Shown in pieces: positions 1 through 64,000 of a DNA stretch of 64,000 nucleotides. The DNA is taken from NCBI GenBank assembly GCA_947259175.1, contig CAMYKW010000009.1, positions 85,559-149,558 on the forward strand, read 5' to 3'. The notes under the pieces were generated by a model. The model searched no databases and was not told where the DNA came from. It saw only the letters and a program-made list of their open reading frames with translations. The stretch's first letter is position 1. Each line of letters opens with the position of its first letter. Origin of the DNA: an uncultured Gammaproteobacteria bacterium (GTDB lineage Bacteria; Pseudomonadota; Gammaproteobacteria; Arenicellales; JAANXG01). Made by a program: the position numbers and the translations under genes.

Positions 1-960
1 GTCAAGAGGAACAATGCGATGGGGGCGGGGAGACTCAAGCTTCCCGCCACGCTTGCGTTCGCCGACTCAGTCGCCGATCTCCCGGATATGGCGGAACAGC
101 GGACCTCCGACGCTCCTCATGAAACCTTTCGCGAGATTCGGTACTGGGAGAACGCGCAGGTCGGCTATCTCGAATTCCGCTTCTACAATGGGGCCATGTC
201 AGTCGATCAGTGTGAACGCTTATTGCGGGCATACGAAACCGCGCGGTCGCGGCCGGTGCGTGTGCTGGTATTGCTGGGGGGGCCGGATTTCTGGTCCAAC
301 GGCATGCACCTCAACGTCATCGAAGCGGCACACAGCCCGGCGGACGAATCGTGGCGCACCATTAATGCCATCGACGATCTGGCGCGCGAGATCATCACCA
401 CTACGGATCGGGTTACGGTGGCGGCGTTACGCGGCAACGCCGGCGGGGGTGGCGTTTTTCTGGCGCTGGCGGCGGATCGGGTCGTCGCCCGGGCGGGTGT
501 AGTCCTCAACCCGCACTACAAGAACATGGGGAATCTTTATGGTTCGGAGTATTGGACCTATTTGTTGCCGAAACGCGTGGGCGCCGAGCGTGCTAAAACT
601 CTGACCGAGAATCGTTTGCCGATCAGCGCACGGCGGGCCGCGAAAATCGGCCTCATAGATCGAGTCATGAGCGCCGACGCCGTGTCTTTTGTCCCCGCGG
701 TGGAAGCGTGGGCCGAGAATATCGCCGAGCGCGAGAATTTTGATGACATCATCCGCGCCAAGCACGAGCAGAGGCGGCGCGATGAATCGCTAACACCGCT
801 CGCGGGCTATCGTGAGGCGGAATTGGATCAGATGAAGTTGAATTTCTACGGTTTTGACCCAAGCTACCATGTCGCGCGCTACAATTTCGTGTTCCGGGTT
901 CCCCATTCCCGCACACCGTTGCATCTCGCGCCGCATCGCCGCAAGCAACGGGAGTCGTGA
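1..960 (+). CDS. hoxX: HoxX-like hydrogenase maturation protein, C-terminal enoyl-CoA hydratase/isomerase-like domain (5' truncated by window edge)
   Basis: Frame is open to base 1. Motifs YWENAQVGYLEFRFYNGAMS, GGPDFWSNGMHLNVIEAAHSPADESW, GNAGGGGVFLALAADRV and NPHYKNMGNLYGSEYWTYLLPKRVG are characteristic of the HoxX C-terminal half. Confidence 0.8.
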   Translation, partial: VKRNNAMGAGRLKLPATLAFADSVADLPDMAEQRTSDAPHETFREIRYWENAQVGYLEFRFYNGAMSVDQCERLLRAYETARSRPVRVLVLLGGPDFWSNGMHLNVIEAAHSPADESWRTINAIDDLAREIITTTDRVTVAALRGNAGGGGVFLALAADRVVARAGVVLNPHYKNMGNLYGSEYWTYLLPKRVGAERAKTLTENRLPISARRAAKIGLIDRVMSADAVSFVPAVEAWAENIAERENFDDIIRAKHEQRRRDESLTPLAGYREAELDQMKLNFYGFDPSYHVARYNFVFRVPHSRTPLHLAPHRRKQRES

Positions 961-1054
961 AACTGAAATGAAATGTCAACTTGCAACATGATGATGCGCA
1001 TTACCACGCAGGATGCACTACACTGTTTGTGGATATTGTCGAGGGATAAGGAGC

Positions 1055-1921
1055 ATGTATAAAACTCTTGTAATCGCTGTGGTGGTTGCCTTGAGCGGCG
1101 TTAATCAAGCGGCCGCACAAACGAAACAACAGGAAGCCGCGAACAACGCACGAGCGGCATCCGTGGGTCAACTGATTGAAAAATCGGCATCCGCCCAGAA
1201 GATCGAGGCGAGCGCGAATCCCCAGGCACAGGGTAAGCGCGAAGAAGCGCGTGCGTTTTATCGGCAGGCCGTAGACGCGATTAATGCCGGCGATCTTGGT
1301 CGCGGAAATGAACTGCTCAGTAAGGCGAGCAAGACTATGTTTGAAGCCGTACGTATGGCTGGAAAAAATGACGTACTGCAGAAAAAGCGTGAGCGTGATT
1401 ATCTGAACCGTCTGGATGCAGTCAACGCATTGGTCGATACACATTCACGCATCAGCCAGGATAAAGGTGCTCCATCGGAAGGTGGCGATTTACGTAAGCT
1501 CGTCGATAACAAGTTGGCGGACGCACAGCGATTGCGGGAAGAAAAAAAATTGGCTGAGGCGCGTAAACTGGTGGACGAGGCATACGTTGCGGCGACCATG
1601 GCGATTGAACAAGTCCGTGGCGGCGAGACTCTGGTGCGCACGCTTCATTTCGAGACCAAGGAAGAGGAGTACCGTTATGAAGTCGGCCGCAACGACACCC
1701 ACAGGATATTGGTGGACATGCTGCTCCAGGAAAAACTACAGGCCAACGCGAGCCTCCAGTCGATCGTCAAAAAGTTCATGGAGAAAGCGGCGCTAACCCG
1801 GGCTACCGCAGAACAACAAGCGTCCAGTGGTGACTATGAAACCGCCGTTGAGACCATGGAGCAGGCCACCAAGGAGATCGTACGCGCCATTCGTATGGCC
1901 GGGATCTACATACCAGGATAA
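1055..1921 (+). CDS. Secreted/periplasmic coiled-coil hypothetical protein
   Basis: Start MYKTLVIAVVVALSGVNQAAAQ resembles a signal peptide and is preceded by AAGGAG. Rest is helical, charged, with no recognised domain. Confidence 0.65.
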   Translation: MYKTLVIAVVVALSGVNQAAAQTKQQEAANNARAASVGQLIEKSASAQKIEASANPQAQGKREEARAFYRQAVDAINAGDLGRGNELLSKASKTMFEAVRMAGKNDVLQKKRERDYLNRLDAVNALVDTHSRISQDKGAPSEGGDLRKLVDNKLADAQRLREEKKLAEARKLVDEAYVAATMAIEQVRGGETLVRTLHFETKEEEYRYEVGRNDTHRILVDMLLQEKLQANASLQSIVKKFMEKAALTRATAEQQASSGDYETAVETMEQATKEIVRAIRMAGIYIPG

Positions 1922-2131
1922 CCGGAGCCGGCATTCGGGAACGTGAGTCGCCGCCCGTGATATGTCGCATAGACCCCGGCGTCGTGGCCCGGTCTTTCCG
2001 TGGGTGAATTTCCGCAAGTATGACAACTGACCCGAGTCGCGGTTATCGCAAACCGCCGGCCGGGACGTTGCGCGTAGCTTCGCCGCGTCGGCACGGTTTA
2101 CCGCCAGGCAGAAATCTTCAGTGAGTGGCCC

Positions 2132-3028
2132 ATGTCCAACCTGGTAACAGGTTATGCCTATGCGGTAGCCGCGTACGTGATCTGGGGATTGTTCCCGGTG
2201 TATTGGAAGTGGCTCGCACACGTCGACGAATTGGAGGTGCTCGCCCACCGGATCGTGTGGACCGTGCCGTTCGTGGCAATAGTGCTGGCCATCGTCGGCG
2301 GCTGGCGCGGCGTGGGCACGGTGATCGGGGATCGGCGGCAGATGGTGATACTGCTGGTAACCACGGTGCTGATTGCGATCAACTGGGGGGTTTATATTTG
2401 GGCGGTCAATCACGAACAGGTGGTCCAGGCGAGTCTCGGATACTTTCTTACGCCGCTGTTTAACGTGCTGCTGGGATTACTGCTGTTTCACGAGCGTTTG
2501 CGCATGTGGCAATGGGTGGCGCTGGCCATTGCGGCCGCCGGCATCGCCAACCAGTTGTTATTCAGTCATGCTGCGAGCTGGGTGAGTATTACGGTAGGCT
2601 TGAGTTTTGCAGGCTACGGTGCGCTGCGCAAACTGGTGTCTTGCGATTCCGCGACCGGTTTGTTTGTCGAGGCCGTACTTCTGGCTCCAGCGGCCCTGGC
2701 CTGGATGTGGTGGCTCGATGTCGGCGGTTCGGCGGCATTTATGCATTCCGATTGGACCACGGCTGGCTTACTGCTGTTCGCCGGTGTGGTGACGGGAACG
2801 CCGCTGTTGTTTTATGTCGGAGGCGCTAAACGTCTGCCCCTGGCCACACTTGGGTTGTTGTTCTATCTCACACCATCGCTGCAGTTCCTGCTCGGTGTTT
2901 TTGTATACGGAGAGCCGATGGCGCTCGCGCAATCGACTACGTTTGTGCTGATCTGGGCCGGACTTGCGTTGCATACCGCCGAGGGCAGGATTCACGCACG
3001 CCGCATGCCGGCACCGGAAGTGACTTGA
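2132..3028 (+). CDS. rarD: EamA/RarD family permease
   Basis: MSNLVTGYAYAVAAYVIWGLFPVYWKWLAHVDELEVLAHRIVWTVPF is a RarD-type N-terminus; about 10 hydrophobic segments. Confidence 0.85.
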   Translation: MSNLVTGYAYAVAAYVIWGLFPVYWKWLAHVDELEVLAHRIVWTVPFVAIVLAIVGGWRGVGTVIGDRRQMVILLVTTVLIAINWGVYIWAVNHEQVVQASLGYFLTPLFNVLLGLLLFHERLRMWQWVALAIAAAGIANQLLFSHAASWVSITVGLSFAGYGALRKLVSCDSATGLFVEAVLLAPAALAWMWWLDVGGSAAFMHSDWTTAGLLLFAGVVTGTPLLFYVGGAKRLPLATLGLLFYLTPSLQFLLGVFVYGEPMALAQSTTFVLIWAGLALHTAEGRIHARRMPAPEVT

Positions 3029-3075
3029 GCATGGTGCGGTCGAGACGTGCCGCTGATTCTAATCCCGTGTCCCGA

Positions 3076-3291
3076 TTACAGTTTCTCAATCAATCCAGTG
3101 ATGACAAGAAATCCAACGGCAATGAGCACCAGGCCGATGAACACAAACTGCTTTACGTATCGTTCTTTCGGGACCTCGACACCCCATCTCTTGTAGAGCG
3201 CGGTCAACTTGCCCGCGGCGGTTGCGCGGGCGCCAATTAAAAACGCACCGAGCACCATGAACGTCATCCCCAAAAACGATAGCGAGCTCAT
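3076..3291 (-). CDS. Small two-TM membrane protein, hypothetical
   Basis: 71 aa, ATG start, two hydrophobic segments (MSSLSFLGMTFMVLGAFLIGA...QFVFIGLVLIAVGFLVI). Confidence 0.5.
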   Translation of the reverse strand: MSSLSFLGMTFMVLGAFLIGARATAAGKLTALYKRWGVEVPKERYVKQFVFIGLVLIAVGFLVITGLIEKL

Positions 3292-3310
3292 TGTTCAACA
3301 GTACGTCCGG

Positions 3311-3584
3311 CTAGCCCGAATATTGCACCGGTATCCGGGAAGCTGGCGCAGGACAGGTGCGGCTGCGCGCCGGACTGGAGCGAAAAGCATAGCCGTAGCT
3401 ATGGCTTGAGTGAAGTCCAAGTGCAGGCGTGCCTGAACCAGACAGAACCCGGATAGTCCAGCTGCTATTCACAGCACGCTTTAATGGAACTCGCAATATC
3501 ATTTCCATGGATAGTCAGCCTAAAATTAGTTTTAATCGCTTGCCGAGAATAGTAGCTGGGCGACTGGTGCAATATTCGGGCTAG
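3311..3584. mobile_element. MITE-like non-coding element: 15-bp perfect terminal inverted repeats flanked by CTAG
   Basis: CTAG-CCCGAATATTGCACC at 3311-3329 and GGTGCAATATTCGGG-CTAG at 3566-3584 are perfect reverse complements. The 266 bp between the CTAGs carry no convincing ORF. Confidence 0.75.
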
Positions 3585-3832
3585 TCTTTGCCGCGGCCGC
3601 GACGCGAGGTAAATGGTATGTTGCCGGTGAACGCGACGTATCCGGCGATTATGCCCAGTGACAGCGGAAAAAGGATGCGCAGCACATGGACAAATCTTTC
3701 CGCCGCCGATGCCTCGATACCGATTACCATGATGCTGTAGATGCGGAGAAACACCAGTACGAAACAGGCCACGGCCAACGATCCACCCACGAGGCGCAGC
3801 ACAATCGATAGCGTCTTATCGTCTATGTTCAT
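3581..3832 (-). CDS. Small membrane protein, hypothetical
   Basis: 83 aa, ATG start, two TM segments. Its TAG stop lies within the CTAG flank of the adjacent MITE-like element. Confidence 0.5.
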   Translation of the reverse strand: MNIDDKTLSIVLRLVGGSLAVACFVLVFLRIYSIMVIGIEASAAERFVHVLRILFPLSLGIIAGYVAFTGNIPFTSRRGRGKD

Positions 3833-3910
3833 GTGCAGGAGTTCATGACCGGAAGTTTTTGGCGGACGCAGTCAAGATCAACGCCCTTTTCGTCACCCGA
3901 CAAGTCATTA

Positions 3911-4459
3911 TCAAGCCCTGAGGTTACTCTGCTCGGATTCGAGTTCCTGTTTAATGGCCTCCAGCCATCTCTGCAATTGCCGTTTGAGTTTCGCCTCCAT
4001 GCGCAGTTCCTCGTCACGCGATGCGCTGGGATCCTGCTGTATCGCGTCCCGGTTGCCGAACATCAGGCGAATTAATTTTCCGCGCCAGCCGTCCGCTGCA
4101 GGCAGCGGTATATGAATGCGCGGAACCGTGAAGGATTCTTTTTGCATCAGGCGCGCGCCATGGTCCGTGGGCGTTACCGTCACGCGTACCGTAAACGGCG
4201 GATCCGAATCCGATACGGTCTCGAGCAGAGTCCCCGGTTCGAAGCCGATGCAACGGCTGCGGAAATCGGCGATCCTGCCTTCAATGACCAGCCGGTAGTG
4301 GAAAACGGTGCCGATGCCCACCGGACCCTCGGTCTCCTGCACCACGTCCAGCACCTTCGCGTTGGGGTCCAGCCGCGCCTTTCGCGGGATGTCGATGACC
4401 AGCGAAAACACCGTCTCCGCGTCGCTATCGATGTCCACAGAATGCTCTACCTCAACCAT
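3911..4459 (-). CDS. SRPBCC (START/polyketide-cyclase-like) family protein
   Basis: MVEVEHSVDIDSDAETVFSLVIDIPRKARLDPNAKVLDV... is an SRPBCC-like N-terminus. Confidence 0.6.
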   Translation of the reverse strand: MVEVEHSVDIDSDAETVFSLVIDIPRKARLDPNAKVLDVVQETEGPVGIGTVFHYRLVIEGRIADFRSRCIGFEPGTLLETVSDSDPPFTVRVTVTPTDHGARLMQKESFTVPRIHIPLPAADGWRGKLIRLMFGNRDAIQQDPSASRDEELRMEAKLKRQLQRWLEAIKQELESEQSNLRA

Positions 4460-4521
4460 GGCGCAGTGCTGCCTGATCGTTCGAAGCCATTAACTTAGCA
4501 CACAAGCCCTGCCGGAATAAT

Positions 4522-4554
4522 CAAAAAAAGAGAGACCGCGCGATCGCGGTCTCT
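4522..4554 (-). terminator. Rho-independent terminator of the YeiH operon
   Basis: 10-bp perfect stem AGAGACCGCG/CGCGGTCTCT (4531-4540/4545-4554) with a T tract on the minus strand (AAAAAAA at 4523-4529). Confidence 0.85.
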
Positions 4555-4590
4555 CCAGTACTGATACTGCAGACTACGTGTTTTGAGTTA

Positions 4591-6255
4591 TTAACCGGAA
4601 GCCAGCGGCGGCATCATGCCGTGATGGAAAATCCACGCCACCACATAGGCAATCGGTGCGATGACCGCAAACAGTGCAATGGCATACAGCACCGTCAGCC
4701 GGCCCATGCCTTTTAACTTGGCGAAGTCGGTGATGACGCCGATGGCGACGAAGGTCAGCATGAACATCATCTTGCGCATCGGGCTTTGCACCACACCGGC
4801 GCCGGAGGACGCGGCCTTGATCGCATCTGGAAACCACACGGCAATTGCTACATAGAACAACCAGGCGATAAAGTAGCCGATCACGAATTTCGGGAATCGG
4901 AACCAGATCTCCGATGCCCCGACATGCTGCTGATCGGGTTTGCGCTCCACCTTGTAGACCCAGATCAGGGCAAGCACGAACGCCCACACCCCGATAAAAA
5001 CGTCGATCCAGATCTTGGTCAAGATGGCGGCGCTCAGGATCCAATCGGCCTCCCAGGTCTCGCCGGTGGTGCGGTAGTGGTTGGCCACCATCATCTCGTC
5101 GAGGATCGCACCCGCCGCCGCGTCGGCGCCGTCGGTCTTAACGGTCATGCCCATCGCCGCGCCGTTTACGATAGGCTGATCCGGAGCCACCGCCGCGTAG
5201 AATGTCGGCAAGGCCACCAGCTCGATCATGGCGAACACCACGATCAGCATCGACACCGCGATCGGCAGGATGGGTTTGGCGCGGATTGCGCCGGCGGTGG
5301 CGATAGATGCGGACACCCCGCAGATGGAGATGCCCGACGACAACACCGCCGAGGCGTCGCGGCGCAGCTTGAAGATCTTGCGTCCCATGGCGTAGACAAT
5401 CGGCCAGAACAGCAGATAGGCGACGAAGGTCGCCGCCGCGCCGGCCAGCGCCAGTTCCAGGGCAAAGCCGGTGGCCTTCATCGACATCAAGCCGAGCTTG
5501 ATGCCAAGGTACACGATGGCGGTCTTGATAAACCATTCCGGTTTAGCGCCTTCGCGGAGGAAATTGGCGAATCCCTTGAAGAAATTGCCGATGATCAGGC
5601 CCACCGCCAGCGCCAGCATATAGGAGAATCCGCCGCCGAGCTGCCAGCCCCACGACATGCGGATCGCGTTTTTTGATTTATCCACCGCTGCCGCCGCCTG
5701 CTCCTTGGTCGGGACCTGTCCGGCCATGACGTCGATGCCCATGCCTTTGAGGGCCTTGTTGATCTGGGCCGAGCACTTGTTGACTTTCGTCGTGCAGAAC
5801 ACGTTGTCGCCATAAATTTCAGACTGGGTGATCGACTGCCCGGTCTTGAGCGCCTTGAAGTGGGCCTCGTGGCCAATGATCCATGCCGCCCAGGTAATGA
5901 AAAAGATACAGGTAAAGCCCATGAAGAATTTCTTGACGTCGAGCTTTTGAAAATAAGCGCCGATGCAGGTCAATGTGGTGAATACGACATAGGTCACCAG
6001 CAACGAACCAAGGCCGCCGAGCCCGGCATAGGTCTGTCCCTCCTTCGAGTGTGCAGCCGAGAGCAGCTTGTTGAAGGATGGATCACTCCACAACTTGCCC
6101 CACTCCCAGGTCTTGGTCTTGGTCATCCAACCGACGATATCCACGCCCCAGATCGTCAGCAGTCCGGCAAAGAACATGATCAATCCCAGCCAGACCGCCC
6201 ACCAGTCTTCGGTATGGAGCATGCCGTCGGTCCACTTTCTGTTTACTGTCGCCAT
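4591..6255 (-). CDS. YeiH-family putative sulfate exporter (long 554-aa form)
   Basis: Contains SSGISICGVSASIATAGAIRAKP, a YeiH/UPF0324 signature, and multiple TM segments. Confidence 0.8.
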   Translation of the reverse strand: MATVNRKWTDGMLHTEDWWAVWLGLIMFFAGLLTIWGVDIVGWMTKTKTWEWGKLWSDPSFNKLLSAAHSKEGQTYAGLGGLGSLLVTYVVFTTLTCIGAYFQKLDVKKFFMGFTCIFFITWAAWIIGHEAHFKALKTGQSITQSEIYGDNVFCTTKVNKCSAQINKALKGMGIDVMAGQVPTKEQAAAAVDKSKNAIRMSWGWQLGGGFSYMLALAVGLIIGNFFKGFANFLREGAKPEWFIKTAIVYLGIKLGLMSMKATGFALELALAGAAATFVAYLLFWPIVYAMGRKIFKLRRDASAVLSSGISICGVSASIATAGAIRAKPILPIAVSMLIVVFAMIELVALPTFYAAVAPDQPIVNGAAMGMTVKTDGADAAAGAILDEMMVANHYRTTGETWEADWILSAAILTKIWIDVFIGVWAFVLALIWVYKVERKPDQQHVGASEIWFRFPKFVIGYFIAWLFYVAIAVWFPDAIKAASSGAGVVQSPMRKMMFMLTFVAIGVITDFAKLKGMGRLTVLYAIALFAVIAPIAYVVAWIFHHGMMPPLASG

Positions 6256-6303
6256 GTGTTTCTCCTCATCACCATGATTCGGTGATAGTCGTTATTATTC
6301 GGG

Positions 6304-6558
6304 TCATAGGTTCACGGTGATATAACGATTGAAGTAATGCGCGTGATATTGCCGCAGCCAGGTCGGGATGGTGTCGAAATCGAACCCCATGAACACCGTT
6401 ACCGATGAACCCGACGGAAAGACGCCGGAGTCCCGCAAGGCGTGCGTCACATTTTCGTCAACCTCGTGCAGCGTCTCACCGACGGCCACGACCTCCCCGC
6501 CACGAGCAATCCAGTTATCGCCGTCATGGACAAGATTCAATTCAACATCCGCCTTCAT
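6304..6558 (-). CDS. Conserved hypothetical small soluble protein upstream of yeiH-like gene
   Basis: 84 aa, ATG start, same strand and tightly spaced before the transporter. Confidence 0.55.
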   Translation of the reverse strand: MKADVELNLVHDGDNWIARGGEVVAVGETLHEVDENVTHALRDSGVFPSGSSVTVFMGFDFDTIPTWLRQYHAHYFNRYITVNL

Positions 6559-6613
6559 CGCTCTGTTCCTCGCTACGCAGTGCGTTCACATTGAATCTGA
6601 TGCTGTTGCTGCA

Positions 6614-6787
6614 CTACGGCAATATGAATGTGTTGATTAGAAAACCGAGAACCACCAGACCGGCGAGCCCTATGCCGATGCTCCATCCTACGAGCTGGGT
6701 CTCCCAGGGTTCCCACGGTTCCGCCTCGCCCAACAGGGCTTGTGCGGATTTTTGTTGATCATCGCCAGGTGCCGCTGTGTCTACCAT
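6614..6787 (-). CDS. Single-TM mini-protein (57 aa), first gene of the YeiH operon
   Basis: Not in the supplied ORF track. Reads MVDTAAPGDDQQKSAQALLGEAEPWEPWETQLVGWSIGIGLAGLVVLGFLINTFILP*. Soluble head plus one TM, in operon orientation. Confidence 0.6.
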   Translation of the reverse strand: MVDTAAPGDDQQKSAQALLGEAEPWEPWETQLVGWSIGIGLAGLVVLGFLINTFILP

Positions 6788-7074
6788 GTCGTTAACCTCT
6801 CATCGTTGTTGCGGAATATTGGATCGAGGCGAACCGAGCAACCGGCGCCACCCGCGATCACGAAAGAGAAAACGTGCGATAAAGCGGCTTTATTCCACCA
6901 TGCGAACATGTGGGGGAAGATGTTGCGTTGCAATAAAAGTGCGGTGTGAGTGAATTGCAGTGCAAGTGGGTACGGGACCGGGGCTTGCCGGCACGCGGAT
7001 CCCGGCCGGTTGCGGGTACCTAAACAGCGGCGCGATCACCGCGCCGTGCGCCCCCATTCAAGAGGGCGCAAACG

Positions 7075-7849
7075 TTACGTAACGCAGGGCTCGCTGGCGG
7101 CGCGCGCGTCTTTCAGGGCAATCACCGCGTGCGGATCAAGCGGCAGGCGGATGCGTGTCAAGCGGTGAACCACCTTGGCGATTTCGTACAACCGGTCCGT
7201 GTCCATCTTGTGCGCGAGTAGATAAAATCCGGTCCTGCCGACCCGCCACCCGTACACCGGTCGCCCGCCGGTTTTGAAAAACGCGATATCTTTCGGCAGG
7301 CGTATATGGTTTCTGAACACCACCAGACTCACCATACACCCGCTGGGGCCGGCGTATCCGATATGAACGCCTTCAACGCCCTGTGTGTTTACCCGTCGTA
7401 TACCGCTGAACGACAAATCCACCTTGGAAAGGTCCGGAACGTAGGCATCCAGGTACAGACCTTCGAGCGTCGTCTTGAGCAGCGCCTCGTGCCGGGAGTT
7501 CGATTGCCGGGCATGGGATTCCAGCCACTCGGTGTGTATCACCTCCGCGACACGCAACCCGGACACCGGGTACAGAAAATCCGTCTTCAATACCAGCACC
7601 GACATCAAGGAACCCAGCAATAGCACCGTCGCCAGGCTTGCCACCAAGGGCAAGCGGTCCAAACTTGATCTTGGTTGCCAATCCTTCAGTGGAATGGGCG
7701 ACCGCCGCCTTCAGCGAGCTCAACACCGCTACTTGTTCGGCAACTTCGGAATCGGTCGCAACGGCCTTGGCGACTTCGGCCGCGTCCCGGGGCGGCAATT
7801 CCCCGTCGACGTACCGGCTGATGGTTTCCCAACTGATTCTATCCTTCAT
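7075..7849 (-). pseudogene. Anti-sigma factor (zf-HC2/RskA-like) apparently split by a frameshift
   Basis: N-terminal part MKDRISWETISRYVDGELPPRDAAEVAKAVATDSEVAEQVAVLSSLKAAVAHSTE (start 7849) is in one frame. The TM and periplasmic part (KDWQPRSSLDRLPLVASLATVLLLGSLMSVL...) continues at +1 to 7075. Confidence 0.6.
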
Positions 7850-8418
7850 CTCCCGCTTCCTACTATTCTTAGCGGAAATCTGCGCGCTTGACGTTTCGTA
7901 AGCACCTGCAGCAATGACTTGCGGGCGCGGCTCAGCCTGCTCATCACCGTGCCCACGGGCACTTGTAACAGGCACGCGGCCTCTTTGTAGCTGAATCCCG
8001 CCAAGTCAATCACCACCAAAACCTCCCGGTGCTCCAGGCTCATCTGCGTCAAGCCTTTGCGAACCGCGAGCGTATTGATCAGCTTCTGGTCTACAGAAGA
8101 AACGTCCAGCTCACAAGTATTATTCCGGTCAGCATCCTCGTTTTCGTCCAGCTCATCGTATGCCACTATCCCATTGCGTTGTCTGCGAAGCTCATCGCAG
8201 AACGTATTGCGCAAAATCTTGAACAGCCACGCACGGTAAGCCGGTTCATCAACGGGTACGCGTTCGGCAGACAAGGATTTGAGCACACAGCTTTGCACGA
8301 GATCCTGGGCGCTGTCGCGGTCTTTGGTCAGGCTGAACGCGTAGCCGAACAGGCGGTCAAGGTAGGCCTCGACACGTTGGCGCTTGGGCAGATTATTTGA
8401 GGAGCAATCAGCGGTCAT
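7846..8418 (-). CDS. ECF-type RNA polymerase sigma factor
   Basis: Region 2 AYLDRLFGYAFSLTKDRDSAQDLVQSCVLKSL and region 4 MSLEHREVLVVIDLAGFSYKEAACLLQVPVGTVMSRLSRARKSL. ATGA overlap with the anti-sigma start at 7849. Confidence 0.85.
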   Translation of the reverse strand: MTADCSSNNLPKRQRVEAYLDRLFGYAFSLTKDRDSAQDLVQSCVLKSLSAERVPVDEPAYRAWLFKILRNTFCDELRRQRNGIVAYDELDENEDADRNNTCELDVSSVDQKLINTLAVRKGLTQMSLEHREVLVVIDLAGFSYKEAACLLQVPVGTVMSRLSRARKSLLQVLTKRQARRFPLRIVGSGR

Positions 8419-8717
8419 GGAATTCCTCGTGCAAGCTCATCTCGACATGAATTGATTATACGGCTGTTAATCCAAGAAAAGATAATCCGCGTTTGCTCCG
8501 AGTCGATTTTGTCCAAAACTTAGAATGACTCAAATATAAGGAAATACTGTTTCTTCTTCGTGTGCGGAATAAAACTTTTGATTTTTACGTTTTTACTATT
8601 GGGAATAGCGAACGGATTCTAAGGCGACTTGCGCTACGGACTGCAGACATCAATGAATGCGCGACGGTGTCGGACAATCATCACGCGCATACGCGAAGCA
8701 TTCGGGGGCACCCTACG

Positions 8718-9380
8718 ATGCCGACCTTGGGCCAGGTATTTCATCGCGCTGTCGACGGTACCTTTGCTGTCGATTCCAGTCAGCGCATCATCTATTGGGA
8801 TCGCGGTTGTGAAGACCTGTTGGAGCTTGCCTCCGATGCCGCGCTCGGCAAGCCCTGCTGCGATGTGCTCCAGGGTTGCGATCCGGCAACCGGGGCGTCG
8901 TTTTGTTGTCATGGGTGCGGTGTCGCGCAGCCTGGCAAAATTGGCAGCGCGCCCAACAGTTTTTCGATACAAGTGAATACCCGTAACGACAAGCTGATGC
9001 AGTTGTCGGTCAACATCGTACTCGTTCCCTCGAACCGTCAAGACACCTGGCATGCGGCCCATTTGCTGCATGTAGAAGGTAAACCCGATGTATTGACGTC
9101 GCTCAGCTACGCCGTGGACAAAGATCCGCCGGCAACCGTGCATCGGCATCGGCGCAACGGATCGGCATACAAGAGCCGGAGTACGGCCTCGAGTTTGACG
9201 GCGCGCGAGCACGAGGTGCTGTCTTTGTTGGCGGAGGGCTTGACCGGCGCGGTGATCGCCAAGCGCCTGACCATCAGTATTACCACCGCGCGCAACCACC
9301 TGCAGCACATCCAGCGGAAGTTGGGCGTGCACAGCCAGATTGAAGCGGTGGCGTACGCTTACCGGCACAATCTGGTCTAG
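8718..9380 (+). CDS. PAS domain / LuxR-type HTH transcriptional regulator
   Basis: PAS-like FHRAVDGTFAVDSSQRIIYWDRGCEDLLE; LuxR HTH LTAREHEVLSLLAEGLTGAVIAKRLTISITTARNHLQHIQRKLGVHSQIEAV. Confidence 0.75.
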   Translation: MPTLGQVFHRAVDGTFAVDSSQRIIYWDRGCEDLLELASDAALGKPCCDVLQGCDPATGASFCCHGCGVAQPGKIGSAPNSFSIQVNTRNDKLMQLSVNIVLVPSNRQDTWHAAHLLHVEGKPDVLTSLSYAVDKDPPATVHRHRRNGSAYKSRSTASSLTAREHEVLSLLAEGLTGAVIAKRLTISITTARNHLQHIQRKLGVHSQIEAVAYAYRHNLV

Positions 9381-9444
9381 CCCGCGATCGATATCAATCT
9401 CGATCGCGCAAGTTATGCGCGTTCAACATTTGTGGGAGTAGATT

Positions 9445-9717
9445 GTGAACAGAAAAATCGCGGTGATCGTCTCCGATCGGCAAGAGGAGGCACTACGGAT
9501 GTCCATTGGCTTGACCCTGATGGACGACTTGGTTGACATCTATGTGCTCAATGGCAAGCTTGAAGACAGCGAGAGCATCGCCGCGAATTTGGAGATGATC
9601 AACGATCTGGAGCTCAAGGTGTTTGCGACCGATCCGGCGCAGGATTACGCCAAGCATGTTTCTATCGACCAGATCGCGGCATCTTTGCCTGAGTATGATC
9701 ATGTTTTACCGTACTGA
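9445..9717 (+). CDS. Small DsrE-like protein without cysteine
   Basis: MNRKIAVIVSDRQEEALRMSIGLTLMDDLVDIYVLNGKLEDSES; GTG start. DsrE/TusD-like fold inferred from pattern only. Confidence 0.55.
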   Translation: MNRKIAVIVSDRQEEALRMSIGLTLMDDLVDIYVLNGKLEDSESIAANLEMINDLELKVFATDPAQDYAKHVSIDQIAASLPEYDHVLPY

Positions 9718-9819
9718 TACGCGATGTGCCGGTTTGCTGAATCTACTCCGCCGCGTCCGAATCTATGTTGCGAAGATGTTCCGCCAAAATGTCAGCGGCT
9801 GCAATAACAGGAGGGTGCA

Positions 9820-10122
9820 TTGAAACTTGGTATCTTGGTCAACACCGAGCGGCATCTCGAACATATCATCGGGATCACACGGGCCGCCTGCGATAAGGGT
9901 CACTATGTCATCATCTTTGCTATGGACGAGGGCACGCACCTGCTGCGTTCGCCTCAGTTCACCGAGCTCAGTAAACTGGATGGGGTGAAGATGGGTCTAT
10001 GCCGTCATAGCGCCGAAGAACACCAGATCGAACTCGAGGATCTGCCGGATGGCATTACTCGTGGAAGCCAGTTCGATAACGCGGTTATGAACCACGAGGC
10101 TGATCGCGTAATCGTGCTTTAA
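9820..10122 (+). CDS. Small DsrE/peroxiredoxin-like family protein
   Basis: MKLGILVNTERHLEHIIGITRAACDKGHYVIIFAMDEGTHLL; TTG start with AGGAGGG upstream. Confidence 0.6.
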   Translation: MKLGILVNTERHLEHIIGITRAACDKGHYVIIFAMDEGTHLLRSPQFTELSKLDGVKMGLCRHSAEEHQIELEDLPDGITRGSQFDNAVMNHEADRVIVL

Positions 10123-10182
10123 CCGCGGTGGAACACGATACACAAAAACGGTAAATCTATTGGCCAACAACGAGTCAAAAAA

Positions 10183-10353
10183 GTGAAGATTCTGCACATA
10201 CTGAACGACGGCACCCGTAATGACGCGGGCCAGATTATCGCGGCCCATGAAAAGCAGCATCAAGTAGAGGTCATAGACCTCTCTTCAGGCGGTGTTTCAT
10301 ATGCCGAATTGGTGGACAAGATCGAAGACTGCGATCGGGTTGTCAGTTGGTGA
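10183..10353 (+). CDS. TusB/DsrH-like mini-protein (56 aa)
   Basis: Not in the supplied ORF track. GTG start, reads MKILHILNDGTRNDAGQIIAAHEKQHQVEVIDLSSGGVSYAELVDKIEDCDRVVSW*. Confidence 0.5.
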   Translation: MKILHILNDGTRNDAGQIIAAHEKQHQVEVIDLSSGGVSYAELVDKIEDCDRVVSW

Positions 10354-10400
10354 GCGCGAAGAAAAGCGAGCAATTCGACAGTGCACGAGGTTGAACGGTA

Positions 10401-12191
10401 GTGCAGATTAAGGCCGTCAGTCGCGCGGCGCCAAACGCGCTGTCCGTGGAGGGCCGGCCGACGGACGCCCGCGGCACGGCGTGGGGTGTGTGGCAGTTGG
10501 CGAATCCTGATCATGCGGTGCGCTGCACGCTGATTGCACTTTTGGCGTTAGCGATTTTTTTGTTGCAGTATCAATTCCGTTCTTGGGATGACAACCGCCT
10601 CACAAGTTGGCAGTGGGTATTCGCCGACGCGAACCTCGCGGTGTTGTTTTTACAGATTTGCGCGGCCTTGCTCGTCGCTTACTTGCTGGCGGGCAGCGCG
10701 ATTCGCGCGCTAGATCGTCCGTTGACTCTTTTTTTGGCGTCTGGCGCGGCGGCGGTGTTGTTGTGGCGGGAACCCGAAGTCATTGTCGACAGCGCGCGCT
10801 ACTTTGCCCAGGCAAAGCACATCGAGCAGTATGGCATCGTCTACTTCTTCAGGGAGTGGGGCGGGGCGATACCCGCGTGGACCGATCTGCCCCTGATTCC
10901 GTTCCTGTTTGGACTTGCTTTGAAGCTGTTTGGGGAATCCAGGTACGTCATCCAGGGTCTAACCACATTGTTGTTCTCCGCCACCGTGGTGGTGACCTAT
11001 CTGATCGGCAGGCAAATGTGGTCGCATACGCTTGGCCTCAGCGCCGGAATGCTGTTGTTGGCGATGCCCTATCTGTTGACCCAGGCGCCGTTGACAATGA
11101 CCGATGTGCCGACCATGTTCTTCCTGAGCCTGGCGGTACTCGCAACGATTCATGGGTTGCGAAAAGGCGGTAGCGCGAATCTATTATTGGCCGCGTCTGC
11201 GATTGTGCTCGCGATGCTGGCCAAGTACTCCACGTGGCTGATGCTCACCGTTATACCGGTCATCGTATTGGTGGAATTCCGCCGGCAGGGGATCTCGGCG
11301 TTTCAACGCGGGTTGGGTATCGCCGCCTGGACTGTGGCTCTATGGGCGCCGATCCTGCTTTGGCGCTATGAATTGTTCGCGCATCAGCTGATTTTTTTGC
11401 AGGAATATCAGTATCCCGCCTTGTACCGCTGGAGCGAGGGCTATCTCTCGACCTTATTGTTCCAATTGCACCCTTTCATTGCCCTCGCGGCAATGGTCTC
11501 ATTGGTTACCGCGGTAATTAACCGGGATCCGAAGTATTTGATTATCGGCTGGATGTTGTTTCTGGTAGCGGTGCTGGAGATCAAGCGCATCCGCTACACG
11601 ATCATCGTGTTTCCGATGTTGGCGCTGATGGCTGCCTACGGACTGGAGTCGATAACAGACCGGATGGCGCGGCGCTTTACGCTGCTGGCGGCAATTGCGT
11701 CGTCGCTCGTCATCGCGGTCTTCGGGCACTTGGCTTTTCTGAAGACAACCAGCGCGGTGAATCTACAGCGGGCGGGCAGCTATCTTTCGACCGTGGATCA
11801 ACAGTGGATCGAAGTGTATACCTTGCCGCAGGTCCACTCGGTGATCAATCCGGCGGTATCCGTGCCGATCCTCGACCTGTATACCGATAAACCCATCGTG
11901 TATCGCCGCAATGCCGGTCTCGGGAACCAGAGCGTGCCGCCGGATGTCGCCCGGTCTCCGTTGCGCTTTACCTGGGAACTCCCGGATTGGAGATTTTTTG
12001 ACGAATCACAAATAACCGCGTACTCGGATAGAGCGATTGTTGTTATTCTGAGTGACCCACGGCAGACGGTGCCCGCGAGTGTGGCTCGGGCTCTAACGGG
12101 TTTCACGCTCACGAAAGAATTTTACGAGCAAAGCGGCGTATTTCGATATCGCACCTTTGTGCAAATTTATCAGCCGATGAAAAGCATCTGA
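10401..12191 (+). CDS. GT39-type membrane glycosyltransferase (ArnT/PMT-like)
   Basis: Multi-TM protein; APLTMTDVPTMFFLSLAVLATIHG and LAKYSTWLML are typical of the ArnT/PMT family. Confidence 0.7.
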   Translation: MQIKAVSRAAPNALSVEGRPTDARGTAWGVWQLANPDHAVRCTLIALLALAIFLLQYQFRSWDDNRLTSWQWVFADANLAVLFLQICAALLVAYLLAGSAIRALDRPLTLFLASGAAAVLLWREPEVIVDSARYFAQAKHIEQYGIVYFFREWGGAIPAWTDLPLIPFLFGLALKLFGESRYVIQGLTTLLFSATVVVTYLIGRQMWSHTLGLSAGMLLLAMPYLLTQAPLTMTDVPTMFFLSLAVLATIHGLRKGGSANLLLAASAIVLAMLAKYSTWLMLTVIPVIVLVEFRRQGISAFQRGLGIAAWTVALWAPILLWRYELFAHQLIFLQEYQYPALYRWSEGYLSTLLFQLHPFIALAAMVSLVTAVINRDPKYLIIGWMLFLVAVLEIKRIRYTIIVFPMLALMAAYGLESITDRMARRFTLLAAIASSLVIAVFGHLAFLKTTSAVNLQRAGSYLSTVDQQWIEVYTLPQVHSVINPAVSVPILDLYTDKPIVYRRNAGLGNQSVPPDVARSPLRFTWELPDWRFFDESQITAYSDRAIVVILSDPRQTVPASVARALTGFTLTKEFYEQSGVFRYRTFVQIYQPMKSI

Positions 12192-12203
12192 GGGGATGGC
12201 TAT

Positions 12204-13676
12204 ATGAGTACTACAGCGCTTGATATGGCAGCCACGGACGCCGCCAAGATTGAAAACGACCTGCGGAAGAAACGTCTCTGGGCCTATGGAATCGCGACGC
12301 TGTTCGCGGCCATCAGTATTGGCACCTACCTGTACAGTGAGTATTACATCTACCTCTCGGTGTATCTGTGGTTTGGATTCATCTATGGCATGTGCCTGCA
12401 GTACGGGAGATTCTGCTTCTCGTCAGCGTTCCGTGACCTGTTCGCGGTAGGGGTGCCGCGCATGGCGGTGGGTATCATGATCGCCACGGTGCTGTTTGCA
12501 GCGGTGAGCGCCGCCGTAACCGCCACCGGTTTGAGTACATTTCATGCCGCGCCCACCAGCATCCATGCGGTGATTGCCGGAACGATCTTCGGTATTGGTA
12601 TGGTATTCGCCGGTGGATGTGCCTCGGGTTCGTTGTACAAGACCGGTGAGGGCAATATGAGTGCGGCACTGGTGATTCTGTCCATCAGCGTCACCCAGGC
12701 GTTGTTTGCCGACGTCGCCGGGTGGACCAATCTCCTGGTGCCCGAATCCTGGCACCAGTCCGCCTTGGCCAAAGGTCTGCCGGAAACAATTAGCGCCGGG
12801 GACGGTTGGGTCGACCAGTACCTGGCGGGCTATGTATGGAATCAACCGGTGCTCACCTTCGCTACCCTGATGGGGATGCTGGATGAATCCGTCGCCGGCG
12901 CGTTTGTCGGCAATATGTTGATTGGCGTGGTAATTCCGGCGGCGTTGTTGCTGATTGTGGTTTACATCGGTTGGTCGCGTCGGGCGTTTCTCAAGAAGCG
13001 ACTCAAGGAGAAAGGACAAACGACGTTTCGCGATGAGCTCGAGGGGTATTGGGCGATGATTACCGCCAACAAGCGCACGGCTATTGCCGGCCTGCTGTTG
13101 GGCATCTTCTGCGGACTACAGATGCTGGTGACCCAGGGGCTGCGGGTCAAGTTCGGCATCCAGAACGCCGGCACGCTGTTGGAGCGTATCGGGTTTGACT
13201 ACGGGATATCGGTCAACGGGACCGTGTTTGATCCTGGTTACTGGTATGTGACCACCCAGGAGGCCCAGTGGGTCGGCTGGGTGTTCAACAAACTCGGTGC
13301 GGACAATATGGACAACATCTACTTCGGATTCGTCAATGGGATTCCCAATCCGGCGCTCAATCCCGCGGATTGGATGTCCCTCGCGTTGATCGGCGGTGCG
13401 GCTGTGATGGCGCTGTTGAACAACGAATTCAAGTTTAAAAAGCCGACTCTGGAACTGGCGATGTGGGCGGTCATCGGTGGTGCATTGATGGGTATCGGTT
13501 CACGTCTCGGGCTAGGGTGCAACGTCGGCGCGTTTTTTGTCCGCGTGGCCCAGGGTGATACATCGGGATGGTTGTTTGGATTGGGGATGATCGGCGGCGC
13601 CTACATTGGCGTTAAATTCTTCAATTGGTGGACGGAGCGGCGTATGGCGAAGGAATTCGCGTCCTGTGATTTTTAA
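12204..13676 (+). CDS. YeeE/YedE family sulfur-compound transporter
   Basis: Two-fold repeat: YGRFCFSSAFRDL, GIGMVFAGGCASGSLYKTGEGN, GSRLGLGCNVGAFFVRVAQGD. Confidence 0.85.
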   Translation: MSTTALDMAATDAAKIENDLRKKRLWAYGIATLFAAISIGTYLYSEYYIYLSVYLWFGFIYGMCLQYGRFCFSSAFRDLFAVGVPRMAVGIMIATVLFAAVSAAVTATGLSTFHAAPTSIHAVIAGTIFGIGMVFAGGCASGSLYKTGEGNMSAALVILSISVTQALFADVAGWTNLLVPESWHQSALAKGLPETISAGDGWVDQYLAGYVWNQPVLTFATLMGMLDESVAGAFVGNMLIGVVIPAALLLIVVYIGWSRRAFLKKRLKEKGQTTFRDELEGYWAMITANKRTAIAGLLLGIFCGLQMLVTQGLRVKFGIQNAGTLLERIGFDYGISVNGTVFDPGYWYVTTQEAQWVGWVFNKLGADNMDNIYFGFVNGIPNPALNPADWMSLALIGGAAVMALLNNEFKFKKPTLELAMWAVIGGALMGIGSRLGLGCNVGAFFVRVAQGDTSGWLFGLGMIGGAYIGVKFFNWWTERRMAKEFASCDF

Positions 13677-13825
13677 GGAGGCTCTGAATAATCCATCCCT
13701 GTATGATCAGAAAAACGAAAAGTGCGATTTTCGTTTTTCTCCACAGTTCGATCACTTGCGTGATTGAACTGTGTCGGTACGTCCGTGTACCGGCGGAACC
13801 TCTGATCAATTCAGAGGTTCCTTAA
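13673..13825. mobile_element. 145-bp MITE-like element with imperfect TIRs, TTAA flanks and nested hairpins
   Basis: TTAA-GGAGGCTCTGAAT (13673-13689) versus reverse complement of right end TTAA-GGAACCTCTGAAT (13809-13825), 11/13 matches. Internal stems 13709-13721/13728-13740, 13742-13755/13760-13773, 13775-13780/13787-13792 and 13795-13805/13811-13821. Confidence 0.65.
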
Positions 13826-13854
13826 CGCTCAAAGCGAATGCGAGGAGATTAGGT

Positions 13855-14100
13855 ATGAAGTTCGAAAAGCGCGACGACGGCGTCTACGTGTTGGATGTTA
13901 AGGGCTACGTGTGTCCACATCCGCAGATCTACACCAAAAAGGCGTTGTCCAAGGTGAAAAGCGGCGACGTGGTAGAGGTTATCTTTGACAATCCCTCATC
14001 CGGTGAGTCCATCGCCGCGATGTGTGACACCGCCGGTGACGAGATCGTAAACAAGAAACACGAAGGCGGCCAATTCGTGTGGGACATAGAAAAGGGTTGA
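13855..14100 (+). CDS. TusA-like sulfur carrier protein
   Basis: 81 aa with CPxP motif (VLDVKGYVCPHPQIYTKKALSKVKSGDVVEVIFDNPSSGESI); adjacent to YedE-type transporter. Confidence 0.8.
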   Translation: MKFEKRDDGVYVLDVKGYVCPHPQIYTKKALSKVKSGDVVEVIFDNPSSGESIAAMCDTAGDEIVNKKHEGGQFVWDIEKG

Positions 14101-14199
14101 GTATCCGTTAACCCGCGCGGAAGTCTGCGGCATTTGCCGCGACACGGGTTGCGGACATGCGCTTCGGGTCGCAATTGAATTGCAAAAAGGTAGGTGACA

Positions 14200-14385
14200 A
14201 TGAAAACCGGACTGTGGTCAGTGGTCGTCATGGTGGCGGGATTTATCGGGTTCATGGCCGGTTACAGCCTGTCCCCGATGATCGAGGTGGGTTTGATTGG
14301 AAGTGAACCAAGTCAGGCGGGGATCAAAGCCGAAGTCGACCAAGATATGCAAGAGTATTATTCCAAGTTAACCGGGGAAGACTAA
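14200..14385 (+). CDS. Single-TM mini-protein with C-terminal MQEYYSKL motif
   Basis: 61 aa, MKTGLWSVVVMVAGFIGFMAGYSLSPMIEVG...VDQDMQEYYSKLTGED. Confidence 0.65.
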   Translation: MKTGLWSVVVMVAGFIGFMAGYSLSPMIEVGLIGSEPSQAGIKAEVDQDMQEYYSKLTGED

Positions 14386-14388
14386 ATG

Positions 14389-14417
14389 AACACCACGCAA
14401 GCGACCGGTGGTGTTTT
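14389..14417 (+). terminator. Hairpin/attenuator between two mini-protein genes
   Basis: 8-bp stem AACACCAC/GTGGTGTT (14389-14396/14408-14415) ending in a short T run. Confidence 0.35.
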
Positions 14418-14477
14418 ACGCCCGTTACCGTGGGTACGCCGCGGTATCGGGCGCCTGGGTGAAAGGGGGCGGAGAAA

Positions 14478-14687
14478 TTGAAAAACACTGTATGGGTTAT
14501 GCTTACCGCGGGCGTTGCGGTGGTTGCTTTCTTATTTGGCTTCAACATTTCGTCAAATACCGGCGTTGAGCCTGGATTCTTCGAACTTCCGGAGGCCGGT
14601 GGCTATGGTGCGGGGCCGGGAGGGGGTGAGGCCGGTGAAGGTGTCTCCGACGAGATGGAAGAGTATTATAAGAAGCTGTTAGAGTAG
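14478..14687 (+). CDS. Single-TM mini-protein with C-terminal MEEYYKKL motif
   Basis: 69 aa, MKNTVWVMLTAGVAVVAFLFGFNISS...GVSDEMEEYYKKLLE. Gly-rich linker, same layout as the preceding gene. Confidence 0.65.
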   Translation: MKNTVWVMLTAGVAVVAFLFGFNISSNTGVEPGFFELPEAGGYGAGPGGGEAGEGVSDEMEEYYKKLLE

Positions 14688-14745
14688 TCAACGGTTGCCG
14701 TCTTGGCGCAGTTCACCTGGTGAATACGAATACAGCGTCCCTTTC

Positions 14746-16164
14746 ATGCGCGGCCCATTGAGCGACGCGGTGATCCTCGGTGGCGGGCTCGCCGGGCTCA
14801 CCACGGCTTACCAGCTCGACAAGTCCGGACGAACGGTGACCTTGGTCGAGCGGGAAGCCGAACTCGGCGGCTTGGCGCGAACCGTGGAGGCAAAGGGCTT
14901 CCGCTTCGATCTTGGCGGACACCGCTTCGTCACCACTGATAGTGAACTCGACGTGTTCGTGCGCGATCTATTGGCCGGCGACTACGTGGAAGTGGATCGA
15001 TCGAGCCGCATCCTGCTTGCGAATAATTGGTTTCACTATCCTTTGCGGCCCTGGAACGCACTGTCCGGGTTTGGCATCTCCACCGCGTCCAGGATCCTTT
15101 ACGACTACGCTGTCGAACAGGTCAAGGCGCGTTTTATTGCCGCGCCGCCGGCATCCCTGGAAGACTGGGTAGTCCGTCATTATGGGCGCCGCATGTACTT
15201 GCTTTATTTCAAAGAGTACAGCGAAAAGGTGTGGGGGATAGATTGCCGCAGTATCGCCCCCGAATGGATCGAGCAGCGTGTGCAAGGGTTGTCCCTGGGC
15301 GTCGCCGTGCTCAATGCCGTCATGCCGCGTGTCGGGGCCAAGCGATCGACTTTGGCAACACGTTTTCTTTATCCGCCATTGGGCATCGGCCAGATCGCCG
15401 AGCGCCTGCGTCAGGGAATAGGCGCCGCGAGTTGCGTTCTTAACGACGCTACCGTGGTGCGCATGGATCATGCCGATGACCGAATTCAGCAGGTGACGGT
15501 CCGTCGCGGTAACGACACCCGTATGCATGGCGGCGAGGAATTTGTGTCCACGATACCGTTGCAGACCTTGGTCACCGCGCTGTATCCACGCCCGCCCGCT
15601 GCTGTGCTGGCCGCGGCGTCACAGTTGCGCAGCCGCGATCTGCTGGTGGTGGCGGTGATGATCAACAGGCCCCGCATCACCGAGCATACCTGGATATACT
15701 TGCCCGAAAGCAAGATTCCGTTCGGCCGCATACACGAACCCACCAACTGGAGTCCGCTCATGGCGCCTGCGGGGAAGACGATGCTGGTTGCCGAGTATTT
15801 TTGTTTCCGCGGTGACCGCATATGGAACCGCACCCAGGCCGAGGCGACGAGAGTTACTGTCGATGGTCTGCAAAGCCTGGGTTTGATAGATCATCGTGAC
15901 GTGCTGGGCAGCGTCGTACTGCGGATACCGAACGCTTATCCGTTGTTCGAAACGGGTTATAGGGAGCGCTGCGAACGCATTTACGATTATCTCGACAGGT
16001 TCGGCAATCTGCACGTGGCGGGGCGCGGCGGAACATTCCGTTATTACAATATGGATCATGCGATGCGTTCCGGTATGGACATCGCCGCCAAACTCGTGGA
16101 TACCGGAGCGGCGCGCCAGACACCGGGAGCGGATCAAGCGGCCGGCATCGCGGGTTTGATATGA
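14746..16164 (+). CDS. FAD-dependent oxidoreductase (amine oxidase / UDP-galactopyranose-mutase-like)
   Basis: Rossmann motif AVILGGGLAGLTTAYQLDKSGRTVTLVEREAELGGLARTV followed by RFDLGGHRF. Confidence 0.75.
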   Translation: MRGPLSDAVILGGGLAGLTTAYQLDKSGRTVTLVEREAELGGLARTVEAKGFRFDLGGHRFVTTDSELDVFVRDLLAGDYVEVDRSSRILLANNWFHYPLRPWNALSGFGISTASRILYDYAVEQVKARFIAAPPASLEDWVVRHYGRRMYLLYFKEYSEKVWGIDCRSIAPEWIEQRVQGLSLGVAVLNAVMPRVGAKRSTLATRFLYPPLGIGQIAERLRQGIGAASCVLNDATVVRMDHADDRIQQVTVRRGNDTRMHGGEEFVSTIPLQTLVTALYPRPPAAVLAAASQLRSRDLLVVAVMINRPRITEHTWIYLPESKIPFGRIHEPTNWSPLMAPAGKTMLVAEYFCFRGDRIWNRTQAEATRVTVDGLQSLGLIDHRDVLGSVVLRIPNAYPLFETGYRERCERIYDYLDRFGNLHVAGRGGTFRYYNMDHAMRSGMDIAAKLVDTGAARQTPGADQAAGIAGLI

Positions 16165-17630
16165 AATGCGCGCTGGTCATACCCGCATGGCGCTCGGAAG
16201 ATCTGTTTCCGACCAAGACGGCGGGCTTCCAGATCAACTACTGGGAGCCCCTGGGTACGCTGTACCTGGCGGCGGCGCTGCAAAAGGCGGGGCATGCGGT
16301 GCAGTTTTACAACGGCGCCTTTCAGAGCCATGCCGAGATCATGGCCGGCATCAAAGATTTCGAACCACAGTTTGTCGGAATCTATTCGACGACATTCGGC
16401 TGGCCGAAAGCGGTCTCAACCGCCGGCGCGGTGAAGGCTTTGGACGGCAATATCTTTGTGTGTGCCGGCGGGCCTTATCCCATCGCGGAACAGGACCAAT
16501 GCCTGACCAACGGCGGTGCAATCTTCGATGCGGTGGTGACTGGGGAGGCTGAGACGACGGTCCCGGAGATGGTCGACCGGCTTGAACGGGCCGCATCCCT
16601 AGATGGTGTGCTCGGTGTGGTGTTTCGTAAAGTACAACGCGTGATCCGTAATCCACCGCGACCGTTGATTGAGGACCTTGATGCACTGGCGTTCCCGGCA
16701 AGGGAGTTACTGGGCGATCCGAATCGTTACGTTCCACCGCCGGCGACGTACCGCCGCAAGCCGGTGGCGGTGATGATTACCTCACGGGGCTGCAGCCGGC
16801 GATGCATCTTTTGTTTCCAGACCGACAAGCAAAGGAAAAGCGGCCGGCGTGGGGTGCGTTATCGTTCGGTAGACAACGTGCTGCAGGAAATCGAGCTGTG
16901 CCTCAATATGGGTTACCGCGAAATCAAGTTCATCGATGACAGCTTCGCCGCCGACTATGATCGGGCGATGGCCCTGGCGCGGGGGATTCGTGCGCGGCGC
17001 TTGAACTTCGTGTGGTTCGCATCGGCGTGCGTCAATCAGGTGGACAGGCCGTTGCTGCAGGCGATGAAAGACGCCGGTTGCTGGGCCATCCTCCTGGGCG
17101 CCGAGAGCGGCGTGCAGCGCAACCTGAATACGCTGCGTAAGGGGATAACGCTGGATCAGACCCGGGCGGCGGTACGCGCCGCCAAGGACGTGGGTTTGAA
17201 GGTGAGCACGCCGTTTTTGTTCGGCATACCGGGCGAGACCTTCGAAGACGGTCTCAAGACCATAGAATTTGCCGCGGAATTGAATCCCGATCTGGCAAAC
17301 TTTCATGCGTTGACGGCATTTCCGGGTACTTATCTTTACGAGCACCTCGACGAGTTCGGCACGGTGTCCAATCAACTGTCAGACTACAGCTATCAGGGAG
17401 CGGCTTTCGCGCCCTACACCATGAGCCGCGAGCAGATCCAGGAGTTGCGCCAGTTGGCGTTTCGCCGTTTCTACACACGTCCCAGCTTCCTGCTGCAGAG
17501 GTTGGTGCAGATTCGCACCTGGCACGACTGCAAGGTCGCCGTCAGAGGGATACGCGGGTTGTTCTGGCTGTGGGCGAAAAGAAGGCTGTTCCAGCGCAAG
17601 CCCGTACGCGTCAGGGCTAAACGCGCATGA
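16161..17630 (+). CDS. B12-binding-domain radical SAM protein
   Basis: N-terminal B12-binding-like region; TSRGCSRRCIFCF (CxxxCxxC). ATGA overlap with previous gene. Confidence 0.8.
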   Translation: MKCALVIPAWRSEDLFPTKTAGFQINYWEPLGTLYLAAALQKAGHAVQFYNGAFQSHAEIMAGIKDFEPQFVGIYSTTFGWPKAVSTAGAVKALDGNIFVCAGGPYPIAEQDQCLTNGGAIFDAVVTGEAETTVPEMVDRLERAASLDGVLGVVFRKVQRVIRNPPRPLIEDLDALAFPARELLGDPNRYVPPPATYRRKPVAVMITSRGCSRRCIFCFQTDKQRKSGRRGVRYRSVDNVLQEIELCLNMGYREIKFIDDSFAADYDRAMALARGIRARRLNFVWFASACVNQVDRPLLQAMKDAGCWAILLGAESGVQRNLNTLRKGITLDQTRAAVRAAKDVGLKVSTPFLFGIPGETFEDGLKTIEFAAELNPDLANFHALTAFPGTYLYEHLDEFGTVSNQLSDYSYQGAAFAPYTMSREQIQELRQLAFRRFYTRPSFLLQRLVQIRTWHDCKVAVRGIRGLFWLWAKRRLFQRKPVRVRAKRA

Positions 17631-18705
17631 CCTGCCGGTATTCGCTCAACAGGGCGGGATACTGGCAGGGATTCAACAGGATATTGGTCATGAAATTGCA
17701 CTCATGGCTGCAATAACACTCACGTTCCCGTATTGAGGCGAGCGCGCGTTTCGCCGCCGGTGTGTCGCACACCCTGGCGAGGTCATAGCCGTAATCGCGA
17801 ATGTTGCCAAAAGCGTCCTGGCGTATTTCGCACGGATACACGTCGCCATTCTCGGTGAGCACCAGACTGGCGCGTCCGGCATAACAGGGTATCAGGCGCC
17901 GTTGCGCCAACATGGTGTCGTGGATGAGGCGCCGCTGTAATACGTCCTGAGCGGCCTTTAATCGAGCGCCGGTGAAGCGATAGGTCCTGCGGCGTTCGCT
18001 CTTCAGGTTGCGCGCCAATCGTGAGACGGCATGTTGATACCTGGCGAGATCTACGTCCTTGCATTCAGTGTTGACCAGGTCTCCTCGCACCAGAGAAATC
18101 GTGTGTGTCCGGATGTCTTGCATGGACTCGACAAAATCTATGATGCCATCCATCTTGTCCTGGTTCTGGGCTAGGAATACGGTGTTCACCCCCAACTCGA
18201 AATTGGGATGCAAGTCCAGCAGACCACGAAGGCGTTCATAGGTGTCCAGGGTCTTGTCGAAACTCCCCGGGGTGTTGCGTAACCGGTCGTGATCGTCATA
18301 TAAGCCGTCAATGGACAGCTTGACGGCAATGACACTGTGCGTGCAGCGGCGCAGGATCTCCGCGGTTCTCTCTCTTATCAACTCGGGCGTAAGCCCGTTG
18401 GTGGGTAACAATATGATCGCCGGTCTGTTGAGGCGGTAAAACACCTCGCATATCTCCACCAAGTCCTTGCGCAGGTAAACCTCGCCACCGGAGAATGCCA
18501 GCCACAACAGGTTCTTTAGCGAACCTGCGGTCTTTTCAATTTCCCGTAAGCTCAATTCGTCACATCCGTTGTGCGGGTGTTGGTTGCTGCGTAGATAGAA
18601 ACAGAACGGGCAACGCGCGTTGCATCGTCGCGTCAGGAAAAACGTCAGATGGATTGGCCGGCGCTTGGAAAGAATCGAGGGCCAATGGCGTATCGGGGAA
18701 AACAT
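17617..18705 (-). CDS. Radical SAM protein with C-terminal Cys-rich (SPASM/twitch-like) region
   Basis: LTFFLTRRCNARCPFCFYL (CxxxCxxC), FSGGEVYLRKDLVEI, C-terminal CEI...ECYCSHECNF. Confidence 0.8.
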   Translation of the reverse strand: MFSPIRHWPSILSKRRPIHLTFFLTRRCNARCPFCFYLRSNQHPHNGCDELSLREIEKTAGSLKNLLWLAFSGGEVYLRKDLVEICEVFYRLNRPAIILLPTNGLTPELIRERTAEILRRCTHSVIAVKLSIDGLYDDHDRLRNTPGSFDKTLDTYERLRGLLDLHPNFELGVNTVFLAQNQDKMDGIIDFVESMQDIRTHTISLVRGDLVNTECKDVDLARYQHAVSRLARNLKSERRRTYRFTGARLKAAQDVLQRRLIHDTMLAQRRLIPCYAGRASLVLTENGDVYPCEIRQDAFGNIRDYGYDLARVCDTPAAKRALASIRERECYCSHECNFMTNILLNPCQYPALLSEYRQVMRV

Positions 18706-18724
18706 GACGTTGCTTTCCCTTGCC

Positions 18725-19906
18725 CTAAGATTTACGCCAATATCGAATCAAGCCCACTATCGCTCCCAGCCCCACGGGCAACGGATATAACACCATGTAA
18801 TAGGTCACTGCCGCCAGAGAAAACAGTATATCGTCGCGGTGGTAAAGGGCCAACAACATTCGTTTGTTGATCGTTGCATTGGCGAATTGAACCGCAGCGA
18901 TTGCAACCCACCACCCCCAGTGTGCGCTGGCCAATAACATGACCAGCAGCAGCCAACTCAGGAAACAAGCGCATACATTGGTCTTCAGTTCCAACGAAGC
19001 CGTCCCGGAGTCCGAAAGCAGGTCCTGATTTTCGATCGAGTACATCGTCCAATACATGGCTTTACGAAACGCGTTACGCAAAGATCCGAGCAGCGAGAAA
19101 TCGAAAATGTGGCGTACTTGAATGGCGGGATCCATGACCAGTTCGATGCCGCGACGCCGCAAGCGATGACTGAACTCCACATCCTCGAGTATCGGACCCG
19201 GGGATTCCGAAAATCCTCCCTGTGCATGGAATTCGTCTGCGGTTATCGCCATGGCGTGGGTGGCGAGATAATCCGCGTTGGGCGCGTGTTTGGTTTCCGA
19301 GTAATTGATGAAGATCGACTGAAAGCGGTTGAAAAAGCCCTGGTCCGCCGGTTGGCGGGTGTAGGTGCCGCCCACCACCGTTGAAGGGCGGGAAGCGGCC
19401 ATGGCTCGGCTGACTGCGGTCAGGGTGTCCTCGTCGAGCAAACAGTCGGCGTCGGTAAAGAACAGGATGCGCCCCCTGGCGTGTTGAGCCCCGGTGTTTC
19501 TGGCATTCGCCGCGCCGCAGTGTTTGGGCAGGCGCACCAGTTGGCAGGGAAACCGTTCGATGATGCGCACCGAATCGTCGGTGGAACTATCATCCACGAC
19601 GATGACCTCGAACTGCGGGTGCCGCGATGCGAGCGCTGCTCCCAGGCAGGCGCCGATGGTTCTTTCGCCGTTGTGATTCGGGACGATGATCGATATCTCG
19701 GGATCCAACGCGACGTCTCCTGCTGCGCGGCCGTCATTTGCACCGTTCGAGGATAGCAGTTTGGGTGCAAGTCGTGGCGGTTTACGGCGCCTGAAGCCGG
19801 CCCCGGCCCGGGGACCCGCGCCGGGGCCGGTGAATGATGCAAATGAATCATTTCCAGTGGGCGGGTACAATAGTAAAAACCTAGCAAGCACTGGAAATGG
19901 TTTCAC
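18725..19906 (-). CDS. Family 2 glycosyltransferase; N-terminus uncertain
   Basis: ISIIVPNHNGERTIGACLGAALASRHPQFEVIVVDDSSTDDSVRII...FTDADCLLDEDTL. First ~75 residues look non-coding, so the true start may be near 19709. Confidence 0.75.
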   Translation of the reverse strand: MKPFPVLARFLLLYPPTGNDSFASFTGPGAGPRAGAGFRRRKPPRLAPKLLSSNGANDGRAAGDVALDPEISIIVPNHNGERTIGACLGAALASRHPQFEVIVVDDSSTDDSVRIIERFPCQLVRLPKHCGAANARNTGAQHARGRILFFTDADCLLDEDTLTAVSRAMAASRPSTVVGGTYTRQPADQGFFNRFQSIFINYSETKHAPNADYLATHAMAITADEFHAQGGFSESPGPILEDVEFSHRLRRRGIELVMDPAIQVRHIFDFSLLGSLRNAFRKAMYWTMYSIENQDLLSDSGTASLELKTNVCACFLSWLLLVMLLASAHWGWWVAIAAVQFANATINKRMLLALYHRDDILFSLAAVTYYMVLYPLPVGLGAIVGLIRYWRKS

Positions 19907-19948
19907 TGCATACGTTTGTCATCAATGACTGTTTAGGAGGAGTTAATC

Positions 19949-20965
19949 ATGAAACGAAGTCTCGACATCTGCGCTAAGGCACTGCTCGCGACGCTGTTGG
20001 TCGCATGGGGAGGCAGCGTGTCCGCGGGTCAATGGGCCAACCCCGACCTGCTGCTCGATGCGAAAGCCGTGAAGGCAAACATCGACAAGTCCAATTGGGC
20101 GGTGGTCGATTGCCGCGGCCTCAAGCAATACGCCAAAGGACACATACCCGGCGCCATCAGCCTCGGCGACCGTTGCAAGAAGGCCTTGCGCGACGCCACC
20201 TCGAGGGTGTACCGGGATGCTGGAAAATACGAAAAACTTTTTGGGGCGGTGGGCATCGGCAACGACACCCATGTCGTATTTTACGGCGGCGATCTCGGCA
20301 CGCTCTTGGATGCCACGGTCGGATTCTGGATCATGGAGTACCTCGGGCACGAGGGTAAAGTGCACGTGTTGAACGGCGGTGTGGAGGCCTGGCGCAAGGC
20401 CGGATATCGGCTGGACAATAAGCTGGTAAAGAGAGACCCGACCACCTTCAAGGCGAACGTGGTCGCCGGCAGATACGGCGAGACCGACGAAGTGCTCAAG
20501 ATTGCCTCCGGCGACATGAAAAATCAGCTGGTGGACTCGCGAACCAAGAAGGAGTATCAAGGCAAGGATATCCGCGCGATCCGCGGTGGCCACGTGCCGA
20601 ACGTTACCGTCAACGTGTCGCACATCGACACCCTGATGCAGGAAAAGAACGCCAAGACCGGTAAAATGCAGCCGGTGGCCTATCTGGACCCCGACGCCGC
20701 TGAGAAGGCGTTTGGCTCGCTGGACAAGTCCAAGCGCACCCTCGCCTATTGCCAGACCGGAACCCGTTCGACGATGACCTACCTGCAGTTGCGCGCGTTG
20801 GGCTTCAAGGATGTCGCCAACTGGGATGAGTCATGGCGCGTCTACGGATCCCAGCTGAACTATCCGGTGGAAGGTGAGCAATGGTTCAACTTCGCCAGTC
20901 TCAACAAGAAAGTTAAAAACCTGGAGAAAAAACTCGCGGCGATGGAAAAGGCCGCCAAGAAATAA
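19949..20965 (+). CDS. Exported tandem-rhodanese sulfurtransferase
   Basis: Signal peptide; two rhodanese domains (VVDCRGLKQYAKGHIPGAISL; AYCQTGTRSTMTYLQLRALGFKDVANWDESW); AGGAGG RBS. Confidence 0.85.
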   Translation: MKRSLDICAKALLATLLVAWGGSVSAGQWANPDLLLDAKAVKANIDKSNWAVVDCRGLKQYAKGHIPGAISLGDRCKKALRDATSRVYRDAGKYEKLFGAVGIGNDTHVVFYGGDLGTLLDATVGFWIMEYLGHEGKVHVLNGGVEAWRKAGYRLDNKLVKRDPTTFKANVVAGRYGETDEVLKIASGDMKNQLVDSRTKKEYQGKDIRAIRGGHVPNVTVNVSHIDTLMQEKNAKTGKMQPVAYLDPDAAEKAFGSLDKSKRTLAYCQTGTRSTMTYLQLRALGFKDVANWDESWRVYGSQLNYPVEGEQWFNFASLNKKVKNLEKKLAAMEKAAKK

Positions 20966-21008
20966 GCCGGCCGTCATCCGTACCTGGCGCGCCAGGGGGC
21001 CACAAATC

Positions 21009-21041
21009 AGGGCCGCGGTTTTCAGCTGCGGCCCTTTTTTT
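21009..21041 (+). terminator. Rho-independent terminator after rhodanese gene
   Basis: AGGGCCGC/GCGGCCCT stem (21009-21016/21028-21035) followed by TTTTTTT. Confidence 0.85.
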
Positions 21042-21392
21042 GGGTGCGGCCGGCAGGGCGCACCCACTGGGTGGAGAAAAACCCTGCGATTTGCGCTATA
21101 ATCTTAGACAAGCTAAGCTGAACAACAGCATCATGAAATTTCCCGTGATTGCTGAAAAGCCAACGGCTTGGTGTTGGGGGCGCAGCAGGACAGTCAAGCC
21201 TACCCGGACCGCCATCTGCGTGCCGGGCGGGACCGGTGCGTAGTTGAGACGCAAAGTGCTAGCAAAAATAAGCGTTGACGTGCGATTCATTGCTCATCCG
21301 CGAATTGCGGGTGACGCCCCCCGATATTGCCGGCGTTCAGGGCTGGGGTCATCACGGCAGGGTCCACTTTGACGCGTTGACGACAACGGCAG

Positions 21393-23303
21393 ATGAACGA
21401 CACCACCGCGGTACCCAAATTCACTGACGACCAACCCACCCCGGTCGCGGACGGCGCGCCGCAGGCTGAGCAACTGCGCGATCATGTCGTAGAGATCATC
21501 AGCGATTCCGGCGAGGGCGCGCAGAAGTGCGGCCAGTCGTTTGCGAGTATCGCGGCCAAGATGGGTCACGGCATTTGGACGGTAGAGATCATCCCCGCCG
21601 AGATCGAGCCACCGGCGCGAAGTATCGAAGGCGCAAGCGGAAATCGTATTCGCGTCGGGTCTTTCGCTGTCGCCAACGGTGGAGACGAAGCCGATCTGGT
21701 GATCGCGTTCAATGAGCAGGTTCTGATAGGCCGGGTACGCGCCGGCGCCCTCAAGACGGGCTGCATCATACTGCTGGAAAATAAATGGCGCCATCATCAG
21801 GATCCGGCCATTGTCGCTGCCTACACGTCAACCCACGACAAGCTGGTCGCCGACGGTTACCGCGTCTACGAGATTCCCATGGAACAGGTGTGCCTGCAGC
21901 ACACGAGCAATCCTCAGCGCGGAAAGAACATGTTCGTGCTCGGTATGCTCAACCGGCTCTATGGTCAGGATTTGAAGCTTGCGCGTGAGCAGGTGGCGTT
22001 TACATTCCGCTCCAAGAGCGCGGACATCGTGGACCGCAACGTCAAGCTGTTGGACGCGGGTTACGACTGGGTGGGGGAAAATCTCGATCTGCGCTTCGAA
22101 ATTCCCGCAGCGAGGCGGGAACAGGCACAGATTGTAGTGAGCGGCAATGCGTCTTTGGCGCTCGGCATTATGGCGTCGGGTATGGAAATCTGCTCGATGT
22201 ATCCGATTACCCCGGCGACGTCCGCGTCCCACTATCTGAGTGAGGTTTTCGAAAACGTCGGCGGATTAGTGCACCAGGCGGAAGACGAAATTGCCGCATG
22301 CGCGTTCGCGATCGGCGCCTCCTACGCGGGCAAATGCGCGGTAACCATCACATCGGGTCCGGGCATGGCCCTCAAACAGGAACTCATTGGTCTGGCGGCG
22401 ATGGCCGAGATCCCGTTGGTGATCGTTAATGTGCAGCGTGGCGGACCGAGTACCGGCCTGCCGACCAAGGTGGAGCAGGGAGATTTGCTGCAGGCGATCT
22501 TCGGCACCCATGGCGACGCGCCCCGAGTGGTGCTGGCGGCCGCTACCATCGAGGAGTGTTTCTACCTGCCGATCACCGCACGCAAGATCGCCGAGGCGTT
22601 CAATCTTCCGGTGGTGCTGCTCACGGACGCCAATCTGGCCACGGCCCAGCAGCCTTTCGCGCGGCCGCGGCTGCGCAAAGAGTGGTTTGCCGCTCCCGTG
22701 GACCAAAGTGCAATCCCGGAGGGTGAGGCGCCCTATGACTGGGATCGCAGGACCGGTCTACACCGCCGCTTCACACCGGGGCAGCCCGGCGGTATGCATA
22801 CGCTGACCGGCCTGGCCCACGATCGCAAAAGCCGGGTGGCCTATGATCCGGCGACCAACGAGGAAGGGTTGCGGCACCGCAGTTTAAAGTTGGCCGCGTT
22901 TCAAAAGACCCTCAACACGCCTGAGGTTTGTGGTGACGCGGACGGTGATTTACTGGTGATCGGCTGGGGCAGCACCCAAGGCGTTATCGAAGAGGCGGTG
23001 GAGCGGGTGCGTGCGGACGGGCATGCGGCGGCGTCCCTGCATCTGACCTATCTACAGCCGATGGCTTCGGGAATCGGCGATATCATGAAACGCTACCGGC
23101 AGGTAATGACCGTAGAGATGAACTGGGGTGACCGGATCGATGACGACTTGATCAACATCGAAAATCGTCGTTACTCCAGTCTCGCATGGTTATTACGCGC
23201 ACGTTACTTGGTGGACGTGGACTGCTGGACCGAGGTGCAGGGACAGCCGCTGAAGCCACGAGCGGTAGCCCAGGCAATTCGTAACAAGCTGACAAGGGGG
23301 TAA
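21393..23303 (+). CDS. 2-oxoacid:ferredoxin oxidoreductase, fused gamma-alpha subunit (2-oxoglutarate type likely)
   Basis: N-terminal gamma-like domain, then alpha domain MEICSMYPITPATSASHYLSE...HQAEDEIAACAFAIGASYAGKCAVTITSGPGMALKQELIGLA. Confidence 0.85.
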   Translation: MNDTTAVPKFTDDQPTPVADGAPQAEQLRDHVVEIISDSGEGAQKCGQSFASIAAKMGHGIWTVEIIPAEIEPPARSIEGASGNRIRVGSFAVANGGDEADLVIAFNEQVLIGRVRAGALKTGCIILLENKWRHHQDPAIVAAYTSTHDKLVADGYRVYEIPMEQVCLQHTSNPQRGKNMFVLGMLNRLYGQDLKLAREQVAFTFRSKSADIVDRNVKLLDAGYDWVGENLDLRFEIPAARREQAQIVVSGNASLALGIMASGMEICSMYPITPATSASHYLSEVFENVGGLVHQAEDEIAACAFAIGASYAGKCAVTITSGPGMALKQELIGLAAMAEIPLVIVNVQRGGPSTGLPTKVEQGDLLQAIFGTHGDAPRVVLAAATIEECFYLPITARKIAEAFNLPVVLLTDANLATAQQPFARPRLRKEWFAAPVDQSAIPEGEAPYDWDRRTGLHRRFTPGQPGGMHTLTGLAHDRKSRVAYDPATNEEGLRHRSLKLAAFQKTLNTPEVCGDADGDLLVIGWGSTQGVIEEAVERVRADGHAAASLHLTYLQPMASGIGDIMKRYRQVMTVEMNWGDRIDDDLINIENRRYSSLAWLLRARYLVDVDCWTEVQGQPLKPRAVAQAIRNKLTRG

Positions 23304-23304
23304 C

Positions 23305-24279
23305 GTGTTTGATCCCATCGAGGTGCTGTCTCCGAGCGTATCCGACATCGATGATGAGGCCTATTCATTAGACGACTTCGAAGGTGTCGATTCACGTTGG
23401 TGCCACCGTTGCGGCAACAACGCAATCCTTACCGCAGTGCAAAAGCTCTGTGCCGAGGAACAACTGGCTCCGGAGAAGACCGTTTTCGTGTCCGGCATCG
23501 GGTGCTCGTCACGTCTGCCGCACTACATGGGCACTTATGGATTTCATGCACTGCACGGCCGCGCGTTACCGGTCGCCGAGGGTATAAAAATTCGCCGCCC
23601 GGACTTGCACGTATTCGTGACCACCGGCGATGGCGATTGTTGCAGCATCGGCGCCGGTCACTGGTTGCACGCTATTCGTTACAACATGAACATGACGGTG
23701 TTGCTGCACGACAATCAAATCTATGGCCTCACCAAGAAGCAAGTATCGCCGACCTCCCCCCGCGGTCTGGTGAGCAACACCAGCCCGCACGGGGCTCACC
23801 TCGAGCCTCTCAATCCGCTTGCCGCAACGCTGGGCATGTCGAATATTTCGTTCGTTGCTCACGCAGTGGACTGGGTGCCGAGCGTGCTGTGCGACATTAT
23901 CAAGCAGGCGTTCCATCATCGCGGCCTGGCATTCGTATGCATTATGCAGCGCTGCCCGAATTATCTACCCGATCACTTTGAGCAATACATGAAGGATCCG
24001 GAGCGAACGGTGCTGCTTACCCACGCTCGGGGCCTGCAAGTGGACGAGGCGGTGGCGAAGCGTTTCAAGCACCGCGAGGAACATGATCCGCGGGACATAG
24101 ATCGCGCCCGGGAGCTGGCAAACAACCGGGAACGGGTGCCCCTGGGTATCCTGTACCGCAATCCGGATGTGCTTTGCTACGAGGACGTACGTGCCGGCGT
24201 TGAACACATGTCGGTGGCGGACAAGATTTCGGCGTTGGAGCGGGAGTTTGACAAGTTCACCGTACAGCCCGCGTCGTGA
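23305..24279 (+). CDS. 2-oxoacid:ferredoxin oxidoreductase, beta subunit (TPP-binding)
   Basis: WCHRCGNNAILTAVQKL, SGIGCSSRLPHYMGTYGFHALHGRALPVAEGIK, TTGDGDCCSIGAGHWLHAIRYNMNMTVLLHDNQIYGLTKKQVSPTS; GTG start directly after the alpha gene. Confidence 0.85.
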   Translation: MFDPIEVLSPSVSDIDDEAYSLDDFEGVDSRWCHRCGNNAILTAVQKLCAEEQLAPEKTVFVSGIGCSSRLPHYMGTYGFHALHGRALPVAEGIKIRRPDLHVFVTTGDGDCCSIGAGHWLHAIRYNMNMTVLLHDNQIYGLTKKQVSPTSPRGLVSNTSPHGAHLEPLNPLAATLGMSNISFVAHAVDWVPSVLCDIIKQAFHHRGLAFVCIMQRCPNYLPDHFEQYMKDPERTVLLTHARGLQVDEAVAKRFKHREEHDPRDIDRARELANNRERVPLGILYRNPDVLCYEDVRAGVEHMSVADKISALEREFDKFTVQPAS

Positions 24280-24340
24280 CGCGCGTGATTTGGGCGCCTT
24301 GCGCACAATAAATGGGGATTCAGGCGATTGAGAAGCACCG

Positions 24341-26620
24341 GTGAATAGATTCGAAGAACGCGGTGAGGAATTGGTGGCGGTGCGCCAGGACGGGCGTCTC
24401 AAGCAGTTGTTACGCATTCATCTCGGCCCGCCGGAGTTGCCGCAAGCCGCAGATGCCGAATCTGCGCCGGTATTGACGCCGGCGCTTTTCAGCGCCTACC
24501 GAGATCTTGGTTCGCTGCGGTACGATTTTCCGCTGGTGTTGCTCGAACCCGGCGCCGATCGGGTTGCGGCGCCGCTGTCTGCAATCATAGACGGTCTGAT
24601 CGACGCGCATGCCCAGGCCGGTGTCCCGGGGGAGGCTTACCGCCGGGACCTTTATCAATTGGAGCGCGCGGTCAAGGAGTTGGCGGCTGCCGGTGACGAG
24701 AGACCGCTCAAGGCAATTTGGACTGAAGCCGCCAACCGCTGTTATGCGCAAACCGCGGACGAGGGCCGGCGCAAACAATTGCGCGACAATCTGCGGTCGG
24801 CGCGCTTGGAGGTCCGCGACGACGGCGTGGTCGCCTGTTGTGACGGCCGCATTGCACGCCGGTTTTTTATGCATGCGTGGCAGCGCGTCCAAACCGAGCA
24901 GGACGTGCATGCACGCGAGACCCTGGATGAACTCATCGCGGAACTGACGGCGATTGTCGATGCGGATCGTATGCGCTCCGCCCGGGCGACGTCCGCAGAG
25001 GCACTGCGGACGGCGATGGGCGATGAACATGCCGGCGGCATTGACTTTGACCGGTTGTCGACGGTGTTGCGCAGCAGCAAACACCAGCGGCCACTCAAGA
25101 GCAACCGGCGCAAACGGCTGCACTCGGTGCTCAAGGTCCTGGAGGTGCAGCGCAAGCAGCTCGGTGCGGGAAACGGCAGATCACCGCGCCGCGGCGGCCG
25201 CGAATACACCGCCATCGACAGCTGCGTCGAGGCGTTAAAGCTGCTCGAGGCGGAGATGCAGCGTATGGTGGAGTTGTTTCGCGCGGTGCGCATTGCCCGT
25301 CTGGAAGTGGAGAACCGTTACGATGAATCTCGTCATGACGCGTTTTTTGCGGCATTTGATCAACAGCAGCTCACACCGGAAGAGCTCCGCGGCTTACCTC
25401 CTTTGTTTGTCCATATTGATGGTCATGACCTGGGTGCCGAAGATAAATCCGCATTGATTGAAATCCTCTCGTCTGACCTGCCGATCAAGATTGTGCTCGA
25501 GCTGCACACCATACCCGACACCCTACCATTGGCGGTGGGGCAAGCGGGATTCGGTGGTTGGAGTACGAGTATCGGCAGCATGGCGACGGGATTGCGCACC
25601 GCCTTCGTGCTGCAAACCTCGGCTTCCCACCTGCCGCAACTCGAGGCCCAGGTCGCCGACGGACTTCGCTATAAGGGTGCTGCGTTGTACTGTGTGTACT
25701 CCGGACCGCGTGAGGAATCGGAGTCCGTGCCACGGTACCTGCGTTGTGCCAGCGCCTTAGAGGGACGCGCATTCCCCTGTTTTGTGCATCATCCGGGCTA
25801 CGGTGGTGAATGGGCGCAGCGATTCGAGCTGCTCGCCAATCCGCAGGCCGAGGAACCCTGGCCAGTCCACCATTTCAGCTACGAGGATTCCGACGGCCGG
25901 GCGATCGGCGAGGAAATCGCTTTTACCGTGGTCGATTTCCTGGCCATGGATCCGCGCTTTGCGGCGCAGTTTGTGCCGGTTCCACCGGAGGATTGGCACC
26001 CGAACATGGTGCCGCTGGGGGACTATCTCGCACTGCAGGAGGGCGACACTTTCGGCAAGGTGCCTTATCTGTTGATGGTCAATGAAGACAATATCCTGCA
26101 TCGGGTTATTGTGCGTCGTGGACTGGTCGCCGCCGCACGCCGCTGCGCGGAATTGTGGCGCAGCCTTCAGGAACTCGGAGGTATCCGCAACTCCCACGCC
26201 TTGCGCTTGCTCGAGGCCGAGCGGCAGCGCGCCATAGAACAAAGCAACAGCGGACGACCCGCCGCGGAGTCGGCGGCCGAGCCGGCCGCAGCGCCCGAGC
26301 TGGCGACCGATATTGTGGAGCCCCTTGCCGCGGACGACGCACAGCCGGCGGAGGTCGCCGCGGCGCCGGCTACGGATCAGGCCTACATCGAGAGCGAGTT
26401 GTGCACCAGCTGTAACGACTGCACCGACCGCAACAGTATGATGTTTGCGTATGACGACGCGAAGCAGGCGTATATTAAAGATGCCGGCGCCGGGACGTAT
26501 CGCGACCTGGTTGAGGCGGCGGAAAACTGTCCGGTATGCATCATCCACCCGGGCAAACCGGTCGACCCCAGCGAACCGGGTGTCGAGGAACTGATGCGGC
26601 GCGCCGAGGCGTTCAACTAA
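24341..26620 (+). CDS. Large (759 aa) protein with C-terminal single-cluster ferredoxin domain, KOR-associated
   Basis: C-terminal ELCTSCNDCTDRNSMMFAYDDAKQAYIKDAGAGTYRDLVEAAENCPVCIIHPGKP. Central domain resembles a PFOR-like fold; N-terminal ~300 aa unassigned. Confidence 0.6.
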   Translation: MNRFEERGEELVAVRQDGRLKQLLRIHLGPPELPQAADAESAPVLTPALFSAYRDLGSLRYDFPLVLLEPGADRVAAPLSAIIDGLIDAHAQAGVPGEAYRRDLYQLERAVKELAAAGDERPLKAIWTEAANRCYAQTADEGRRKQLRDNLRSARLEVRDDGVVACCDGRIARRFFMHAWQRVQTEQDVHARETLDELIAELTAIVDADRMRSARATSAEALRTAMGDEHAGGIDFDRLSTVLRSSKHQRPLKSNRRKRLHSVLKVLEVQRKQLGAGNGRSPRRGGREYTAIDSCVEALKLLEAEMQRMVELFRAVRIARLEVENRYDESRHDAFFAAFDQQQLTPEELRGLPPLFVHIDGHDLGAEDKSALIEILSSDLPIKIVLELHTIPDTLPLAVGQAGFGGWSTSIGSMATGLRTAFVLQTSASHLPQLEAQVADGLRYKGAALYCVYSGPREESESVPRYLRCASALEGRAFPCFVHHPGYGGEWAQRFELLANPQAEEPWPVHHFSYEDSDGRAIGEEIAFTVVDFLAMDPRFAAQFVPVPPEDWHPNMVPLGDYLALQEGDTFGKVPYLLMVNEDNILHRVIVRRGLVAAARRCAELWRSLQELGGIRNSHALRLLEAERQRAIEQSNSGRPAAESAAEPAAAPELATDIVEPLAADDAQPAEVAAAPATDQAYIESELCTSCNDCTDRNSMMFAYDDAKQAYIKDAGAGTYRDLVEAAENCPVCIIHPGKPVDPSEPGVEELMRRAEAFN

Positions 26621-26659
26621 CCCGAAAATCATGATCTAAGCGGCGCGTCGGAGATAAAC

Positions 26660-28174
26660 ATGCCCAAGAAGACGATCAGAACCATTCCCCAGGAACGCAC
26701 GCCGATCGCGGTTCAAGACCCCGGCGAGCGAACCGCTAATTTCGACGAGGTCGCGCTCGGTTACACTCTGGAAGACGCTCTCAACGAAGCGGAGCGTTGT
26801 CTGATGTGTCCCCAGGAGCCCTGTGTGGCAGGTTGCCCGGTCGGCATCGACATCCCGAAATTCATCCAGGCTATTTGCGATAAAGACTTCCGCACCTCCT
26901 ACGACGTACTCGCCAGGTCAACCCTGTTGCCGGCCATTTGCGGGCGGGTGTGTCCCCAGGAGGACCAATGCGAAGGGGTCTGTGTGGTGTCCAAGCAGCT
27001 CGAACCGGTGGCCATCGGTCGTCTCGAGCGCTATATCGGCGATATGGCCATCTCCGAAGGTTGGAGCAATACCCCGGATATCGAACCGCGCGGCCACAGG
27101 ATCGCCATCGTCGGGGCGGGACCGGCGGGGATAGCCTGCGCCGCCGATCTGGCCAAGGCGGGCTGCGAGGTGACGATCTACGAGGCCTTGCACCGCCCCG
27201 GCGGCGTCTTGACCTACGGGATTCCCGAGTTCCGCCTGCCCAACCCGGTGGTCGATGCGGAATTCCAGAAGGTCATCGAGCTCGGCGTCAAGGTCGAATG
27301 CAACACTCTGGTCGGGCGGCTGTTTACCATTGAACAGCTGCGCGATGAGATGGGTTTTGATGCGGTGTTTATCGGCACCGGTGCGGGCTACCCGAGCTTC
27401 ATGGGTATTCCCGGCGAGTCGCTGAACGGGGTGCTTTCGGCCAACGAGTTTCTGACGCGGTGCAACTTGATGCAAGCAGGGAATTTCCCCGCCAAGGACA
27501 CACCTCTGGGTCTGGGACGCAAGGTCGCGGTCATCGGTGCCGGCAACACGGCGATGGATGCCATGCGTGTGTCGCTGCGGCTGGGCGCAGAGGAAGTGTA
27601 CTGCCTGTATCGCCGCACCAAGGCGGAAAGTCCCGCACGTGCCGAGGAACTGCACCACGCGCAAGAAGAGGGGGTGATCTTTCAGTGGTTGACGGCGCCG
27701 GTGGAGATCCTCGGGGATGAGGACAACAACGTGCGCGGATTGCGGTGCATACGCATGGAATTGGGTGAGCCGGATGCCTCCGGTCGACGGCGGCCGGTGC
27801 CGATCAAGAACAGTGAGTTCGAGTTTGAATGCGACACCGTGATTTATGCCATTGGCACCAACGCCAATCCCATTATCGGTCAAACGTCGAAACTCAAACT
27901 CAACAAGTGGGGTTATATAGAAGCCGATGGCGAGCAATCCACCTCGCTCGCCGGAGTGTTTGCGGGAGGTGATATTGTTACCGGCTCCGCCACGGTTATC
28001 CTTGCGATGGGCGCCGGGCGTCGCGCAGCACAGAGCATCAAGGGCTATCTGGGCATTAATGACCCCGAGGATATGGCGGTGTCAAACCCCGAGCGGCCGC
28101 GTATCTTCGGCATCGATTCGCGACAGAAGCAATTTACCCGGGTGCGTTTACCGCGTCAGGATCGCGCCGCCTGA
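26660..28174 (+). CDS. GltD/NfnB-like NAD(P)-binding flavoprotein with Fe-S N-terminus (copy 1)
   Basis: ERCLMCPQEPCVAGCPVGIDIPKFI, CGRVCPQEDQCEGVC, IVGAGPAGIACAADL, VIGAGNTAMDAMRVSLRLGA. Confidence 0.85.
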   Translation: MPKKTIRTIPQERTPIAVQDPGERTANFDEVALGYTLEDALNEAERCLMCPQEPCVAGCPVGIDIPKFIQAICDKDFRTSYDVLARSTLLPAICGRVCPQEDQCEGVCVVSKQLEPVAIGRLERYIGDMAISEGWSNTPDIEPRGHRIAIVGAGPAGIACAADLAKAGCEVTIYEALHRPGGVLTYGIPEFRLPNPVVDAEFQKVIELGVKVECNTLVGRLFTIEQLRDEMGFDAVFIGTGAGYPSFMGIPGESLNGVLSANEFLTRCNLMQAGNFPAKDTPLGLGRKVAVIGAGNTAMDAMRVSLRLGAEEVYCLYRRTKAESPARAEELHHAQEEGVIFQWLTAPVEILGDEDNNVRGLRCIRMELGEPDASGRRRPVPIKNSEFEFECDTVIYAIGTNANPIIGQTSKLKLNKWGYIEADGEQSTSLAGVFAGGDIVTGSATVILAMGAGRRAAQSIKGYLGINDPEDMAVSNPERPRIFGIDSRQKQFTRVRLPRQDRAA

Positions 28175-28188
28175 TCGCAACGCTGCGT

Positions 28189-29064
28189 TTAGGATAGGTC
28201 CGCCGACCGCGGTTCCTCTCCCATCAGCCGGCAGTTATCGTTACGGGTCCAGCGCTCCAGAGAGGCGCGCTCTTCACTCTTGAAGCGCCCCAAGCGGTTC
28301 ATCAGTTCGTCGAAATCAACTTGATGCCCATCGAAGTCGGGGCCGTCGACGCAGCAAAATTTCATCTCGCCACCCACCGATACGCGGCACCCGCCGCACA
28401 TCCCGGTGCCATCGACCATAATCGGATTCAAACTGACCATCGTTTTGATTTCGTGGGGCCGGGTCGTCTCGGCACAAAACTTCATCATCACCGGAGGACC
28501 GATCGCAATGACCTCCTCGATGTCGGGGTGCGCCTCGATCGCCTTCGCGATCCCGTCGGTTACCAGGCCCTTGATGCCGGCGGAACCGTCGTCGGTACAA
28601 ATGATCAGCTCATCGCAAACGCTGGCGAATTTTTCCTCCCAGAATATCAGCTCCTTATTGCGGAATCCGATGACGCCGATCACATAAGCCCCCCGTTCCT
28701 TGAAAGCGCGCGCCTGGGGGTACACCGGGGCGACGCCGAGTCCGCCACCGACGCAGACCACCTTGGACCGCTCGCCGATGTGACTGGGCATCCCCATGGG
28801 GCCGACTACCGCGTACAGGGAGCCGCCGACCTTGCACGTCTGCTGCATCTGCCGGGTGGTTTTACCCACCGCTTGAACCACCAGTGTGATGGTGCCGCGC
28901 TCAGTGGAGAAATCGGCGATGGTCAATGGGATGCGTTCACCATCCGCTTGCACCATGACGATTACGAACTGGCCCGGTTTTGCGGCCTTGGCGAGCATCG
29001 GATGATGCACCTCAAGCAAGAAGGTGGCGTCGGAAAAATCCTCTCGGGTCAGGATCTTATACAT
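28189..29064 (-). CDS. NfnA/PyrK-like FAD/NAD-binding sulfide/dihydroorotate dehydrogenase-type subunit (copy 1)
   Basis: HPMLAKAAKPGQFVIVMVQADGERIPLTIADF, VGGGLGVAPVYPQARAFKERG, C-terminal GTGMCGGCRVSVGGEMKFCCVDGPDFDGHQVDF. Confidence 0.85.
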   Translation of the reverse strand: MYKILTREDFSDATFLLEVHHPMLAKAAKPGQFVIVMVQADGERIPLTIADFSTERGTITLVVQAVGKTTRQMQQTCKVGGSLYAVVGPMGMPSHIGERSKVVCVGGGLGVAPVYPQARAFKERGAYVIGVIGFRNKELIFWEEKFASVCDELIICTDDGSAGIKGLVTDGIAKAIEAHPDIEEVIAIGPPVMMKFCAETTRPHEIKTMVSLNPIMVDGTGMCGGCRVSVGGEMKFCCVDGPDFDGHQVDFDELMNRLGRFKSEERASLERWTRNDNCRLMGEEPRSADLS

Positions 29065-29209
29065 GATGTTTGTCTCGATTTCTGGTGTGCCGGCGGCGGC
29101 GATTGGGTTAGTTACAATAATAGCAGCTATGAATGCTGCTCACGCGATTGAAATGCGGGCTACACAGTTTAATACAACACGCAACACGGCGGAACGCGCA
29201 ATATGCAAG

Positions 29210-30607
29210 CTAAATTCCCGCTGACAGATCCTGATGGATGGCCTCCGCGGCGCTCTTACCGGCCCCCGCGGCGAGAATGACGGTGGCCGCCCCGGTGACC
29301 GCGTCGCCGCCCGCGTAGACGCGCCGGCGGCTGGTTTCGCCCTTGTTTTCGTCGACCACCAAGCCCCCCCAGGGATGGGTGGCCAATCCAGGGGTGGTTT
29401 TGGCCAGTAGTGGATTGGGGGTGGTACCGATGGATAACACCACATTGTCCACCGGCAACTCGAATTCCGAGCCGTCAATGGGGACCGGTCGCGCGCGCCC
29501 CGACTCGTCGGGTTCTCCCAACTCCATTTGCAGGCACTTCAGCCCGGTGACCCAGCCGTCGTCGTCACCGATGACTTCCACCGGATTGGTCAGCCAATGG
29601 AATTCCACGCCTTCTTCGATGGCGTGATGATACTCTTCGATGCGCGCGGTCATTTCCGCTTCGCTGCGCCGGTAGACGACAAGCGCTTGTTCCGCACCCA
29701 AGCGCCGCGCGGAACGTACCGCGTCCATGGCGGTGTTGCCGGAACCGATGACGGCTACGCGTTTGCCGACCTTGAGCGGCGTGTCGGCCTCAGGAAACTG
29801 AAACGCCTGCATGAGGTTGATGCGAGTGAGAAACTCGTTAGCCGAGTACACACCGTTGAGGTTCTCTCCCGGGATTCCGAGGAATTTCGGCAGCCCGGCG
29901 CCGGTGCCGATGAACACCGCTGCAAACCCATGGCGGTCGAACAGATCATCGAGGGTGATGGTCTTGCCGATCACGACGTTGTTGACGAATTCCACACCGA
30001 GCCGCTTAAGGGCTTCGATCTCCCAATCGAGAATGGCGTTGGGCAGCCGGAACTCGGGGATTCCGTAGCGCAACACGCCACCGGGGGCGTGCAGGGCCTC
30101 GTAAACCGTCACCGGGTAGCCCTGGCGTGCGAGCTGCCCGGCGCACACCAAGCCCGCTGGTCCTGAGCCCACCACCGCAACGCGCGCACTCTGCCACGGA
30201 GACGGCGGCGGTTCGCCAACCGGTTGGGACCGTTCCCAATCGGCGACGAACCGTTCCAGGTGGCCGACGGCCACCGGGCCGAAGCGTTTCGCCATGTGGC
30301 ACTTGAGTTCGCATTGCGATTCCTGCGGACACACCCGGCCACAGATGGCGGGCAGGGGATTTGCGGTGCGCAGTATCGATGCCGCCCGCGGCAGATCACC
30401 GGCGGCGATGGCGTGCACGAAATCGGCAATCGGAATGCGTACCGGGCAGCCCTCCATGCACACCGGATCCTGGCAACGCAGGCAGCGTTCGGCCTCGAAC
30501 ATCGCATGCGCGAAACAGTACCCTTTATTCACTTCTTCGAAGTCCCGCGCGCGCTCCATGGCATCGCGCTGGGGCATGGGTGTTTTATCCGTACGCTTAA
30601 CGGGCAT
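29210..30607 (-). CDS. GltD/NfnB-like NAD(P)-binding flavoprotein (copy 2)
   Basis: Start MPVKRTDKTPMPQRD at 30607. AERCLRCQDPVCMEGCPVRIPIADF, VVGSGPAGLVCAGQLARQGYPVTVYEALHAPGGVLRYGIPEFRLP. Confidence 0.85.
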   Translation of the reverse strand: MPVKRTDKTPMPQRDAMERARDFEEVNKGYCFAHAMFEAERCLRCQDPVCMEGCPVRIPIADFVHAIAAGDLPRAASILRTANPLPAICGRVCPQESQCELKCHMAKRFGPVAVGHLERFVADWERSQPVGEPPPSPWQSARVAVVGSGPAGLVCAGQLARQGYPVTVYEALHAPGGVLRYGIPEFRLPNAILDWEIEALKRLGVEFVNNVVIGKTITLDDLFDRHGFAAVFIGTGAGLPKFLGIPGENLNGVYSANEFLTRINLMQAFQFPEADTPLKVGKRVAVIGSGNTAMDAVRSARRLGAEQALVVYRRSEAEMTARIEEYHHAIEEGVEFHWLTNPVEVIGDDDGWVTGLKCLQMELGEPDESGRARPVPIDGSEFELPVDNVVLSIGTTPNPLLAKTTPGLATHPWGGLVVDENKGETSRRRVYAGGDAVTGAATVILAAGAGKSAAEAIHQDLSAGI

Positions 30608-31445
30608 CAGCTTGTACCGCTTCGGATTGCCGGCAAGTCGCCAGGGCCTCCTCTTTGACGTACATCTTGCTGCGCTGGACCGCCTCGTCAAAGTCCACCA
30701 GATGCGCGTCGAAGAATGGTCCATCCACACACGCGAACTTCACCTCTCCGCCGATGGTGACGCGGCATCCACCACACATCCCGGTGCCGTCGATCATCAG
30801 TGGATCCAAAGATGCCTGGGTAGCGATGCCGGTGCCGCGCGTGGTGTCGGCCACCGCGCGCATCATCGGCATCGGCCCGATGGCCAGCACGCGGTTGGGT
30901 CGTTGCGGAGAATCTCCGTCGATGAGTTGCCGCAGCCGTTCCGTGACCAGCCCCTTGAATCCCGCCGATCCGTCGTCAGTGCACAGTTCGAGCCTGTCGC
31001 ATACGGCACGCAACTCATCGACGAGGATCAACAAGTCTTTTTGCCGGGCGCCAACTATGATCGTCGTGCGGTCGCCCAGTTCTTTGCGCTCGCGCATCAG
31101 GCAAAGTAACGCGGCCGCGCCATAACCCCCGCCGACGCCAATGACGTGTCCGCCAGCCTCGAGCTGCGGCGGTTCGCCAAGCGGCCCGACGATGTCGAGG
31201 ATTTCTTCGCCCTCCCGCAAGGCCCCCAAACACCGGGTGGTAACGCCGACTTCCTGCACTACAATGGTTACCAGTCCGCGGTCGCGATCGTAGTCGGTGA
31301 TCGTCAACGGGATGCGTTCGCCGCGCTCCCGCACGCGAACGATTACAAACTGCCCCGCCTTTGCAGATTCCGCAATCAGCGGCGCTTCTACGCGCAGCAT
31401 CTTGGTGATCGGCGTCAGGTCGCGTTTTTCACGGATCACCGCCAT
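30597..31445 (-). CDS. NfnA/PyrK-like FAD/NAD-binding subunit (copy 2)
   Basis: AGQFVIVRVRERGERIPLTITDYD, GVGGGYGAAALLCLM, GTGMCGGCRVTIGGEVKFACVDGPFFDAHLVDFDE. Overlaps the downstream GltD-like start by 11 nt. Confidence 0.85.
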   Translation of the reverse strand: MAVIREKRDLTPITKMLRVEAPLIAESAKAGQFVIVRVRERGERIPLTITDYDRDRGLVTIVVQEVGVTTRCLGALREGEEILDIVGPLGEPPQLEAGGHVIGVGGGYGAAALLCLMRERKELGDRTTIIVGARQKDLLILVDELRAVCDRLELCTDDGSAGFKGLVTERLRQLIDGDSPQRPNRVLAIGPMPMMRAVADTTRGTGIATQASLDPLMIDGTGMCGGCRVTIGGEVKFACVDGPFFDAHLVDFDEAVQRSKMYVKEEALATCRQSEAVQADAR

Positions 31446-31448
31446 GGC

Positions 31449-33782
31449 TCACAGCTCCGGATGCTCATGCATGGCCTTGAGCCGTCGCCAACGCCGATCG
31501 ACTTCGGCCTCCACGGCTTCCAGGTGCGGCGCGTTTCCCGGCGATAGCAGGTGGCTGGTTTTGCCCATCAAACGCAACCAATCGCCGACTTTTTGGCGCC
31601 GGCCCAGCAGGTCAGGGTCGTAGCTGATTACGGTGCGGCCTTTCTCCACTTCGTAGAGCGGGAAGAAACACGAATCAACGGCAGTCTGGAGAACCGTCTG
31701 CGCCGCGTCGTCGGTGGTGCGCCAATTGAGCGGGCAGAACGACAGCACCTTTCCGTACACCAGGCCCTCGCGCTTGGCGTACCACTGCGACTTGGCCGCC
31801 TTACGCATGAGATCTTCGGGGTAACCTTCGCTGGCCGTGAATACATACGGCAAATGGCACGACGCAAAGATCTGAGCCGTGTCCTTGTGGTGGAACGCTT
31901 TGCCGGAGCGTGTGCACCCGACCTCACTGGTCGAGGTGCGGTGCCCTAGGGGCGTTGCGTAGGATAGCTGCGCGCCGGTGTTCATGTACCCTTGGTTGTC
32001 GTACTCGAGAATGATCATGTTGTGATTACGGTGGGCGGCACCCAGGGCCGGTCCAATGCCGATGTCCATGCCGCCGTCCCCGGTGACCATCATGAACGTT
32101 ATATCCGGGGAATTGGGCAGCTCTCCACGGCGCAGTAACTCGTGGTACATCTCCACCAGGCCTGCAAGTGTGGCCGCGCCATTCTGAAACAGATTGTGGA
32201 TATAGGTGATGCGATGGGCGGTGTTGGGGTAGCCGGTGGTCACCACCATCGCGCATCCGGTCTGAAACAGCACTACCAGATCGCCTTCTAGAACGCTGTA
32301 AACTTGATGCAATACTGGAAACACGCCGCATCCCGGACATGCTCCGTGTCCGGGCGCGATGCGCCCGGGCATGGCGGTCGTCGCCCACATCGGTTCCAAT
32401 TCGACTTCAAGTCGCCCGGTGTCCGGATCTTCCCTCACCCGGGCCATGCCGCGGGATACCTCGGCGGTTTCAATCGCAGGCAGGCCGCTGGGTGGATTCT
32501 TTTGTGGCTCGCCGTCATAGACGCCATGGTAGGCAAACGGCAGTGCAACCTCGCCCGCCGCCGCGGCGTCGAGGGCCTGGGCGAAGAACTGTTCGGCATC
32601 GGTGTCGTCGAAATCCCGTCCACCGAGGCCATAAATTCGACTCAACACCAAGGTGCGATTGTGTGCGTCCTGCTGTAATGCAGCACGCACTTCCAGGGAG
32701 AGGTTGCCGCCGTCTGCGCCGTAGGAATCCGCGCGGTCGCCGATGACTACGGCGCGCACCTGCGCCAACGCGCCGCGAAACGCTTCGGCCGGAAACGGCC
32801 GCAAGACATTCGGTGATAATACTCCGGCTTTCCGGCCGTTCTCGCGGAGATGATCCGCGACTTCCTTGGCAGTCTCGGCGGCGGAATTGAGCAGCACGAC
32901 GGCAACTTCGGCGTCCTCCATGCCGTAGGCGTCCATCACCGGATAGCGGCGTCCAGTGATCGCATACAGGTCCTCCAGTACCTGGGGAATCACAGACCGT
33001 GCGGCCTCCATCGCCAGTGACAGCTGCTTCTTGTTGTTAATGAGATCGGGGTCGTTCATGTAGGGACCGAAGGTCACCGGGTGCCTCGGATCCAGCGCGG
33101 TATACGGTGCGTGGGGTTCGCCGAGGAAGTCACGGCGCACCGATGGTGGATCATCAAAACACTCCAGTCGCCGTTTCTGATGACTGGTGAAGAATCCGTC
33201 ATAGGCAACGAGTACCGGCAGGCGGACGTCGGGGTGCTCGCCAATTTTGACCGCAGCGAAATTAAGGTCGTATACCGCCTGTGGATCCCGTGCCAGAAGA
33301 ATGATCCAGCCGGTATTGAGGGCAAAGTAGATATCGGAATGATCACAGCGTATATCGAGGGGGCCGGAAACAGCGCGCGTGGCAATATTGAGCACCATGG
33401 GCATGCGGGTTCCCGCCTGCACCGGAAGCTGTTCCAATGCGTACAACAATCCTTGCGACGATGTCGCGTTGAGCACGCGACCGCCTCCGATCGCGGCGCC
33501 GTAGCAGATTCCCGCCGCCCCGTGTTCACCGTCTCCCGGGACCATGACGATCTCATGCTCTCCGTCAGCCTGCATCTTGGCCAGGTTCTCCGCGACTTCG
33601 GTCGACGGCGTTATCGGAAAATAACCCATCAGGTGAAACCCGATGTCACGGGCGGCGGCCGCCGCCGCTTCGTTGCCACCTAAAAAATCGACATGCTGCG
33701 GCGCCTCGGTCTTGCCGCGCTGCTCGGTTGTGGATTCATTCACCGCGGCCTGGATGTTAGTTGCCACCGGCGCCTCCGACAC
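31449..33782 (-). CDS. 2-oxoacid (probably pyruvate):ferredoxin oxidoreductase, fused alpha-beta subunit
   Basis: HLMGYFPITPSTEVAENLA...NATSSQGLLYALEQLPVQAGTRMPMVL (alpha), then GHGACPGCGVFPVLHQVYSVLEGDLVVLFQTGCAMV...MMVTGDGGMDIGIG (beta). Confidence 0.85.
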   Translation of the reverse strand: MSEAPVATNIQAAVNESTTEQRGKTEAPQHVDFLGGNEAAAAAARDIGFHLMGYFPITPSTEVAENLAKMQADGEHEIVMVPGDGEHGAAGICYGAAIGGGRVLNATSSQGLLYALEQLPVQAGTRMPMVLNIATRAVSGPLDIRCDHSDIYFALNTGWIILLARDPQAVYDLNFAAVKIGEHPDVRLPVLVAYDGFFTSHQKRRLECFDDPPSVRRDFLGEPHAPYTALDPRHPVTFGPYMNDPDLINNKKQLSLAMEAARSVIPQVLEDLYAITGRRYPVMDAYGMEDAEVAVVLLNSAAETAKEVADHLRENGRKAGVLSPNVLRPFPAEAFRGALAQVRAVVIGDRADSYGADGGNLSLEVRAALQQDAHNRTLVLSRIYGLGGRDFDDTDAEQFFAQALDAAAAGEVALPFAYHGVYDGEPQKNPPSGLPAIETAEVSRGMARVREDPDTGRLEVELEPMWATTAMPGRIAPGHGACPGCGVFPVLHQVYSVLEGDLVVLFQTGCAMVVTTGYPNTAHRITYIHNLFQNGAATLAGLVEMYHELLRRGELPNSPDITFMMVTGDGGMDIGIGPALGAAHRNHNMIILEYDNQGYMNTGAQLSYATPLGHRTSTSEVGCTRSGKAFHHKDTAQIFASCHLPYVFTASEGYPEDLMRKAAKSQWYAKREGLVYGKVLSFCPLNWRTTDDAAQTVLQTAVDSCFFPLYEVEKGRTVISYDPDLLGRRQKVGDWLRLMGKTSHLLSPGNAPHLEAVEAEVDRRWRRLKAMHEHPEL

Positions 33783-34842
33783 GATTGGTGATCTCGGGAA
33801 ATAATGGGACCTGGAGACGCTCGGCCAATCCCGGTGTTTCCGCCTCCCGCCTCATGGCCTCCGTGGGACAAGTCTCAACACAGCGCAGGCATCCCTTGCA
33901 GTAGCGGTAATCAATGCCCAGTAAGCGGGCACTGGGCGCCTCCTCACCGGGTCCCTCCGCGGACCAGGACAGGGAGAAATCAGGACACTCCAGGGCCGGC
34001 ACGTCGCCCGCGCTCTCATTCGACCACGCCAGACAGAAATCCGGGCATACCAGTACGCATAAGCCGCAGTGTATGCACTGTTCCGTATTAAACACCGGCA
34101 ACCAACCGGTACGCGAGGCGGTGAGGTCGTTCCATACGGTGTTTCCCGGCAGCGGCAGCACTCCGCCCAGGGGCGCAGTTTGGTAGCCCCATACCGGTGT
34201 GGGACGCATGACCGGAAGGCCCTCGGCGCCCAGTCCGGTTTGATCGAGCAGTTCGAACTCCTTGCCCCCCCGGGAAAACGCCCTTTCGTTGGCGGCGACG
34301 GCCTGCGGATCGTGATGCGAGAATCCCTCGGTCAAACCTGTGAGCACCGCATCGGTGTCGAGAAACGGCAACACGGCGGTGAGCGCCCCGAGGAGCACGG
34401 CGTTGGGGCGGGACCGCTCCTCCACCGCAATCTGCAGCGCGTCAATGCGTACGATTCGGGTACCGGCCGGGACGCGCGACAAACTGTCAGGGATTTCACC
34501 GGCCGGCAGGTTGCAGATCAACGTGCCGGACGGTTGCAAACCCGCCAGGGTGATGCGCTGTTCCAGCAACGCGGCATGAAAAACAACGATGACGTCCGGT
34601 ATGTCAATCGGAGCGCTACTTCGGATGGGTTTGTCCGCGCTCGATAGGCGTACATAAGAGCGCACCACCGAGCCCTTTTTCTCCGAACCGTAAGAGGAGA
34701 AGTGGGCGCCATTGAGACTCATATGCAGTACCGCGGTGCGCGCTAAAATTTGACCCGCGGCGTGGGCACCCAAGCCACCGATGGATTCGAAACGGATCTC
34801 GAAAAACCGGGAGGGATCGGGAATTTTGGCTTGACGGTTCAT
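33757..34842 (-). CDS. 2-oxoacid:ferredoxin oxidoreductase, fused gamma-delta (ferredoxin) subunit
   Basis: IRFESIGGLGAHAAGQILARTAVLHMSLNGAHFSSYGSEKKGSVVRSYVRLS (gamma); CIHCGLCVLVCPDFC and CKGCLRCVETCPTEAM (2x[4Fe-4S]). Confidence 0.85.
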   Translation of the reverse strand: MNRQAKIPDPSRFFEIRFESIGGLGAHAAGQILARTAVLHMSLNGAHFSSYGSEKKGSVVRSYVRLSSADKPIRSSAPIDIPDVIVVFHAALLEQRITLAGLQPSGTLICNLPAGEIPDSLSRVPAGTRIVRIDALQIAVEERSRPNAVLLGALTAVLPFLDTDAVLTGLTEGFSHHDPQAVAANERAFSRGGKEFELLDQTGLGAEGLPVMRPTPVWGYQTAPLGGVLPLPGNTVWNDLTASRTGWLPVFNTEQCIHCGLCVLVCPDFCLAWSNESAGDVPALECPDFSLSWSAEGPGEEAPSARLLGIDYRYCKGCLRCVETCPTEAMRREAETPGLAERLQVPLFPEITNRVGGAGGN

Positions 34843-34903
34843 TTAGCGGATCGAATCAGCTTTTCCCCATATAATATGTTAGGGAATTTTTCGAATTGCT
34901 ATC

Positions 34904-34917
34904 TTGATTCTAGTCAA
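34904..34917. promoter_or_regulatory. FNR/Anr-like box upstream of the pyruvate-type oxidoreductase operon
   Basis: TTGATTCTAGTCAA, 9/10 match to TTGAT-N4-ATCAA, ~62 bp upstream of the 34842 start codon, with AT-rich TATTAT on the minus strand in between. Confidence 0.45.
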
Positions 34918-35007
34918 GGCATCGGGAAATACATTAACCACATAGCGGTCATGAAGGAGGTTCTTGATCTCGCCGCGGTCACCCCGGATTGTTGTGCAAT
35001 AGTGGAG

Positions 35008-37137
35008 TTAGCTGCTGCTGTTGCCGGTGCCCGCGAGTGGCTGCGATGCGACGTTGGTAAAGAACCCACTGTTACCGACATCTTCCAACGGCACCGGCGC
35101 CTGGTAGTAGTACCCCTGCGCCAATTCGATGGACAGGGCGCGCACCAAGTCATGGGTGTCCTCATCTTCGACACGCTCGGCTATGCTCCGTACGCCCAAC
35201 GCCTGTGCGACCTGATGGATGTGTTCAACGATCAGCCGGTCGCGACGGTTGTGAGCGATTTGCTGCACAAAGCTGCCTTCGATCTTGACGAAGTCCACAG
35301 GAAAGTACTTGAGATACAAAAACGAATTGAAACCACTTCCGAAATCGTCGAGGGCGAACAGGATGCCCTGTTCCCGCAATTCGCGTATCAAGCCTGATAG
35401 TTTCGACAACTGGCGCAGCGCTTCGCGTTCGGTAATCTCGATGACGACTTCGCCGGGCGGCGTATTCTGTGCGTGTAACAGCGCCGGTATGCCTTGCATG
35501 AATTCGAGGTTTTCGATGGTAACGGCGGACAAGTTGATGAACAACTTGACGCCCCGAAGCGACGCGACGAGCCGTTTTTGTTTGAGCGCCTGCTCCAACA
35601 CATAGCGATCCAACTCTTCGATGTGGCCATGGCGCTCGAGGTCGGGAACGAAATGGTCCGCTCCCAGAGGGCGGTCGCCATCTTGAATCCGCGTTAACAC
35701 CTCGCATGCGAATACGCGGTTGGCGCGAACATTGACGATAGGTTGGCCATAGAGCATGACCCGCCCCTCAGCGATTGCCTGGCGCAGCCACACGTCGCGC
35801 CCGTGAATGCGCGCGACGTCCTCGACCTCGCTGCTGGCTACGGTCACTGCCCGGTTCCGGCCGAGGGTCTTCGCCTTGGTGATCGCGACGTCGCCGGTTA
35901 TTAACAGGTTATCGCTGGTGCGACCGTGCGTCGGATAACAGACGACACCCATACTCGCGGTGATGCGCAGTGGCCCCTTTGTGGTCTGAAACTCCATTCC
36001 GGCGATGGCGTGGCAAATGGCGTCGGCCATCACTTGTGCCTTTTTCGTAGTGGTGCCGGGGAGGATGACGCCAAATTCGTCTTCGCCGATACGCGCCACG
36101 ATATCCTGGCCGCGTACTCCGTTGCGCAGCACGTGCGCGACTTCCTTGAGCACCAGGTCTCCTATCGGATGGCCGTGGACGTCATTGATATACCCGAAAT
36201 GATCGAGGTCGAAAACCAGCATTGAAAACGGCGCACCATCGCGACTGGCGAACTGAATCTGCGCATTGACGCTTTGTTCGAACTTCCAGCGGTTGTTGAG
36301 TTTGGTGAGGGGGTCATTGCTGCTGAGTTCTTCCAGCTGGCGATTGTAGTCCTCTATGGAATCCAGCAGATGATTGAAGGATTGTGACAAACCGCCGATC
36401 TCCCGAACCTTGCTCGTGTGTGCGACGCGTCGGCGTAAATCGGAATCTCCGATGATGTCCCTCATCACACCGGCCATGGCGCTCAGCGGTCGCACCACGA
36501 AGTGACGTAGATTGATGTGCACCGCTAACAGCAGGACCGCCAAAAACAATACGCTAAAGACAATCATCAACTGTAGCATTGGGTCGAGCGGTACGCTGAG
36601 GTGATCGACGGGATGAACAATGTCGATGACGCCGTTCACCTCTCCGACTCGCGCGGACTGGTGGCACGACAAACACGCTTGTTCGACTTTCACCGGATAG
36701 ACATAGCGGATCTTATCTTCGGTAACGGAAAGGCTGATACTGCCCTGGTCAAAGGCCTGACGCACAAATGGATCCAGCCGCAACACTCGCCCATCGCCCC
36801 GGTCTCCGAATTGGCGGATTACCGGATCGCCACGAATAACTCGAATGATATGGTCTTGTTTGTTCTTGCGTAGTTCTTTGATGGCATTGTCGATAGCTTC
36901 GTGGTCGCCTCCCTGGCGCATCACCAGATACAGATTTCCAAAAGTAAGATCCGCGAACTCGCGCGCATGAGTTGCGGCCAAATCATCCACCGCCGCCCGT
37001 TTCAACCATAACGAGACCGTCAACAACAACGCCACCGTCACCAATGCCGACGCCGCGAACAGCACCACGAGCAGTCTGGTGAGGCTGAGCGGAGGGCGAT
37101 GGTTCTGCTTGTCTACGTCCACAATGGCCGATTCCAT
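35008..37137 (-). CDS. GGDEF-EAL protein with periplasmic c-heme-type (CxxCH) sensor and HAMP-like region
   Basis: ACLSCHQSARVGEVNGVIDIVHPVDHL; GGDEF domain with GEDEF signature (ARIGEDEFGVIL); EAL domain (EVLTRIQ, DDFGSGFNSFLYLKYFPVDFVKI). Confidence 0.8.
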   Translation of the reverse strand: MESAIVDVDKQNHRPPLSLTRLLVVLFAASALVTVALLLTVSLWLKRAAVDDLAATHAREFADLTFGNLYLVMRQGGDHEAIDNAIKELRKNKQDHIIRVIRGDPVIRQFGDRGDGRVLRLDPFVRQAFDQGSISLSVTEDKIRYVYPVKVEQACLSCHQSARVGEVNGVIDIVHPVDHLSVPLDPMLQLMIVFSVLFLAVLLLAVHINLRHFVVRPLSAMAGVMRDIIGDSDLRRRVAHTSKVREIGGLSQSFNHLLDSIEDYNRQLEELSSNDPLTKLNNRWKFEQSVNAQIQFASRDGAPFSMLVFDLDHFGYINDVHGHPIGDLVLKEVAHVLRNGVRGQDIVARIGEDEFGVILPGTTTKKAQVMADAICHAIAGMEFQTTKGPLRITASMGVVCYPTHGRTSDNLLITGDVAITKAKTLGRNRAVTVASSEVEDVARIHGRDVWLRQAIAEGRVMLYGQPIVNVRANRVFACEVLTRIQDGDRPLGADHFVPDLERHGHIEELDRYVLEQALKQKRLVASLRGVKLFINLSAVTIENLEFMQGIPALLHAQNTPPGEVVIEITEREALRQLSKLSGLIRELREQGILFALDDFGSGFNSFLYLKYFPVDFVKIEGSFVQQIAHNRRDRLIVEHIHQVAQALGVRSIAERVEDEDTHDLVRALSIELAQGYYYQAPVPLEDVGNSGFFTNVASQPLAGTGNSSS

Positions 37138-37352
37138 TATTTAACGTCGACGAAGTGCGTTCATAGTGCGGTATTCATGCTCGTAATCCGGCGCGATTGG
37201 CGGCATCCGGGAGTCGTTCCAGTCAAGCCAGCGCGTTTGGTTTATCGTCACTTCCAGGTGTATACGCTGATCGATCAGTTGTGGGAGAAACAAACGTCGG
37301 GGAGAGTCAATCACCATCCAAGCTGGCGGACCTCCCCATGCATCGGCGGTGG

Positions 37353-38546
37353 CTAGGCCGCCAGAATGACACAATCCCGCCCGGCTTCCTTGGCCTGATA
37401 CAGCGACTCGTCGACCCGACGCAATAGTTCTTCGACGGTCTCACCCGGTTTTAGACGTGCGACGCCGACGCTGGTGGTAAATTGGATTTCATCGCCACTG
37501 GGATTGACGACGCTGGCTTCGGTGCAGGCCCTGCGGATCTGCTCGGCGAGCAGTTCGGCGTCCGCCGCGTCGGTACGCGGCAGCACCACTAGGAATTCCT
37601 CTCCGCCATAACGACCGATGAGGTCGGATTTTTGCGATGCCCGCTCCAATATCCGGGCAAAGCTTGTGAGCACCGCATCGCCGGTCAGATGTCCATAGTC
37701 ATCATTGATGCGCTTGAACTTATCCAGGTCGAACAACAATACGCACAGCTTGTCACCGTCGCGCTGCGTGGCCTCCAGTTCGATTTTCGTCCTTTCCATT
37801 AAGCCGCCGCGGTTGAACAAACCGGTGAGTGGATCGCGGGTTGCCTGACGGTAAAGCCGCAGCAACATCTGTAACTCCGACATGGATGCCCACAGTGCCA
37901 GGCAGGTCAATAGCACCAATAATGTCAAGTTGCCAAAGAACGGCAACGACAACAAATCTCCGAACATCGCCTCGACCAGGAATAGGGTTGCAAACGCGGG
38001 CGCCGACAAGGCAAGGCCCTCCAACAGCGGCAACGAGAATACCCCCAACTGGGCGACTGTAATGAATGGAAAGAAGGCGTAGACCATCAGCGCGCCGGGT
38101 GGCGCACCGTCTTCGAGTATGATGCGCGACGCGATGTAGAACAGACACGGCAGTGTGACCAGAGCGGCTAATTTCAAACGTGCCGTCCCCAGGTCGTGCG
38201 GTTTCGCGCCGAGTATCGCCAGTCCAAGATACAGCGCAGCAAAAAGGCTGCGTAGAGCCGCGAGCTTGGCCACGGTCGCGTTATCGGGAATGGTGAGGTA
38301 ATCGATGCCGATCCACACGAACACGATGCCGGCGAACACTATGGCCAGAATCCGGATACGGTCCTGTATGAAATTCGCGCGCGTACCGAGAAAATCCGCG
38401 GTACGGTGGCGATTGTTAACCAAATCCATCATCTTTAAGACCAGTGATCGCCAGTTGAAACCTGGGTTCGTGGGAGATGGTCCGTCGGCGAGCGACAGTA
38501 CTGCCCCGGGCTGTTCCCGTTCCGCGTCGACCTTGGATTCCCGCAC
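37353..38546 (-). CDS. Membrane diguanylate cyclase (GGDEF), tandem copy 1
   Basis: Six hydrophobic segments; TRDPLTGLFNRGGLMERT, GRYGGEEFLVVLPRTDAADAELLAEQIR. Confidence 0.85.
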   Translation of the reverse strand: MRESKVDAEREQPGAVLSLADGPSPTNPGFNWRSLVLKMMDLVNNRHRTADFLGTRANFIQDRIRILAIVFAGIVFVWIGIDYLTIPDNATVAKLAALRSLFAALYLGLAILGAKPHDLGTARLKLAALVTLPCLFYIASRIILEDGAPPGALMVYAFFPFITVAQLGVFSLPLLEGLALSAPAFATLFLVEAMFGDLLSLPFFGNLTLLVLLTCLALWASMSELQMLLRLYRQATRDPLTGLFNRGGLMERTKIELEATQRDGDKLCVLLFDLDKFKRINDDYGHLTGDAVLTSFARILERASQKSDLIGRYGGEEFLVVLPRTDAADAELLAEQIRRACTEASVVNPSGDEIQFTTSVGVARLKPGETVEELLRRVDESLYQAKEAGRDCVILAA

Positions 38547-38757
38547 TTAAATCCCGTTCCCCACAACTCTTATTCACCTGTTCGCAACCCAAGGGCCTGC
38601 TCGACAATCGCGCCTGAAACGCACAAGCCGGGTGCCCCATATATAAAGTATAGATCAACCTCGTATACAGTCATCCTGGATCGAATGCTCGGCGGGTAAG
38701 GCGCGATTACCATCATTTTTGCAGGTTATTTAGCCTCGCAACCGGGGAATCACGCGG

Positions 38758-39936
38758 CTACGCGGCGAGTATGACCCGATCCCGCCCCGCCTCCTTGGCC
38801 TGATATAGCGACTCATCCACCCGCAGCAGCAGCGCCTCCGCGGTTTCGTCTTGTCTGAGCCGTGCAATGCCGGCGCTGGTAGTGAAGTGGATTTGACCTT
38901 CATCTCGGTAGGCGACGGAGGTTGCGGCGCAAGTCTTGCGTATTTTTTCTGCGAGTCGTTCCGCATCCGCGGTGTCGGTATGCGGCAGCACCGCCATAAA
39001 TTCCTCTCCACCATAGCGACCGGTGTGATCGGAGCGTCGTAGCGTCTGCCGCAAAAGTTTGGCGAAGATCTTGAGTACCGCGTCTCCCGTTAAATGTCCA
39101 TAGTCGTCGTTGATTCGCTTGAACTTATCGAGATCGAAGAGCAAAACACACAAGGGGTATTCCTGCTTCTGGGCACGTCCCACTTCCAACTGCATGGTTT
39201 CCATGAGCGCGCCGCGGTTGAATAATCCCGTCAGTGGATCGCGTGTCGCTTGACGGTATAGCCGTAACAGCATCTGCAATTCTGACATCGATGCCCACAG
39301 CGCCAGGCATGTCAAAAGCACAAGCAACGACAGATCGCCGAGAAAGGACAAAGAGAATAAATTGGCGAAATGGGACTCGACCAAAAGCAAGGTAAAGAAT
39401 GCCGGCGTGATCAACGCCAAGCCTTCCAACAACGGCAGTGGGAAAATCGCGAGTTGAACAACGACCACGAACGGGAAAAACGCGTACAACATGACCGCGC
39501 CCAAGGCGCCGGTGTCCTCGAGAACGAAGCGAGATGCGATGTAGAACAAGCAAGGCAGCGTGACCAGCAGCGCCAACTTCAAACGCGCCCGAGCCAGGTT
39601 ATGTGGTTTGGATCCGTAGCGCGCCAGGATGACATAGCCCAGAGCGCATATGACGCGCAATATAGCGAGTTGAATGACTGTCTTCGTGCTGTCGATGATC
39701 AGGTAATCCAGCGCGGTCCAGAGCAACACGACGGCGGCAAATACCATTGCCAGCACACGAATTCTTTCCTGAATAAAATTTGCCCTGGTACCAAGAAAAT
39801 CCCGCGTGCGTTTGCGATTAGACGTCAGGTCCAGCAGCGAGTGTGCCAGCGGCCGCCAACGAAAGGGCTTTTTCGCTTCCGCCTGCGGCCCCACTTGGGC
39901 GTTTTTCTGCGTTACTTTTGTCGCGATCCTGTCCAT
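38758..39936 (-). CDS. Membrane diguanylate cyclase (GGDEF), tandem copy 2
   Basis: Close paralogue of the neighbour over full length (shared RTxDFLGTRANFIQxRIRxLAxVFA and YRQATRDPLTGLFNRG); GRYGGEEFMAVLPHTD. Confidence 0.85.
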   Translation of the reverse strand: MDRIATKVTQKNAQVGPQAEAKKPFRWRPLAHSLLDLTSNRKRTRDFLGTRANFIQERIRVLAMVFAAVVLLWTALDYLIIDSTKTVIQLAILRVICALGYVILARYGSKPHNLARARLKLALLVTLPCLFYIASRFVLEDTGALGAVMLYAFFPFVVVVQLAIFPLPLLEGLALITPAFFTLLLVESHFANLFSLSFLGDLSLLVLLTCLALWASMSELQMLLRLYRQATRDPLTGLFNRGALMETMQLEVGRAQKQEYPLCVLLFDLDKFKRINDDYGHLTGDAVLKIFAKLLRQTLRRSDHTGRYGGEEFMAVLPHTDTADAERLAEKIRKTCAATSVAYRDEGQIHFTTSAGIARLRQDETAEALLLRVDESLYQAKEAGRDRVILAA

Positions 39937-40053
39937 GTATGATTTTCTTCGATATACAATGGGCCCCAGGTAACCGCTGATCCGCGCACGCAAACACCGC
40001 GGATCTTGCGCCTAAAATCCAGTATAGACGAGGTTGCTCATTATTCCCGCTCG

Positions 40054-41502
40054 TCACCGTGCAATCGCGAACAGGTCCTCGTATTCCGCGTCCGTCTCGA
40101 ATGAGTACCGCTCATAAATCGCGGCAAAATCATCGACATGCTCGACAAAGACATCGACCACCGCGGGGTCGAAATGTCTGCCCCGCTGATCCATGATCCA
40201 CTCGGCGGTGCGCTGTAAATCCCAGGCCTCTTTATAAATACGCGGCGAAAACAGCGCGTCGAAGACATCGGCGAGGGCGACAATGCGCGCGTATTGGTGA
40301 ATTTCCTCTCCCTGAAGTCCCTGGGGATAACCGCTGCCGTCCCATTTTTCATGGTGTTGCAGGGCGATGATCGCCGCCGCCTTGAGGATGTCGCGCTTCG
40401 AGTGTTTGAGCATCGCGTAGCCGATACGCGTGTGGTTTTGCATAATCTGGAATTCTTCATCCGTGAGCGCTCCGGGCTTGAGGTTGATTTCATCGGGAAT
40501 CCCCAATTTGCCAACGTCATGCAGCGGGGAGGCCGCGGTAATCATGTCGATATCCTGGTCCGCCAGCCCCAGTCCTCGCGCCAGCAATTGGCAGAATAAA
40601 GTCACGCGCTTGGTGTGGTTGTGGGTTTCCCTGGACCGCTGTTCCTCGATAACGCCCATCGCGTACACCGTCTCGCGCAGGGTGCTTTCTATTTCGTCAT
40701 TGAGCGCCAACAACTCCCTGTTTTTCTTTCTCAGCATGTCGCGATGCGCAATCACCTTGGAGTTGAATAAATTGATCTCATTGGCGACATTAGAGATTTC
40801 CTTGGTGGAAAACATCTCCAGATTTACCGGGCTGTGTTTCTGGTAAGCGACCTTTGCGCGGTCAATGAGTGTTCGCAACGGCGATTGCACATGCCGGCGA
40901 ATCGTGTGGGAGGTGTTCACGGCGATCAGGGTGAGGAATATCGCCGACGTCGCGGCAAGCCCCGCCAATACCACCAGTGAGCGACGCTGATAGTCCTTCA
41001 CATCCAGCTCGATGTCCACCGCGCCGAGCACGGTGCCTTCCGGCACTTGATGGCAACCCAGGCAGTTCAGGTTACCCTGGTTGGTGGCGATGTATGGAAT
41101 GATGGCGCGTACCGTGGGGTGCAACGTGAATTCATTGAGTGTGAATACCGGCTGCCCGGTTGCGAACGCGCTTCTGGTTACCTCATCGACTTCTTTTTCC
41201 AACGTCCTGCCGCTGCCGTACTGCCGGTTTATCGGCTCTCCGCGGACTACGTGCAGTGCGTTGACGTTGTGCAGGCGCTTTATCTCTTCCAGATAATAAT
41301 CACGCGTGCTCATGATCCCGGCCTTCATCTGCGCGGTGAGGCCCGATTTGACCAGTTCCGCATGGGCGAGGGCCTGGTTTATCATCGCCTGCTTGGACAG
41401 TCCGCGAAAATTGTATCCGGTGATAAATACCGTGATGATCGCCAACAGCAATAGAAACGTGATCAGGTTGCGGACGGTGATCTTCTGAATACTGGGTTTC
41501 AT
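40054..41502 (-). CDS. HD-GYP phosphodiesterase with periplasmic c-heme-type (CxxCH) sensor
   Basis: NLNCLGCHQVPEGTVLGAVDIELDVKDYQRRSLVVLAGL; SPLHDVGKLGIPDEINLKPGALTDEE; HHEKWDGSGYPQGLQGEEI. Confidence 0.85.
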   Translation of the reverse strand: MKPSIQKITVRNLITFLLLLAIITVFITGYNFRGLSKQAMINQALAHAELVKSGLTAQMKAGIMSTRDYYLEEIKRLHNVNALHVVRGEPINRQYGSGRTLEKEVDEVTRSAFATGQPVFTLNEFTLHPTVRAIIPYIATNQGNLNCLGCHQVPEGTVLGAVDIELDVKDYQRRSLVVLAGLAATSAIFLTLIAVNTSHTIRRHVQSPLRTLIDRAKVAYQKHSPVNLEMFSTKEISNVANEINLFNSKVIAHRDMLRKKNRELLALNDEIESTLRETVYAMGVIEEQRSRETHNHTKRVTLFCQLLARGLGLADQDIDMITAASPLHDVGKLGIPDEINLKPGALTDEEFQIMQNHTRIGYAMLKHSKRDILKAAAIIALQHHEKWDGSGYPQGLQGEEIHQYARIVALADVFDALFSPRIYKEAWDLQRTAEWIMDQRGRHFDPAVVDVFVEHVDDFAAIYERYSFETDAEYEDLFAIAR

Positions 41503-41999
41503 GCGCCTCGGTCCTGCTCTGCTGCGTCGTATCTTGGTGCCGTTTTGGGTCGTAGCTAAAGTATAGGACACGGCGGGCGGACTTGGAGTTGGCTGGCGCA
41601 TCGGGGTCGAGATCATATAAAGTCCAGTGCGCCTGGGGCTTTCGGGCCGACACCGCGGGGTGCGCTTGTCGGCCGCGGATCGACCGGGATATCGCCTGGG
41701 GCATGCCCGCTCCGCCCGCGGCACCGCCGATATCCACGTCGCGAGATTGGCCGGTGGGGGGTCGTGGGGGCTGGCCGGGCGGGTAGTCCGGGTCTCCGAG
41801 GGATGGTTGCCGCGGCCGGCGGCGCGATGCTAGTTTGTCCGGTGTAATCGCAGCGCGACACGACTGCAAACAGTGGCGTGCAGCGCAAGGGGGCGCCGGT
41901 CACGTACCAGGCAGGACAATTCGCGCACCGATATCTTGTTTGCAGACGCTGAATTGAACGTATCGGGTCATATCGGCTGGAGCTTCAAGCTGGGACAGA

Positions 42000-44975
42000 A
42001 TGTCTACGAAACAACTGTTGTTTGGCGGTTACTGGGGGTTGATTTTACGTAACGTGCGATGCGGCTTGACGGCGCTCGCCGGGGCGATTCTCTTGTTGGC
42101 TGCGTTTGAGCATGCCGCGGCCGAATTAGCGGATGGCCGCACGCTGCGTTCATGGATCGAGGCGATGAAGGTCTTCGAGCGGGGTCCATTCAAACATATT
42201 CGCTGGTTCTGCAAAGACGGCACGGTATTGCCGCCCCAGCCGTACGGCTGTGTCAATCACGGTGGCGGCTCCCAGCATGGTGAGTGGACGGACCGCGTCA
42301 AGCAACTGCGTGCCGCGGGCTATGCGGTTGCCAATATATTCGCCGATCTGGATGTCGGCGCGTTTGTTCTCGACCGCCGCCATCCTGATCTGGTCAATCA
42401 GATGATAATTGAGCAGTTTCTGATTTCCGCTGACGACGGCTGGATATTCCGCAAAGCGCGTTTCTACCGCGGCGCGCTGCAGGAAGAGGGTGAGCGCAAA
42501 GGCGCGCGGCGCCTGTTGCTCACACTCGCCCGGGACCGATCCTGGCTCACGCGCCGCTACCTGCCGTTTCGCACCGCTGTGGGCTTGCTGAATCACGGCG
42601 AGGAAACCCGATCGGTGTCCGAGATACGTCAGCTGTCCGGGTCCCTCGCGGATCGCGACGCCGGTTTCGTCCTGTTGCGGAACAAGATTCACATCAGACC
42701 CGACTTGAGCGATGCCGCCGCGGTACGCAATTACCTGTCGCGACACAAGGATTCGGCCCTGATCACGGACTATCAGCGCCTTGCGGCTCTCATCGAGTCG
42801 GTGCACGCGGGTCCCTCGGCGGCACAGCTGCTGCAACGTTTGGCGCAGAAGGCGGATGTGGGCGGCCGCCTGGCCGGCGTATTGCGGCGCGGCGCAACCG
42901 CGTTGTCGGCGAGGGAGAGCCCCGAACAACGGTTGGCAACCACCGCTGAGTTGTTGTCCGCGCTCAGATCGGAGACGCCGGCGCTGTCCGACGCCGGAAT
43001 GATACTGGCGGTCACCGGCGCCAGCCATGCGCTGGAGATCGACCACTTTGTGGCCGCCGCCGCCCTGCGCGATGAGCTTGCCGGCGCAACGCTCACCCGG
43101 CGGCTCGCATGGCTGCGGATGGGCATCACGGCCGGTTATGGCACCGGACTATTCAGCGCCAGGCAACGCGATGCGTTATTCGCCGCCCTGAACGAGCTCG
43201 GCGGAAAGACGAGCGTCGACCTTGGGTCCTACAAGCGCATACTAGACTATCTCGCGCTGGCGCCCGCGTGGAGCGGCGCATGGCAGCGGGCCCATTTTCA
43301 GGAGTCTGTAAGCAAGCTCATGACCATCGAACCGCGTGCCGGCTTGTTCCTTCAGGACCAACTACGCGCCAGCCCCCTGTTTTTTTACAGTTACGTGATC
43401 GACGGTTTGCTCCGGGACGCCAACCGGCTGGCCGGCGTAAGCCATGAATTGTTCGGCGAACCGATTGGCGCCGGCATGCGCGGCCTCAATCCGGGTCTGG
43501 CACGGGGCTGGTTGCGAGCCTCACCGCCTGATCCCGGGAGTTCTTACGACGCAGACGGTATTTACGTGTTGCCGGAAACCGTGTCCGATCTGCCGCCGGT
43601 GGCGGGCATACTCACGGCGGGTGAAGGCAATCCCCTGTCCCATGTCCAGCTCCTGGCGCGTAATCTCGGTATCCCCAATGTGGTGATCGACGATGCGCTG
43701 GTGCCCCGGCTGCGTCAATGGGACGGCCACGAGGTGGTGTTGGCGGTTTCATCCCAGGGAGTGGTGCGACTCAGCCGCGCGTCCGCTGTCCCCGATACCG
43801 TGTTCGCTAACGGCGAAGCCGATTCCGAGGTGCTGATTCGCCCCGACGTCAACAAACTCGAACTGGGCCGCAAGGACCTTATTATGCTCAGCTCCCTGCG
43901 CGCCGATGACTCCGGCCGCAGCGTCGGGCCCAAGGCGGCCAGGCTGGGTGAGTTGTCGTATCGCTATCCCGATGCCGTCACCGACGGTTTGGTCATCCCG
44001 TTCGGGGTGTTCAATGAGCTGCTCAGCCGGCTTTACCGAGACAGTGCAGAGTCGGTATTTCAATGGATGGTGGGACAATACCGCGCCATCGAAAAGCTGC
44101 CGCGCGGGTCCGAGGCGCGTGACCGCGCGGCTGAGAATTTCAGGCAAGGCTTGCATCACTGGATAGCGCACGCCGATCCGGGCGCCGGTTTTCGCGCACG
44201 GCTGCGCACCGCAATGAAACAGGCATTTGGTAGCGACGGTAGCTATGGCGTGTTCGTGCGCAGTGACACCAATGTCGAGGATCTGCCCGGATTCACCGGC
44301 GCCGGATTGAATCTCACAGTGGCCAATGTGATTGGATTCGATAACGTCGTCCAGGCGATTTCGCGGGTTTGGGCATCACCGTTCACCAGGCGCGCATTCG
44401 CATGGCGGCAATCACGCATGGCGCAGCCGGAGCATGTGTATCCAGCGGTGCTGCTGTTGCGCAGCGTACCGGTGGACAAGTCGGGGGTGCTCGTAACCCA
44501 GGACCTCGATAGCGGTGACCCGAATTGGTTTTCCGTGGCCGCCAATGAGGGAGTCGGCGGCGCGGTGGACGGTCAGGCGGCGGAGTCTCTGCGGGTTCAT
44601 ATAGACAGCGGTGCGGTAAGGCTCATGGCCCAGGCGACCGCGGCGACCAGGAAGGCGATCAGTCCCGGGGGCGGCATGGATGAGGTGCCGGTGAGCGGCG
44701 CCGATCATGTCCTCACTGCCGCTGATATCGCCCAGTTGATCGAGCTCGTCAACGCGCTGCCGCGGCGGTTTCCAGCGCTCGTGGATGCGAACGGCAAATC
44801 GGCCCCGGCCGATGTAGAATTCGGCTTCGTCGGCAGGAGACTGGTGTTATTTCAGATCCGGCCTTTTCTCGAAAGCAGGCAGGTCTATACCAACCACTAC
44901 CTGAGGTCCTTGGATGCTGCTCTGCGGCGGTTGGATCAGGTTGTCGTGCATTTGCACCGGGTTCCCCGGGAGTAG
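42000..44975 (+). CDS. PEP/pyruvate-binding (PPDK/PEP-synthase-like) protein with N-terminal hydrophobic export-like segment
   Basis: Hydrophobic LTALAGAILLLAAFEHAAAELADG; PEP-mobile domain GILTAGEGNPLSHVQLLARNLGIPNVV; PPDK_N-like GVFVRSDTNVEDLPGFTGAGLNLTVANV. Confidence 0.7.
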   Translation: MSTKQLLFGGYWGLILRNVRCGLTALAGAILLLAAFEHAAAELADGRTLRSWIEAMKVFERGPFKHIRWFCKDGTVLPPQPYGCVNHGGGSQHGEWTDRVKQLRAAGYAVANIFADLDVGAFVLDRRHPDLVNQMIIEQFLISADDGWIFRKARFYRGALQEEGERKGARRLLLTLARDRSWLTRRYLPFRTAVGLLNHGEETRSVSEIRQLSGSLADRDAGFVLLRNKIHIRPDLSDAAAVRNYLSRHKDSALITDYQRLAALIESVHAGPSAAQLLQRLAQKADVGGRLAGVLRRGATALSARESPEQRLATTAELLSALRSETPALSDAGMILAVTGASHALEIDHFVAAAALRDELAGATLTRRLAWLRMGITAGYGTGLFSARQRDALFAALNELGGKTSVDLGSYKRILDYLALAPAWSGAWQRAHFQESVSKLMTIEPRAGLFLQDQLRASPLFFYSYVIDGLLRDANRLAGVSHELFGEPIGAGMRGLNPGLARGWLRASPPDPGSSYDADGIYVLPETVSDLPPVAGILTAGEGNPLSHVQLLARNLGIPNVVIDDALVPRLRQWDGHEVVLAVSSQGVVRLSRASAVPDTVFANGEADSEVLIRPDVNKLELGRKDLIMLSSLRADDSGRSVGPKAARLGELSYRYPDAVTDGLVIPFGVFNELLSRLYRDSAESVFQWMVGQYRAIEKLPRGSEARDRAAENFRQGLHHWIAHADPGAGFRARLRTAMKQAFGSDGSYGVFVRSDTNVEDLPGFTGAGLNLTVANVIGFDNVVQAISRVWASPFTRRAFAWRQSRMAQPEHVYPAVLLLRSVPVDKSGVLVTQDLDSGDPNWFSVAANEGVGGAVDGQAAESLRVHIDSGAVRLMAQATAATRKAISPGGGMDEVPVSGADHVLTAADIAQLIELVNALPRRFPALVDANGKSAPADVEFGFVGRRLVLFQIRPFLESRQVYTNHYLRSLDAALRRLDQVVVHLHRVPRE

Positions 44976-44979
44976 CTAC

Positions 44980-46242
44980 ATGCGTGCGCTTATCATTAAC
45001 GTGATCTTGGGTTTGTGCTGGTTGTCGCCTGTGGTTGCCGCCGCCTATCCGATCTACGGCAGCGAATCCACCGACATACGCCGCCTGGAACATGCACGCC
45101 TGGCTCACGAAGGCAAGGCGGCTGGGGGTCGGCGCCGGCCGGGGGAGTTGTTGCCCCTGGAACAGGTGGACCTGAGATTGCGGCACCGTCCCGAATTGCG
45201 GATTCCGTCGCCGGACGCGGATTTTACCGCCCGCGTAGTGGACCTGCTCGGGGCTGAGGCGGACCGTTACGGAATTGCGGTGCTCGATCTATCCAATCTC
45301 GATCGACCCAGGTATGCCGAGCACAACGGCGAAACCATGCACAACCCGGGCAGCGTCGGTAAGATCGTCGTCATCACCGCTTTGTTTCAGGCGTTGGCCG
45401 ATGTTTACCGCGACGATTACGCATCACGGCGTAAAGTGTTGCGCGATACGCGGGTGACCGCAGACGATTTCATCATTCACGACAGCCATAAGGTGAGTTT
45501 CTGGGATCCGTCGGCGCAACGATTGACGCGCCGGCCGATTCAGCTCGGCGACCGGGCCTCCCTGTGGGAGTTTGCCGATTGGATGTTGTCGGCGAGTTCT
45601 AATGCGGCCGCCAGTACGGTGATCAAACAGGCGATGCTTCTGGTCTATTTCGGGCGCGACTACCCGGTGGACGACGCACGCGGAGTACGGTTTTTCGACA
45701 ATACCCCCCGTGCCGAACTGGGCGCCTTGCTGGTCAGGACCCTGCAGAACCCGCTGCAACGCAGTGGTTTGGACTTGAGCCGCCTCCGCCAGGGCAGTTT
45801 TTTCACCGCGACCGGTAAACGCAAAGTCCCGGGCACCAGCAGTCATACCAACAGCCGCGAATTGATGAATTACCTGTTACGGCTGGAGCAAGGCCGGATC
45901 GTCGACGAATTCTCCAGCCGCGAGATCAAGCGCCTGTTGTACATGACCGAGCGCCGCATCCGTTTTGCGTCGTCGCCCGCGTTGAATGATGCGGCGGTGT
46001 ATTTTAAATCCGGCTCTTTATATAAGTGTCGACCCGAGTCGGGATTCGTATGCCGCAAATATCACGGCAACAAGCAAAACCTCATGCATTCGGTGGCAAT
46101 TGTCGAATCGCCGGCTGCGGATCGGCGCCTGTACTACTTTGTCGCCCTGGTATCGAATGTATTGCGCAAGAATTCGGCGGTGGAACATCAAACGCTGGCG
46201 ACCCGCATTCACCGTCTCATCGAGGCGGCGCATGCCAAATAG
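44980..46242 (+). CDS. Exported serine hydrolase (class A beta-lactamase-like fold)
   Basis: Signal MRALIINVILGLCWLSPVVAAAYPI; SxxK-like NPGSVGKIVVITALFQAL; SSNAAASTVIKQ; C-terminal KSGSLYKC. Confidence 0.7.
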   Translation: MRALIINVILGLCWLSPVVAAAYPIYGSESTDIRRLEHARLAHEGKAAGGRRRPGELLPLEQVDLRLRHRPELRIPSPDADFTARVVDLLGAEADRYGIAVLDLSNLDRPRYAEHNGETMHNPGSVGKIVVITALFQALADVYRDDYASRRKVLRDTRVTADDFIIHDSHKVSFWDPSAQRLTRRPIQLGDRASLWEFADWMLSASSNAAASTVIKQAMLLVYFGRDYPVDDARGVRFFDNTPRAELGALLVRTLQNPLQRSGLDLSRLRQGSFFTATGKRKVPGTSSHTNSRELMNYLLRLEQGRIVDEFSSREIKRLLYMTERRIRFASSPALNDAAVYFKSGSLYKCRPESGFVCRKYHGNKQNLMHSVAIVESPAADRRLYYFVALVSNVLRKNSAVEHQTLATRIHRLIEAAHAK

Positions 46243-46248
46243 CGCTAC

Positions 46249-47089
46249 TCAAGGCGCCGCAGCTTGAGCGACCGAGGTGGGGACGATGAGTTCGTGCAGA
46301 CGCTGGATAAGGGTGGACAACCATCGCGAGCCTGCGGGATGCTCGACCAGGCCCACGGCGATATACTTGTGTTTGCCGGCTTCGACGATGGCGCTGTCGG
46401 CGTGCCACTTGCGCCATGAACCGGATTTACGGTAGATGCGAAGGCCGGGGTATTTCTCCAGACCCTTGACGAACTTGTGGCGGATACCGGGTTTGCCGAG
46501 CATGGCTTTCATTTGCCGCGATAAATCGGGACGCAACAGGCGCCCGGACTCGAGGAGGTAATAAAAGCGCGCCGTCTGTAACGCCGTCGCGCCGTGGGAC
46601 AGGTTGTGCAAAGGATCCCGTTGGTAAGCCGCCGATCGGCCGTATTCCTTGCCGACCCACAATCCACCATTGACCGCCGGGTCGTAAAGACGAAACCTTT
46701 CCGACATCAGGATGTCGATCAGTTGTCGTTTGCCGACGCGGTTCAGCATCCGGGTTGCTTCGGAGTTGGAAGAAACGCGTATCATCCGGGTGAGAGACTT
46801 TTTGTTGTCAGCGGTTAGATCCAAATTGCCGCGCTCGATTTGCACGAACGCTCCCGGCGGCATAGCGTGGTTTATCGATGTCGGTGATGTCCACCAGCGC
46901 CAGGGCCAGCTTGCCATCGACGACGGCATCACGCAGGGCCGAGGTATCGATGCTGTCTTCGAGACCGCGCTGCAGCCGAGGGTCGAAGCTTTCGCGCAAC
47001 CGGGGATACTCGCCGGTGGTGGCGGCTAAAAGCTGGGCCGGCGCTGGCAACAGGCACACCAGCGCGATTATGATGCTGATACATCGCAT
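46249..47089 (-). pseudogene. Exported serine hydrolase with internal deletion/frameshift removing the SxxK region
   Basis: N-terminal ORF ends ...LALVDITDIDKPRYA; the homologous continuation GAFVQIERGNLDLTADNKKSLTRMIRVSSNSEATRML... is at +1. The segment aligned to the intact paralogue's SVGK motif is absent. Confidence 0.65.
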
Positions 47090-47154
47090 GAACGCGGAAT
47101 CCGCTCCCTGTTTATTGGTCGATGTTTCTTAATTAAAGATGATAGTGGGCGCGT

Positions 47155-48423
47155 ATGATAACCGCCAATGCATCCGCGAACAAAACCTCCGACGCCCTCC
47201 GCCGGCGGGCGGCGATCCTGTTCGTCAACTTCCTGCTGATTATCCTTGCGTACTACCAGGTTAAATCCGCCAGCCGCTCGTTGTTGATCGAACATTGGGG
47301 CGCGGAAGGCTTTCCATATGTATGGATCGCATCGGCGGTAATTCTCGTAATTTTCATAGGCCTTTATCACCACCTGGTGGAGCGATATACGCGCTTACGC
47401 GTGGTGCTCGGATCATGTTTTTTGTTTGTCGCATTATTGATTGTGTTCCGGGTCCTGCTGGAGTCGGCGGGCACTGTGGCGGCTGTCAGTTTTTACATAT
47501 TCGTGGACATTTTCAGCGTGATTCTGGTGGAGCAGTTCTGGAGTCTCGCCAACACCATCACCGCAGCCGGGGACGGAAGGCGATCTTACTGGTTCATCGG
47601 CACCGGTGGGCTTGTCGGCGGCGTGATGGGTGGGATACTCGCGGCGGGGCTGTTGCGCTATACGCCCATGACCACGGCGGATCTGCTGTTATCCTGCGCG
47701 GCGTTGCTGCTTATCGTGTTCAGCCTCAATGTAATAATGGGACGCATGGGTTTGTACCGGGAGCTGCAGAGCGACGCCGGCGCGGTGCCGGTGGAAAACG
47801 GATGGCAGGCCCTGGTGCGGAGCCGCTACTTGATTCTGATTGCCGCGGCGCTGTTGTGCGCGCAGCTTGCCCAACCCGTGGTGGAGTATCAGTTCATCAA
47901 GAGTGTCGAAGACGCCTTTCAGGAACTGGACCGGCGCACGGTATTCATCTCCACCTTTTTCGGCGCTCTGGGAATCGTATCCATCGGTGTCAATCTGGTA
48001 ATGACCCCCTTGATTCACCGCTATCTCGGCATCATGGCGGGACTGTTGACGCAGCCGTTGGTTCTGGCGGTGAGCTCATTGAGCTTTATCGCGGTACCGA
48101 CATTGATGATGGCCTCGATGGTTAAGATCAGCGATCGCGGTTTGTCGTACTCGATCAACCGCGCGTCCAAGGAGCTGCTGTACATCCCCGTCGATCCGGT
48201 GCGTACCTATCAGGCCAAGGCCTGGATCGACATGCTGGGCTATCGGGTATTCAAGGTATTGGGGTCGATGTTGATCCTGCTGTTCACCCAGTGGCTGCCC
48301 TTCAGCCTCGAGGTTTCCGCCCTGGGGTGGATAACAGTCACGATCTGTGTGTCCTGGGTTGTGATAATCGGCCTCCTTGCCCGGGAATACCGTGTCGCGG
48401 CGCCGGTCCCGGTGGCCGCGTGA
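47155..48423 (+). CDS. Npt1/ADP-ATP-translocase-like or MFS-type multi-TM transporter
   Basis: ILAYYQVKSASRSLLIEHWGAEGFPYVWIASAVILVIFIGLYHHLVERYTR; ~12 hydrophobic segments. Confidence 0.55.
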   Translation: MITANASANKTSDALRRRAAILFVNFLLIILAYYQVKSASRSLLIEHWGAEGFPYVWIASAVILVIFIGLYHHLVERYTRLRVVLGSCFLFVALLIVFRVLLESAGTVAAVSFYIFVDIFSVILVEQFWSLANTITAAGDGRRSYWFIGTGGLVGGVMGGILAAGLLRYTPMTTADLLLSCAALLLIVFSLNVIMGRMGLYRELQSDAGAVPVENGWQALVRSRYLILIAAALLCAQLAQPVVEYQFIKSVEDAFQELDRRTVFISTFFGALGIVSIGVNLVMTPLIHRYLGIMAGLLTQPLVLAVSSLSFIAVPTLMMASMVKISDRGLSYSINRASKELLYIPVDPVRTYQAKAWIDMLGYRVFKVLGSMLILLFTQWLPFSLEVSALGWITVTICVSWVVIIGLLAREYRVAAPVPVAA

Positions 48424-48592
48424 CCGCCACTTTCAGGTCTGCTAAAGGCGCCGCTCTTGCGCAGTACTCCATGTTTGACCGCCGCCAATAATTCCGGAAA
48501 CCGCCGTATGTCGCGCCGCGGCCGGCCGGGGATTCGACGGATTGGCGGTCAGGTTTAGAAAATAAGCGCGTTTTGATCTATCAAGTAACTAT

Positions 48593-50233
48593 ATGGTGGA
48601 GCAATCTGGCTTGAGTGGATGTTGGGAACGCCTACGCATGGCCGACGTGTCGGCCAGCGCGGCGCTCGTCGTAATCCTCATTGCCCTGTACGCGCAAGCC
48701 GGACGTTTCGAGTTCATAATCCTTGACGACGCCGATTACGTCTACGAAAACACGATGGTGACCAACGGTCTGACCCTGGAGGGGGTCGCCTGGGCGTTCA
48801 CTTCATTTTACCCCAGCAACTGGCACCCGCTGACCTGGTTGTCCCATATGCTGGATGTGTCGCTGTTCGGGGTGGAGCCCGGCTGGCATCACCTGGTGAA
48901 TGTCTTCTTTCACGGCGTCAATACCTTGCTGGTGTATTTTTTCTTTCGCCTACTACTGGGCGAACTGTGGCCGGCCGTGTGGATCGCCGTTCTGTTCCTG
49001 GTTCATCCCTTGCACGTAGAGTCGGTGGCGTGGGTGGCCGAACGCAAGGATTTACTGTCTGCGTTGTTTTTTCTCATCGTGCTGCACTGCTACCGGTGCT
49101 ACGTCCAACGAACCACCTGGGCTCGCTATGGCCTCGTATTTTCGTTCTTTGTGTTAGCCGCCCTGTCCAAGGCGACCGCGGTTACCCTGCCTTTGGTCCT
49201 GTTGCTGCTCGACTACTGGCCATTTGATCGCTTGGCAAATCCATCCACTGTGCCGCGGCCGCTGCGACGCTACGGCCGTTTTGGCTTGCTGGTGGAAAAG
49301 ATCCCGCTGTTTTTTGTCAGCGCCGGATTGAGTTTGATGACCATAGCCGCGGGGAGCGACGCGCTGCTGTCGGCAGACACCACGCCGTTTTCCGAGCGGA
49401 TCATGAATGCGGTGGTTTCCTATGCCGTCTACTTGAAGCAATTGTTCGTACCCGTGGATCTGGCGGCCTTTTATCCACTTCGTCGCATCGACTTTGTCCG
49501 TGAATTCCTGCTGGCGCTGTTGGTAATTGTCTCGGTCAGTGTGGTTGCCGTTTACCTGCACCGCTCGCGGCGGTACGTGTTAATGGGTTGGTTATGGTTC
49601 GTGCTGATGTTGGTGCCGGTAATCGGGATCGTGCAGATCAGCACCCAGGCGCATGCGGATCGTTTCGTCTATCTCCCTTCGATTGGAATCTTTCTTATCG
49701 TTGCGCTGAGCATGCCGCGGCCCGGCACCAGGTTTTTCCGCCATGCTTTTTTCGCCGCATCGGCTTATATGGCGTTGTTGTTTTTTGTGGCGTTCTTACA
49801 GATTGGTTATTGGAGGAACGATAATATCCTGTTCCACCGGGCCATTGACGTGACCAGGAACAATTATGTCGCCCACGTGAATCTGGCCGCCGACTACACG
49901 AAGCGGGGCATGTATCCGCAAGCGGAGCGCTATGCGGCTAAGGCCTTGGCGATGAAACGTGATCGATATCCCGCCTATTTGTCACTGGGTAATATACGCT
50001 TGGGCCAAGGGAATTACTCGGAGGCGGAGACTTATTACCGGCGTGCCTGGCAGATAGCGAGACACAACGAGAGCGTGCTCAACAACCTGGGTATTGCGCT
50101 TGCCAAACAAGGCCGCGAGCGGGAAGCGCTCGATTTTTTCAATCGCGCCCTGGAAATAGAACCCGATATGCTCGAGGCAAAGCGTAACCTTGCGCGTTAC
50201 TCCGTACTTAGCGGAGACGAATCAGCGCGGTAG
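48593..50233 (+). CDS. Membrane O-glycosyltransferase-like protein with C-terminal TPRs (TMTC-like)
   Basis: NWHPLTWLSHMLDVSLFGVEPGWHHLVNVFFHGVNTLLVYFFFR...HPLHVESVAWVAERKDLLSALFF, followed by C-terminal TPR units. Confidence 0.75.
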   Translation: MVEQSGLSGCWERLRMADVSASAALVVILIALYAQAGRFEFIILDDADYVYENTMVTNGLTLEGVAWAFTSFYPSNWHPLTWLSHMLDVSLFGVEPGWHHLVNVFFHGVNTLLVYFFFRLLLGELWPAVWIAVLFLVHPLHVESVAWVAERKDLLSALFFLIVLHCYRCYVQRTTWARYGLVFSFFVLAALSKATAVTLPLVLLLLDYWPFDRLANPSTVPRPLRRYGRFGLLVEKIPLFFVSAGLSLMTIAAGSDALLSADTTPFSERIMNAVVSYAVYLKQLFVPVDLAAFYPLRRIDFVREFLLALLVIVSVSVVAVYLHRSRRYVLMGWLWFVLMLVPVIGIVQISTQAHADRFVYLPSIGIFLIVALSMPRPGTRFFRHAFFAASAYMALLFFVAFLQIGYWRNDNILFHRAIDVTRNNYVAHVNLAADYTKRGMYPQAERYAAKALAMKRDRYPAYLSLGNIRLGQGNYSEAETYYRRAWQIARHNESVLNNLGIALAKQGREREALDFFNRALEIEPDMLEAKRNLARYSVLSGDESAR

Positions 50234-50247
50234 GCGGGCGCTGCCGG

Positions 50248-51471
50248 CTATCGGCTATTCTCGCCCGAACGCTCACCCCAGACTGCAAACACCGGATCCG
50301 AATCGAGAAGTCGACCGTAATACTTGTCATCTTCGGGCCGTGGCCAGCCGACCCAGGACTCGGTCCCGAGTGCGGTGAACGTTTCGCTGCAGCGAAAATA
50401 ATCCAGCACCAGGCCCATGCGTTCAAATGGATGCAACCGGCTCCACAGGCGGATCGCCTTGGGGGGAAACCAGCGGTCGGAGAAAGTCACCACGAATCGT
50501 CCCCCGGGGCGCAGCACCCGCGCCACCTCGGCAAATACCTGATAGGGCTGGGTGAGGTACTCCACCGATACGGTACAAACGGCGACATCGAACTCGGCGT
50601 TTTCCCACGGCAGTCGCGGCGTCCGGTTCAGGTCATGGACTATATAGTCGTGCAGCTCGGGATTGGCCGCGAGTTCTGCCCGGTTCATGCCCAGTCCCGT
50701 GGTTGTAACCGACGATGGAACACCGTCCAGGTGCGACACCCAACTGCTCATTAGATCCAGTACGCGGTCACCGGGCTGGACGACGCGCCGATACACGCGA
50801 TTGATGAACTGCCGCGCCTGGCTGTCGATGTGCTGGACCATGCGCGGCTGAGCATAAAATACCTCGTCGTCCGCAGTGTCCTCGCGCGCAAAGTTGTCCG
50901 CCTGCCCGTAGTCCACGCCGCCGGTCGGCAGCGGGCACTGCATCCCGGGTCCGCCTGCGGTGATGTCGGCCACGATGTCGTGACAGCTGCCGCCACGCTC
51001 CTCCTTAACGCCCAGCCGTTCACCGATTCTTCCGCCGACGGTGAGCGGGTAGCCCGCCAGCGGATGCCCAAGATCGACCGCGACGCGGTCGGCATCGACG
51101 CTTAGCACGCGGAAGGGCTCGAGTTCCTGGCTGTAGACGGTGCCCGCGCCATTGACCGGCGCCAGCACGCCGCGCGGGTAGAATCGCCCGCTGAACGGTC
51201 CGTGCAGGCGCCGCCGCTGGAAGGCCTGCTGGACCGTGGCGCCGGACAACTCGCAATGGTGAGCCGATTCGCTGACCGGGATGGCGTCGCCGGGCGCGAT
51301 CGGCACCTCCACCAGCCCGCCGCTCTCGTCCTGCAGGCGTTCGCCCAGGTCGCCGGGCATGAAGTCGCGCCACGGATTGAGCTTGGGGAAATAATGCCAG
51401 TCGCGATGGGTGGCGTTGCCGCTGCGCCAGCGGACGAAAAACTCGGCGCTGGCAGGGGTCGTGGTGTGCAT
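50248..51471 (-). CDS. Fusion of FKBP/SlyD-type peptidyl-prolyl isomerase-like domain and class I SAM methyltransferase
   Basis: GAGTVYSQELEPFRVLSVDADRVAVDLGHPLAGYPLTV (SlyD-like), then VLDLMSSWVSHLD...LPWENAEFDVAVCTVSVEYLTQPYQVFAEVARVLRPGGRFVVTFS. Confidence 0.75.
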   Translation of the reverse strand: MHTTTPASAEFFVRWRSGNATHRDWHYFPKLNPWRDFMPGDLGERLQDESGGLVEVPIAPGDAIPVSESAHHCELSGATVQQAFQRRRLHGPFSGRFYPRGVLAPVNGAGTVYSQELEPFRVLSVDADRVAVDLGHPLAGYPLTVGGRIGERLGVKEERGGSCHDIVADITAGGPGMQCPLPTGGVDYGQADNFAREDTADDEVFYAQPRMVQHIDSQARQFINRVYRRVVQPGDRVLDLMSSWVSHLDGVPSSVTTTGLGMNRAELAANPELHDYIVHDLNRTPRLPWENAEFDVAVCTVSVEYLTQPYQVFAEVARVLRPGGRFVVTFSDRWFPPKAIRLWSRLHPFERMGLVLDYFRCSETFTALGTESWVGWPRPEDDKYYGRLLDSDPVFAVWGERSGENSR

Positions 51472-51525
51472 GAGGGGTCTCCGAGATCGTGGTTTATGGC
51501 AGCCAATCAAGCAATAATAAATCAT

Positions 51526-51570
51526 TTGACAATAGCTATACAAGTAATGTATAAGTTTTGTATAACTAAC
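51526..51570. promoter_or_regulatory. Divergent promoter/operator with 11-bp direct repeats (CarH/LitR-type architecture)
   Basis: TATACAAGTAA (51537), TGTATAAGTTT (51548) and TGTATAACTAA (51559) start exactly 11 bp apart; TTGACAATAGC (51526) is a degenerate fourth. Overlaps TTGACA-N18-TATAAG. Confidence 0.65.
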
Positions 51571-51587
51571 TGTGCGACAGTTCCAGC

Positions 51588-52481
51588 ATGGCTGAAAGCG
51601 GCTATTTTCCGATCGGCAGCGTGTCACGCCTCACCGGTGTGAATCCCGTCACCTTGCGTGCCTGGGAACGTCGCTATGGGCTGATCAAACCGATGCGCAC
51701 GCCCAAGGGTCATCGCCTGTATACCCCCGCCGATATAGAGATGATCCGCGAGGTGATGCGATTAGTGGGCGAAGGCGTACCGGTGAGCCAGGTCCGGGGG
51801 TTGCTGGGGCCGACACCCGCTGCTGCACAGGGGGCCGCGGGTCCGCAACTCTGGAAGCAATACCGCGACGACATGGCGGACGCGATCACCCGCTTCGACG
51901 AGGCGAATCTGGACGCGTTTTACCAGGAGGCGATGGCGCATCATCCGGTGGACGTGGTCACCAAACGGTTGCTGATGCCGCTGCTCGAGGCGCTCGGCGA
52001 GCGTTGGGACCGCACCGACGGTGGCATTGCCGAGGAGCATTTTTTCGGTGTGTTCATGCGCAATAAGCTGGGCGCTCGTTTTCATCACCGGTCCCATCAC
52101 CGCCGCGGCCCGTGCCTGCTCGCCGCCTGCCTGCCGGGGGAGCACCACGAACTCGGTCTGTTGTTGCTGGCCCTGGCGGCGCACGATCACGGTTACCGCA
52201 TCGTCCTGCTCGGGGCGGATATGCCGCTGGCGCAAATTCCCCATGTGCGCCGGCGCATACGCATCGATGCGGTGATGCTTTCGAGTTCCGTCGACCCGCC
52301 GGAGGGAATTCTGGAACAAGATCTGCCCGCACTCGTCTCCGCGGTGGAGGTGCCGGTATTCGTCGGCGGTCAAACGTCGATGCGTCATCGCCAGTGCATC
52401 GAGCGTGGCGGCGCTCACGCCGTCGGTGACGAGCTCGCCGCCGGAATGGCGTTGATCGGCGACACCCTGTCCGTGCATTGA
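51588..52481 (+). CDS. CarH/LitR-like MerR regulator with B12-binding domain (candidate photoreceptor)
   Basis: MerR HTH FPIGSVSRLTGVNPVTLRAWERRYGLIKPMRTPKGHRLYT; Wx9EH motif W-DRTDGGIAE-EH; B12 motif ExHxxG in GEHHELGLLLLALAAHDHGYRIVLLGADMPL. Confidence 0.85.
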   Translation: MAESGYFPIGSVSRLTGVNPVTLRAWERRYGLIKPMRTPKGHRLYTPADIEMIREVMRLVGEGVPVSQVRGLLGPTPAAAQGAAGPQLWKQYRDDMADAITRFDEANLDAFYQEAMAHHPVDVVTKRLLMPLLEALGERWDRTDGGIAEEHFFGVFMRNKLGARFHHRSHHRRGPCLLAACLPGEHHELGLLLLALAAHDHGYRIVLLGADMPLAQIPHVRRRIRIDAVMLSSSVDPPEGILEQDLPALVSAVEVPVFVGGQTSMRHRQCIERGGAHAVGDELAAGMALIGDTLSVH

Positions 52482-52641
52482 GTATTGCCGAGTGGCTTGC
52501 GGCTCGGCATATCAGGGTGGCGCGCGTGAACGGCTCGTGAACGGCGCGCGCGGTGATCGTCACAAAGCGGCGACGCCGCGGTGCGTACCATGCCGAGGAT
52601 AAACTGTGAGTATTGAAAACTAGATTAGACGGAGTAGTGAT

Positions 52642-53691
52642 ATGACGACTGCGACTCAACTGGCTCTTGACTGGACCGAGCAGGGACGCATGCCGGATGC
52701 GTTGATCCGCGCCGGCATCCGCCGGCTGCTGCGCACGCGGTTGAGTGAGATACGCGCCGACGACTGTGAGGCGATGGAAGATGCCAAACGCCAGCATATT
52801 GCCGCTATGGACGACGCGCCAATCGCGTTGTTGACCGATCGGGCGAACGAACAACACTATGAGGTACCCGCCGAGTTCTTCACCCAGGTGCTCGGCCCGC
52901 GCTATAAATACAGCTGCTGCGTTTGGCCGCAAGGGGTGACGGGACTCGACCACGCGGAGGCTTTGGCCTTGGAGGCCACCTGTCAAAGGGCGGGCATCGA
53001 TGACGGACAACACATACTGGACCTGGGTTGCGGTTGGGGCTCGCTGAGCCTGTGGATGGCGCATCACTACCCGGGCAGCCGCATTACCGCGGTATCCAAT
53101 TCCAGCTCTCAGGGTGATTTCGTGCGCCGGCAGGCTGAGCGGCGTGGTTACCACAACCTTGAGGTGATTACCTGTGACATGAATCGGTTTCGGCCCGAGC
53201 AACGCTTCGACCATGTGGTATCCGTGGAAATGTTCGAGCACATGCGTAACTGGCGTGCACTGTTCGACCGGATACACCAATGGTTGCTTCCGGAAGGTCG
53301 ATTTTTCATGCACATTTTCTGTCACCGGCAGGTCCCCTATTTATTCGTGGATCACGGCGTACACGATTGGATGAGCCGGCATTTTTTCAGTGGGGGGATG
53401 ATGCCCAGTGACGATCTGCCGCTGCGATTTCAGAGCAAGCTTCGCCTCATCGATCAGTGGCGCTGGAATGGCCGCCACTATCAAAAGACGGCCGACGCCT
53501 GGTTGGGCAACATGGACGCGCGACGCGATATTCTGTGGCCGATACTCGAAACGGCTTATGGCCGCGAACAGGCAGGCTTATGGTGGACGCGATGGCGCAT
53601 CTTTTTCATGGCCTGCGCCGAATTGTTCGGCTATGACAACGGCCAACAATGGTGGGTGAGCCACTATCTATTCGCGCGTAATTCGTCATGA
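52642..53691 (+). CDS. CFA-synthase-like SAM-dependent methyltransferase
   Basis: HILDLGCGWGSLSLWMAHHYPGSRITAVSNSSSQGDFVRRQ; VVSVEMFEHMRNW. Confidence 0.8.
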   Translation: MTTATQLALDWTEQGRMPDALIRAGIRRLLRTRLSEIRADDCEAMEDAKRQHIAAMDDAPIALLTDRANEQHYEVPAEFFTQVLGPRYKYSCCVWPQGVTGLDHAEALALEATCQRAGIDDGQHILDLGCGWGSLSLWMAHHYPGSRITAVSNSSSQGDFVRRQAERRGYHNLEVITCDMNRFRPEQRFDHVVSVEMFEHMRNWRALFDRIHQWLLPEGRFFMHIFCHRQVPYLFVDHGVHDWMSRHFFSGGMMPSDDLPLRFQSKLRLIDQWRWNGRHYQKTADAWLGNMDARRDILWPILETAYGREQAGLWWTRWRIFFMACAELFGYDNGQQWWVSHYLFARNSS

Positions 53692-54233
53692 ACCTGTGGC
53701 TCAACATCGCCGCGTTCCAGGTCGGCTGGTTCGCATGTGTGCTCGGCGCCGCTCATGGGGCGCCGTGGGTGGGCGCAGCGGTGGCCGGCGGCGTGATCGG
53801 CTTGCACTTGATGCGCGCGCCGCAACCGCGGTATGAGCTGATGTTGATCCTGTTTGCAGCGGCGCTGGGACTGGTGGTCGATACGACGCTGATGAACGGC
53901 CGCTGGCTGGCGTTCGACTCGGGCTTTGTGGTCGCCGGCGCCGCCCCTTACTGGATGGTGGCCTTGTGGATGATTTTCGCCACCACACTCAACGTGTCAC
54001 TGGCATGGCTGAAAAACCGCCGCTGGCTGGCGAGCGGCTTGGGCGCGCTCGGCGGACCCTTGGCCTACTATTCCGGCGCCAAATTGGGTGCGGTGACCTT
54101 GGTGGATACCCCCGCGGCGCTTATCGCGATCGGCGCCGCCTGGGCGCTGGCGACGCCGCTGCTGCTGCTTGCCGCCCACCGTCTCAACGGCACGCTGATG
54201 CCGCGTGCGATCTCGGAGGCGAGCCGTGCTTGA
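53688..54233 (+). CDS. DUF2878-like small membrane protein
   Basis: Multi-TM, ATGA overlap with the preceding CFA-like gene; operon context. Confidence 0.65.
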   Translation: MNLWLNIAAFQVGWFACVLGAAHGAPWVGAAVAGGVIGLHLMRAPQPRYELMLILFAAALGLVVDTTLMNGRWLAFDSGFVVAGAAPYWMVALWMIFATTLNVSLAWLKNRRWLASGLGALGGPLAYYSGAKLGAVTLVDTPAALIAIGAAWALATPLLLLAAHRLNGTLMPRAISEASRA

Positions 54234-55029
54234 CTGGGCTGCGTGGCTGGCGGCGTTGGCCGTTGTATTGTTGTTTGCGGTCGCGGCCTGGTCGGTCAGC
54301 GTAGCCAAACGCGACGTCAGCATCGTCGACGGCTTATGGTCGTTGATGTTCCTGTTGGCGTTGCTGGCGTACGCGGGGCTCATTGCGGAGTGGGGTAGCC
54401 GCTGGCTGTTGGTGCTGGCGACGACGGTGGTCTGGTCGCTGCGCCTGTCGGTCTACATAACCTGGCGCAACTGGGGCGAGCCGGAAGATGCGCGCTATCA
54501 AGCTATTCGCCGCAACAATCAGCCGAATTTTGCATTCAAGAGCCTGTATCTCGTTTTCGCCCTGCAGGCGGTGCTGGCGTGGCTGATCGCGGCGCCGTTG
54601 CCGGCCGCCTTTACCGGGGCGGCGCCGCTGGGACCCTGGGACCTCGCCGGGGTGGTTGTTTGGCTGTTCGGCGTGACCTTCCAGGGGGTCGCTGACTGGC
54701 AGCTCGCGCGCTTCAAATCCGATCCGCGCAATCGGGGCAAAGTCATGGATCGCGGTCTGTGGCGCTATACGCGCCATCCCAACTACTTCGGTGAAGCTTG
54801 TGTATGGTGGGGTTTTTATTTGATCGCAGTGGGCGCCGGCGGCTGGTGGACGCTGTTCTCACCGCTGCTGATCACCTTCCTGCTGCTCAGGGTATCCGGC
54901 GTTACCCTGCTGGAAAAAGACATTCAGCAGCGGCGGCCCGGTTACCGGGAGTATCGCAACCGCACCAACGCCTTTATCCCCGGACCGCCCAGGTCGCCGG
55001 ACATCGCCCGATCGGAGGCGGCGCAATGA
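54226..55029 (+). CDS. DUF1295 (steroid 5-alpha-reductase-like) membrane protein
   Basis: GTG start after GGAGG. GVTFQGVADWQLARFKSDPRNRGKVMDRGLWRYTRHPNYFGEACVWWGFYLIA is typical of DUF1295. Confidence 0.8.
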   Translation: MLDWAAWLAALAVVLLFAVAAWSVSVAKRDVSIVDGLWSLMFLLALLAYAGLIAEWGSRWLLVLATTVVWSLRLSVYITWRNWGEPEDARYQAIRRNNQPNFAFKSLYLVFALQAVLAWLIAAPLPAAFTGAAPLGPWDLAGVVVWLFGVTFQGVADWQLARFKSDPRNRGKVMDRGLWRYTRHPNYFGEACVWWGFYLIAVGAGGWWTLFSPLLITFLLLRVSGVTLLEKDIQQRRPGYREYRNRTNAFIPGPPRSPDIARSEAAQ

Positions 55030-55658
55030 AGTCAGTTTTGTACTTTCTGCCGTGCGCGTTATTTCTGGGTCTCGCCCATGCGAGCGCTGGAACCGTCCAG
55101 GAGTGGCGGTTCGATGTATTACTCGACGATAAGAATATCGGCCACCACCATTTCCGGGTCGAGGATGCCGGCGAGCGGCGCCTGGTCAGCAGCGATGCCC
55201 AGTTTGACGTCAAATTTCTGTTCTTCAGCGCCTACCGGTATCAGCATCAAAACCGCGAGATCTGGAGCGGCGGCTGTCTCACAACACTGGCGTCGCGTAC
55301 CAACGACAACGGCCAGTCGCTGCGTGTCGAGGCGCAGCAATCACAGCAAAGCCTCGTCGTCGAGGCGAGCGGACAGCGCAGGCAGCTCAGCGGTTGCGTC
55401 AAGAGCTTTGCCTACTGGGATCCTTCGTTTCTTGACGCGGATAAACTGCTGAACGCGCAAACCGGCGAACACCTGGATGTCTCCGTCCAGAAACTGGATC
55501 TCGAACGGATTCAGGTGCGCGGGGAAACGATGCAAGCCCATCGCTACCGCCTGAGTGCCGGGGACATGACCATAGACGTCTGGTATTCGCCGCAACGTCA
55601 GTGGGTGGCGTTGGAGTCCAGGACCGGCGGTGGCCGTCTGCGCTATCGTATTCAATAA
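55026..55658 (+). CDS. Exported DUF6134-like protein
   Basis: Signal peptide; VQEWRFDVLLDDKNIGHHHFRVED...FDVKFLFFSAYRYQHQNREIW; ATGA overlap. Confidence 0.6.
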   Translation: MKSVLYFLPCALFLGLAHASAGTVQEWRFDVLLDDKNIGHHHFRVEDAGERRLVSSDAQFDVKFLFFSAYRYQHQNREIWSGGCLTTLASRTNDNGQSLRVEAQQSQQSLVVEASGQRRQLSGCVKSFAYWDPSFLDADKLLNAQTGEHLDVSVQKLDLERIQVRGETMQAHRYRLSAGDMTIDVWYSPQRQWVALESRTGGGRLRYRIQ

Positions 55659-55673
55659 AGAGTGCGCGCTGAA

Positions 55674-56324
55674 ATGACACTGCGAATGACTGTTACTTTA
55701 CTGGCCTTGTTGGTGGCTGGTTGTCAGACGGCGGCTCTGCAACCACTGCCCACCGTCGAGCGCGTCGAGCTGCCGCGCTTTATGGGGGACTGGTACGTCA
55801 TCGCGTCGATCCCCACGTACCTGGAGCGGCACGCGTACAACGCGGTGGAGTCCTACCGGCTCACCGACGCCGGTACTGTGGCGACTACCTTCCGCTATCG
55901 CAAAGGCGGTTTCCACGGCAAGGTGAAGCGCTACCACTTCACCGGTTACATAAAGGACGCGCAGAGCAACGCGGTGTGGGGTCTGCAGTTGATATGGCCA
56001 TTCAAGGCGGACTACCGGGTGATGTACCTGGCGCCCGATTACTCTACGACGATCATCGGCAGACTGAAGCGAGATTACGTGTGGATTATGGCGCGCAGCC
56101 CGAAGATCGAAGACGCCGAATATCAGCGCTTGGTACGGTTGATAGCCGCTGCGGGCTACGACACCGCGAAAATAGAAAAGGCGCGGCAACACTGGCCCGA
56201 GGCCACTCTGACCCACCCTGGCCCACGCTCGAGACTAACGGCGGTGATGCGCGTGATCCGGGATTTGAAGGCGATGACGCCGGTTGCTGGTTCCATCGAC
56301 CGCATTGTGGGGGGCGACGCATGA
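55674..56324 (+). CDS. Lipocalin-family lipoprotein
   Basis: Lipobox LLVAGC; PRFMGDWYVIASIPTYLERHAYNAVESYRL (GxW motif). Confidence 0.8.
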   Translation: MTLRMTVTLLALLVAGCQTAALQPLPTVERVELPRFMGDWYVIASIPTYLERHAYNAVESYRLTDAGTVATTFRYRKGGFHGKVKRYHFTGYIKDAQSNAVWGLQLIWPFKADYRVMYLAPDYSTTIIGRLKRDYVWIMARSPKIEDAEYQRLVRLIAAAGYDTAKIEKARQHWPEATLTHPGPRSRLTAVMRVIRDLKAMTPVAGSIDRIVGGDA

Positions 56325-57613
56325 CGGGCACGGCGAAGAAAATCGCAGTGATCGGCACCGGCATCGCCGGCAACGTGGTGGCGCGAACCCTGCATGGTGA
56401 CCACGACATCACCGTATTCGAGGCCAATGATTACGTCGGCGGGCACACGCACACCCACGATATCGAGTGCGGCGGTGCACGTTATGCCATCGACACTGGG
56501 TTTATCGTTTTCAACCATCGCACCTATCCCCACTTCAGGCGATTGCTGCGCGAGTTGGACGTCGCCGAGCAGGCGAGCGATATGAGTTTCAGCGTCAAGT
56601 GCGAGCGCAGCGATCTGGAATACAACGGCGCCGATCTGAACACGCTGTTCGCGCAGCGCAGGAATTTGGTGTCCCCGCGTTTTCATCGCATGCTGCGCGA
56701 TATCCTGCGTTTCAATCGCGAAGCCCCGGGCTTGTTGCTGACCGACGATGACACGCTGACCTTGGGGCAATATCTCAGCCGCCGCGGGTACGGCCGGATG
56801 TTTATCGACAAGTATTTGCTGCCGATGGGCGCGGCGGTGTGGTCCACCGATCCGGCCGGCATACGCGACTTTCCAGCTCGTTACTTCGTGCGCTTTTTTC
56901 ACAACCACGGCTTGTTGAGCGTGAATGATCACCCCCAGTGGTACGTGGTCAGCGGCGGATCGAGAACCTATGTCGACAGGCTGGTCGCGCCGTTCCGGGA
57001 TCGCATACGGCTCAACACGCCGGTCACCGGCGTCAGGCGCCAGGCCGACCGGGTGCTGGTCACTACCGCCACCGGTGAGACCTCGCGCTTCGATTACGCA
57101 TTCATCGCCACCCACAGTGATCAGGCGTTGCGCCTGTTGCAGGATCCGTCGCCGCTGGAGAGCGACGTACTGGCGGCGATTCCGTCCCAGCAAAACGACG
57201 CGGTGCTGCACACGGATGCATCGATACTGCCGCGCCAGCGCAGGGCATGGGCGGCGTGGAACTATCGCATCCCGCGCGAGCAAACCGCGCAGGTGTCGGT
57301 GACCTACAACATGAACATCCTGCAAGGCCTGGACGCCCCGGAGACGTTCTGCGTGACACTCAATGATCGCGATCGCATCGATCCGGCGCGCATCATCAAG
57401 CGCATGCCTTATACCCATCCGGTCTACACCCGTGCCGGGATCGCGGCCCAGGCCAAACATGGTGCGATCAACGGTGACCGCCGTACGTTCTTCTGCGGCG
57501 CCTACTGGGGTTTTGGATTCCACGAGGATGGTGTGGTGAGTGCACTCAACGCGCTCGAACATTTTCGCGACGAGTTGAACGATGAACAGTTGTCTTTACG
57601 TCGGGCAGGTTAA
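56321..57613 (+). CDS. FAD-dependent oxidoreductase of the CFA/DUF1365 cluster
   Basis: KIAVIGTGIAGNVVARTLHGDHDITVFEANDYVGGHTHT; ATGA overlap with lipocalin gene. Confidence 0.8.
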   Translation: MTGTAKKIAVIGTGIAGNVVARTLHGDHDITVFEANDYVGGHTHTHDIECGGARYAIDTGFIVFNHRTYPHFRRLLRELDVAEQASDMSFSVKCERSDLEYNGADLNTLFAQRRNLVSPRFHRMLRDILRFNREAPGLLLTDDDTLTLGQYLSRRGYGRMFIDKYLLPMGAAVWSTDPAGIRDFPARYFVRFFHNHGLLSVNDHPQWYVVSGGSRTYVDRLVAPFRDRIRLNTPVTGVRRQADRVLVTTATGETSRFDYAFIATHSDQALRLLQDPSPLESDVLAAIPSQQNDAVLHTDASILPRQRRAWAAWNYRIPREQTAQVSVTYNMNILQGLDAPETFCVTLNDRDRIDPARIIKRMPYTHPVYTRAGIAAQAKHGAINGDRRTFFCGAYWGFGFHEDGVVSALNALEHFRDELNDEQLSLRRAG

Positions 57614-58382
57614 GCACCGGCGCCGGCAGCCGGCGCGCCACGAGTTCGCGTACCGGCTGTTCATGCTGTATCTCGACCTGGATGAGGTTCCGCGGGTGTT
57701 TCAAGACTACTGGCTGTGGTCGACGGCGCGCGCCAATGTGGCGTGGTTCAGACGCTCCGATCATCTCGGCGATGCCCAGGTTCCGCTGAGCGACGCAGTG
57801 CGTGAACTGGTCGCCACCAGGACCGGGTTCCGCCCCCGCGGACCGATACGCCTGCTGACCCATCTGCGCTACTTTGGGTTCGGTTTCAATCCGGTTAGCT
57901 TTTACTATTGCTTTGACGCCGCCGGCGAGCGCGTCGAGACTATTGTCGCGGAAGTGAACAACACCCCATGGGGAGAACAGTACTGTTATGTGCTCGGTGG
58001 CGGCGACGCCGATCCGAGCGGCCGGCGGCGATTCCAGCCGCAGAAAAATTTTCACGTGTCGCCATTCATGCCGATGGAGATAGACTACGACTGGCGATTT
58101 TCCACCCCCGATGAACACCTGTTTGTACACATGCAGAGCCATCAGCAAGCCGACAGGATTTTCGACGCCACGCTCACTCTCGAGCGCCGGACGATTTCCA
58201 GCACCGTGCTGGTGAAGGCCCTGGCACAGTTTCCGCTGATGACCGTAAAGGTCGTCGCTGCGATTTATTATCAGGCGCTGCGCCTGTGGCTGAAGCGCGT
58301 TCCGTATTACGCCCACCCCGACAAGCTAGACTCAGTTACCAGCCCCGAGGAGTTGTCCCATGAAAGCCGTCGTCACCTCTGA
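57582..58382 (+). CDS. DUF1365 family protein
   Basis: LYVGQVKHRRRQPARHEFAYRLFMLYLDLDEV; LLTHLRYFGFGFNPVSFYYCFD; VAEVNNTPWGEQYCYVL. Confidence 0.85.
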   Translation: MNSCLYVGQVKHRRRQPARHEFAYRLFMLYLDLDEVPRVFQDYWLWSTARANVAWFRRSDHLGDAQVPLSDAVRELVATRTGFRPRGPIRLLTHLRYFGFGFNPVSFYYCFDAAGERVETIVAEVNNTPWGEQYCYVLGGGDADPSGRRRFQPQKNFHVSPFMPMEIDYDWRFSTPDEHLFVHMQSHQQADRIFDATLTLERRTISSTVLVKALAQFPLMTVKVVAAIYYQALRLWLKRVPYYAHPDKLDSVTSPEELSHESRRHL

Positions 58383-59655
58383 ACACAATGATTTCTCTAT
58401 GGAGAAGCCGGTCGGGTGGTTGGATCGCATCGCCAAGCGTGCGGTGTTGCGACGTCTGCGGGGTATGACCGAAGGCTCGCTGGTGATTAAGGACCAACAG
58501 GAAACCCACCATTTCGGCAATCGCGGAGGCGACGGACTCCATGCGACGATCTTCGTGCATCACCCGTTGTTTTACCGGCTGGTTGCATTCGACGGCACGA
58601 TCGGTGCGGGGGAGGCGTTCATGGCGGGACATTTCCAGTGCAGTGATCTTACCGCGGCGGTGCAGTTGTTGCTGCGCAACCGGAACGTGCTCGACGGCAT
58701 GGACGACCGCTCCTTGCGGATCAGTGCGCCGTTGCACAAGGTGTTCCACTGGTTGCATCGCAATACGCGCGGCGGCAGCCGGCGCAACATCGGCACCCAC
58801 TATGATCTGGGCAACGACTTTTTTGCGCTGTTTCTCGACGAAACAATGATGTATTCCAGTGCTGTTTATCCGCGGCCCGATGCCGTTCTCGAAGAGGCCG
58901 CGGTGACCAAACTGGATCACATCTGCCGCAAGTTGAATCTGACCCCGCAGGACCACGTATTGGAGATCGGCACCGGCTGGGGCGGGTTCGCCATCCATGC
59001 CGCGAGGAACTACGGCTGTCGGGTCACCACCACGACGATTTCCAGGCAACAGTATGAATACGCCAGAAAAAAAATTGATGCCGCGGGTCTGGCCGGCCGA
59101 ATCACTTTGTTGCTCTCGGATTACAGAGATCTTGCCGGCAGTTACGACAAGCTGGTATCGATTGAAATGATCGAGTCGATCGGTCATCAGTATCTGGATA
59201 CGTTTTTTGAAAAGTGCAGCGCGCTGTTGAAACCCTCGGGGATGCTGCTGCTGCAGGCCATCACCATTGCCGACCAACGCTACGAGGCCGCCAAACGTTC
59301 GGTGGACTTCATCCAACGATACATTTTTCCGGGTGGATTCCTTCCTTCGGTGTCCGTCATGGTCCAAGCGACGGCGCGGTCCACGGACATGCGCTTATTC
59401 CATCTCGAGGATATCGGCTATCACTACGCGACCACCTTGCACCATTGGCGTGAGCGTTTTACACAAAACCTTTCGAAGGTGCGTGGGCTCGGTTATTCGG
59501 AGACCTTCATCCGCATGTGGGAATTCTATTTTTGTTACTGCGAAGGGGGTTTTCTCGAGCGCGCCATCGGCAATGCGCAGTTGTTGCTGGTCAAGCCGGA
59601 CTGTCGGAGTCAGCCGATTACACCGCCCATGGCGGCCGGCGGCGTTAGCCAGTAA
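58360..59655 (+). CDS. Cyclopropane-fatty-acyl-phospholipid synthase family methyltransferase
   Basis: NIGTHYDLGNDFFALFLDETMMYSSAVYP; VLEIGTGWGGFAIHAARNYGCRVTTTTISRQQYEYA; VSIEMIESIGHQYL. Confidence 0.9.
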   Translation: MKAVVTSEHNDFSMEKPVGWLDRIAKRAVLRRLRGMTEGSLVIKDQQETHHFGNRGGDGLHATIFVHHPLFYRLVAFDGTIGAGEAFMAGHFQCSDLTAAVQLLLRNRNVLDGMDDRSLRISAPLHKVFHWLHRNTRGGSRRNIGTHYDLGNDFFALFLDETMMYSSAVYPRPDAVLEEAAVTKLDHICRKLNLTPQDHVLEIGTGWGGFAIHAARNYGCRVTTTTISRQQYEYARKKIDAAGLAGRITLLLSDYRDLAGSYDKLVSIEMIESIGHQYLDTFFEKCSALLKPSGMLLLQAITIADQRYEAAKRSVDFIQRYIFPGGFLPSVSVMVQATARSTDMRLFHLEDIGYHYATTLHHWRERFTQNLSKVRGLGYSETFIRMWEFYFCYCEGGFLERAIGNAQLLLVKPDCRSQPITPPMAAGGVSQ

Positions 59656-59698
59656 CCCTCAATTCATTTTGTGTCCTAACCTCGTGAGGATCTCAATC

Positions 59699-60343
59699 AT
59701 GGACCGTCATGTCATTACTTCTGTGATAATCGCCCTTGTTGTCAGTCTCCCCCTGGGAGCCGTTGCCGTTACCGCTGCGAACACGGCGACCGCGACGAAA
59801 TCGACACCGCAGCCGTTCGCCGGGACTGCGGAGTTGTCGAAGACTGCGCGCAACGACGTTTGCCCGGCGCACCTCAACCACGAATTCCGCAAACTGCACT
59901 CGCGGGAGATCGTCAACCTGTGCACCGCATTCGCCGGTAAACCGCTGTTGATCATCAACACCGCCAGTCACTGTGGCTTCACGCCCCAGTTCAAGGGACT
60001 GGAGGCGCTGCACCAGAAATACGGCGACCAAGGCTTGGTGGTGCTGGGTTTTTCCTCCAATGATTTTCGACAGGAGGCCGGTAACGAAGAAAAGGCGGCG
60101 AAGGTCTGTTACATCAATTACGGCGTGACGTTCACGATGCTGGCCCCGATCTCGGTGAAAGGCGAGGACGCCCATCCACTGTTCCAGGAGCTCGCCCGCC
60201 AATCCAGGGCGCCGAACTGGAATTTCAACAAGTATCTCGTGGAGCCGTCCGGCGCGGTGATCCAGCACTTCGGCAGCACCACCACTCCCGACTCGTCCCG
60301 GTTGATCGAGCGCATCGAAGGCTTACTGCCGACGAAATCTTGA
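59699..60343 (+). CDS. Exported glutathione-peroxidase-family protein
   Basis: IINTASHCGFTPQFKGLEALHQKYGDQGLVVLGFSSNDF; N-terminal hydrophobic signal-like segment. Confidence 0.85.
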   Translation: MDRHVITSVIIALVVSLPLGAVAVTAANTATATKSTPQPFAGTAELSKTARNDVCPAHLNHEFRKLHSREIVNLCTAFAGKPLLIINTASHCGFTPQFKGLEALHQKYGDQGLVVLGFSSNDFRQEAGNEEKAAKVCYINYGVTFTMLAPISVKGEDAHPLFQELARQSRAPNWNFNKYLVEPSGAVIQHFGSTTTPDSSRLIERIEGLLPTKS

Positions 60344-60401
60344 TTCCAGGCGCTGAGGCGGGCGGCGCCCGGCCCCCGGCCCCCGGCAGGTACCGGGTCT
60401 A

Positions 60402-60415
60402 TTGATGCAAATCAA
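60402..60415. promoter_or_regulatory. Perfect FNR/Anr-type box upstream of ompW
   Basis: TTGATGCAAATCAA exactly matches TTGAT-N4-ATCAA; 71 bp separate it from the ompW start codon. Confidence 0.65.
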
Positions 60416-60486
60416 TGAAAGCCGCACAACACTCGGTAACATTACACGGCGAATCTTGCACCGTAACCAAACTAAGGGCTCGTGTA

Positions 60487-61209
60487 ATGAACAACAGAAC
60501 CAAGTCCGTAATCGCGGCGACTGCACTGGTCAGTCTGGCTTCCATCCCGATGTTGGGTCACGCACTGGAACAGGGTGACTGGACCTTCCGCGCCGGGGCG
60601 ACCGGCATCTATCCCAAGGACACCGATAGCGATCCGGTGTCCACCGCCGCCACCGGTCCCATCGCCGGCACCGCCGTCGGTCCGGGCAGCGCCTGGTCGC
60701 TGGGTCTGACCATCGGCTATGCGATGACGGCCAACTGGGGGATAGAACTGCTTGCCGCCTGGCCGTTCAAACACGATATCGAGGCCAACGACACGCTGCG
60801 CACCACGCTCTCGGGGCTGGGCCTTGCCGGCACCGAGGTCATCGGCGAAGTCGAGCAGTTGCCGCCGACCTTGAGCGTGAATTACACCTTTCAGCCGGAT
60901 CAGCCCATGCGTCCGTATCTCGGCGCAGGCATCAACTACTGGACCACGACCGACGAGGAAGTCAAGGGCGATCTGGCCACCGCGGGCTACACCAACCTGG
61001 ATGTGGACAGCTCCTGGGGAATCGCGCTGCAGGCGGGCGTCGACTACGATCTCAGCGACCGCTTGTTCATTAACGGCAGCGTACGCTGGATCAACATCGA
61101 AACCGATGCGCGGGTAACCGGTACCGGCGGGGCGCTGGGTCCGATCACGGTCGACAATATCAAGCTCGATCCCTGGGTATTCAGCATATTCCTGGGCACC
61201 ACCTTCTAG
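60487..61209 (+). CDS. ompW: OmpW family outer membrane protein
   Basis: Signal peptide; GDWTFRAGATGIYPKD, GYAMTANWGIELLAAWPFKHDIE, LPPTLSVNYTF...RPYLGAGINYWTT, C-terminal aromatic LGTTF. Confidence 0.9.
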   Translation: MNNRTKSVIAATALVSLASIPMLGHALEQGDWTFRAGATGIYPKDTDSDPVSTAATGPIAGTAVGPGSAWSLGLTIGYAMTANWGIELLAAWPFKHDIEANDTLRTTLSGLGLAGTEVIGEVEQLPPTLSVNYTFQPDQPMRPYLGAGINYWTTTDEEVKGDLATAGYTNLDVDSSWGIALQAGVDYDLSDRLFINGSVRWINIETDARVTGTGGALGPITVDNIKLDPWVFSIFLGTTF

Positions 61210-61240
61210 CAGTACCTGACTTCTCGCTCCTCGTCACCTC

Positions 61241-61275
61241 GGGGGTTGCCGGCAGGCAGCCCCCTTGGTTTTTTT
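61241..61275 (+). terminator. Rho-independent terminator after ompW
   Basis: GGGGGTTGCC-GGCA-GGCAGCCCCC stem with one G-U pair, followed by a T-rich run to 61275. Confidence 0.85.
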
Positions 61276-61307
61276 GGGCTTCTTCAACGGCTGATCGGGT
61301 CACGCAT

Positions 61308-63608
61308 TCAGTTGCTTGGTCCCTGCATCAACGCCCGTAGCGACCGATTGTTGGGTTCCAAGCGCAGCAGAGTATCGGCATATTGGCGCATACGTACGTG
61401 ATCCCCGCGCTCGCGATAGATGCTCACCAGCATCAATAAGATGTCCCGGTCGCTTTCGAATTTTTCGTGGGTCTTGCGCATCAGCCCCAGCGCCTCGTCC
61501 GTGCGGCCCTGGGAATGCAGCGCAACCGCGTAGACGTAGGCGTACCTGGGCGCCTCCGGTGCAAGTTCATAGGCGCGCTTCAGCGAAGCGATGCCCGCCT
61601 GCCGCTCGCCCTGGCGGATCTGCGCCAGACCCAGGGCGTGGTGCAAGGCGGCGCGGCGTGGATTCCGGGTCAGCCCATTGGCCAGGGTCGCGTAGGCCCG
61701 CGTCTCGTCGCCGAGGGCGCGGTACAGGTCCGCGAGGTTGACGTGCGCCGGCACGTAGTAGGGCGCCGTCTCCAGGGCTTGCTTGTACAGCCGCTCCGCC
61801 TCCTGGATATCCCGCTGCTGCCACGCAAGATTCGCCAGGTTGACCAGCGACTCCGGCCGGTCGGCGTTGAACTGCTGCACCCGCACGTATTCCGCCAGCG
61901 CCGACTTGAACGCATCGTGAGTAGACGGCGGCAACGCGTCGGCCGGCAAACCGGCCAGCTGCCGCGCCGCTTCGGTGCGTATGGCCCGCAGCGGATCGGA
62001 CAGCAGCGGTGTGCCGATCTGTGCGCGCAGCGGCGGTGGTAATACCCCCAGGGTGTATGCCGCGCCCATCCTCACCAGCGGGTCCTTATCGCCGGCGGCG
62101 CGGCGGATGGTCGGCAGGGAACGTGGCGTGACGGTATTCCCCAACAGGCTGAGCGCTGTCCCGCGCAGGATGCCGGCACTGTTCTGCTGCTTGATTAGCT
62201 TGAGTAGTTGTGCTTCGGCGTCGATGCGAAGTCGATTCGCCGCATCGAAAGCCGCCGCAGCTTGCTGCTGGTCTCGCTGCCCATACCACTCGACGAGTTT
62301 GTCCGCCGCCCATTGCGCGGATCGGTCGCCGTGGCATTGATTACACGCGTTCGGCGTACCGACAGCGAGCGAGACATCGGGCCGCGGAATGCGGAAGCTG
62401 TGGTCGCGGCGCGGATCCACCACCATGTAGTGCTTGTCGGGCATGTGGCAGCTTACGCACTGGCCACCGGGAGCGTTGGGATCATGATAATGGTGTTGCC
62501 GGCTTGCGAATTTGGCCGCCAAGTGACATTGCATGCAAACGCCATTGCCCTGTGCTCTAAGTTTTAGACTGTGTGGGTCGTGACAATCGCTGCACGTCAC
62601 CCCGGCGGCATACATCCTGCTCTGCAGGAACGAGCCGTATACATAGACCTCGTCGTTGATCTGGCCGTCGGCATGGTATAGATCCTGGCGCAGCAGGCTG
62701 ATGCGGAAATGATCCAATAAGGGATCTCCCGGCCGGTACTCCGATGTCAGCGCCTCCCGCCGGGCGTGACAGCGCCCGCAGATATCCAACTCCACCCGCG
62801 TCTCAATCGGCGCACTGCGCGCCGCGTTGCCGGTTCGCTCGTCTATGGGCCAGCTGATTCCTGATCGTTCCACGAACCGCACCGTGAGTCCCATGTCGCT
62901 GCGCGGATATTTCTCACCGGCTTGCTCCGCTTGCCGGGCCCACTCCACGTGCTCGGATCCGGGTCCGTGGCAGGCCTCGCAACTCACATCGATGTCCGAC
63001 CAGGTAGTCCGGTAGCTGCGCGCCGCGGCGTCGTAGTTTTTCTCGAGATTAGTCGAATGGCAGTCGGCGCACATGTAGTTCCAGTTCTGGTTCACTCCCG
63101 TCCAGTGCAGCTCGTCCCCGTGCCGGATATGCTCGTCGGGATACAAGTGAAACCAGCGCTGCCCGCCCTGTTCCTCGGGCCTGGCATCCCACGCCACGGA
63201 CAGCGCCTGATAGCGGCCGTCGGGAAACGCAATCAGATACTGTTGCAACGGATCGACGCCGAACACGTAGTCGACCGGGTAATCGGTGACCACCCCGTCC
63301 GGACCGTCGGTCTTGACGAAGAAACGACCGTCCTTTTTATAGAGGCGCGAGACGGTGCCGAAGTATTCAAATTCAGCATCGTTAAAGTCGCCGAGCACCG
63401 TCTGCTCATCGGCGGGCTGCATCGCCAGATCGTGATGGGACCCTCGCCACGAGGCGGTCTGCTCCAGATGGCACCCGGCACATTGTTGCGCGCCCACGTA
63501 TGCGGCCGGTGTATCGGTTGTCGCTGGCGGTGCGTCGCCCGCGACGGCGGCATGCATCGGGCCGCTGGCGCCCCAAAGCAGAATCAATGACAGCCCAATA
63601 TTTTTCAC
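61308..63608 (-). CDS. Exported octaheme c-type cytochrome with C-terminal TPR region
   Basis: Eight CxxCH motifs (CAGCH, CADCH, CEACH, CGRCH, CSDCH, CMQCH, CVSCH, CNQCH); signal-like start KNIGLSLILLWGASGPMHAAVA at GTG 63608; C-terminal TPR units. Confidence 0.8.
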   Translation of the reverse strand: MKNIGLSLILLWGASGPMHAAVAGDAPPATTDTPAAYVGAQQCAGCHLEQTASWRGSHHDLAMQPADEQTVLGDFNDAEFEYFGTVSRLYKKDGRFFVKTDGPDGVVTDYPVDYVFGVDPLQQYLIAFPDGRYQALSVAWDARPEEQGGQRWFHLYPDEHIRHGDELHWTGVNQNWNYMCADCHSTNLEKNYDAAARSYRTTWSDIDVSCEACHGPGSEHVEWARQAEQAGEKYPRSDMGLTVRFVERSGISWPIDERTGNAARSAPIETRVELDICGRCHARREALTSEYRPGDPLLDHFRISLLRQDLYHADGQINDEVYVYGSFLQSRMYAAGVTCSDCHDPHSLKLRAQGNGVCMQCHLAAKFASRQHHYHDPNAPGGQCVSCHMPDKHYMVVDPRRDHSFRIPRPDVSLAVGTPNACNQCHGDRSAQWAADKLVEWYGQRDQQQAAAAFDAANRLRIDAEAQLLKLIKQQNSAGILRGTALSLLGNTVTPRSLPTIRRAAGDKDPLVRMGAAYTLGVLPPPLRAQIGTPLLSDPLRAIRTEAARQLAGLPADALPPSTHDAFKSALAEYVRVQQFNADRPESLVNLANLAWQQRDIQEAERLYKQALETAPYYVPAHVNLADLYRALGDETRAYATLANGLTRNPRRAALHHALGLAQIRQGERQAGIASLKRAYELAPEAPRYAYVYAVALHSQGRTDEALGLMRKTHEKFESDRDILLMLVSIYRERGDHVRMRQYADTLLRLEPNNRSLRALMQGPSN

Positions 63609-63935
63609 TGGTGTATCCGGAACAGTATACCCGTTTGTGGGAATCACAATGCCGCGCCCGACACCGAAGTGTTCGACAATATCCCGACGGCGTATATCTG
63701 CGTCCGGGTGTACACTCCAAAGGCCCCGGTGCGCGCCGGCGAAACGGTCACTGCGCGGGTCACCAATTACCGAACTTGTCCCGGAAAAACGGCGGGTGAT
63801 TTTGGACACCTTGTGTACCGTCGGAGAGACCACAGTTCTCGACGGTTCGGCGCACGTGTATATTCCACCTCAAACAACCCGATGAGGCGCCGTTAGGCCT
63901 CTGCAATTCAACGTTTCCGGAGCGAAAGGTGGAAC

Positions 63936-64000
63936 ATGAGCAGCGCAGACAGCAATAACGAGCAATCTGAAAACCTGTGGGTGGATACCGTCAAAAACGT
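63936..64000 (+). CDS. Start of an unidentified CDS running off the right edge
   Basis: ATG preceded by AAAGGTGG; reads MSSADSNNEQSENLWVDTVKN, open to window end. Confidence 0.45.
   Translation, partial: MSSADSNNEQSENLWVDTVKN

Follow-up and report, generated by a model that had tools for sequence, protein, structure and literature searches.

The regulator gene and its product

A gene for a CarH-type regulator (51588..52481, + strand) lies, together with its promoter, a proposed operator and a row of codirectional lipid genes, in the whole 64-kb stretch of DNA that was analysed (the window). The ORF encodes 297 amino acids, and Pfam, fold search, motifs and residue mapping assigned to its product a MerR helix–turn–helix, a four-helix bundle and a Rossmann B12-binding domain, with MerR_1, MerR, B12-binding_2 and B12-binding each scoring above the Pfam cut-off. 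The nearest solved relatives were chains of Thermus CarH (E 4e-34, 30–33% identity), while the match to CtMerR was weaker (E 1e-12). The predicted structure had a mean pLDDT of 86; the top matches of a fold search with it were all Thermus thermophilus CarH (TtCarH), and CtMerR (8JBS) also ranked high.

The initial annotation, made from the sequence, had named a MerR helix–turn–helix, an exact Wx9EH motif and an ExHxxG motif in this ORF, and all three were found by Pfam and a residue check. Wx9EH corresponds to W140-DRTDGGIAE-E150H151, and the B12 motif is intact and reads E185xH187xxG190-x42-SxV-x24-GG. The combination of Wx9EH with the ExHx2G...SxV...GG motif is said to define CarH homologs (PMC8156234). 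The light-response signature GxxW, EH, GxxH and GxxxP (PMC11796333) was complete as well (G137xxW140, E150H151, G184xxH187 and G209xxxP213), its elements were nearly invariant across the clade of the regulator, and the recognition-helix residues RxWERRY were retained. Domain order, fold, Wx9EH, the lower axial His and RxWERRY are all shared with TtCarH (also LitR; PDB 5C8D/5C8E/5C8F). Since the score against NF052513, the NCBIfam equivalog for CarH proper, was 147.7 bits and the curated cut-off is 400 bits, we filed the regulator as class I LitR/CarH-type and not as a CarH ortholog.

Tandem 11-bp repeats at the carH promoter

The carH promoter, read directly from the sequence, is of the sigma70-like form TTGACA-N18-TATAAG noted earlier (51526..51555, + strand; -35 at 51526-51531 and -10 at 51550-51555); a simple promoter scan passed over it, as the final base of TATAAG is not T. 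It is located inside a proposed CarH operator of four tandem 11-bp repeats (51522..51565, + strand), which in the CarH frame nnnnTnnACAn read, in order, TCATTTGACAA, TAGCTATACAA, GTAATGTATAA and GTTTTGTATAA. The first two repeats have the full consensus and the downstream two are imperfect, with ATA for ACA. The initial annotation had placed three repeats at exact 11-bp steps, and these were recovered at their positions (TATACAAGTAA at 51537, TGTATAAGTTT at 51548 and TGTATAACTAA at 51559). The fourth repeat that it described over the -35 is also present, but it is not degenerate, as had been thought, being a full-consensus T-TG-ACA; TAGCTATACAA is likewise full consensus in the nnnnTnnACAn frame. 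The -35 TTGACA is itself a perfect TnnACA within the first repeat, and the third and fourth repeats overlap the -10 TATAAG. CarH operators are described as three to five tandem 11-bp nnnnTnnACAn repeats that cover the -35 or the -10 (PMC9304148), and the predicted operator consists of two full and two imperfect repeats spanning both hexamers. The tandem 11-bp operator of TtCarH also overlaps the -35, with three repeats instead of four.

When the 116-bp intergenic region was shuffled 200,000 times, a three-repeat array arose once, and a scan for the repeat showed this array to be the sole one in the window and, as judged by pair overlap, in the 4.18-Mb genome. In an alignment of four orthologs (64–74% protein identity) the repeats proved conserved, with 26 of 44 operator bases invariant versus 5 of 73 in the flanks. 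The invariance was periodic, positions 1–6 of the 11-mer being mostly kept and positions 7–11 variable, and the -35 was kept in 4/4 orthologs. The carH gene is present in three of the 13 family genomes, each time with the promoter array, and overlapping pairs, from which a three-repeat array is built, occurred in the 13 genomes only at carH promoters.

The spacing was also examined in relatives. The upstream regions of 63 B12-type relatives contained 39 same-strand TGTAYA pairs at 11 bp, the next spacing gave 4 and shuffles gave none, whereas the pair spacing at the loci of B12-less relatives peaked at 18 bp. The footprinted sites of Pseudomonas class II LitR are TGTACA-N12-TGTACA (PMC9758184), so the 11-bp spacing, as opposed to 18 bp, marks the regulator as B12 type. 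The Pseudomonas proteins (PplR1, PmlR), which act with a short LOV protein, have a related helix–turn–helix and the same TGTACA core words, and they control by light a related phrB/ufaM cluster of photolyase and furan fatty acid genes, similar to the target here; they have no B12 motif, light being sensed by the LOV partner (PMC9758184). This related gene set, and the position of class II proteins inside the B12-bearing tree, would fit a regulator with a vestigial B12 domain whose light signal is supplied by another protein, for instance one of the LOV type. We regard that reading as highly improbable, given an intact, conserved B12 pocket and an operator period of 11 bp (N5 between core words). 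Overall, motifs, fold, operator conservation and spacing bear out the earlier proposal that a CarH/LitR regulator of the B12 type is encoded next to its own operator of 11-bp repeats, and the sequence argues strongly for a B12-dependent MerR protein of the CarH/class I LitR kind.

A wider regulon in this genome was considered and rejected. Apart from the carH array, the genome held just two operator-like pairs, both TRTAYA. The first lies downstream of an aspartokinase gene and the second between glyoxylate-carboligase-like and LysR-type genes; they were taken as chance because the reversed control pattern gave 2 matches against 4. The operator was absent at the photolyase locus of the host genome, and a search of Rfam over 50000-60500 detected neither a riboswitch nor any other RNA family. 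In other genomes, TGTAYA pairs at 11 bp were seen away from the carH promoter (at about +2250 in locus L050, +1725 in L070 and -500 in L023, relative to carH), which suggests, from the pattern of the motif, further operators in some genomes.

The light-state histidine is absent

In TtCarH, His132, which adjoins Trp131, is the upper cobalt ligand once the protein is lit (PMC10442372), and a His at this position is present in 'many CarH homologues' (PMC9304148). The residue after Trp in the regulator is Asp141. None of the 69 relatives that carry both motifs had His at the position of His132, and no His after Trp was found in the CarH-like matches from 399 Pseudomonadota genomes where the motif was readable. 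A second difference from TtCarH is the replacement of the interface residue Arg176 by His. Judged by these residues, the textbook bis-His switch is absent in the regulator, as it is in CtMerR. Since the His132 equivalent is absent both here and clade-wide, the light switch of TtCarH cannot be assumed for the regulator.

These observations are relevant to the possibility that the regulator reports B12 status, with AdoCbl causing repression, AdoCbl shortage or cobalamin damage causing derepression, and the lost upper His leaving little effect of light. The absence of the His from 69/69 relatives points in this direction, as does the TtCarH H132A variant, which mostly remains tetrameric after light (PMC10442372). 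However, CtMerR of Chloracidobacterium (PDB 8JBS/8JBT), a more distant relative with a MerR-linked AdoCbl domain, the light signature and Arg, where the regulator has Asp, at the upper-His position, still photolyses AdoCbl, and the Glu of its EH motif turns toward cobalt (PMC11796333). Loss of light sensing therefore does not follow from the missing His. The capping residues and the light signature are moreover nearly invariant in the clade, and photolyase genes repeatedly adjoin relatives, as a photolyase gene lies near carH in Thermus. On balance we consider a pure B12-status repressor quite unlikely and light sensing by the regulator likely, the latter from its associations and its signature.

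H166 and H167, which follow NKxGAR, and Cys181 are kept in 59, 66 and 64 of 69 proteobacterial relatives, respectively, and are absent from Thermus CarH. We rejected H166/H167 as a replacement cobalt ligand, since in the predicted structure their helix begins close to Glu150/His151 and they would sit at its other end.

A putative furan fatty acid operon follows carH

Downstream of carH, and on the same strand, are eight genes identified by their Pfam matches. The first encodes a CMAS-family methyltransferase similar to UfaM or cyclopropane synthase (52642..53691; PF02353, E 4.5e-38). It is followed by genes for a DUF2878 membrane protein (53688..54233; E 7e-42), a DUF1295/steroid-reductase-like membrane protein (54205..55029; E 2e-71), a DUF6134 protein (55026..55658, start ATG 55026; E 4e-54), a Blc-like lipocalin (55674..56324; E 5e-36), an enzyme of the FAD/NAD amine-oxidase fold that is a candidate UfaD-like protein (56318..57613; E 9e-24), a DUF1365 protein that is a candidate UfaO-like protein (57582..58382; E 5e-86) and a second CMAS-family methyltransferase, like cyclopropane synthase or UfaM (58360..59655; E 2e-86). 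A divergent gene with a methyltransferase domain (50248..51471, - strand; Methyltransf_11), whose promoter region abuts the operator, is retained in the same-genus loci L009 and L010 and is possibly also under operator control. Farther away, 46249-47089 (- strand) holds a probable serine hydrolase/beta-lactamase-like gene in two overlapping frames with a frameshifted look, next to a similar intact gene (44914-46242).

In Rhodobacter, methylated furan fatty acids, which protect the cell from singlet oxygen, are made by the methylase UfaM, the NAD/FAD desaturase-like UfaD, an NAD-FAD protein akin to phytoene desaturases, and UfaO, a DUF1365 protein (PMC7380195). The same combination of CMAS, FAD desaturase-like and DUF1365 proteins occurs here at the level of families, and on this ground the product of the operon 52642-59655 is probably furan fatty acids. 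The furan regulon of R. sphaeroides is controlled by ChrR/sigmaE (PMC7380195); ChrR was not found in the host genome, which rules out ChrR/sigmaE as the regulator of the lipid operon.

The same gene order after carH, at similar distances, was observed in about 20 loci of Gamma- and Betaproteobacteria, and a cultivable relative, Pseudomethylobacillus aquaticus (L063), has this arrangement. In other loci the lipid cluster runs on the other strand, or carH has a photolyase gene as its neighbour instead. Most carriers of the first lipid gene are without carH.

A conserved internal site and a two-component pair

The gap of 160 bp between carH and the operon contains a response-regulator-like site (52525..52563, + strand) made of CGTGAAC-N4-CGTGAAC followed by an inverted GTCAC. 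The site is conserved across the genus: it was found in three carH-bearing genomes, and also ahead of the first enzyme gene in two operons without carH, those of genomes G029 and G024. Copies lie at L009 9127 (-), L010 5253, L165 9218 (-) and L164 9041 and 9083. By its form the site is probably that of an OmpR-type response regulator. The same repeat, in the form TTCAC-N6-TTCAC, precedes a gene for a PhoB/OmpR-family response regulator in G028, G030 and G024, with an imperfect version in the host genome, and this co-occurrence would link the motif to the regulator. In the host genome that response regulator and its kinase adjoin a CryB-like gene and a photolyase gene; the row at L105 2872-9510 (G000:C43) reads Crp/Fnr-type regulator, response regulator, histidine kinase, CryB-like protein and photolyase. 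A paralogous two-component pair is located directly upstream of the lipid operon in G030 and at the second operon copy of G028, where carH is not present; between the paralogs the response regulator is 84–85% identical, and the G030 kinase copy carries stop codons.

Because a conserved site separates carH from the first enzyme gene, the lipid genes are probably under shared control, with CarH as one input among others. Most carriers of the first lipid gene have no carH, and the internal site is conserved, so the operon can do without CarH and its main control may lie elsewhere. Taken further, the conserved CGTGAA-N5-CGTGAA site, the 160-bp gap, the same-genus carH-less operon copies with the pair upstream and the paralog next to photolyase genes in the host genome could mean that a two-component response regulator acting at the internal site is the main control of the operon, while CarH regulates essentially only itself. 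We find this unlikely, as carH is directly upstream of the operon and codirectional with it in many Gamma- and Betaproteobacteria genomes, and in L016 a gap of about 40 bp separates the two without such a site. We take CarH and the two-component system to be alternative or joint regulators of the lipid operon.

Light exposure of the host

The host genome encodes a PduO-type cobalamin adenosyltransferase, which can supply AdoCbl, and two genes of the photolyase/cryptochrome family. No reaction-centre gene was found in it, so phototrophy of the host was ruled out. The description of the host as dark-living, made in the initial annotation, was not supported, given the two photolyase/cryptochrome-family genes. 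Being able to form AdoCbl and to carry out light-driven DNA repair, this non-phototrophic host is likely to be exposed to light occasionally. A search of viral contigs found no relative.

Discussion

The explanation that we favour, and consider probable as a whole, is that the regulator, a variant of the CarH/class I LitR theme, uses AdoCbl to repress a photo-oxidative lipid operon in the dark. In the dark and with AdoCbl bound, the regulator would assemble into an oligomer and occupy the four 11-bp repeats, which cover the -35 and the -10, so that RNA polymerase would be kept from transcribing carH and from reading on into the lipid genes. On exposure to light, or when AdoCbl is lost, the adenosyl group would go and the complex would come off the DNA. 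Once derepressed, the operon would yield modified membrane lipids, for which methylated furan fatty acids, scavengers of singlet oxygen, are the best candidates. With Asp in place of the His that caps cobalt in lit Thermus CarH, the regulator probably stabilises its light state by other means, one candidate being the conserved Glu150/His151 pair, as in CtMerR. A second input may enter at the internal promoter site, probably through an OmpR-type response regulator. The dark-repressor explanation is favoured by the order of carH and operon, which is conserved in many loci, by the photolyase genes that are often adjacent in others, and by an operator that matches the experimental CarH rule, including the -35 overlap, and is found in the family only with carH. 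It is weakened by the absence of His132, the replacement of Arg176 and the largely tetrameric state in which TtCarH H132A stays.

The new elements are the clade-wide lack of the light-state His, a lipid target, in place of the carotenoid genes of TtCarH, for a B12-type LitR, and the conserved second regulatory site. In the open-access literature searched, whose coverage is incomplete, we found no report of a B12-type LitR/CarH that controls furan fatty acid genes.

In a tree of 101 sequences (midpoint root), the B12-less LitRs of Pseudomonas, Halomonas and some Ectothiorhodospiraceae were placed inside the B12-bearing proteobacterial branch (support 95/92 for the 82-row branch and 93/47 for the B12-less group). 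This placement would fit B12-less LitRs that lost B12 binding while their operator spacing widened from 11 to 18 bp. We tentatively propose, at a little under even chances, a large proteobacterial branch of B12 photoreceptors that switch in light without the upper His and control membrane lipids of the furan fatty acid type, which scavenge singlet oxygen. A two-component system linked to photolyase would serve as a second regulator, in part interchangeable with the first, and the LOV-dependent class II LitRs of Pseudomonas would have arisen from within the branch with a change of spacing from 11 bp to 18 bp.

For CarH, the model B12 photoreceptor, the light switch is put down to the movement of a histidine onto cobalt. 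A clade that has all other signatures and the 11-bp operator, and never that His, offers a natural experiment on the need for this ligand. It would also link B12 light sensing to the protection of membrane lipids in non-phototrophs, rather than to carotenoids, and it suggests a route by which LOV-dependent LitRs could have evolved.
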